From a virus, in the IMG/VR virus record IMGVR_UViG_3300042463_000555, positions 1-30,899 of that record: a stretch of 30,899 nt of DNA. One strand, 5' to 3'. Under the pieces are notes generated by a model. It was not told where the DNA came from. It made no database searches and saw only the letters and a program-made list of their open reading frames with translations. Position 1 is the first letter of the stretch; the number at the start of each line of letters is the position of its first letter. The translations under genes and the position numbers were made by a program. This document shows positions 1 to 30,899 of this stretch, one piece after another.

Positions 1-2
1 GG

Positions 3-209
3 GCGACTATCGAAGATGCTAGGAGAGCATTGGGCGCGACTGCACATGAAGGACCGCTTTTGGCGGCAATGCGGGTCACAGAGCAACGCGACAGGCTGGC
101 TGAGGCAATACGAAAACACAGAGATGAGCTTAAACTGACTTCTGGTGATTCTGTTGACAGGATTTTATGGAACACCCTCGAAGCCGTGGAAGGAGGGAGC
201 GATGACTAA
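3..209 (+). CDS. Partial hypothetical early phage protein (C-terminal end)
   Basis: The reading frame is open from the left edge of the window to the TAA at 207-209, giving 68 residues of the C-terminus; the start lies outside. The visible part is charged and helical in character and ends in GGSDD. The last codons contain the GGAGG ribosome binding site of the next gene, whose ATG overlaps the end of this one, so the two are translationally coupled. I recognise no domain. Its place among small genes before a resolvase suggests an early or accessory phage protein. Confidence 0.6.
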   Translation, partial: ATIEDARRALGATAHEGPLLAAMRVTEQRDRLAEAIRKHRDELKLTSGDSVDRILWNTLEAVEGGSDD

Positions 210-525
210 CGAACAAATAAACATAGCAATTGCGGAAGTGTGTGGGTGGACCTCTATTCGCTACAATTCTATCCACGGTAAATGGATGGGAACACAGCCA
301 CAAGAAGACCGTGATGCTTATCACCTCCCCAACTACTGCAACGACCTCAACGCAATGCACGAAGCGGAGAAGGTATTTGATACTGCACTGTATTGTCGAT
401 ATATTAACGAGCTTTGCGATCTAACAATTAAAGGGAGAAACTGTATGTATATGGCAACCGCAGCCCAACGCGCTGAAGCATTTCTAAAAACAATTAAGAA
501 ATGGAAAGGAGGGAGCGATGAGTGA
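202..525 (+). CDS. Phage ABA-sandwich-like small protein
   Basis: This 107-residue protein starts at ATG 202, behind a strong GGAGG at about 191-196. That start is preferred over the upstream in-frame ATG at 145, which lies inside the preceding gene and has no such site. The segment with Trp, LPNY and then NDLNAMHEAEK at about residues 35-60 is the signature I associate with the phage ABA sandwich (BC1872-like) family, a common small phage protein of unknown function, usually in early or accessory regions. The C-terminus reads GGSDE because the DNA there doubles as the next gene's ribosome binding site. Family assignment is from recalled pattern, not a search. Confidence 0.75.
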   Translation: MTNEQINIAIAEVCGWTSIRYNSIHGKWMGTQPQEDRDAYHLPNYCNDLNAMHEAEKVFDTALYCRYINELCDLTIKGRNCMYMATAAQRAEAFLKTIKKWKGGSDE

Positions 526-790
526 CATTCAAAAAACCATCCAAACCCTGCGTGATTTCAACTTATGGCGAAGGTCAGATGAGGATATGGAACAACCCGA
601 TCCGCGGGGAATAGGAGAAGCCATCGACGAAGCGATTGAGGCCATGGAAAAGCTGGGGAGACTAACAGACGCTGCGCTTGCCGTGGTTGATCGCTGGAAA
701 ACGCCATTCTGGAAACAGGTGGAACACACCGGAGTTTACATCGCCGCGCTACGCAAAGCGGTCGAGGAAGTGAAAGGAGGCCCGCAGTGA
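518..790 (+). CDS. Hypothetical early phage protein, 90 aa
   Basis: ATG at 518 overlaps the end of the previous gene by 8 nt and follows a GGAGG at 510-515. The protein is acidic and helical, with a central segment rich in Glu, Ala and Met (about residues 33-45), and ends in KGGPQ, again because the coding DNA contains the next GGAGG site. No catalytic motif is visible. It belongs to a chain of coupled small early genes, and no function can be assigned. Confidence 0.75.
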   Translation: MSDIQKTIQTLRDFNLWRRSDEDMEQPDPRGIGEAIDEAIEAMEKLGRLTDAALAVVDRWKTPFWKQVEHTGVYIAALRKAVEEVKGGPQ

Positions 791-1392
791 GCGCAGGTAA
801 AGGAGACGCCCCGCGCCCGGTGGACGGCGATGCCTACCGCGACAACTACGAAGCCGCGTTTCGCAAAAAGGAAACCACCGAGCCGGAAGAATGGCACCCG
901 AAGGGCGTCGAGTGGAAGCCCGGCTATGGCCGCATGCTGCGGAGCGGCGAGCGACTCCAAGATGGTGACGAGGTTTATGTGGGAAACAACAAGTGGGAGA
1001 AGATCTACCTCACTCACTGGCAAGAGCAACGCGTGCGCAACGGCCTGTACCGCCGCGAGTCCAAGTGGCCGCACGACGACAATCCGTTCATGTCGCCGGA
1101 CCACGACAATGACTCATCGGTCTATGACGAGGCGGTCGCATCCGTCTATCAGGAGCGCAACAACTGCATCACCTACGCCTGCCGGGTGTCGAGCGTGTGC
1201 CGCGAGCTCAAGGACAAGCTCGAACAATACCGGCGACACACCGACACGATCATCACCCTGCTGGAGATCGTCGAAGAAACCGATGAGGGACGGCAATTCT
1301 CCCCGAACTACATACGATCCTGCCGGTCATTCGACCTTCAGAAAATCGGCGAAGCTATCACTCACCTCAAGATGCTGAACGATGAAACCTAA
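787..1392 (+). CDS. Hypothetical phage protein, 201 aa
   Basis: It begins at GTG 787 in a GTGA overlap with the previous stop, with GGAGG about 8 nt upstream. The N-terminus has the pattern SAGKGDAPRPV followed by YRDNYEAAF, which recurs in small phage proteins of unknown role. The middle has a charged stretch with several Trp residues. The C-terminal 100 residues look helical, with a likely coiled coil around residues 120-165 (SVCRELKDKLEQYRR). The strong coding bias and coupling make it a real gene. Function unknown. Confidence 0.75.
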   Translation: MSAGKGDAPRPVDGDAYRDNYEAAFRKKETTEPEEWHPKGVEWKPGYGRMLRSGERLQDGDEVYVGNNKWEKIYLTHWQEQRVRNGLYRRESKWPHDDNPFMSPDHDNDSSVYDEAVASVYQERNNCITYACRVSSVCRELKDKLEQYRRHTDTIITLLEIVEETDEGRQFSPNYIRSCRSFDLQKIGEAITHLKMLNDET

Positions 1393-1477
1393 ACGCACAC
1401 CCAAGAGCATCACCCTCGGCCTCATCATCGCGTATTACGCCGCCGTGTTTTGGCTCAGAAAGAAACTCAACAAATGA
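1382..1477 (+). CDS. 31-aa single-span membrane micropeptide
   Basis: A short frame runs from ATG 1382 to TGA 1475-1477. It encodes a basic N-terminus, a hydrophobic span of about 15 residues (ITLGLIIAYYAAVFW) and a basic tail (LRKKLNK). It overlaps the end of the preceding gene and shares an ATGA with the resolvase gene, so it fits exactly between two coupled genes. The positive flanks around one membrane segment look like a genuine small membrane protein. There is no strong ribosome binding site, so it could be translated by coupling only. Confidence 0.5.
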   Translation: MKPKRTPKSITLGLIIAYYAAVFWLRKKLNK

Positions 1478-1893
1478 TCGAATTTTTCCTGCCCATGATT
1501 CCACCGACAGCGACAAGCCAGACCAAGCGACTGGTCATGGTCGGAGGTAAACCGAGGTTCTTCCCGAAGAAGGAACACGCCAAGGCCGAGGCCGATCTCA
1601 TGACACTCATCAAACCGAACGCACCAACCGAGCCCCTGGACGGCCCGATCCTGCTGCAAGTCGATTTTACATTCCCCTGGCGCAAGACCGAAGGCAAACG
1701 CCGGAAAGAATGGGGGCGCATCCCAAACGACAAACGCCCCGATGCCGACAACCTCGTCAAGCTCGTCGGCGATGTTCTTACAAAAGCGAACTTCTACGCC
1801 GATGACGGACAGGTCGCCGACCTCCGTGTCACGAAGTACTGGGGCAATGAACCCGGCATCAAGATTCTCATCTCACCCATACCAACCCCATAA
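1474..1893 (+). CDS. rusA: RusA-family Holliday junction resolvase
   Basis: This 139-residue protein has the usual RusA length. RusA enzymes are Mg-dependent endonucleases that cut Holliday junctions, in phages to resolve recombination or replication intermediates before packaging. The core KRPDADNLVKLVGDVL (about 88-102), followed by YADDGQV, matches the family's catalytic Asp pattern: D90, D92 and D110 or D111 are the likely metal ligands. ATG 1474 in an ATGA overlap is chosen over the in-frame start at 1450, because residue 1 from 1474 leads directly into the IEFFLPMIPP beta strand typical of the fold. It sits just upstream of the replication genes. Confidence 0.9.
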   Translation: MIEFFLPMIPPTATSQTKRLVMVGGKPRFFPKKEHAKAEADLMTLIKPNAPTEPLDGPILLQVDFTFPWRKTEGKRRKEWGRIPNDKRPDADNLVKLVGDVLTKANFYADDGQVADLRVTKYWGNEPGIKILISPIPTP

Positions 1894-1901
1894 AAACATG
1901 A
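1882..1901 (+). repeat. Duplicated gene leader, copy 1
   Basis: CCAACCCCATAA followed by AACATGA, with 16 nt from repeat start to ATG. The first stop of the overlapped resolvase gene is the TAA within it. A second copy with one difference lies at 2274-2293. Confidence 0.5.
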
Positions 1902-2086
1902 AACCGAAAACATACCGAGTCCTAAGTGAAGCCGTCGAGAACGGCATCAAATACGGATGGCACCGAGCCCACAAGCACGACGAAGATCCAGATCAAATCC
2001 AGATCCAAGGCGCTGTTCACAATGCGATCATGCAGGAGATCAGCGAATACTTCGACTTCGAGGACGACATCCCGACGCTGCACTGA
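1898..2086 (+). CDS. Small acidic hypothetical protein, 62 aa
   Basis: It starts at ATG 1898, 5 nt after the resolvase stop, with no Shine-Dalgarno but an A-rich leader. The protein is acidic and helical (GIKYGWHRAHKHDEDPDQ, then MQEISEYFDFEDD). Small proteins of this kind are frequent in phage replication regions, but I recognise no family with a known activity. The leader CCAACCCCATAA at 1882-1893 recurs almost identically before the gene at 2290, at the same distance from the ATG. Confidence 0.7.
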   Translation: MKPKTYRVLSEAVENGIKYGWHRAHKHDEDPDQIQIQGAVHNAIMQEISEYFDFEDDIPTLH

Positions 2087-2092
2087 AAACCT

Positions 2093-2293
2093 TTGGTGAA
2101 TGGCGGCGGCATCGCGACACGGATGACTGGTTTGGGCAGGATTTTCCAGCCGCCAGCACATCGAGGTCGGGAGGGGATGGTGGAGAAGTACGAAGCCACC
2201 CCGCAACCTTGGAAACCCGGACGCCGAAAAGATGTGGCCACATCGTCCCGCCATTCACCATTCAACATTCACCCCAACCCCATAACAACATGA
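2093..2293 (+). CDS. Doubtful 66-aa reading frame in a 203-nt gap
   Basis: Between the stop at 2086 and ATG 2290 the only + strand frame of note that fits the gap starts at TTG 2093 and ends at TGA 2291-2293, in an ATGA overlap with the next gene. The translated product is basic and Pro-rich (KYEATPQPWKPGRRKD), with no recognisable domain. Minus-strand frames of similar length also cross this stretch, and the last 50 nt are rich in ATTCACC-like runs that look non-coding. It may be a gene, a remnant or simply a leader. Confidence 0.25.
   Translation: MVNGGGIATRMTGLGRIFQPPAHRGREGMVEKYEATPQPWKPGRRKDVATSSRHSPFNIHPNPITT
2274..2293 (+). repeat. Duplicated gene leader, copy 2
   Basis: CCAACCCCATAA at 2274-2285 precedes ATG 2290 at the same 16-nt distance as copy 1 at 1882. 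One base differs in the following A-rich spacer. Confidence 0.5.
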
Positions 2294-2583
2294 CCAAAAA
2301 ATACGACGCAGTCGCCACGATCGGCGAATACACCAACAAGCAAGGCGAGAAGAAAAAGCGATACCTCACCGTGGGAGCGGTGATGGAAGGCAACGACGGG
2401 CGCATGGCGCTCAAGCTCGATGCCCTTCCGACCAATCCCGAGTGGAGCGGCTGGATCGCTTTCTACGAGCCGAAGCAACAGGATGGCGGATACCAGCAAC
2501 GCCCGGCACCACAGCAAAGCGGCCCGAGCCGTCAAGCGATGGCACCGGTGATAAGCGACGAAGACGACGACATTCCATTCTGA
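2290..2583 (+). CDS. Small protein with SSB-like acidic C-terminal tail
   Basis: This 97-residue protein starts at ATG 2290. Residues 1-60 form a short beta-rich domain (KYDAVATIGEYTNKQGEKKKRYLTVG, then MALKLDALPTNPEWSGW). Residues 62-85 are Gln/Pro-rich and flexible, and the protein ends in DEDDDIPF. That terminus closely matches the acidic tip of bacterial single-stranded DNA-binding protein (DDDIPF in E. coli), the docking peptide for replication and repair partners. The N-terminal part is not a recognisable full OB-fold SSB and is shorter than one. Next to a replication protein, a role as a phage ssDNA-binding or partner-recruiting protein is likely but inferred. Confidence 0.7.
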   Translation: MTKKYDAVATIGEYTNKQGEKKKRYLTVGAVMEGNDGRMALKLDALPTNPEWSGWIAFYEPKQQDGGYQQRPAPQQSGPSRQAMAPVISDEDDDIPF

Positions 2584-2589
2584 TCCAAC

Positions 2590-3546
2590 ATGAACTGGCT
2601 GAACTTAAGCATTCAAACGCTGGACTCGGAGAACTTCCTCGGAAGCGATCCGACCCAGCGGGCCACATGGCTCTGCCTGCTGCGCTACTGCATCGGGCAA
2701 GAGAATGGTGGCACAATCACCGCCTGCGCTGGCTGGGCCGATCGCAAGTGGCAACAGCTCGTCCGGGTCACAAGAGACGAAGTACAAAGTGCCTGCGACC
2801 TCTGGCAATGGGATGGTGAGACGCTGGTCGTCTGGGGTTATCCGATCGAGAAAGAGGGGGAGGTGCAACAGCTCAGGGAGCTTGGAAAACTACGCACCCC
2901 TGCAAAGCAAGCAGCAGCACAAAACAATGGAAAGCTCGGTGGTCGCCCACCCAAAACCCAACGAGAAACCCAACAGGAAACCCAACGAGAAACCCAACGA
3001 GAAACCCAACGAGAAACCCAACATAAACCCAACGAAAAACCCATAGAAAGGAAGGAGAAGGAGAATAGAAAGGAAATAGAATCTCTCCCCCCTACCCCCC
3101 AAGGGGAGATGAGCGAGAGCGCGGAGGATTTTTATGCCGAGAACATGCCCACCGCAAACGCTCAATCGATGCTCGATCTCGAAAAGCGCGTACAATCGCT
3201 CAAGAGCGGCTGGGGGCTTCCTCTGGGATACACGGAGCAAAAACTCCTCGCGGCGGCGTCACGCACCCTTTCCGCGCTCAATTCAGCCCAATGGCAAACC
3301 TTAAAGGATTACATGCACGCCAAGATCCCCGAAGGCCGCCCAGCATGGCAGCCACGCACCCGGACAAAGTTCTTGGAAACAGTCGGCGATGTTTGGAACT
3401 ACGCATCGGAATGGCGGAAGCGCCAAGAGGCATCACGCCCGCCACCGAACACGATCCCGATGCCAGTCACATCGAGGCCAACCATCAGCCGGGAGGAACT
3501 CGCCGAGTTCTTCGATCCTATCAAAAAGAAGAAAATGCAATCCTAG
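2590..3546 (+). CDS. Replication initiator/replisome-organiser-like protein
   Basis: This 318-residue protein starts at ATG 2590, 7 nt after the previous gene. The N-terminal 115 residues resemble a winged-helix initiator region of phage replication proteins (WLCLLRYCIGQENGG, then TRDEVQSACDLWQWDG). Residues 123-146 are a run of TQRE tetrapeptides encoded by 12-bp direct repeats, followed by a Lys/Glu-rich linker. The C-terminal 100 residues are helical and may bind a helicase or loader. The layout of DNA-binding domain, repetitive linker and partner domain, next to an SSB-tailed protein and a resolvase, fits a lambda O-like role. No family was identified with certainty. Confidence 0.6.
   Translation: MNWLNLSIQTLDSENFLGSDPTQRATWLCLLRYCIGQENGGTITACAGWADRKWQQLVRVTRDEVQSACDLWQWDGETLVVWGYPIEKEGEVQQLRELGKLRTPAKQAAAQNNGKLGGRPPKTQRETQQETQRETQRETQRETQHKPNEKPIERKEKENRKEIESLPPTPQGEMSESAEDFYAENMPTANAQSMLDLEKRVQSLKSGWGLPLGYTEQKLLAAASRTLSALNSAQWQTLKDYMHAKIPEGRPAWQPRTRTKFLETVGDVWNYASEWRKRQEASRPPPNTIPMPVTSRPTISREELAEFFDPIKKKKMQS
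2956..3027 (+). repeat. Six 12-bp direct repeats (ACCCAACGAGAA) inside the replication gene
   Basis: Units begin at 2956, 2968, 2980, 2992, 3004 and 3016. Units 1, 3, 4 and 5 are identical, unit 2 and unit 6 carry a few changes, and a degraded partial unit follows to about 3042. Because the period is 12, the repeats read in frame as TQRE. A purine-rich, A-rich tract follows (about 3045-3081). They may be iteron-like initiator sites or simply a slippage-expanded linker. Confidence 0.9.
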
Positions 3547-3547
3547 G

Positions 3548-3604
3548 ATGAAACCTTTTGCACTAATCCTCCCAAAGCATCAAATGACAACAAATCCGCC
3601 ATGA
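3548..3604 (+). CDS. Possible 18-aa leader peptide
   Basis: A short frame from ATG 3548 (directly after the replication gene stop) to TGA 3602-3604 encodes an 18-residue peptide, MKPFALILPKHQ then MTTNPP. Its stop overlaps the ATG at 3601 of the next gene. The next gene has no Shine-Dalgarno site, so translation of this peptide could couple it to upstream ribosomes. The length is too short to judge coding bias. Confidence 0.25.
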   Translation: MKPFALILPKHQMTTNPP

Positions 3605-4149
3605 GCGACGAAGATCCCTACACCATGCGCCAAGATCGCGAGGATGCTCGGTACGCCAAAGAGTACCAAGCGTGGATCGCCAGCCTCTCGCCCGAAGAGC
3701 GAAGGAAGGTCGCCAGCATGGGGATCGACAAACCCGACCTCGCTCGATCGTCGAATGGCGTCGGCCTCTCACGCGACGCGGCGGAGAGCTCAACCGCATC
3801 AACTTGGGATCCCGCCCTCGGCGACATCGAAGTCGCCAACGCTTACGCCGAGTCCTCGACCGAGTACACCATGGAGGTCATCCGAAAGTTCCTCCATGAG
3901 CTCGCCCGCCAACGCAACCCGTCACTCACCATCGAATGCTACATGCTCGTCACCGGCGTCGCCTACTCCGGCGATTCCATGACCGACATCGCCCGCCGCC
4001 ACGGATTGACCAGGGCAGCGGTAAGCAAACGCTGCATCGAGCTCGCCGACATGCTCGGCATCCATGCCAGCCGTGCCATGAAGTCCGAAGATGCCCGCAA
4101 GGCTTACAGCACGGCCCGAAAGAAAAGCCTCCAAAAATCTAAGATATGA
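3601..4149 (+). CDS. HTH DNA-binding protein, sigma-region-4-like
   Basis: This 182-residue protein begins at ATG 3601. The first 70 residues are charged and probably disordered. Residues about 90-115 form a helix (MEVIRKFLHELARQ). A helix-turn-helix reading GDSMTDIARRHGLTRAAVSKRC lies at about residues 125-148, of the type found in sigma factor region 4 and phage transcription regulators. The C-terminus is Lys-rich. Placed between replication genes and the terminase genes, it could be a late-gene regulator or a DNA-recognition component of packaging. The second role is less likely, since a small terminase candidate follows at 5026. It overlaps the next gene by 4 nt. Confidence 0.65.
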   Translation: MSDEDPYTMRQDREDARYAKEYQAWIASLSPEERRKVASMGIDKPDLARSSNGVGLSRDAAESSTASTWDPALGDIEVANAYAESSTEYTMEVIRKFLHELARQRNPSLTIECYMLVTGVAYSGDSMTDIARRHGLTRAAVSKRCIELADMLGIHASRAMKSEDARKAYSTARKKSLQKSKI

Positions 4150-4883
4150 AAATGGAAATCGTCACAGAAACCCTAGCCGCCAACCCGACATTGCCGGGTT
4201 TCGAGTCGGAATCCGCCGTCGTCACCGAGGTCGGCATCATGTTCGGGGAAACCCCACCCACCGACTCCGAGATCGAGGACATCATGCTCAAGGCAGTCCG
4301 CATCAGGAACTCAGCCAACTGGGTCATCGGAGACGCTATCAACTACCTTTCCACCCTGCCCGGAGGGGAGCAGTACACCCGCTGGAGCGAGATCACCGGA
4401 CTAGAGGTCTCAACCCTCCAGAACATCGCCACGGTCGCCCGCAAGGTAGGACTAGCCAACCGCAAGGCCGTGCTCAAGTTCGAGCACCACAAAGCAGTCG
4501 CGGCCCTGCCATCACACGATCAGGACATGTGGCTCAACACAGCTATCAAGAACAAGCTCAGCCGGGACAAGCTCCGCAAGTCGATCCTACTCGGCCGCGT
4601 CGCTACCGACGACGACATGCTCAAGCCGGTAGGTGGTGGCATCGATACCGCAGGCGCTCATGTGGCTCGACTCATGGCCTTCGAGCGCAAGCTGGATGAA
4701 GACAAGTGGCTGGAGTGGGCACCGCCCCACAACCTCTACGCCCTGCACCGCGATATGATGCCAGCCATCAAATTCCACACGCGGATACTCAAGGCGATTG
4801 CCAATGCCGGCGACCTCACTATGGCCTCCGAGGTCAGCCGACAGCTCACCGAGTTCACCGAGGCAATTGACTCACTCAAATGA
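4146..4883 (+). CDS. ParB/KorB-HTH-like DNA-binding protein
   Basis: This 245-residue protein starts at ATG 4146, in a 4-nt overlap. Residues about 50-150 hold a pattern seen in phage and plasmid DNA-binding proteins: NWVIGDAINYL, then YTRWSEITGLEVSTLQNIA (a likely helix-turn-helix) and then FEHHKAVAALPSHDQDMWL with a following helical segment. This resembles the ParB/KorB-type HTH region without the N-terminal ParB nuclease or CTPase domain. The C-terminal part is helical. A role in partition, replication control or transcription is possible. It is the last gene before the 142-nt gap that separates the early region from packaging. Confidence 0.55.
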   Translation: MKMEIVTETLAANPTLPGFESESAVVTEVGIMFGETPPTDSEIEDIMLKAVRIRNSANWVIGDAINYLSTLPGGEQYTRWSEITGLEVSTLQNIATVARKVGLANRKAVLKFEHHKAVAALPSHDQDMWLNTAIKNKLSRDKLRKSILLGRVATDDDMLKPVGGGIDTAGAHVARLMAFERKLDEDKWLEWAPPHNLYALHRDMMPAIKFHTRILKAIANAGDLTMASEVSRQLTEFTEAIDSLK

Positions 4884-4920
4884 CCCAGACCACACAAGAT
4901 ACAGGCATGGGGGTGGGGGT

Positions 4921-4933
4921 AAGGAGTCTCCTT
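4921..4933. other. 13-nt inverted repeat AAGGAG-T-CTCCTT
   Basis: Two perfect 6-bp arms around one base lie in the gap between the early and packaging regions. There is no T-run after it, so it is not an intrinsic terminator. The symmetry suits a protein-binding operator. The loop is too short for a stable RNA hairpin unless the stem opens. Confidence 0.35.
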
Positions 4934-4970
4934 GGAGGGGGGTCCGAGGGCGCGGCTTTCCGGACCTACA

Positions 4971-5020
4971 TTGAAAAAATGTGAGAAAACTCTTTTTAGG
5001 GTACCACCAGACCCTGTTTT
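4971..5020 (+). promoter_or_regulatory. Possible control region before the packaging genes
   Basis: A TTGAAA at 4971-4976 is followed after 17 nt by TTTTAG, a weak match to a sigma-70 promoter. Downstream, AGGGT (4998-5002) pairs with ACCCT (5011-5015) and is followed by GTTTT, a short weak hairpin just before ATG 5026. It is the largest intergenic gap outside the doubtful 2087-2289 stretch, so late control here is plausible, but neither element is strong. Confidence 0.25.
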
Positions 5021-5025
5021 AACCC

Positions 5026-5574
5026 ATGTCAACGCCCACCAAGGAAAAGCGCCAAACCCCAGATATTGTACCCACTGTGGTCGATCTGGCGGAGGCTTTG
5101 GGCACTACTCGAAAGACATTGAATGTTTGGCGGAAGCTCGACGGGGCTCCGAGGCCGCGCCCGAATGGTGGTCACTCGGTGACGGAGTGGCGCAACTTCA
5201 TTTCATCGCGTGGGCTCGGATCGCAGACACTTGGATCCCGCGAAGAGCAGTTGATGGATAGCGAGGCGCTGCGGGCTCGGAAGCTACTGGCCGAGGTCGA
5301 GGACCGCGAGCTCAAGGTGCTGGTTCGCAAGGGGCAGTTCGTCCCGATCGACGCGGTGCGTGAGCGGTGGTTCTATCACATCGGACAGGCAAACGCCCTG
5401 CTTCGGAACAAGCTCGAAAACGAATTGCCGCCGCTACTGGTCGGCAGAGATGCGGTCGACATCCGCAAAGAAATGGCCAGGGTGGTCGATGAGTACATCG
5501 CGATCATGAACTCTGGCGATCAAAAGAAGATCCCAAAACTTGAAACCAGAGGACGAAAGAAATCCGACGACTGA
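5026..5574 (+). CDS. Small terminase subunit-like DNA-packaging protein (Nu1-like)
   Basis: This 182-residue protein starts at ATG 5026. Residues about 15-50 form a winged-helix HTH (VVDLAEALGTTRKTLNVWRK, then HSVTEWRNFISSRG) of the MerR/Nu1 kind that recognises phage DNA for packaging. Residues 75-130 form helices including EALRARKLLAEVEDRELKV and AVRERWFYHIGQANALLRN, which resemble the oligomerisation region of Nu1-like small terminases. The basic C-terminus (RGRKKSDD) could contact the large subunit. It overlaps the large terminase gene by 35 nt, the classic partner arrangement. Length matches lambda Nu1 (181 aa). Confidence 0.8.
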   Translation: MSTPTKEKRQTPDIVPTVVDLAEALGTTRKTLNVWRKLDGAPRPRPNGGHSVTEWRNFISSRGLGSQTLGSREEQLMDSEALRARKLLAEVEDRELKVLVRKGQFVPIDAVRERWFYHIGQANALLRNKLENELPPLLVGRDAVDIRKEMARVVDEYIAIMNSGDQKKIPKLETRGRKKSDD

Positions 5575-7426
5575 CCTGCTCGATGAGATCCTGCGCTCTG
5601 GGCATGTGATCACCGATCGCCGGCCGCCGTGGCAGTGGTGCGAGCAGCATGTCGAGTCGATCCCATACTCGCCGGTGCCGGGTGGATTCCAGTCGGGCAA
5701 CTCTCCATGGATCCGCGAACCATTGGAGGCGCTGGCAGATCCCTCGGTTTCGCTCGTCTCCATCATTGCCGCGATTCAGGCGGGCAAAACCATGACCGCC
5801 GAGCTTGGATCCTGCTGGATCGCCGCGAACGCGCCCGGACCGATGCTCTGGCTCGACCAGACAGACTCCGACGCAAAAGATCAGATGGAAAACCGTCTGC
5901 AGGTGCTCTGGAAGCAATGCGCGCCGATTCGGGAGATTTTGCCGCGCCAGCAAGGGACCGAAAGGCACAAGCTCAAGCGCAACTCGGTCGCATTTCTCAA
6001 CGGCATGACCGGCTGGGTGCTCGGTGCTCACTCCAAGACCAACCTTCAAAGGAGATCGATCCGCTGGTTGATCGGCGATGAGACCTGGCGCTGGCCATCC
6101 GGTCACATGGCCGAGGCCGAGGCGCGGGTCACCGCCTTCGGGTGGCTGGGAAAAAGGTTCTTCGTGTCGCAGGCCGGCGAGGTGGACGACGACACCGATC
6201 GGAAATTTCGATCGACCGACCAGCGTGAATGGTGCTGGCGATGCCCGAGCTGCAAGACGACGCAGCCATGGAAATGGGAAAACATCGAATGGTCGAAGGA
6301 TTGCCGCCTCGAAGATGGCGCGTGGGATTACGAGCGGGTCCGCGAGACCACCGAAATGTTCTGCGAGTGTGGCACCCGCTTTCCCGATACCGACCGATCA
6401 CGGCGTGAGCTCAACAACCCTCTGAACGGCGCGCGTTATGTCTCCCAGAACCCCGGAGCGGCGAAGTCGAATGTCGGCTTCCATTGGAATGGCCTCTGTG
6501 CGGGATCATGGGGCAACCTTGCCGAGATTTACCTTCGGGCAAAAGCGTCGGCACGCACTGGCGACATGGAGCAACTCAAAATTTTCTGGCAGAAGCGCCT
6601 TGCTCTTCCGTTCACCGAATACACCGAGGATTTCTCGATCAAGATCACCGACAGCACCTACGCGCGCGGCGATTTAGCCTGGGAAAAGGAAGGCGCGATC
6701 ATCGGTGGCAAAATCCGGGTGCCGGATGAGGATGACGATCCGCCGGTTCGGCTGCGCGTGATGACGGTGGATGTTCAAATGGATCACTTCTGGTGGCTGA
6801 TCACGCAGTGGAGTCCTGATGGATCCAGCCGCCGGATCGACTGGGGAACAGCCCACACCTGGGAAGAGTTGCTCGAACAGCAGGAAAAGTACCGCGTTTC
6901 ATCCTCGCTCGTCGGCGTCGATGCCGGATTCAACTCCTACGAGGTCTACCAACGCTGCGCCGAGCATGGCTGGGTCGCCTTGATGGGTGACAGGAAGGCC
7001 ACATGGACTCACCGACTAAAGCAGCGCCTCGGCGTCGGCGTCCGGGTCAAGTCGCTTGATCGGTTCTACTCACCGAAGCGCTCGATCAACTGCTCGGCAG
7101 GCAAAGTCGCCCAGATGTTCTACTGGTCGAACCTCAACATCAAAGACGCCCTCTCGCGGATCCGCCGCAATCAAGATCCAAGCCGAGGCCCGACATGGGA
7201 GGTGCCGGTCGAGGCTCTCGCCGAGGTCGACAACGACGAAAAGAAGATCGCGTACCTGAGCCAGATGGAATCCGAGATGCGGATCAAGGACGGCGACAAG
7301 TGGCAATGGTCGCGGATCCAGAAACGACCGAACCACTTACTCGACTGTGAGGCGATGGCGACGGTGTTTGCCTTCATGCTCAAAATCCTTGGCCGCGAGA
7401 CCGAGCAGGAAGCCGCCGCTGATTGA
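5540..7426 (+). CDS. terL: Large terminase subunit, lambda gpA family
   Basis: This 628-residue ATPase/nuclease packages DNA into the prohead and cuts genome ends. The Walker A-like AIQAGKT is at residues 78-84 and Walker B WLIGDE at 176-181. A Cys pair set (C232, C235, C238, then C275, C277) looks like the zinc-binding insert of the GpA family. The nuclease half shows Asp-centred strands VMTVDVQ (D411), VGVDAGF (D461) and LLDCEAMA (D602), likely metal ligands. Length is close to lambda gpA (641 aa). The start is TTG 5540, since an in-frame TGA at 5507 precludes earlier starts and the first ATG lies past the Walker A. GpA-family phages usually have cohesive ends. Confidence 0.95.
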   Translation: MKPEDERNPTTDLLDEILRSGHVITDRRPPWQWCEQHVESIPYSPVPGGFQSGNSPWIREPLEALADPSVSLVSIIAAIQAGKTMTAELGSCWIAANAPGPMLWLDQTDSDAKDQMENRLQVLWKQCAPIREILPRQQGTERHKLKRNSVAFLNGMTGWVLGAHSKTNLQRRSIRWLIGDETWRWPSGHMAEAEARVTAFGWLGKRFFVSQAGEVDDDTDRKFRSTDQREWCWRCPSCKTTQPWKWENIEWSKDCRLEDGAWDYERVRETTEMFCECGTRFPDTDRSRRELNNPLNGARYVSQNPGAAKSNVGFHWNGLCAGSWGNLAEIYLRAKASARTGDMEQLKIFWQKRLALPFTEYTEDFSIKITDSTYARGDLAWEKEGAIIGGKIRVPDEDDDPPVRLRVMTVDVQMDHFWWLITQWSPDGSSRRIDWGTAHTWEELLEQQEKYRVSSSLVGVDAGFNSYEVYQRCAEHGWVALMGDRKATWTHRLKQRLGVGVRVKSLDRFYSPKRSINCSAGKVAQMFYWSNLNIKDALSRIRRNQDPSRGPTWEVPVEALAEVDNDEKKIAYLSQMESEMRIKDGDKWQWSRIQKRPNHLLDCEAMATVFAFMLKILGRETEQEAAAD

Positions 7427-7428
7427 CA
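7423..7428 (+). promoter_or_regulatory. TTGAC element, 20 nt before ATG 7443
   Basis: TTGACAAC overlaps the TGA stop of the large terminase gene. The gene it precedes has no Shine-Dalgarno in the usual window. Confidence 0.4.
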
Positions 7429-7442
7429 ACTTGCCGCATTTC

Positions 7443-7679
7443 ATGAAGGAGCTGATCGGTTGGACTGAAGAAAAGTTATGGAACAAGCTTCAGGGCCACA
7501 TCCTCGAAAGCGAGAAGGCCATGGCTAGTTTTAGCGAAAGCGGGACATCCGTGACTTACAGAAAGCCTTCGGAAATTAAAGCCGACATAGAGTGGTGCCA
7601 ATCAGCATTACAAAAGCTGAACCCTTTTAAATACGGCAAAAGTCGCCGCACCTGTCAGTCATCCATAGGTAATTTCTAA
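7443..7679 (+). CDS. gpW-like head-tail joining protein
   Basis: This 78-residue protein runs from ATG 7443, 16 nt after the terminase stop, to the stop just before the portal start. The central segment SFSESGTSVTYRKPSEIKAD, followed by a helix ending in QSALQKLNP, matches the beta-hairpin plus helix plan of lambda gpW, which binds inside the portal ring and lets the tail attach. Position between large terminase and portal is the same as lambda A-W-B. Base composition is somewhat richer in A and T than its neighbours. Confidence 0.75.
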   Translation: MKELIGWTEEKLWNKLQGHILESEKAMASFSESGTSVTYRKPSEIKADIEWCQSALQKLNPFKYGKSRRTCQSSIGNF

Positions 7680-7680
7680 C

Positions 7681-9105
7681 ATGAACCTGCTGCAAAAAAT
7701 CACCAAGTCCGCCGCTTCAGCCTTCGGATGGTCACCCTACGAGAGCGTAAACCCATCGCCGGTTCGCCAACGCCTGCCCGCCGCAGCTCCGCAAGACCAC
7801 CGCAAGGAGGCAACGCCACTGGTACGCAACGAACTCATCAAAGGCAGCCGGTATCTGATGAAAAACAGCGGGTTTGCCCGCGAAATGGTCTTCGACATGG
7901 CCGTCTACTCGGTCGGCGATGGTCTCAAGATTCAGCCAAAGACCGAAGACCGCGAGTGGATTGCCGGCGCGCTCGACTACTGGGAGGAATGGTCGAATCA
8001 GTGCGAGGTGACGGGACGATTCTCCCTCTCCGAGTGCGAAATGCTTATCTGCCGCGCGATCGACGAAGACGGTGATATTTTCGTCCATCTCACCCGCGTT
8101 GAAGGCCGCCCGGTGATCCAACTCATCGAAAGCCACCGCGTGAGCGGCGGGAACAACGACGGCACGGTCGATGGCATCCGTTTTGACGGCTATGGCCGAC
8201 CAGTTTCGTACAATGTGCGCCAGGATGACGGCACTTTCATCGAGCTTCCGGCCTACTCGGTGCTCCATATCTTTGACCCAGAGCGCGCATCATCGGCTCG
8301 CGGCGTGCCATCACTGGCGCATTCGATAAATCACATCCGCGATGAGATGGAATTGCTCGCGCTCGAAAAGCACGCGCTCAAGGACCACGCCGACAAATCG
8401 TTCGCGATCACCACGCAGAATGGCGAGATCGATAGCAACGACGGCTTTGGCGGACTGGATATTGACTCAGGCAAGGCCGAGGACAATCCACACAGCGACC
8501 CGACTGCATTGCAAAAGATCGTCGGCGGCAAGTGGGTCGCACTCAAGCCCGGAGAGGAACTCAAACCCTTCGAGTCCAACCGCCCATCGCCCACCTTTAC
8601 CGGGTTTCTCGATCACCTTCGCCGCGATTCGGCGTTGGGTGTGGTGCCATACGAGTTCACCGCAGATTCAAGCAAGATCGGTGGCGCCGGAGTCCGTATG
8701 GTGGTTGCCAAGGCCGATCGCCGATTCTCCCACAGGCAAAACATCCTCATCCGCCGCTTTCTCACGCCCGTCTGGAAGTTCGTCATCGGCGACGCCATCA
8801 CTCGTGGCGAGATCCCGCTGATTGCAGGATGGTGGAAGATTTCCGTCGTCACCCCGCGACGCGTCACCGTCGATGCTGGTCGGGAGTCGCTTCAAAACCG
8901 CGAGGATGTGAAGGCCGGTCTCAAGACCCTCTCCGATCACTTTGCCGAGCTGGGCATGGACTTTGAGGAGGAGGCCGAACGCCGCGCCCGCGACATCGCA
9001 CACCTGCAAGACCTCGCGGAGAAATACAACATCCCCTTGCAGATGCTGTTCGCATCGGGAGTTGCCACCCCGCCGGTCGAAGCGCCGACCGGGCCTACGA
9101 AGTGA
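7681..9105 (+). CDS. Portal protein, lambda gpB family
   Basis: This 474-residue protein starts at ATG 7681. The portal forms the dodecameric ring at the capsid vertex through which DNA passes. Family-typical features are the N-terminal RNELIKGSRYLMKNSGFAREM segment (about 48-70), the sequence DEDGDIFVHLTR (about 128-140), and the later region with HLRRDSALGVVPYEFTADSSKIGG (about 312-335) and RRFSHRQNILIRRF. Length is slightly below lambda gpB (533 aa). The order terminase, gpW, portal, protease confirms the call. Confidence 0.93.
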   Translation: MNLLQKITKSAASAFGWSPYESVNPSPVRQRLPAAAPQDHRKEATPLVRNELIKGSRYLMKNSGFAREMVFDMAVYSVGDGLKIQPKTEDREWIAGALDYWEEWSNQCEVTGRFSLSECEMLICRAIDEDGDIFVHLTRVEGRPVIQLIESHRVSGGNNDGTVDGIRFDGYGRPVSYNVRQDDGTFIELPAYSVLHIFDPERASSARGVPSLAHSINHIRDEMELLALEKHALKDHADKSFAITTQNGEIDSNDGFGGLDIDSGKAEDNPHSDPTALQKIVGGKWVALKPGEELKPFESNRPSPTFTGFLDHLRRDSALGVVPYEFTADSSKIGGAGVRMVVAKADRRFSHRQNILIRRFLTPVWKFVIGDAITRGEIPLIAGWWKISVVTPRRVTVDAGRESLQNREDVKAGLKTLSDHFAELGMDFEEEAERRARDIAHLQDLAEKYNIPLQMLFASGVATPPVEAPTGPTK

Positions 9106-9112
9106 TGGGGAA

Positions 9113-9118
9113 TTGACA
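9113..9118 (+). promoter_or_regulatory. TTGAC element, 19 nt before GTG 9132
   Basis: TTGACACC lies in the 26-nt gap after the portal gene. A short inverted repeat, CACGC with GCGTG, abuts the start codon. No purine-rich ribosome binding site is present. Confidence 0.4.
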
Positions 9119-9131
9119 CCCCACGCATCGC

Positions 9132-10427
9132 GTGAACGCACGCGATCTCATTTTGACACAGGAGCCGTGGGCCATCGCCCCGGAGGCAATGGACGGTATC
9201 ATCGGTTTGGCCATGGATATGGCCGCCGGCAAACTCTTCACCCTGCCGCAGAGCGAGGCACCGCAGTCGATCATGAGCGTTGCCGATGGCGTCGCCACAA
9301 TCTCGATCACTGGTCCGCTCCTTCCGACCACCGACGAGTTCGATCGCGTGATGCTCGGGGCGACGAGTCTCGATGAAGTTCGCTCCACCGTTGAAAGCGC
9401 CGCCGCTGATCCAGCGGTCACATCGATCGTTCTCAACATCGACTCTCCTGGCGGAACCGTTCGCGGCACCCCCGAGGCCGCCGATGCAATCTACGAAGCC
9501 AGCAAGGTCAAGCCGGTGCGTGCGCACACCTCCGGAACGATGGCATCCGCTGCCTACTGGCTCGGATCACAAGCGACCAGCATCTCGATGACGCGCTCGG
9601 CATCGGTTGGATCCATCGGCGTCATGGTCCCGCACATCGACCAAAGCAAACGCGCCGAGATGCTTGGCGTGAAGGTCGAGCTTTTCACCACCGGCAAGTT
9701 CAAAGCCGCAGGTTTCCCTGGCACCTCACTCACCGAGTCGCAACGCGAGCTGATCCAAGAGCGCATCGACCAAGTCTTTGCTGAGTTCAAATCCGCCGTC
9801 ACACGCCAAGGTCGGAAGATCCCAGCCGAGGCGATGCAAGGGCAGACATTCTACGGCCCGCAGGCCGAGTCGCTGGGCCTCGCCACCGTGGTGCGCAGTG
9901 CTTCGCAAGCAGGCAAAGCCGGATCCTCTCCGCTTCGCGCAGTTGACACTGCGGAAGATGGCATGAGCGAACAAGTCGCCAGCACCCCATCCGAAGAAGT
10001 CGTCGCATCGGTCGAGACCGTTGTTGCGGAAATCGCAAACGAAGCCGCCCCATCCGCACCGGAAGGTGAGCAAGAGGCAGCTCCTGAATCCGCACCTGAA
10101 GGCGAAACCGAAAGCGTGCCTGCTGAGGAGCCCAAGGAAGAGTCCGCCACCGAGATCATCGGCGACCTCAAGGCCACGCTGGCAACGCTGCAAGGCGAGA
10201 TCGCCGCACTGAAGGCCAATCAACTTTCCCTCGATGAAGCAGTGGCCGCCAAGGCCGCCGCCATCGCAAGCCGTAGCTCCAGCGCACCCGTGAATGTGTC
10301 GCCGGACAACGCGGAAGCCCAATCGCTCGACAGCGTGCTCGCCGAAATCAAGGCGACCACAAGCCCGACCGAAAAGTACCGCCTCGGCAAGCTCGCCGAA
10401 AAACTCCGGGCCCAAGGCTCAAACTAA
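9132..10427 (+). CDS. S49-family prohead protease with C-terminal scaffold domain (lambda gpC/Nu3-like)
   Basis: Residues 45-265 form an SppA/S49 serine peptidase: NIDSPGGTV at 102-110 is the oxyanion region, S139 in TMASAAYW is the nucleophile, and K189 or K191 in TTGKFKAAG is the general base. The enzyme matures proheads by cleaving the scaffold. Residues 280-345 are Ala/Glu/Pro-rich and 345-431 helical, the composition of a scaffold. This is the lambda C-Nu3 plan, in which the scaffold is also made from an internal start. Such a start exists at M278 (ATG 9963), preceded 20 nt upstream by TTGACAC. The main start is GTG 9132. Confidence 0.92.
   Translation: MNARDLILTQEPWAIAPEAMDGIIGLAMDMAAGKLFTLPQSEAPQSIMSVADGVATISITGPLLPTTDEFDRVMLGATSLDEVRSTVESAAADPAVTSIVLNIDSPGGTVRGTPEAADAIYEASKVKPVRAHTSGTMASAAYWLGSQATSISMTRSASVGSIGVMVPHIDQSKRAEMLGVKVELFTTGKFKAAGFPGTSLTESQRELIQERIDQVFAEFKSAVTRQGRKIPAEAMQGQTFYGPQAESLGLATVVRSASQAGKAGSSPLRAVDTAEDGMSEQVASTPSEEVVASVETVVAEIANEAAPSAPEGEQEAAPESAPEGETESVPAEEPKEESATEIIGDLKATLATLQGEIAALKANQLSLDEAVAAKAAAIASRSSSAPVNVSPDNAEAQSLDSVLAEIKATTSPTEKYRLGKLAEKLRAQGSN
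9943..9948 (+). promoter_or_regulatory. TTGAC element, 20 nt before internal ATG 9963
   Basis: TTGACACT occurs inside the protease gene at the same distance from the predicted scaffold start as the intergenic copies keep from their genes. A weak GGAAGA lies 8 nt before the ATG. Confidence 0.4.
9963..10427 (+). CDS. Candidate internally initiated scaffold protein (Nu3-like)
   Basis: In-frame internal start M278 of the protease gene would give a 154-residue protein comprising just the acidic Ala/Glu/Pro-rich region and the helical C-terminus (DLKATLATLQGEIAALKAN and following). In lambda and its relatives the separate scaffold is made this way, in excess over the protease fusion. Support here is the correct domain boundary, the TTGAC element 20 nt upstream and the absence of any separate scaffold gene. 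Actual use of this start is inferred. Confidence 0.5.
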   Translation: MSEQVASTPSEEVVASVETVVAEIANEAAPSAPEGEQEAAPESAPEGETESVPAEEPKEESATEIIGDLKATLATLQGEIAALKANQLSLDEAVAAKAAAIASRSSSAPVNVSPDNAEAQSLDSVLAEIKATTSPTEKYRLGKLAEKLRAQGSN

Positions 10428-10466
10428 AATCCCCGCATTTTTTAACCCCAAGCACACCCCACAATT

Positions 10467-11408
10467 ATGCCCACACTTACCGTCTCCGAGATCCTGAGCT
10501 CAACGCTCGACTCGTTCAAAACCCGCGTGCCCGCTTTGGGCATGATGTCCACCGACTTCACCGCTACCCGCATGAAGAAGGGCCAATCCGGCTATGCTCA
10601 CATCCGCACGCTCCCCAGCGCTGCTGATTACGATGCAGCGCAAGGTGGCTACTTCAACGGTGCTACCGAAGCTCGTAGCCTGCTCACCGATGTGCCGATC
10701 GTCGCCGACGGTCACAAGCATGTCACCATCAGCCTCACTCACCTCAACGCGATCGCCGACAAGAAGGACGCGCTCGCCGGTGCCATTGGTGATGCTGCCT
10801 ATGTGCTTGCCAAAGCAGTGGTCGACTCGGCCCTCGCCAAGTTCACCGCCACGAATGTCAGCCAGTCGACGACTGAGACCATTGCCAACACCGACCGCGA
10901 CACACTCGGCACGGTTCGCAAGGCTCTCAACTCGAAGAAAGCTCCTGCCAAGCGCTACGGTATCGTCAACAGCGACTTCGCCGAAGCCCTCATGGCCGAC
11001 ACCCGCATCTCCTCGGGCGACTTCTACGGCCAACGCCTCGCTGGCGACCCTTATGTGGTCCTTGAGGGTCTTGGTGGCTTCGAGAAGATCGTCGAGTATC
11101 CCGACCTTCCGACCGCTGGCAACCTCACTGGTGCGTTCTTCTCACCTGAGTCGATTGTCATCTGGACCGGCCTTCCTGACGATTCCAGCGAGCTTGCCGC
11201 TCAATACGGCATCCCGCAAGTCGTCACGACCGAAGTCGTCACCGACCCGAACAGCGGTCTCTCGCTCCTCGGCATCCTCGGCCAGAAGCAAGGCACGCTC
11301 GATCTCACCCTCACCGTGACCATGCTCTACGGCTCCGCAGTCGGCAAGCAAGGTGGCAGCGCCGGCGCGATCACCGACTTCGCCGGTCACCGCGTGATCT
11401 CCGCTTAA
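10467..11408 (+). CDS. Major capsid protein
   Basis: This 313-residue protein starts at ATG 10467. The assignment rests on position directly after the protease/scaffold gene, on size, and on sequence texture: balanced Ala/Gly/Thr/Val content, few charged clusters, RYGIVNSDFAEALMADTRIS and DFYGQRLAGDPYVVLEGLGGF segments typical of HK97-fold coat proteins. Strong preference for C-ending codons suggests high expression. A strong terminator follows at 11419-11455. No separate decoration protein of the lambda gpD type lies between scaffold and capsid genes. The HK97 fold itself is inferred. Confidence 0.88.
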   Translation: MPTLTVSEILSSTLDSFKTRVPALGMMSTDFTATRMKKGQSGYAHIRTLPSAADYDAAQGGYFNGATEARSLLTDVPIVADGHKHVTISLTHLNAIADKKDALAGAIGDAAYVLAKAVVDSALAKFTATNVSQSTTETIANTDRDTLGTVRKALNSKKAPAKRYGIVNSDFAEALMADTRISSGDFYGQRLAGDPYVVLEGLGGFEKIVEYPDLPTAGNLTGAFFSPESIVIWTGLPDDSSELAAQYGIPQVVTTEVVTDPNSGLSLLGILGQKQGTLDLTLTVTMLYGSAVGKQGGSAGAITDFAGHRVISA

Positions 11409-11418
11409 TCCTCCCCCC

Positions 11419-11455
11419 AGCCCTCGGACTGACAACATCGGTCCGGGGGCTTTTT
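11419..11455 (+). terminator. Intrinsic terminator after the capsid gene
   Basis: AGCCC-T-CGGAC pairs with GTCCG-G-GGGCT across a 12-nt loop, with one mismatch, and is followed by TTTTT. This is a strong GC-rich hairpin with a U-tract. Confidence 0.9.
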
Positions 11456-11477
11456 CTCAATCCAACCTTTTACGAAA

Positions 11478-11744
11478 ATGGCAGTTCTCAATCTTGTTGT
11501 GGAGTACAACGCCGCTCGCGGCACCGATGCAAACGCTTCGGTGATCTACTGCGGCTACGACTTCGGCAAAGCGAAAGATTTGGTGGCACAAGTTGGAGAA
11601 AAGGCACCTCGCCGCGAGCTTTATCGCGGTGGCATGCCTTACATCTCCCGCATCTTCCGCCCAAGCACTCAACCGCAAGCCGCTGCCGCCCCAGAAGCCG
11701 AGGAAGCCGCAGAGGCCCCCGAGCCGAAGAAGGCCAAGAAGTAA
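11478..11744 (+). CDS. Unknown 88-aa protein between two terminators
   Basis: ATG 11478 lies 22 nt after the capsid terminator. Residues 1-60 form a compact beta/alpha segment (AVLNLVVEYNAARGTDANAS, then YRGGMPYISRIF). Residues 61-88 are a low-complexity tail of Ala, Glu, Pro and Lys. Position just after the capsid gene fits a capsid-associated protein or an FI-like packaging helper, but no family was recognised. A second terminator follows immediately. Confidence 0.75.
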   Translation: MAVLNLVVEYNAARGTDANASVIYCGYDFGKAKDLVAQVGEKAPRRELYRGGMPYISRIFRPSTQPQAAAAPEAEEAAEAPEPKKAKK

Positions 11745-11771
11745 TTTGTTTCATTGGTAGCGTCTAAGTAG

Positions 11772-11808
11772 AAAGCCCCATCTGGAAATTTCCGGGTGGG
11801 GCTTTTTT
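11772..11808 (+). terminator. Second intrinsic terminator
   Basis: AAAGCCCCA pairs with TGGGGCTTT around an inner GGAAATTTCC palindrome, followed by six T. The T-run runs into TTGACG, the element 19 nt before the next GTG start. Confidence 0.9.
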
Positions 11809-11812
11809 GACG
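11807..11812 (+). promoter_or_regulatory. TTGAC element, 19 nt before GTG 11826
   Basis: TTGACGCC overlaps the end of the terminator T-tract. ACGC and GCGT form a small inverted repeat just after it. Confidence 0.4.
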
Positions 11813-11825
11813 CCGCGCGTGAAGC

Positions 11826-12134
11826 GTGAACCTAATTCAAGAAGCCGCCGCCGAGGCATTCGCATCGATCCTCGATGACATCGGCGTACCAATCACCATC
11901 GGTGAAGAGGAGTATGTCGCCGCGATCTCGATGGGTGGCGTCCAGATCGATCTCGAAGAAGGAGGATTCTCCCAGGACGGATCACTCAGCGTCCGCATGC
12001 TGGTCGCGCACCTACCAGATCCAGCACCGGCGCAGAACAGCGCCATGACCATCGGCGATCTGCGCTACAAGGTCGAAGAGATCATGCTCAAGCCCGGTGC
12101 TGGCGTCATCGAATACCGAGTTGCGCGCCGCTAA
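11826..12134 (+). CDS. Head-tail connector-like protein, 102 aa
   Basis: It starts at GTG 11826. The sequence has an N-terminal helix (LIQEAAAEAFASILDDIG) followed by beta strands (VPITIGEEEYVAAIS, then GSLSVRMLVAHLP and IGDLRYKVEEIMLKPG). This is the pattern of the small lambda FII-like or neck proteins that join capsid and tail. The length and the location before a tail-terminator-like gene agree. Assignment to a named family is not secure. Confidence 0.6.
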   Translation: MNLIQEAAAEAFASILDDIGVPITIGEEEYVAAISMGGVQIDLEEGGFSQDGSLSVRMLVAHLPDPAPAQNSAMTIGDLRYKVEEIMLKPGAGVIEYRVARR

Positions 12135-12143
12135 TTTTTCACC

Positions 12144-12542
12144 ATGAACCAACACATCGAAGACTATCTCGCCGAGCTCGTCGGCAACCTCGGCAATGAC
12201 ATCGAGGTCTTCACCGGCACCAGCTCGGATGTCCGCACGCCAGAATCGCACGCCGTTCTGGTACTCGCTGACCAGGTGGAAGGCGTCGTCGGCAGCCTCT
12301 ATAAAGCCACGGTCAAGGTCTCCATATCATCACCGGCAGATGCCAGCACCCGCAGCGCCCACATGGATATTGTGGACGAGGTGAGAGAGGCATTTACTGA
12401 GCCGCTGCCTTCAGCCCAGAGCCTCGGCATCACCGCCATCGAGGTGCGCGGATTCCACATCACTAATCACACCGCCGCTGTGTCAGACGATGGCCGCTGG
12501 GTCACATCGATTGAGGCACTCATCGGCGTCACCCGCTTGTGA
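12144..12542 (+). CDS. Tail terminator/completion-like protein
   Basis: This 132-residue protein starts at ATG 12144. It shows an alpha/beta plan of N-terminal helix (IEDYLAELVGNLG), strands such as SHAVLVLADQVEG and YKATVKVSISSPA, then a helix (AHMDIVDEVREAFTEPL) and a C-terminal strand with WVTSIEALIGVTRL. This fits the lambda gpU-type tail terminator family, which caps the tail tube and binds the connector. Evidence is architecture and gene order. Confidence 0.6.
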   Translation: MNQHIEDYLAELVGNLGNDIEVFTGTSSDVRTPESHAVLVLADQVEGVVGSLYKATVKVSISSPADASTRSAHMDIVDEVREAFTEPLPSAQSLGITAIEVRGFHITNHTAAVSDDGRWVTSIEALIGVTRL

Positions 12543-12544
12543 AG

Positions 12545-12550
12545 TTGACA
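12545..12550 (+). promoter_or_regulatory. TTGAC element, 22 nt before ATG 12567
   Basis: TTGACACCC follows the stop at 12540-12542, and its TGA is a second in-frame stop. ACACCC pairs perfectly with GGGTGT four bases later, so the leader can form a 6-bp hairpin ending 3 nt before the ATG. Confidence 0.45.
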
Positions 12551-12566
12551 CCCACGCGGGTGTATC

Positions 12567-12881
12567 ATGCCAGCGACTTTTGGAGTCAATAACACACACG
12601 GCCTCTCTCCGAACACCGGACATGTGAGCGAGTCGAGCAAGGACTCCTCTGTCGAGGTTGCAACCATTCGCGACGAGCAGGGTGTCACCGTCTTTGCCGG
12701 ACCGCGCAAGCTCATCACGCGCAATGTCACAATTACTGGCAAGGGCGACGCCGACATCGAAGCAGTCGTACCCGGCACCGTTGCCCTCGGCGTGGCGATG
12801 ATCACCTCCGTCAAGCAAAGCGAGAGCAACGAGGATTTCCCCGAGTTCGAGATCCAAGCGACCATCTACGACGAAATCTAA
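12567..12881 (+). CDS. Candidate tail tube protein, paralogue A
   Basis: This 104-residue protein is beta-rich, with the pattern KLITRNVTITGKGDADIEAV at about 51-70 and MITSVKQSESNEDFPEFEIQ at about 78-97. The next gene encodes a protein with the same plan and clear similarity in these two segments (ITSVK.SE.N.DF.EFEI). Gene order, between tail terminator and tail chaperones, is where a tail tube protein is expected, yet it is much shorter than lambda gpV. It may be a minimal tube subunit. Role inferred. Confidence 0.6.
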   Translation: MPATFGVNNTHGLSPNTGHVSESSKDSSVEVATIRDEQGVTVFAGPRKLITRNVTITGKGDADIEAVVPGTVALGVAMITSVKQSESNEDFPEFEIQATIYDEI

Positions 12882-12893
12882 TTTTTCAAAGCC

Positions 12894-13238
12894 ATGGCAA
12901 TCACTTTCAACCAAATCGGAGTTCAGTCGGTATCCGCCGAACTGATCGAGAGCGTCGAGTCGACCAAGAACATGGAGTCGAAGATGATCATGTCCACAGA
13001 GGGCGGATTTGGCGCGGCCAAGACTTTCGATCCCACCTACGAGTTCACCGTCAAAGGCCGTGGCACAACCACAGTCGAAGCAGGTGACACCAGCGCAGCA
13101 GGCTTCATCCCCGACTATATCGAAGCAGGCGGTGTGACTGTCATTACCTCGGTGAAACTGAGCGAAAAGAACGACGATTTCAACGAGTTCGAGATCAGCG
13201 GCACCGTTTACCCGGACGCAGCACCGATCGTCCAATAA
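12894..13238 (+). CDS. Candidate tail tube protein, paralogue B
   Basis: This 114-residue protein begins at ATG 12894, without a Shine-Dalgarno. It shares with the preceding protein the strand YEFTVKGRGTTTVEAGD and the C-terminal VITSVKLSEKNDDFNEFEIS followed by GTVYPD. The N-terminal 45 residues differ. Two tandem related copies suggest a duplication, with one copy perhaps forming the tube and the other a specialised end ring or decoration. Confidence 0.6.
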   Translation: MAITFNQIGVQSVSAELIESVESTKNMESKMIMSTEGGFGAAKTFDPTYEFTVKGRGTTTVEAGDTSAAGFIPDYIEAGGVTVITSVKLSEKNDDFNEFEISGTVYPDAAPIVQ

Positions 13239-13240
13239 CC

Positions 13241-13254
13241 GGCTCGTAAGAGCC
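13241..13254 (+). other. Small hairpin GGCTC-GTAA-GAGCC
   Basis: A perfect 5-bp stem with a 4-nt loop lies just after the stop at 13238 and 15 nt before the next ATG. There is no T-run, so termination is unlikely. It could protect or space the message of the tube-like genes. Confidence 0.4.
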
Positions 13255-13268
13255 ACCTAAAATCAACC

Positions 13269-13736
13269 ATGAGACAAGGATCCACGGTCGCCATCGTGCG
13301 CGACTACGACACCCCACCTATCGAGAGCCGCAACACCTCAATGGTTGCAGGCGCGCTCACTTCAGGGAGCGAGTTCGCTACTCAAAAAGCCTTCTCCGAC
13401 ACGATCGAAGATGTCGGCGGAAATCCCAAGCGCACTGTCACATGGATGATGAATGGGGCAAAAACCGTGAAGTTCATCCCAATTCCAAAGGAGGAAGAAA
13501 TCACAATTATGGAGTTCAGGAAAAGATTTCTTTCGCGGGAATGGTGCGAAGCCAATCCAAATCATCCGATTTCGTACATGAGTGGATTCGATGAAAACAA
13601 GCGAGGGCTTGTGGATAAAATCAAAAACATGCTGCCCATGTACTTGCTGCGAAAAGGCAATCGCACGGCTGTTGTTCCGTCAGGAAACGACCCGGAGAGT
13701 AAGAGCATTCGCGAAAAGATCCTTTCGATATTCTAA
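13269..13736 (+). CDS. Unknown tail-region protein, 155 aa
   Basis: ATG 13269. The N-terminal 50 residues are unremarkable. The middle reads RTVTWMMNGAKTVKFIPIPK, then MEFRKRFLSREWCEANPNHPISYM at about 82-105. The second half of the gene is richer in A and T than its neighbours and the C-terminus is basic. I recognise no domain. It lies between the candidate tail tube genes and the chaperone genes, so it may belong to tail assembly, or may be an insert. Confidence 0.65.
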   Translation: MRQGSTVAIVRDYDTPPIESRNTSMVAGALTSGSEFATQKAFSDTIEDVGGNPKRTVTWMMNGAKTVKFIPIPKEEEITIMEFRKRFLSREWCEANPNHPISYMSGFDENKRGLVDKIKNMLPMYLLRKGNRTAVVPSGNDPESKSIREKILSIF

Positions 13737-13740
13737 AATC

Positions 13741-14142
13741 ATGGAAACCAGAGATCAAATGATCGCGCTCGGCATGATCGAGAGCGAAAGCAAGACTATC
13801 GGCGGCATCAAGATGCGGCCATTTTCCATTGGCTCGCGCCAGATTGCCGACCTGCTCAATATCTCGATGATCTATGGCGACAGCGTCAGCGAGATCGAGC
13901 TGCAACGGCAGATCAATTCCTTCGTGTGGATGCAGTCTGCGCCCGTCGATGAGGTCGCCGAGGCGATCGCCAACAACACCGCCGGCAAAGCGGCGCTGGT
14001 CTACGCGCTTGGCATCGAATTTCACCGCCTGCCCGAAATCATCACCGAGATCGAGCGCATCGGCAAACAGATCGCGGCCAACGAGATCCGCGTCGAGTCG
14101 AAGTACAAAAGCGACGAGGAAACGCCGCCGGGAAAGTCCTGA
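13741..14142 (+). CDS. Tail assembly chaperone, lambda gpG-like
   Basis: This 133-residue protein starts at ATG 13741, 4 nt after the previous stop. It has helical content (SRQIADLLNISMIYGD, then QRQINSFVWMQSAPVDEVAEAIANN) resembling tail assembly chaperones that bind the tape measure protein. Its last codons contain G GGA AAG at 14130-14136, allowing a -1 shift into the next frame to give a longer gpGT-like fusion. Position before the tape measure gene, with only one gene between, is as expected. Confidence 0.8.
   Translation: METRDQMIALGMIESESKTIGGIKMRPFSIGSRQIADLLNISMIYGDSVSEIELQRQINSFVWMQSAPVDEVAEAIANNTAGKAALVYALGIEFHRLPEIITEIERIGKQIAANEIRVESKYKSDEETPPGKS
14130..14136 (+). promoter_or_regulatory. 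-1 programmed frameshift slippery site G GGA AAG
   Basis: In the zero frame the codons are CCG GGA AAG TCC TGA, so the heptamer is X XXY YYZ phased and lies two codons before the stop. The same heptamer is used in lambda G-T. A hairpin GCTGG-TGCG-CCAGC (14149-14162) begins 12 nt downstream and could stimulate slipping. Confidence 0.85.
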
Positions 14143-14375
14143 GCCCCGGCTGGTGCGCCAGCGTGGTCTACATGCTCGCCAAGGAGACCGGCTGGAGTGA
14201 GGAGTTCATCCTCTGGAAGCTACCGCTCTCCCGCGCACTTCAATACTACCACTGCGCCCTGCAATCCGCGAACCTCTGGACGCTGGAACCCGTGACCACC
14301 GAAACGATCGAGGCAATGGTGCCAGACTCGCTTTTGAGCTACATCGACGGACTGGTTGACTCTGAGAGCGAATAA
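14136..14375 (+). CDS. Tail chaperone extension, lambda gpT-like, made by -1 frameshift
   Basis: This frame lies -1 relative to the gpG-like gene and runs open from the slippery site to the TAA at 14373-14375. It adds about 79 residues, giving a fusion of about 211. The content (SVVYMLAKETGWSEEFILWKLPLSRALQYYHCAL) is typical of gpT-like domains, which recruit tail tube subunits to the tape measure complex. A GTG at 14163 could start it alone, but there is no ribosome binding site, and the family is normally made only as the fusion. Confidence 0.85.
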   Translation, partial: VLSPGWCASVVYMLAKETGWSEEFILWKLPLSRALQYYHCALQSANLWTLEPVTTETIEAMVPDSLLSYIDGLVDSESE

Positions 14376-14378
14376 AAG

Positions 14379-15047
14379 ATGGCCAAGTATTACAGGGCAA
14401 TGGAAACTGACATCCGGCAGTTTCAAGCCATGGCCGCAAGGCTCGGTGAGTTTTCCAAACGCGATGGCCGCGCGCTCATGGAAGAGCAGGCGCGGGGAGT
14501 TGTCCGCAAACTGATGGACATCACGCCGCCGAGCAACGGCAAGACGCGCGGAGTAAAGGCTAAGAAACTGGGGGAGGCCGCGATTGCCAGCGATGTGCGC
14601 AATGTCTTCATCGGATCCACCCCGAAGAACTCGGAGGTCAGCAGCATGTCGGAAATGGCCAACATCATGCACACCAAGCGCCGAGGGGGAAACATCCGCA
14701 TCAAGCGGGCAGTGAAACAAACTCGCGCAGCCCGCTCGATGATCACCAATTTCATCAAGGTGAAACAGAAGGGTGTCGGCTACCTAGCATCTGGCTGGGC
14801 ATCCGCCGCTCGCAGACTGGGCAAGATCCGAGTGCCAAGCTGGATCGGCAGGCATGACGCGCCAGGTGATGCGGACATCAAGTCCACCTCCACTACAATT
14901 ACAGCAACGATCAGCAATATGGTAAAATGGGCAAGTGATGTTCATCTAATCGACCAAAGAATACAGTATGCCGTGCGCTGGCAAACCCGTGCCATGCAGA
15001 ACCGGGTGAACAATTTCCTCAAGAAAGCGGCAAAAAAATTGTCCTGA
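14379..15047 (+). CDS. Minor tail/neck protein, phage virion morphogenesis-like
   Basis: This 222-residue basic protein starts at ATG 14379, 3 nt after the chaperone stop. The N-terminal half (QFQAMAARLGEFSKRDGRAL, then MEEQARGVVRKLMDITPPSNGK) has the look of HK97 gp10/lambda gpZ-like proteins: a long helix followed by a TPP turn, then DVRNVFIGS. The C-terminal half is basic with a final helix. Such proteins usually precede the tail tube genes. Here it sits between chaperone and tape measure, an unusual place. Confidence 0.6.
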   Translation: MAKYYRAMETDIRQFQAMAARLGEFSKRDGRALMEEQARGVVRKLMDITPPSNGKTRGVKAKKLGEAAIASDVRNVFIGSTPKNSEVSSMSEMANIMHTKRRGGNIRIKRAVKQTRAARSMITNFIKVKQKGVGYLASGWASAARRLGKIRVPSWIGRHDAPGDADIKSTSTTITATISNMVKWASDVHLIDQRIQYAVRWQTRAMQNRVNNFLKKAAKKLS

Positions 15048-15053
15048 TTGACA
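15048..15053 (+). promoter_or_regulatory. TTGAC element, 24 nt before ATG 15072
   Basis: TTGACACC directly follows the stop at 15045-15047. GAAAAG just before the ATG is at most a weak ribosome binding site. Confidence 0.4.
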
Positions 15054-15071
15054 CCTTACTGAATTGAAAAG

Positions 15072-16844
15072 ATGGCAGGGATCACCACCAAGCTCACGCT
15101 GAACGCCTCGGACTTTGTCCGTGGGATCGATCGGTCGAAAAAGTCGGCAAGTTCGCTCAAGACCTCGATGTCGTCGATCGGCTCGGGCATCGGCTCGGCC
15201 TTCTCCGGCATCACCAAGGGCGTCGGTGCAATAGGCATCGCCGCCACAGGCGCAGCCGCAGCGATCGGTGGCATCACCTACAAGCTAATCAGCATCGGCG
15301 AAGAAGGACTTCAGGCGGAAAACCGCATCAAGAGCGTCGTGAAGACCATGGGCCTTTTCGGCACCCAATCCGGTGATGTCGCATCTCGCCTCATCGAGAT
15401 GGCCGATGCCACTGAGCTCGCCACAGGCGTGGATGGTGACCTGATCATGGCGGCGCAGGCAAAGCTCGCGACCTTCAAGGAACTCGCCAAGACCGCCGGC
15501 ACCACTGGTGGCGCATTCGACCGCGCCACACAAGCATCCGTCGACATGGCAGCCGTCTTCGGTGGCGACGCCTCAAACTACGCCGTGCAACTTGGCAAGG
15601 CGCTGGAGGATCCAGAGAAGGGATTGGCCGCGCTCAAGCGCACCGGCGCACTGACCACCTCGCAGATCAAAGCCATTTCCGAAGAGTTCGCCGCCACCGG
15701 CAACCGCGCCAAAGCATTCGACCAGGTGCTCAAAGCCATCGAAACGCAGGTCGGCGGAGCGGCAAACGCAACGGCAAGCGGCATGTCGCGCATCAAAGTC
15801 TCGATCGGTCAGATGCTCGAAGAGGTCGGTAAGCCGATGTCCGAGGTTTTCTCCCAGTTCGCCGCCGATGTGGCCGCGATGACGCCGCAGATCGTCGCCT
15901 CACTCAGCGGCCTCGCGCCCAAGATCCGCGAAGTTGGCAGCACGCTCGCCGCCGCTTTATCGGAAGGGCTCGCTGGCGATACATCACGACTGGTCAAGAT
16001 CGGCGAACTCATCGGTGAGTCGGTCGTGCTTGGATTCAAAGTAGCTCTCACGCGAGGATTCCTAGAGGCCACCGAATCGGCATCTAGAGCGATTGAAAAC
16101 CTACCAGTACTCAAACAGATTTACGGGTTCGATCCGTTCAATTTAGCTGGAGAAAAAAGAAGCGAATACATCCGCAAAGGCAAAGGCCGCGTCACCGAAG
16201 GCCAAATCGAAGATGGCATCGCCCGGATCCAAAGCCTCTTCAAAGAGATCTCGATTTCCTCCAACCCGAAGCTGGCTAACCCTAACCTCGAATCGTTCAA
16301 CGAAGAGCAACGCAGACTCCGCGACCAGCGCGGTGCCAACAAGCCAATCCTTCCTACCCAACCCGATGCGCCGGAAGGCCCAAGCGCCGCACAGCAAGCC
16401 AAGGCTGAAGAGCTACGACTTGCCCAAGAAGCCTACCGACTCGAAGCCGAGATGGTCCGCGCGCGAATCGCTGGTGATGAGAAGAAGATCGCCGATCTCG
16501 AACGCCAGAAAGCAATCCAAGAAGAGATCGTCGCTCTCAACAAGCTCGGCATGACCGGCGACAAAGCAAAGGACACCGCCGCCAAGATGGTCGATGCCCG
16601 TGCTGCCGCTGATGAGGCGGATAAAAACCGCAGGGACAAACCAAAACAAGCGGGCTCGTCTGGCCCTCCAGTAGCAGGCCAACTCGGCAGCGTCGCCAAG
16701 GCGACCAATGTCCTGATGGGCCGCGCGGCCAACGATGGCATCCTCGAAGAAAGCCGCCGGCAGACATCCCTGCTGCGGACGATTAAGGAGAATACCAAAC
16801 CTAAGACGACCAACCCCGAAATTCAAATCCCCGTTTTCGCATGA
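15072..16844 (+). CDS. Tape measure protein
   Basis: This 590-residue protein starts at ATG 15072. The N-terminus ITTKLTLNASDFVRGIDRSKKSAS is characteristic of tape measure proteins. A Gly/Ala-rich hydrophobic segment at about 40-75 is the putative membrane-inserting stretch. The region at 80-240 (MADATELATGVDGDLIMAAQAKLATF, FGGDASNYAVQLGKALEDPEKGL) matches the conserved tape measure domain. Long helices with heptad character follow at about 440-520. At roughly 0.15 nm per residue the tail would be near 90 nm, short for a siphovirus. It overlaps the next gene by 4 nt. Confidence 0.9.
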   Translation: MAGITTKLTLNASDFVRGIDRSKKSASSLKTSMSSIGSGIGSAFSGITKGVGAIGIAATGAAAAIGGITYKLISIGEEGLQAENRIKSVVKTMGLFGTQSGDVASRLIEMADATELATGVDGDLIMAAQAKLATFKELAKTAGTTGGAFDRATQASVDMAAVFGGDASNYAVQLGKALEDPEKGLAALKRTGALTTSQIKAISEEFAATGNRAKAFDQVLKAIETQVGGAANATASGMSRIKVSIGQMLEEVGKPMSEVFSQFAADVAAMTPQIVASLSGLAPKIREVGSTLAAALSEGLAGDTSRLVKIGELIGESVVLGFKVALTRGFLEATESASRAIENLPVLKQIYGFDPFNLAGEKRSEYIRKGKGRVTEGQIEDGIARIQSLFKEISISSNPKLANPNLESFNEEQRRLRDQRGANKPILPTQPDAPEGPSAAQQAKAEELRLAQEAYRLEAEMVRARIAGDEKKIADLERQKAIQEEIVALNKLGMTGDKAKDTAAKMVDARAAADEADKNRRDKPKQAGSSGPPVAGQLGSVAKATNVLMGRAANDGILEESRRQTSLLRTIKENTKPKTTNPEIQIPVFA

Positions 16845-17608
16845 GCACCAGTAATTTCATCACCGTAGGAACCACCGGCTCAAAGAGCAAGGAAGGCGTC
16901 ATCCAGTGGGTGGTTCCTTACTATGTCCAGAGCATCGCTCAAGTACACACCGTAGGCAAAGGGGCATATGAAGACTGCCCAGAGGTTTCGCGGACATGGG
17001 CATGCAACAATGACGGCGCCGATCCTTCCTACATCGTGACTGTCACCTACGAGGGCGGCAGCGCCGAATCCAACAACGCCACCTACGGCGACGAAGAAAA
17101 CACCGTTTGGAGTCTTGATTTTGAGATGGCCGAGGAGCCGATCACTTCACATTGGAACTGGGAAGAGATCAAGAAAACCTATGGTGCGATCAATAGAGTG
17201 GGAGATCAACTTTATGACGAAGACTGGTCATTTCCCGTCGATCTTCCAGCAGGTTCTAAAGCTGCTTCCGGCCTTAGTGCTAGAAGCAGGTCAGGTGGAG
17301 GCAACAGAAACCCGATGTATGGAGTAAAAACCTACATCGTGATGAACTGTATAGCATCAGTGAGCTACACCAAGAAAACGCTACCAAAATCTGTGATCGG
17401 CAACATCGGGAAGCTGTATAATAATTTGCCAGACGCTCCACCCCAATTCAACAGCCTCGATACAGGCAAGCGCAACTGGATGAAGATGCCGCCGCAGATT
17501 TCCAAGCGTGGAAATGTCTGGCAGATTTCCGAATCATGGAAGCTCTCCGAGTATTATGAATGGCCGAAGGAGGTCTATACCGACGGGAACGCTGGCAATT
17601 TCAACTAA
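16841..17608 (+). CDS. Unknown tail tip protein 1, 255 aa
   Basis: It starts at ATG 16841 within an ATGA overlap with the tape measure gene. The protein is Trp- and Tyr-rich and beta-like (EGVIQWVVPYYVQSIAQVHT, then NTVWSLDFEMAEEPITSHWNWEEIKKTYGAI). A central Ser/Gly/Arg-rich stretch (SGLSARSRSGGG) may be a loop. In lambda-like order the minor tail protein M or a distal tail protein follows the tape measure, so a tail-tip role is likely, but no recognisable Dit or M domain is evident. Confidence 0.6.
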   Translation: MSTSNFITVGTTGSKSKEGVIQWVVPYYVQSIAQVHTVGKGAYEDCPEVSRTWACNNDGADPSYIVTVTYEGGSAESNNATYGDEENTVWSLDFEMAEEPITSHWNWEEIKKTYGAINRVGDQLYDEDWSFPVDLPAGSKAASGLSARSRSGGGNRNPMYGVKTYIVMNCIASVSYTKKTLPKSVIGNIGKLYNNLPDAPPQFNSLDTGKRNWMKMPPQISKRGNVWQISESWKLSEYYEWPKEVYTDGNAGNFN

Positions 17609-18249
17609 TGGACATCAAGGAAATCAAAGTCCAGAAGGGTGAGAGGATCCAAACCGCGTGGGAGCGATTGGTGCGATGGGTTGATACGCTCAAGGTTGTG
17701 CCAGGTGAAGGGGTTAAGGTTCGGGAGACACCCAAAGGAACGATCGTCACGGCGCTGAAACAGCGACATGTGTACAGGCACCCATTCAAAGTTGGGGCGA
17801 GTGAGGCGACAGCGTCAGTAAGAGCGGGAACGGTGAATGACCAAACGCCCTACATTCTCGATGTGGTCACCAAGAACTGGCGGCGCATCGACAACCGAGA
17901 CGACGATGGCAACAAGTTCGACCCAGAGAAGCCAGCGCCGGCGATGAAGTTGGATTTGAAAAATCAAGAAGGCGGCAAGTTCTACATCACACTTCGCGTG
18001 ATGTCGGACGACGATGGCGGGATAGAAGACCCTAAAACCGATTTGCGAATTATTCAGACAGAAACCGCAGAGGGGAATAAAAAGGATGGGGCTGGCTACT
18101 ACCCTCTGGCGCTTTGCTATCTCAACGCATCAGGAACCGCCGTCGAGGAATCGTTTCAGATCGTCCACCACAACATGCGCTACCTGTACCAGACTCAAAA
18201 ATTGGCTACGGCCACAACCGGAAATCGTCACCTCTTCTATCCGGTGTGA
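17608..18249 (+). CDS. Unknown tail tip protein 2, 213 aa
   Basis: ATG 17608 overlaps the last base of the previous stop. The N-terminal 60 residues (DIKEIKVQKGERIQTAWERLVRWV...GEGVKVRETPKGT) look like a small beta-rich fold often seen at the start of tail tip proteins in this kind of phage. Later segments carry YITLRVMSDDDGGIEDPKTD and a Tyr-rich end. No catalytic motif. The tight coupling to both neighbours suggests a shared structural complex. Confidence 0.6.
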   Translation: MDIKEIKVQKGERIQTAWERLVRWVDTLKVVPGEGVKVRETPKGTIVTALKQRHVYRHPFKVGASEATASVRAGTVNDQTPYILDVVTKNWRRIDNRDDDGNKFDPEKPAPAMKLDLKNQEGGKFYITLRVMSDDDGGIEDPKTDLRIIQTETAEGNKKDGAGYYPLALCYLNASGTAVEESFQIVHHNMRYLYQTQKLATATTGNRHLFYPV

Positions 18250-19325
18250 AAAAAATTCCAGTCATTCGCGATGAAACATGGAACTCGATGGTGGATACCA
18301 TCGGACGGAGGTTGCCGATTCGTTTCGAGGCCGGGCCTAATCCCAGCAAGTGGTCACACCCGTGGAAAATAACCCCGTCATGGCAAGAAGGGGTGGAGGG
18401 GGAAAGCAAGGGGCAATGGCTTTTCAAGATCAAGCCGGGTTTCGTCAATGGGGTGGAGGTGGAAATACCCACTCGCGTTAAGAACGCGAGCGCACGAACA
18501 CTTGCTCGACTGGCTGAATCTAATGAGGAAATCAAAAACTCAGAGCAGACCATTGACGCCCTTTTAACCGAATGGCCGTTGGTCGAGATCGGCGAGACGC
18601 GCGTGATTGGAACCGGCGCAGAAGCCACTGGCATGACTGAAGTTGAATTATCTGGTTCAGTTGGAAGGCTCACCTATGAGGCGGCCCCGAAATTCTTCTC
18701 TGATTTAGGTGTCACCTCGGCAAACACTCAAATCACTGGTAACATCGATGATGGCATCAGCTTCATCAGAGGACAGGAAGACATCAAAACAGCCCGCCGA
18801 TTAAGGGCCTGCGATATATCTCTCTGGAAAGACCGTCTATCGGCAAAGATTGAAATCTACCCTGGCAGCCTAGATGAAGGAATCGTGGGGGCTATTCAGA
18901 TCGTCTATAACAATGAACGCCAGATGAAGAAAAACGCGTATTTGCGCGTTCAAAAAAAATTCATTCCGCCGGAAGAACCAACATCACCCTTGGAGTTGAT
19001 AGGAGGGACTGCCGATCCTGAATACGACTTTACCAAACTGGCCACTATTTACTTCGTGAGTCCCGAGGGAGTTGGACCAGACGCCGAACTGGATTCCTCA
19101 TGGACCCCGTATGTGGAATACAACCACTTCTGGAATCTGGCACATTCTCCACAAAAGATTCCAGACCTCACGCCGATTGAGCCGATCCGCCTCCCAGTCC
19201 CTCTCGCGGGCGGTGTGGCTACTGGTATAATCAACAACATTCTTGCTCCATTCAATAACCAGCTAAACACGGCGCTTCAAATCCTTAAAAGCCGCAGCAT
19301 GAAAGGGGCATTTTGGTCGCTATGA
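18246..19325 (+). CDS. Unknown tail tip protein 3, 359 aa
   Basis: It starts at GTG 18246 in a GTGA overlap. An earlier in-frame start at 18114 exists but would run through the preceding gene. The product contains RDETWNSMVDTIGRRLPIRFE, a Trp-rich GWHPW-type segment (KWSHPWKITPSWQEGVEGE), and a long middle of mixed beta character. A hydrophobic Gly/Ala stretch near the C-terminus (PLAGGVATGIINNILAPFNNQL) might insert or interact with a membrane. Function unknown. The local GC content is lower than in the head genes. Confidence 0.6.
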   Translation: MKKIPVIRDETWNSMVDTIGRRLPIRFEAGPNPSKWSHPWKITPSWQEGVEGESKGQWLFKIKPGFVNGVEVEIPTRVKNASARTLARLAESNEEIKNSEQTIDALLTEWPLVEIGETRVIGTGAEATGMTEVELSGSVGRLTYEAAPKFFSDLGVTSANTQITGNIDDGISFIRGQEDIKTARRLRACDISLWKDRLSAKIEIYPGSLDEGIVGAIQIVYNNERQMKKNAYLRVQKKFIPPEEPTSPLELIGGTADPEYDFTKLATIYFVSPEGVGPDAELDSSWTPYVEYNHFWNLAHSPQKIPDLTPIEPIRLPVPLAGGVATGIINNILAPFNNQLNTALQILKSRSMKGAFWSL

Positions 19326-19495
19326 GCCTGGACAAGAAAGGGCGCTTAGCTAGGAAGCGCAGCGATGCGGAAGAGGCAAGACTGGATGAGGCAGAGAAAC
19401 TCAACCCGAGTTTCCCCTACCGGATGGAAGCATTCCCCTTCAATTTCTTCGGGGTCGATATTTTTGTGACCGAGGAGGAGAATCCAACAAGTTGA
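19322..19495 (+). CDS. Small coupled tail-region protein, 57 aa
   Basis: ATG 19322 lies in an ATGA overlap with the previous gene; the in-frame start at 19313 is less likely because coupling favours 19322. The protein has a Lys/Arg-rich helical N-terminus (SLDKKGRLARKRSDAEEARL) and an aromatic C-terminus (MEAFPFNFFGVDIFVTEE). Its stop overlaps a TTGAC element. No family recognised. Confidence 0.6.
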   Translation: MSLDKKGRLARKRSDAEEARLDEAEKLNPSFPYRMEAFPFNFFGVDIFVTEEENPTS

Positions 19496-19497
19496 CG
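19492..19497 (+). promoter_or_regulatory. TTGAC element, 23 nt before ATG 19515
   Basis: TTGACGCG contains the stop of the preceding gene. A purine-rich GGGGAAAAG follows before the start, so this copy may also have a weak ribosome binding site. Confidence 0.35.
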
Positions 19498-19514
19498 CGA
19501 GGGCAGGGGAAAAG

Positions 19515-21800
19515 ATGCAAGTCCTCGCGTTTGTAGATCTCACCAACCGGAAGCTCAACAGCAACCTCGGGGGCAGTACGCTTACCCTGCCGGAGCTTGT
19601 CCAAGGCGATGAAGTCCGCATCGGGATGCGCTTTTCCAAGCAGATCGAAGGCACAGCAACCGAGGTCTTACGCAATATCAACTCCATTCGCGCCAGCATC
19701 GGCTTTGTCGATGCCCGCCCGACCGCTGGTACCTTTCAACTTTATGTCGATGGCGATACCGCTGGCTCCCCGCTTTCGTTCGACGCGACCTCCGCCCAAG
19801 TCAAATCCGCGCTTGAAGAAGTCTACTCCTCAACAGCAACGGTCACATTCAAAGACGGCTCATGGCTGGTCGATGTAGCGGATGTCACCGAGGCCCAGTA
19901 CCCGATCACCGGCACCTCGGTGAGCCTTGAGCCAACCGCCCATGTGCGGGTGCGTTCCTTCCTCGTCGGCAGCAAGACGCGCCACGAGATCCGCCTGATC
20001 CGCTCACCGCTCGCCTCGACATCGACATTTTCCAACAGCATCCCGGCAGCACCTAGCATCACGCGGGTGCAGGCAGGAGGTAGGAATGGAACTACTCTAT
20101 GGAATGAGATACAGGCCCTGAAGATTACCCCTGAATTTCGAGGTGTCTATCAGCTCCGCCGTGGCTTCAAAAAGTCAAGCGAGCTATCAATCGAAGACGG
20201 CGCGGAGGAAATCCAAGAAGCTATTCAACAACTCGCCGATGAGGATGGTGAATTTACGGTCACCAACCCGAACAATAACACCGCCCACATCACTTTTGGC
20301 GGTGAATCGATGGAAGGCAAGGGACATGATTTGATTGAGGCGGTGGTCTTCTCAGCACCACCCGGCGATCCGACCTTTGTTCTGAATCTCAATACCGCCG
20401 AACTGGCCGACGCGCTGCGTGCTGTCGATACCATCACCACGGCGGTTCTGGAGGTCGAGATGACCATCGAGGACGAGAACGATCCCGACACCCTCTACAC
20501 CATCACGCCGATCCGCGTGCCGGTACGGATCATCCGCGAGCTCAACTGGGAAGGTCTGGAAGCCGCCGCCAACATCGACTGGCTGCGCCCGCCACACGGT
20601 CGCACCTACATTCCGTTCACCGAGGATCAGATCATCACCGGCAGCCAGCACTATGTCGCCCCGATCGGCGACGGCACCAACACCGAGTACACGCTCACCC
20701 ACAACCTCGGCACCCGCGACCTGCATGTGACGCTGCGCAAGAACGATGGCGAGTCAGCTATCGTTGATCGGCAGTTTTCCGTTGATGGCGAAGACCTCTA
20801 TGTTTCCTACGCTGTGACCCTCGACAGCGAGGATGACCTCACCATCAAGTTCAAGACGCCACCAACAGCTAACCAGTATGTGGCGACTATCACCACTGCC
20901 GGCCCGATCTCGGCCTTCCAGGCGCACACGCACACCATCGAGCAGATCGAAGGATTGAACCTCCTGCTCGATGACATCGGCAGCCGTGTGGAGACTTTGG
21001 AAACAATCGTGATCGCATCCGGCCCCGGCCAGAACGATCAAAAGACCAGCGGCACCAAGATGCAGATTGAGGAAATCGACATCACGATTCCTGCGGGATC
21101 CTCCCTGCCTAATGGCCGCCTGCCGCTACTGGGTGCCGTTCACGATGCGACGGTCTCGCCAGCCGCGCCGCCGTTTGCCGTGGAAACCTTCGCCGGGCAA
21201 GTAAAGCAACTCAGCACGCCATGGCTCATCCCCTCGGCCCGCAACCGCAAGGCATGGCCGGTGGCATCTAATGGCTACATCGCCAGCAATGGCTCGGTGA
21301 TGTACGAGGTACGCAAGAACGGCAACAGCTACTTCCCAGTCGAGTACGAGCACGACATCTTCCTGCTCTGGATCGCGGCCGAAATGCTCACCGCAAAACG
21401 CAGCCTCAGCTTGAGCGTGAAGCCATCACTGCAACTGCTCGGCAACACCCGCGCCCAGTACATGCTGGAAGTCGCCTTCGGCACATTGCAATCATCGCAG
21501 GGCAGCAACTACGGCCCGAACTTTGCCAGCCTTCAGTGGGCCACGCCGATCATTTCACAGCGCCTCATCCTCTCCAGCACGATCGTCGAGCACAGCTTCG
21601 GGCTTTCGGTATCCAGCGATGCCAGCTCAGTCCTCAGTGCCACTAGCACCCTCTACGGCCGCTCGCAGAACGCGACGCCGCCAAGCAACTCCGCCTTCGC
21701 TATCCGCGCCCGCCTCCTCAACTTCGACACCGAAGATCGCGAAGGCACACGCGGCGCGATCTCGCTCAAAATGGAAGCCGCAGAACTCGAAATCGCTTAA
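19515..21800 (+). CDS. Large tail fibre/baseplate protein, 761 aa
   Basis: Residues 1-65 form a module (VDLTNRKLNSNLGGSTLTLPEL, then MRFSKQIEG) that recurs at the C-terminus of the next protein. Two copies of a surface-protein repeat follow: TFQLYVDGDTAGSPLSFDATS with VKSALEEVYSSTATVTF at about 75-115, and YQLRRGFKKSSELSIED with IQEAIQQLADEDGEFTV at about 210-255. Near residues 470-500, AHTHTIEQIEGLNLLLDDIG resembles the HxH metal-binding and coiled-coil neck of trimeric fibres such as T4 gp12. The last 230 residues are a beta-rich tip. It probably forms a side or central fibre. Confidence 0.75.
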   Translation: MQVLAFVDLTNRKLNSNLGGSTLTLPELVQGDEVRIGMRFSKQIEGTATEVLRNINSIRASIGFVDARPTAGTFQLYVDGDTAGSPLSFDATSAQVKSALEEVYSSTATVTFKDGSWLVDVADVTEAQYPITGTSVSLEPTAHVRVRSFLVGSKTRHEIRLIRSPLASTSTFSNSIPAAPSITRVQAGGRNGTTLWNEIQALKITPEFRGVYQLRRGFKKSSELSIEDGAEEIQEAIQQLADEDGEFTVTNPNNNTAHITFGGESMEGKGHDLIEAVVFSAPPGDPTFVLNLNTAELADALRAVDTITTAVLEVEMTIEDENDPDTLYTITPIRVPVRIIRELNWEGLEAAANIDWLRPPHGRTYIPFTEDQIITGSQHYVAPIGDGTNTEYTLTHNLGTRDLHVTLRKNDGESAIVDRQFSVDGEDLYVSYAVTLDSEDDLTIKFKTPPTANQYVATITTAGPISAFQAHTHTIEQIEGLNLLLDDIGSRVETLETIVIASGPGQNDQKTSGTKMQIEEIDITIPAGSSLPNGRLPLLGAVHDATVSPAAPPFAVETFAGQVKQLSTPWLIPSARNRKAWPVASNGYIASNGSVMYEVRKNGNSYFPVEYEHDIFLLWIAAEMLTAKRSLSLSVKPSLQLLGNTRAQYMLEVAFGTLQSSQGSNYGPNFASLQWATPIISQRLILSSTIVEHSFGLSVSSDASSVLSATSTLYGRSQNATPPSNSAFAIRARLLNFDTEDREGTRGAISLKMEAAELEIA

Positions 21801-21803
21801 AAC

Positions 21804-24446
21804 ATGCCAAGTGACCTTATCACCGCCAAATTGAAGACTGGGATCACCGATGGGATCTCAATTTACAAAGACCAAACCGCCGAGATCAACTTGGCAAATT
21901 CTGTGGATCTCAAAAGGATCACAGGAGAGTCGCTGACCTATCCATACACTGGAAATCCAATCTCACAAGATGGCGGTGTATTGGCAGGCAAGAGTGTTTC
22001 TAAAATTTCATCAGGGGAGAATCACACCATCGTATTAAATTCGGATGGTTCGCTAGCGGCCTTTGGTCGCAATACATATGGCCAGCTAGGTAACAACAGT
22101 CAAAACAACTCAAACACCCCTGTTGAGGTCATTACGGGTGGCGCTTTAAGCCTAGAGAATATCACCAGAATCAAATGCGGGTACGACGCACTGTATGCTA
22201 CAAGCTATGCTTTAAGTGCAGATGGTGATTTTTTTGGCTGGGGGTTCTTGTCTAATACTAATAGCACGGTCGCTTCACCGGTTTATCTAACTGCTGGCGT
22301 TCTTGATTTCGCTGTTACGGGAACTGATTATTGGACTCATTACAGAGTAGTTAGAAAATCCGATGGTCTTTATTATAACAGACGAGTTACCTCGAATATC
22401 ACAGAATACTCACTTTTCCAATCTAACCAGGTCGCCGCGTTGTCCGGCAAAACGATCACCCAACTGGAAGGATCTGCCACTGCTGTTTATGCGTTATGCT
22501 CAGACGGAACAATCTTTGTGATTACTGCCGTAGGCGGTACTTTTTCAAGCGTCACTCTGAACGGCGCGCTGACAGGTAAGACCGTGAGCCGCCTTGTCGG
22601 GGGTATCGATCGCATCTTTGCCATCTGCACGGATGGCACCATCGCCGGACTTGGAGCTAATACCTATGGCAAGCTCGGCAATGGCAATGCAATCGGCCAA
22701 ACGACATGGGCAGCGGTCAGCATGACGGGAGCCTTGGCCGGAAAGACGATCACGGATGTATCAGTGGGCATGGAGCACACCTTGTTCTTGTGCTCTGATG
22801 GCACAGTCGCAGCAGTCGGGCGCAATGCCAACGGCCAACTTGGAAACGGCACTACGCTAAACTCAACCACCGCAGTAAAGGTGTTTGCTGGCGGTCACCT
22901 CAATGGCAAAACACCGATCGCTGTCGAGGCAGGCGGCTACCACTCGTCAGTCATTACCAGTGATGGCAACCTTTTCACATGGGGATCGGACTCGTTCGGG
23001 CAACTCGGCAACGGTTCGCCGCTCGCCAACTCGACGATGCCTGTTCCCGTCCTCAAAGACTCATTCACCAGATACAACAACCACATCCGATTCACAAGCG
23101 TCTCGATGCCCGATGGTTTATCCTTCGACGGCAACCTAGTCGAAACCGCGAACATCATCGGCGCACCAACAGAAACCGGAACGCAAAATGCGCTGATCAA
23201 AATCGAGCTTTCCGATTTCACTCTTTACAACCCAATTCCCGCATCTGGGAATTTGTACCAAGTCGAAGGCACCACTTATCTCACGGTTCCATTTATCGTT
23301 AATGAAGCCCCCACCTCGCTTGATCCAGTCTTTACCTCGATTATCGCCAATTCCGACATAACGATCGGCGCGTTTGAAAATCGGACTATTTACTTGATGG
23401 CTCGGCAGAATTTGAACTGGGTCCAATGGCATGTCGAAAGCCCACCTCCGGGCATGGACTTCGTGGAAGGCAACCGAATCGCCGGCACGCCGAACTTGTA
23501 TGGCGAATACGAGGTGACCATCAAGCTCTCCTACCGCACCGATTGGAGCTCGCCACTCATCGACGAACAAAAGACCATCACCATCACCGTCGAGAAAGGC
23601 CGTTCAGAGATCGACTTAACCGGGCTGGATGCGCCATGGAATGGCCAGGCATATGTCCTCTCCACTGGCATGCAGGTCGGTACCGCCACCAACCTCCAGA
23701 TCCGCGCCACCAATGATCCTGAGTCATTCACGGCGACTGGTCTCCCCGCAGGTCTCACAATCAACAACAGCGGCCTCATCTCCGGTACACCAACAGCTGC
23801 GGGCATCTACCTATTGACTCTCACCGCCACCAATAATGTCGGCACAGGCACATCCAAGACCCTGCGCGTGAATGTGGCCGCCGCCTCCACCGCGCCAACC
23901 CCACCACCGGTATTCTTAGAAAATGGAGGCGTCGATGTCTTCATGGATCTCCAGACCCGTGAATTGAGCCTCACCCCGCCGAAAGCCGAAGCAACCATCG
24001 CATCCGGCGCGACCGTGGTGAACTCGACCAAGGACAAGCCCCTTCTCATCAAGAGCGGCGAAATCCTCTGGCTCAACCTGCGCTTTACAAAAGGCACCAA
24101 GTCCGTCGATCCAGAGCCCACCGCCATGCGTTTCGGAGTCGCCTCCAAGATCGGTGGTCCTCTGCTTATGGAAGGCGACGCCTTCACCAAGGTCGGCACC
24201 GGATCCAGTGCTTACTACAAGATGCGTGTCGTCGGGGTCGCCGCCGAGTTTGGCGCACTGATCGACGACTACTACGACGAAGATGCCGTCGAGCAAATGG
24301 ACGCAGAAGGCAAGGTCGAAGCCAGCAACGAGACCGACATCAAGGGCCTCTGCGAACTCAAGGTCACCACCGGCACAGGCGAGAGCATTTCAGACATCCG
24401 TAGCGACACCATGGAAGTGGTGATCAAGAAATCCCTGCTCGGTTAA
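21804..24446 (+). CDS. Tail protein with seven RCC1-like repeats and putative Ig domains, 880 aa
   Basis: Residues about 58-416 hold seven repeats of roughly 50 residues, best seen in VGMEHTLFLCSDGTVAAVGR followed by NANGQLGNG. The pattern of GxxH, SDGxVxxxGxNxxGQLGNG matches RCC1, and seven copies would close one seven-bladed propeller; repeats 2-4 are degenerate. Three putative-Ig (He_PIG-like) segments follow, clearest at about 645-695 (LPAGLTINNSGLISGTP). The C-terminal 170 residues (FMDLQTRELSLTPPK, then LRFTKGTKS) resemble the N-terminus of the preceding fibre. It is likely a receptor- or host-surface-contacting tail component. The first 700 nt are richer in A and T, suggesting acquisition. 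Confidence 0.8.
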   Translation: MPSDLITAKLKTGITDGISIYKDQTAEINLANSVDLKRITGESLTYPYTGNPISQDGGVLAGKSVSKISSGENHTIVLNSDGSLAAFGRNTYGQLGNNSQNNSNTPVEVITGGALSLENITRIKCGYDALYATSYALSADGDFFGWGFLSNTNSTVASPVYLTAGVLDFAVTGTDYWTHYRVVRKSDGLYYNRRVTSNITEYSLFQSNQVAALSGKTITQLEGSATAVYALCSDGTIFVITAVGGTFSSVTLNGALTGKTVSRLVGGIDRIFAICTDGTIAGLGANTYGKLGNGNAIGQTTWAAVSMTGALAGKTITDVSVGMEHTLFLCSDGTVAAVGRNANGQLGNGTTLNSTTAVKVFAGGHLNGKTPIAVEAGGYHSSVITSDGNLFTWGSDSFGQLGNGSPLANSTMPVPVLKDSFTRYNNHIRFTSVSMPDGLSFDGNLVETANIIGAPTETGTQNALIKIELSDFTLYNPIPASGNLYQVEGTTYLTVPFIVNEAPTSLDPVFTSIIANSDITIGAFENRTIYLMARQNLNWVQWHVESPPPGMDFVEGNRIAGTPNLYGEYEVTIKLSYRTDWSSPLIDEQKTITITVEKGRSEIDLTGLDAPWNGQAYVLSTGMQVGTATNLQIRATNDPESFTATGLPAGLTINNSGLISGTPTAAGIYLLTLTATNNVGTGTSKTLRVNVAAASTAPTPPPVFLENGGVDVFMDLQTRELSLTPPKAEATIASGATVVNSTKDKPLLIKSGEILWLNLRFTKGTKSVDPEPTAMRFGVASKIGGPLLMEGDAFTKVGTGSSAYYKMRVVGVAAEFGALIDDYYDEDAVEQMDAEGKVEASNETDIKGLCELKVTTGTGESISDIRSDTMEVVIKKSLLG

Positions 24447-24452
24447 GAGCCG

Positions 24453-24458
24453 TTGACA
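24453..24458 (+). promoter_or_regulatory. TTGAC element, 21 nt before ATG 24474
   Basis: TTGACACCC lies 7 nt after the TAA of the RCC1-like gene. Its TTG is in frame with the next gene but has no ribosome binding site. Confidence 0.4.
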
Positions 24459-24473
24459 CCCGCCACATCGAAG

Positions 24474-25196
24474 ATGCAGCTCACCCAGTACATCGGCGAC
24501 AGCACGAGCCACGAGATACCGCTCACATGGGCTGGCGATGACTTCACGCCCGGCGAGGCGTGGTCGCTGATCTTCACGGCCAAGCGCAGCGCGCAGGATT
24601 CAGACGACGCGGCTGTCTTCCAGAAAGTCACAGGTGCTGGCATCTCAGTGACCGGCAACACCGCCGAGGTCGAGATCGTGCCGGCCGACACACTGGCGCT
24701 GCCTTCAGCCACCTACATCTGGGACATCCAAGCACAAAGCCTCAGCACCGGCGAGGTTCGCACCGTCGCGCTGGGCGGGATCAAGCTCGTGCGTGATGTC
24801 ACGCGCAAGACGACCAGCAGTGTCGAGATCCACACCATTGAACCGGGCGTGCCGTTCACTGGTCCACAGGGTCCACAGGGGCCACAGGGGCTCAAAGGCG
24901 ATACCGGAAGCGTCGGGCAGCAGGGACCAACAGGCCCAGCCGGTAATGACGCTTTGTGGAACTACACCGGCGCTTACAGCGGCGGCGCATCCTACGCCGT
25001 GGGCGATGTCGTCACCTACAACGGCGAGCTTTTCTACCGGAAGAACTCCAACGGCGGCAATGTAGGCGACACGCCTTTTGCTGGCAGCACATTCTGGGAT
25101 CTTCTCGCCGCGAAAGGGGAGCAAGGCCCAGCCGGGACGCCAGCACCCACCTACACCTTCTACATCGAGGGGGGCGACCTCTTCATGAGCTATTGA
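24474..25196 (+). CDS. Collagen-like tail fibre protein, 240 aa
   Basis: ATG 24474 is chosen over the in-frame TTG 24453. Residues 1-115 form a beta-rich N-terminal domain of the phage baseplate/fibre attachment type (ITLTWAGDDF-like strands, EIVPADTLALPSATYIWDIQ). Gly-X-Y triplets start at residue 130 (GPQGPQGPQGLKGDTG and so on, about 9 triplets, DNA 24861-24944). Residues 160-210 carry a chitin-binding-like segment (ALWNYTGAYSGGASYAVGDVV, YNGELFYRK), and a second short collagen stretch (KGEQGPAGTPAP) precedes the end. It probably trimerises as a fibre, with the aromatic module contacting host surface glycans. Confidence 0.75.
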   Translation: MQLTQYIGDSTSHEIPLTWAGDDFTPGEAWSLIFTAKRSAQDSDDAAVFQKVTGAGISVTGNTAEVEIVPADTLALPSATYIWDIQAQSLSTGEVRTVALGGIKLVRDVTRKTTSSVEIHTIEPGVPFTGPQGPQGPQGLKGDTGSVGQQGPTGPAGNDALWNYTGAYSGGASYAVGDVVTYNGELFYRKNSNGGNVGDTPFAGSTFWDLLAAKGEQGPAGTPAPTYTFYIEGGDLFMSY

Positions 25197-25198
25197 CA
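25193..25198 (+). promoter_or_regulatory. TTGAC element, 23 nt before ATG 25216
   Basis: TTGACACC contains the stop codon of the collagen-like gene. The 17 nt between it and the ATG show no purine-rich ribosome binding site. Confidence 0.4.
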
Positions 25199-25215
25199 CC
25201 TAATCACTCACGAAC

Positions 25216-25599
25216 ATGCCTACACTCAATCTCGGAAAAGTAACTGGTGCAACAGGCCCAGCAGGACCAACCGGAAGCACCGGCCCGACCGGCCCAGAGC
25301 CCTCGCTGACGATCGCCGACAACGCAGCGACATCGATCACCCTAGCCGATACCGACAACAACCGCGTTGTCCGCTGCACAGCATCATCCGCCGTGACGAT
25401 CACCGTCCCCTCGACGCTCGCCGCTGGGTTCTCCTGCATGATCATTCAAGCAGGCACAGGCCGCGTGACCTTCGTCGCTGGCTCCGGCGCAACGATCAAC
25501 TCCTTCGGCAACCTGCTCGCCACCGCAGGCCAGCACGCACCGGCCTCGCTCATGCGCGTCGCAAGCGGAGTCTACAACTTGAGCGGCAACCTCGTATGA
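25216..25599 (+). CDS. Short collagen-like fibre-tip protein, 127 aa
   Basis: Residues 9-27 are Gly-X-Y triplets rich in Thr and Pro (GATGPAGPTGSTGPTGP). Residues 30-127 are a beta-rich domain (IADNAATSITLADTDNNRVV, then ITVPSTLAAGFSCMIIQAGTG) that looks like the small capping domain found at the ends of phage fibres and head spikes. It is coupled by an ATGA overlap to the next gene. Short length suggests a trimeric accessory tip. Confidence 0.75.
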   Translation: MPTLNLGKVTGATGPAGPTGSTGPTGPEPSLTIADNAATSITLADTDNNRVVRCTASSAVTITVPSTLAAGFSCMIIQAGTGRVTFVAGSGATINSFGNLLATAGQHAPASLMRVASGVYNLSGNLV

Positions 25600-27077
25600 T
25601 GATCCTTAAGACATCGCGGTCGAACTTGTCGAGCAACGACCAGTTGTCCCTCGACCTGCGCTTTGCCACCGACAAGACGCTGACCGCTCGTCGTGGGCCG
25701 ACACCGACTTTTACGCGAGGAAGTGGCGCAACCTACATCGGCAGCGATGGTCTGATCCACGGTATCGATACCTCGACCACCTCGAACTCGATCAGCGTAG
25801 CGAGCAAAACATTCGTGCTGGCAGCGACCGCCGGACAGGATCAATTCTGGCGCGCTGGCGATGCGGTTGAGGCATCGAATGGGTCGAACATCATGACGGG
25901 GACTGTGACCAGTTACACACCGAGCACGCAGTCGCTGGTTTGCAACATGACGACCGCGAGCGGAACGGGAACATTCACCTCATGGCGTATCGGCTATCGC
26001 GGCCCCCGCTTCGACCACACCTCTGCTGGCGTGTGCCGTGGCTTGCTGATCGAGGAGTCGAGGACTAATTTGATAACACAATCTGGCAATGCGTCTTTGT
26101 GGCCAAATGCAAATGGAACGGTCACCAACAACGGTTCCACCACCGCGCCAGATGGTTCTTCCAACGGATTTCTTGGTGGAATAGGGAATGCTAATTTAAC
26201 AACGCCTGCAACTTCTTCTGTTACTGGACTCCATACAGCAAGTGTATTCTTAAAAAGAAATAACACCGACTGGGCGCGGGTTCAGGTGGCGCAAGGATCA
26301 TTTGCACACGCTGTTAATTTTTGGGTGAATCTTGCCACAGGAGCCGCTGGAACTTTAGCAGTTGCGGTAGGAACTCCAACATCATTATCCGCACAGGTCA
26401 CACCATTTGGTAATAGTTGGTATAGAGTTTCAATTACAGCTTCCTATCCAGCTACGGATTCACTTACATTAACTGTAATATCTGCTATCGCAAATAACAG
26501 CACAACGCGCGTATCTGGTTCTGTTTATGAGGTCTGGGGAGGTCAAATCGAAGCAGGCTCCTTCGCCACCTCCTACATCCCGACGACGACTGGCACATTG
26601 GCTCGCAGCGCGGATGTGTGTAGTATTACGGGGGGGGACTTTAATAACTTCTATAATCAGAGTGAGGGGACAGTCGTGGCAGTGGCATCAGAGTTTCGAC
26701 GGGGGACTGCTTATGTCTCGATAGTAAGGTTTGCCATTTCATCTGACGCGAGCGGTAATAGATTTCAGATCGGAACCAACGGGAACAAAACCGGAGACTC
26801 CAGCCCGATTGAGTTCATTGGCGTCAAAGCAGGCGTGATACAATATCAGTCATTTGCAACATCCCCTACGCCAGAGTCACGGGCTGCGCTAGCCTATAAA
26901 ACGGACGACATCAGAGGTGCTTTGAACGGAAGCCTTAGTGCAGCCGATAGCCCACCGTCAGAAATTCTCGCAGGGGCGAATTCGATGAGCATCGGAACGC
27001 TTGGCATACACATCGCAGCCATCCGCTACTACCGCAAACGCCTGCCAGACGCAAAACTCCAAGCCCTTACAGTATGA
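25596..27077 (+). CDS. Receptor-binding-type tail protein, LamG/concanavalin-like, 493 aa
   Basis: It begins at ATG 25596 (a second ATG follows directly). The N-terminus LDLRFATDKTLTARRGPTPTF and the phrases IEESRTNLI, VWGGQIEAGSFATSYIPTTT and IAAIRYYRKRLPDAKLQAL are familiar from phage proteins of the concanavalin-like lectin group found on tails or head fibres. The middle (about residues 155-320) is richer in A and T than the flanks. It may bind carbohydrate on the host surface. Its stop overlaps the next gene. Confidence 0.75.
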   Translation: MMILKTSRSNLSSNDQLSLDLRFATDKTLTARRGPTPTFTRGSGATYIGSDGLIHGIDTSTTSNSISVASKTFVLAATAGQDQFWRAGDAVEASNGSNIMTGTVTSYTPSTQSLVCNMTTASGTGTFTSWRIGYRGPRFDHTSAGVCRGLLIEESRTNLITQSGNASLWPNANGTVTNNGSTTAPDGSSNGFLGGIGNANLTTPATSSVTGLHTASVFLKRNNTDWARVQVAQGSFAHAVNFWVNLATGAAGTLAVAVGTPTSLSAQVTPFGNSWYRVSITASYPATDSLTLTVISAIANNSTTRVSGSVYEVWGGQIEAGSFATSYIPTTTGTLARSADVCSITGGDFNNFYNQSEGTVVAVASEFRRGTAYVSIVRFAISSDASGNRFQIGTNGNKTGDSSPIEFIGVKAGVIQYQSFATSPTPESRAALAYKTDDIRGALNGSLSAADSPPSEILAGANSMSIGTLGIHIAAIRYYRKRLPDAKLQALTV

Positions 27078-27367
27078 CCGACTATTTGCTAAAATTCCCC
27101 GACCGCGCCACCGCAGTACAGTTCGGGCTGGCGAATGGCTTTGCTGTAATCGACGAGGACGGCGATGAGCAAATCACACTTGCGTCCCACGAATACGCGC
27201 TTTGCATCATTGGCGAGCACAACGGCGATGGACAATGGTGGGTGCTGTTCAGAGATCTTGTGGGCATCCCGATTCCTGAGGGCGGCGAGCAGTTCATCGC
27301 GTGGTCATCTGCCTCCGGCGAACAACGCCCGACTGACGAATCCACACCTAACATTTTCTGGGCATGA
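27074..27367 (+). CDS. Hypothetical phage protein, 97 aa
   Basis: ATG 27074 overlaps the previous gene by 4 nt. The protein has an alpha/beta texture with acidic surface (LKFPDRATAVQFGLANGFAV, then EYALCIIGEHNGDGQWWVLF). Small proteins of this type follow fibre genes in other phages, where they may be fibre chaperones or tail accessory proteins. I cannot assign the function. Confidence 0.65.
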   Translation: MTDYLLKFPDRATAVQFGLANGFAVIDEDGDEQITLASHEYALCIIGEHNGDGQWWVLFRDLVGIPIPEGGEQFIAWSSASGEQRPTDESTPNIFWA

Positions 27368-27693
27368 CCATCACCTCCAACACCCTCTCCGCAGCGACCG
27401 TCATGCTCTCCGGCGTGGCGGGCGGAAAGCTGGCATCGATCACCGCTGAGTCGCTCGAAATGCCCGAATGGATGCAGATCCTCACCGGGCCGCTCGGTGC
27501 GCTTGGTGCCGCCTTGTTTGCTTTGCGCTGGCTCGTCGCGAGGCTCGACAAATCTGAATCCAAGTTCGAGCAACGCGATCTCGAACGCGATGCGAACTTC
27601 AAAAAACTCGTCGAGATCACGGCGCAAAACCACCAAGTGATCGCCCAAAATTCTGACATCCTCCGTGAAGTGAAAGAACACCTGACCCGATAA
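27364..27693 (+). CDS. Holin-like or lysis accessory membrane protein, 109 aa
   Basis: ATG 27364, in an ATGA overlap. One clear membrane span lies at about residues 37-60 (ILTGPLGALGAALFALRWLVA), followed by a charged coiled coil to the C-terminus (FEQRDLERDANFKKLVEI and so on). This plan of one span plus cytoplasmic coiled coil is seen in some holin-like and XhlA-type lysis proteins. It heads a three-gene membrane-protein cluster before the endolysin candidate. Confidence 0.55.
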   Translation: MTITSNTLSAATVMLSGVAGGKLASITAESLEMPEWMQILTGPLGALGAALFALRWLVARLDKSESKFEQRDLERDANFKKLVEITAQNHQVIAQNSDILREVKEHLTR

Positions 27694-27697
27694 AAAC

Positions 27698-27904
27698 ATG
27701 ACACCCGAACAAAGCACCCTCCGCCTCGTCCTGTATGTCCTCATCGCCGTGGTAAGCGCCGGATCTGCCGGGCTCGCGACGATCAATTTCGCCGACACCA
27801 AGCAGGTGATCGGCTTCGCCCTTGGCCTACTCGGCACCGCGCTGACGACCGCCCGCAGCTACATCGACACCTCTGAAAAACAAACTTACCGCGATGAACT
27901 CTGA
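27698..27904 (+). CDS. Candidate holin, 68 aa
   Basis: ATG 27698, 4 nt after the previous stop. Two hydrophobic spans (LVLYVLIAVVSAGSAGLATI and VIGFALGLLGTALTTA) are separated by a short polar turn (NFADTKQ), with a charged C-terminus. A small two-span protein before an endolysin fits a class II-type holin. It overlaps the next gene by 11 nt. Confidence 0.6.
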   Translation: MTPEQSTLRLVLYVLIAVVSAGSAGLATINFADTKQVIGFALGLLGTALTTARSYIDTSEKQTYRDEL

Positions 27905-28079
27905 AACCAATTCCGACCGAGTCGGCCTCATCTGGGCTCTGATCGCCTCGCTTCTCATCTGGGCAGCCGTCGCTGTGATGACAAGCTGCACCCTACGGGT
28001 TAACCCGGACGGCAGCAAAGATGCGACGCTCGACGCTCCCGCCGCACTCCGCGTGCTGGAGATCATCGCCGAAAAATAA
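27894..28079 (+). CDS. Small lipoprotein-like lysis protein, 61 aa
   Basis: ATG 27894. A hydrophobic segment at residues 11-29 ends at MTSC, with Cys32 a possible lipidated residue, although Met at the -3 position is not ideal for a lipobox. The mature part would be short (about 30 residues; CTLRVNPDGSKDATLD). A small lipoprotein next to holin and endolysin genes could be an outer-membrane spanin partner (Rz1-like). The inner-membrane partner might be the 109-aa protein two genes upstream. Inferred. Confidence 0.55.
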   Translation: MNSETNSDRVGLIWALIASLLIWAAVAVMTSCTLRVNPDGSKDATLDAPAALRVLEIIAEK

Positions 28080-28086
28080 CTGACCC

Positions 28087-28650
28087 ATGAACAAGCCGCG
28101 AGCCAAACAGTTTGCGGTCATGGCCGCCGCCGTAAAGGTGTGGGTTCGCGCCTACCCCGACGAACTGCTGCCGTCGATGTTCGTGGTCGGCATTCGCGGC
28201 TACTACCGCGACACCATGGGCGCGAAAGGCAAGAACGACCGCGGCATCTACGACGATGCCATCTTCGTCGTCGGCCCCGAAACCTTCGCCGCCTTCAATG
28301 CCAACACCGACCCGAGCCGTCATCGCCCTGGCATCGCCTCGCTGATCTCAGGCGTCCACCCGTACAAGCCCGGCAACCACGGCATCTCGAAGCCCGGCGG
28401 CGGCTATCCTGCCTTCCGCCCGAACACGAAAGGAGAAGCCCTGCCGGTCATGCGCGATGGACAAGACGGCATCAAGCAAGGCATCGCCATCAACATCCAT
28501 CGCGGCTCACGCAACTCGACCAGCTCGCTCGGCTGCCAAACCATCCCGCCGGATCAATGGGACGCTTTCTACACGCTCACCCGCTCGGAGATGAAGAAGG
28601 CGGGTCAGAAAGGATTTTCGTACATCCTCTGCGACGGCCCGATTGTTTGA
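28087..28650 (+). CDS. Candidate endolysin, L,D-transpeptidase/YkuD-like active site
   Basis: This 187-residue protein starts at ATG 28087. The C-terminal part carries AINIHRGSRNSTSSLGCQTI, with H138 and C150 in the H...SxGC arrangement of the YkuD-type L,D-transpeptidase fold, whose catalytic Cys attacks peptidoglycan peptide stems. The N-terminal half (GIRGYYRDTMGAKGKNDRGI, then DAIFVVGPETFAAFNANTDP) is a recurrent phage arrangement. It follows the holin-like genes, so peptidoglycan cleavage for lysis is probable. There is no signal peptide, so release would depend on the holin. A structural role at the tail is a less likely alternative. Confidence 0.65.
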   Translation: MNKPRAKQFAVMAAAVKVWVRAYPDELLPSMFVVGIRGYYRDTMGAKGKNDRGIYDDAIFVVGPETFAAFNANTDPSRHRPGIASLISGVHPYKPGNHGISKPGGGYPAFRPNTKGEALPVMRDGQDGIKQGIAINIHRGSRNSTSSLGCQTIPPDQWDAFYTLTRSEMKKAGQKGFSYILCDGPIV

Positions 28651-28652
28651 CG
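28647..28652 (+). promoter_or_regulatory. TTGAC element, 22 nt before ATG 28669
   Basis: TTGACGCG contains the stop of the endolysin candidate gene. The region up to the ATG has no ribosome binding site. Confidence 0.4.
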
Positions 28653-28668
28653 CGCCACCCTTCATCGA

Positions 28669-28956
28669 ATGACGCTGCCCAAAAGCATCCGCATGGCAGG
28701 ACACACGATCGAGGTCGCAGTCGATGACTCTATCCCAGACTTCGGACACTACGACCCCGACCTTTTACGCATCGCGATCCGCCCAGGGCCACCACATGTG
28801 ATGCAACAAACCCTCCGCCACGAAATGCTTCACGCCGCTCTCTCACTCTCCGGCATCGCCTACATCGACAAGCTCCCCGAGGAAGCGATCGTGAGGGCGA
28901 TGGATACCATCTTCTGGCCGAGCTACGACGCCCTCACCACCAAGCGCAAAAAATGA
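28669..28956 (+). CDS. Small HExxH metalloprotease-like protein, 95 aa
   Basis: ATG 28669. TLRHEMLHAAL at 49-59 holds an HExxH zinc motif (H51, E52, H55), with E71 or E72 in LPEEAIVRAMD as a possible third ligand about 16 residues on, as in gluzincin-type or ImmA/IrrE-type peptidases. At 95 residues it is a minimal version. In phages such proteins may cleave repressors or be morphogenesis factors. Coupled by an ATGA overlap to the phosphoesterase gene. Confidence 0.7.
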   Translation: MTLPKSIRMAGHTIEVAVDDSIPDFGHYDPDLLRIAIRPGPPHVMQQTLRHEMLHAALSLSGIAYIDKLPEEAIVRAMDTIFWPSYDALTTKRKK

Positions 28957-29747
28957 AAGCCAAGTCCAAAGTCATCCTTCTACTTTCCGACCTCCACATC
29001 GGCAGCACCGTCGGACTCTGGCCCGAGGGATTCGTCGCCAACGAAGGATTCCCGATCGGGCAGAACAAATTCCAAGAATGGCTCTGGGCATGCTGGCAAG
29101 ACATGCTGGGCTGGGCAAAGACCACCATCGGCAAGGACGACTTCGAGCTCGTGCTCAATGGCGATCTTGTGGAAGGCATCCACCACAAATCCCTGCAGGT
29201 CATGAGCGCTGATGTCGGCGACCAGACAACCGCCGTGCTCGATGTGCTTGCACCGCTAGCAGACAAAGCAGCCCGCCTGCATGTGGTGAAAGGCACAGAA
29301 TGCCATACTCGCAATGACGAGATCCGCATCGGCTCGGCACTAGGCGGCACCCGCGATCCGCAGACCGGCCAATACGCTTGGGATCGCCTCGACCTCGATG
29401 TGAATGGATGCCTTTGCAGTTTCGCCCACCACATCGGCACCACCTCGCGCCCCTACCTCGAAGCGGCACAGCATTCCATCAACCTCGGAGTCGAGATCCA
29501 TGAGGCGGCGCGGATGGGTAGACCGATCCCGAAGGTGATCTGCCGGGCGCACCGCCATCGGCATGGCGTGTGGTCTGACGGCAACTCGATGAGCATCGTG
29601 ACCGGCGCATGGCAGGGGATCACCCGCTTCGGGCGCAAGGTCGTCCCTGCCGCGATCCCGCAGCCATCCGCCATCATCCTCGATTGGCGATCGGTCGAGA
29701 AGGGCGAACTGCCGATCGTCCACCCCAGAGTCTACACGGCGAAATAA
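28953..29747 (+). CDS. Calcineurin-like metallophosphoesterase
   Basis: This 264-residue protein has the dimetal motifs in order: SDLHIGS (D13, H15), LNGDLVEG (D71), VKGTECH at 112-118 in the place of GNHE, FAHHIG (H159, H160), and CRAHRHRHG (H200, H202, H204). These enzymes hydrolyse phosphate mono- or diesters, including nucleotides and nucleic acids. The substrate here is unknown. The GNHE motif is altered: Glu and His are kept (TECH) but Asn is replaced by Thr. It lies late, between lysis and integration genes, as accessory genes often do. Confidence 0.85.
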   Translation: MKAKSKVILLLSDLHIGSTVGLWPEGFVANEGFPIGQNKFQEWLWACWQDMLGWAKTTIGKDDFELVLNGDLVEGIHHKSLQVMSADVGDQTTAVLDVLAPLADKAARLHVVKGTECHTRNDEIRIGSALGGTRDPQTGQYAWDRLDLDVNGCLCSFAHHIGTTSRPYLEAAQHSINLGVEIHEAARMGRPIPKVICRAHRHRHGVWSDGNSMSIVTGAWQGITRFGRKVVPAAIPQPSAIILDWRSVEKGELPIVHPRVYTAK

Positions 29748-29748
29748 C

Positions 29749-29991
29749 ATGGCCAAGAAAATCGGAAACATCTCAGCGCTCGATTTCGCGCTCTCCCAAA
29801 TCCTCCAAGAGCCGCAAAGGGAAGACGAATTTTCGGCGGAGGACGCCTACTTGGAGGCGCGGAAGAAAAACCCCAAGCTCACGCTTTCAGGCGTGAGGCA
29901 AAAACTCATGAGAATGGAGCAGAACGGCGCGCTCAAAAAGCGAACCATGCGTCACAACGGCACCACCATCAACCTTTACTCAAAGGCTTGA
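29749..29991 (+). CDS. Small winged-helix-like protein, 80 aa
   Basis: ATG 29749 overlaps none of its neighbours but follows 1 nt after the phosphoesterase stop. The sequence SALDFALSQILQEP, then LSGVRQKLMRMEQNGALKKRTM followed by TINLYSKA, fits a winged-helix plan in which the last two strands form the wing. It may be a regulator, but could also be a fragment-like accessory protein. It is the last + strand gene, facing the convergent integrase. Confidence 0.6.
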   Translation: MAKKIGNISALDFALSQILQEPQREDEFSAEDAYLEARKKNPKLTLSGVRQKLMRMEQNGALKKRTMRHNGTTINLYSKA

Positions 29992-30003
29992 GATCCGCAC
30001 CAC

Positions 30004-30024
30004 AGGTCAAGCTGTCCTTGACCT
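30004..30024. other. Perfect 8-bp inverted repeat with 5-nt spacer between convergent genes
   Basis: AGGTCAAG (30004-30011) and CTTGACCT (30017-30024) flank CTGTC, 12 nt past the last + strand stop and 12 nt before the integrase stop on the other strand. It could act as a bidirectional terminator, though no T-run follows on either strand. Its form, two inverted arms around a short spacer at the 3' end of an integrase gene, also matches the core of a tyrosine recombinase attachment site. Confidence 0.6.
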
Positions 30025-30035
30025 ATTACTCAGAT

Positions 30036-30899
30036 TCACCCGCTTTTCGTACGTTTCTTTTTATCATCGCACAGCCCGAAATAAACCAACCCATCGGCCA
30101 GCGTCACCGCCCGCCGGTAGTGCCGGAAGAGCGTCGAGCTGCCAGCCGTGTGTCCCATCGCTGCCTTTGCCCGCGCCTCATCGGTGGCTGCGAGATAGTG
30201 CGACGCAAACGAATGCCGGAGAATGTCCTGCTCGCCCGCGATGCCCGCCGCCTTCCGTATCCGCTGCCATGCTCGCCGCCAACCCGCAGGCAGCACCGGC
30301 CCCTCGGCAGGGTGGCCGTCGATCTCCGCCCGCAGCCGAGGCGTCAGCGGAATGTGCCGGTCCGATCCGGTCTTCGATGTCGCCGGCGCAATGTAGATTT
30401 CTTTCGCTCCCACAGCCTCCCAGTCGAGCCGCGCGATCTCTCCCGACTCTGCGTCCGGGCGAATACCAGAAAACGCCAACAACGCCACCACACGGCGTTC
30501 CTCGACCGACTGGCAATGACCGAGCACCGCCTCGACCTCCGCCAGCGTGAGGATCTTGATCTCGGTGCTCTTCCGGTGCCGCTCGCGGTAATGAAGAACC
30601 GCCAGCACCCGCGTCGCCCTGGCATCGATCGTGGAGCGAGCCAATGGCCGATCCTGCACAAGCGCCGCCTCGACAACCGCGCGGTCGATCGTCCCGCAGG
30701 GGAGGGATAGGAACTTCTTCGGCAGCCACCGCAGGAGCCGATCCATGTCCTGCCGGTAGCGTTTCGACCAGCGAGTACTACCATTGGCCACTGCGCGGTG
30801 GTACCTCTCCTCAAATGTCTCGGAACCGCCGGTCTGCGTGAGTTGCTTCACCACCACCCTTACGGCCTCGATCAATGAAAGCCCAGTCGGGGCAAGCAA
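30036..30899 (-). CDS. Tyrosine recombinase/integrase, partial at the right edge
   Basis: The C-terminal 287 residues are visible and the N-terminus runs off the window. Motifs include AFSGIRPDAESGEIARLDW (catalytic Arg), TSKTGSDRHIPL (likely catalytic Lys), DILRHSFASHYLA (second Arg; the usual His three residues before it is Asp), MGHTAGSSTLF (His) and FRHYRRA (Tyr nucleophile). This enzyme integrates and excises the phage genome. The SAM-like DNA-binding domain (FEERYHRAVANGSTRWSKRYRQD) lies at about 29-60. It is convergent to the lysis genes, consistent with an integrase flanking an attachment site. Confidence 0.93.
   Translation of the reverse strand: MLAPTGLSLIEAVRVVVKQLTQTGGSETFEERYHRAVANGSTRWSKRYRQDMDRLLRWLPKKFLSLPCGTIDRAVVEAALVQDRPLARSTIDARATRVLAVLHYRERHRKSTEIKILTLAEVEAVLGHCQSVEERRVVALLAFSGIRPDAESGEIARLDWEAVGAKEIYIAPATSKTGSDRHIPLTPRLRAEIDGHPAEGPVLPAGWRRAWQRIRKAAGIAGEQDILRHSFASHYLAATDEARAKAAMGHTAGSSTLFRHYRRAVTLADGLVYFGLCDDKKKRTKSG

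Follow-up and report, generated by a model that had tools for sequence, protein, structure and literature searches.

The virus contig analyzed here (30.9 kb, referred to throughout as the window) encodes, in an open reading frame with an ATG start, a tail-region protein of 880 aa, P0001, whose middle is predicted to fold as a seven-bladed propeller of the RCC1 type. Related phages carry proteins in the same gene slot that lack the propeller, and the amino acid changes between alleles of P0001 cluster on one face of its first four blades. We consider it rather probable that P0001 is a tail adhesin, in which a host-derived and exchangeable RCC1 propeller would contact the cell surface through the AB/CD face of blades 1-4.

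Gene setting and predicted fold of P0001

In the window, the terminase gene is followed by those for portal, protease, and capsid, then by the tape measure, the P0001 slot, and the fibers (Table 1). The stretch that follows the tape measure and precedes the fibers is the usual location of tail-tip and fiber genes, and the tail-gene placement proposed in a sequence-only reading of this DNA is borne out, with the tape-measure gene on one side of P0001 and fiber genes on the other. Relatives of the collagen-like protein that lies downstream occupy the same position and differ in length, between 241 and 838 aa.

Table 1. Positions of P0001, its parts, and neighboring genes in the window
Feature	Positions	Strand	Basis or remark
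Terminase	5026-7426		Gene order
Portal gene	starts 7681		Gene order
Head protease	starts 9132		Gene order
Major head protein	starts 10467		Gene order
Tape measure	starts 15072		Gene order
761-aa tail-region protein (w19515)	19515-21800	+	Directly upstream of P0001; kept in relatives, slot marker
P0001, tail-region protein with propeller	21804-24446	+	ORF, Pfam and PHROG matches
N-terminal stretch, residues 1-57	21804-21974	+	91-98% identity between alleles
Seven-bladed RCC1-type propeller, residues 58-417	21975-23054	+	Pfam, AF2, structure match
Blade 1 CD loop, residues 89-102	22068-22109	+	Variable
Blade 2 AB loop, residues 126-132	22179-22199	+	Variable
Blade 2 CD loop and start of strand D, residues 149-161	22248-22286	+	Variable
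Blade 3 AB loop, residues 173-179	22320-22340	+	Variable
Blade 3 CD loop region, residues 194-208	22383-22427	+	Variable, allele indels
Blade 4 CD loop, residues 242-246	22527-22541	+	Variable
Canonical blades 5-7, residues 261-417	22584-23054	+	0-2 aa differences in three alleles
Probable Ig-like region, residues 418-620	23055-23663	+	Variable patch near 520-570
Putative Ig domain He_PIG, residues 624-691	23673-23876	+	Pfam 7e-12
C-terminal domain, residues 701-880	23904-24443	+	Conserved, dN/dS 0.03-0.04
Collagen-like fiber protein	24453-25196	+	Downstream neighbor of P0001; Pfam and PHROG; weak CBM_5_12 match
Short fiber-like protein	starts 25216		Between collagen-like and phrog_5939 genes
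Tail protein phrog_5939 (w25596), 493 aa	25596-27077	+	PHROG, RcGTA Rcc01080 match; strongly diversified middle

The RCC1 repeats of P0001 are real, with profile matches far above chance and above the curated cut-offs for PF25390 (3.3e-46, 158.7 bits, cut-off 150), PF13540 (1.6e-26, 91.8 bits, cut-off 22), and PF00415 (7.6e-26, 90.9 bits, cut-off 21.7, over four stretches). A six-frame search with PF00415 gave four matches in the window, all within the P0001 ORF and none outside it, and none in the 14 control genomes. P0001 also matches the family profile phrog_4219 (1.8e-26), in part, with the best stretch at residues 246-431. The Pfam RCC1 model recognizes blades 1, 5, 6, and 7 only, which confirms the earlier observation that repeats 2-4 are degenerate.

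An AlphaFold2 (AF2) model of residues 1-428, for which 52 sequences drawn from the window and viral contigs were aligned, has a mean pLDDT of 79 and a pTM of 0.80, with low confidence over residues 1-56 and values mostly above 90 in blades 5-7. It contains seven blades of four strands each at residues 65-415, the fourth strand of blade 3 being a mere short bridge at 203-204. The best match of the model among solved structures is Arabidopsis UVR8 (TM by target 0.80, about 388 columns, full length), with further matches to RPGR, HERC, and RCC1, while the nearest solved chains by sequence are UVR8, HERC1/2, RPGR, and RCC1. The proposal of one complete seven-bladed propeller at about residues 58-416 thus holds as a prediction, the closure of the predicted ring being read from the full-length UVR8 match.

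The first 25 or so residues of P0001 resemble the start of a propeller-less slot protein found in viral contig L056. Behind the propeller, the putative Ig domains of the sequence-only reading stand in part: the He_PIG domain is certain, and extra Ig domains are probable within residues 430-620, which are beta-rich in a low-confidence model. Because the model of residues 418-880 is of low confidence (pLDDT 51, pTM 0.34), no fold is claimed for them, and a search for their solved-structure relatives found none beyond one weak match. Homology of the C-terminal domain with the N-terminus of w19515 was considered and rejected (profile-comparison probability 0.5%).

Exchange of the propeller and its possible origin

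We surveyed the slot through homologues of the 761-aa upstream protein, taken from viral contigs and from one genome contig, the single match in a scan of the genome collection. Two viral contigs, L007 and L008, hold alleles of the propeller protein that are 93% and 89% identical to P0001. In L056, where the upstream protein is 70% identical to w19515, the slot holds a protein of 598 aa without the propeller, the last ~290 residues of which are 50% identical to residues 596-879 of P0001; no RCC1 repeats were found in this record. In eleven contigs (L010-L015, L017-L020, and L040), the slot protein has 249 or 262 aa, being truncated at the contig end in L010 and L014; it matches P0001 solely in the He_PIG and C-terminal part (22-31% identity), and other genes come after it. 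Contigs found via the gene at 25216 have yet other genes in the slot, and the 516-aa protein that one of them, L155, encodes there has a match to P0001 in the Ig part. The C-terminal domain of P0001 is therefore common to propeller-less slot proteins of related phages, and since these share the slot and a related C-terminus, the propeller in the middle of P0001 is exchangeable, being one among several alternatives within a family that has its C-terminal end in common.

In L051 (13149-15433), and also in L040 and L047, the propeller-less relatives carry a pair of paralogs in the slot, of 140 and ~640 aa, and the motif GMIWPLA.EYAKRGWAVRR.GW occurs close to the start of both. In L166 (8645-10336), a viral contig of 106 kb, the short fiber domain of the 25216 gene ends a different protein at 71% identity, suggesting a fiber module that may be mobile across phages of different size.

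The composition of P0001 changes along the protein. The AT-rich first part noted earlier is confirmed, with a GC of 0.456 and a GC3 of 0.424 at residues 58-260, versus 0.580 and 0.650 in blades 5-7 and 0.578 and 0.733 in the C-terminal domain. The host is probably a member of the Verrucomicrobia, as suggested by one binned contig, L040, which has an upstream protein 61% identical to that of the window and is placed in a metagenome-assembled genome (MAG) titled Verrucomicrobia. Cellular relatives of the propeller were sought in 289 genomes, all from the phylum of this MAG, and were found in 49 of them. The best of these Verrucomicrobiota relatives reach 40-56% identity, either over blade 1 or over blades 5-7, and none of the 289 genomes gave comparable identity over blades 2-4; the best viral match among those listed, in L057, reaches 35%. 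The cellular relatives, together with the phage relatives that lack the propeller, support the earlier suggestion of an acquired domain. Acquisition from a verrucomicrobial surface protein is a lead, drawn from sequence comparison within the Verrucomicrobiota alone, and transfer would then have run from cell to phage. The L057 match lies in a 1600-aa RCC1 protein (5490-10292) whose start resembles a signal peptide and which has RCC1 repeats at each end; its gene, set amid head genes, has the look of additional cargo coding for a secreted surface protein.

Distribution of changes between alleles and its possible causes

We compared the alleles of the window, L007, and L008, with the loop classes mapped on the AF2 model of the propeller; with three alleles only, the events are few and neighboring sites are not independent. 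The topology of the fold puts the AB loops on one propeller face together with the CD loops. In blades 1-4, the exposed AB and CD loops are variable across the three alleles at 39 of 54 positions (CD 26/34, AB 13/20), in contrast to 13 of 57 in the BC and DA loops (BC 4/14; DA 9/43, with the entry segment counted); strand positions are variable at 20 of 92. The bias toward one face appears in every allele pair (p 8e-6 to 2e-5, with sites treated as independent, though they are not), and in the window-L007 pair 21/54 AB and CD positions differ versus 3/57 in BC and DA (p 1.6e-5). Blades 5-7 show no differences between the window and L007 and two with L008, none of them in their AB and CD loops (0/52), and all other propeller changes fall in blades 1-4. 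The diversification anticipated by the sequence-only reading is accordingly concentrated in the degenerate blades.

The remainder of the protein follows a different course. The C-terminal domain is 99% identical among the three alleles, and around residues 520-570 there is a second patch where variation is weaker. Between the window and L007, dN/dS as estimated on short segments is ~0.6-1.2 for each of blades 1-4, falls to 0 in blades 5-7, and is 0.03 in the C-terminal domain. At the DNA level, the changes are short blocks and indels with identical stretches between them. It is conceivable, although we would sooner doubt it, that the RCC1 propeller serves as an antibody-like tail scaffold, where the loop face of blades 1-4 is hypervariable and the other half frozen, giving a changeable patch on a fixed frame.

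If P0001 is an adhesin of the tail tip or fiber region, the common framework of a one-slot gene family would consist of the C-terminal domain, the Ig-like domains, and the short N-terminus, and the RCC1 propeller would be placed in the middle as an exchangeable module, probably from RCC1 proteins of a verrucomicrobial host lineage. The AB/CD-loop face of blades 1-4 would then meet the cell surface and change fast from one relative to the next, with blades 5-7 and the opposite face kept constant for fold or packing.

The chief rival to this explanation, which we regard as unlikely, is that the propeller serves the fiber as a structural or decorative spacer with unconstrained loops, the receptor being bound instead by w25596 or the collagen-like protein. 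Neutral drift of exposed loops could yield a dN/dS near 1 in blades 1-4, and w25596 has properties of its own that would suit a binder. It matches the RcGTA head spike fiber Rcc01080 (E 1.5e-14), a polysaccharide-binding fiber that binds capsule, with better binding to capsulated cells (PMC10218006). While the first ~160 residues of w25596 are 80-95% identical to relatives and its end is conserved, residues ~160-470 are mostly 10-40% identical, in the same relatives whose other genes are at least 90% identical, which makes it more diversified than P0001. Thus w25596 may be the main receptor binder, or both proteins may act as binders in succession. Drift of a spacer, however, leaves the distribution of changes to be explained: because the exposed AB and CD loops of blades 5-7 are unchanged, and the BC and DA loops of the variable blades change far less, exposure alone does not account for the pattern.

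Recombination within an existing pool of propeller alleles, with no selection for a binding face, is a further possible source of the variation. In blades 2-3 of L008, dS is ~0.76 versus ~0.1-0.4 around them, and fourfold sites differ at 9/27 versus 13/97 (p 0.02); this raised synonymous divergence points to recombination, and the whole-domain exchange in L056 fits the same process. Recombination alone does not put amino acid changes on one face, however, and between the window and L007 fourfold sites differ at only 1/39 over residues 111-215, yet 15-19% of the residues differ. As a full account it is improbable, while as a contributor it is compatible with the adhesin explanation. The short hypervariable blocks with identical DNA between them also recall a diversity-generating retroelement, but neither a reverse transcriptase nor a second copy of the variable region or template repeat was found in the 30.9 kb record, which may be a fragment; moreover, the changes include indels and are not restricted to adenine (A in 47 of the 73 window-L007 changes). 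This candidate was rejected, and we give it hardly any weight.

We think it equally improbable, and very much so, that the propeller is a DNA-binding domain by which the packaged genome is ordered, in line with a proposal for RCC1 proteins of jumbo phages (PMC7247149), or a nucleotide-exchange factor like eukaryotic RCC1, whose Ran exchange or nucleosome binding would not be expected in a phage. The PHROG annotation "regulator of chromosome condensation" speaks for such a role along with that proposal, but the name reflects fold class only, the gene lies in the tail-fiber region, its propeller is joined to slot and Ig-like domains that are also found in the absence of a propeller, and the face-restricted variation would be left unexplained.

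RCC1 propellers in other phages and known systems

The sequence-only reading had taken RCC1 propellers to be uncommon in tail tips, a view that is not supported: at least 542 confirmed stretches of RCC1 relatives occur in viral contigs, often near tail-fiber genes. Nine of ten long genes adjoining RCC1 clusters match tail or virion-structure PHROGs, a count that is not a rate, the ten having been selected for length. RCC1 genes lie beside fiber genes in the cyanophages S-SRM01 and BUCT-ZZ01 and in Clostridioides phage LIBA6276, and similar folds in BFVD include the tail fiber of Pseudomonas phage Littlefix and a T7-fiber-like protein of PollyC. The literature search found no paper joining RCC1, phage, receptor-binding, and propeller, nor, in the literature searched, a study of the proteins of these five phages as receptor binders. 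Phage genes named "regulator of chromosome condensation" are common and one published idea for them is genome ordering; the P0001 locus offers sequence evidence for surface contact, and the present analysis names the exact candidate contact loops. If the adhesin explanation is true, a large class of misnamed phage proteins could be reinterpreted, and P0001 would represent a natural propeller with separable constant and variable halves.

Proteins of phrog_4219, phrog_16766, and phrog_7220 (Septuagintavirus W70, GAP32, 121Q, phAPEC6, and Brevibacillus Jenst) share the RCC1-type propeller with P0001. Mass spectrometry found three phrog_4219 RCC1 proteins in W70 virions (PMC11370258) and showed the GAP32 RCC1 protein to be structural (PMC5259590). 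Many proteins of these families are stand-alone or tandem, of ~380 aa, and come from large phages, whereas P0001 is an Ig-containing slot protein with the propeller as its middle domain, on a contig of compact head-tail gene order. S-SRM01, BUCT-ZZ01, LIBA6276, Littlefix, and PollyC resemble P0001 in having an RCC1-type or similar propeller in or beside a tail fiber, although the RCC1 proteins of the first three are just 25-33% identical to it. Beta-propellers of the tail or baseplate with proposed host-surface contact are also found in the five-bladed phi11 Gp45, a receptor binder, and the seven-bladed phiKZ gp131C (PDB 4GBF) (PMC4901313). Both are absent from the RCC1-profile matches in the PDB and are thus not RCC1 by this sequence test. 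UVR8, RCC1, and the HERC RLDs share both predicted fold and repeat sequence with P0001, but are eukaryotic regulators with other partners. BLIP-II, a bacterial RCC1-like propeller matched by the profile, is like P0001 in this respect but is a secreted inhibitor and not a virion protein, and membership of P0001 with it is not claimed; BLIP-II grips its protein target through one face.
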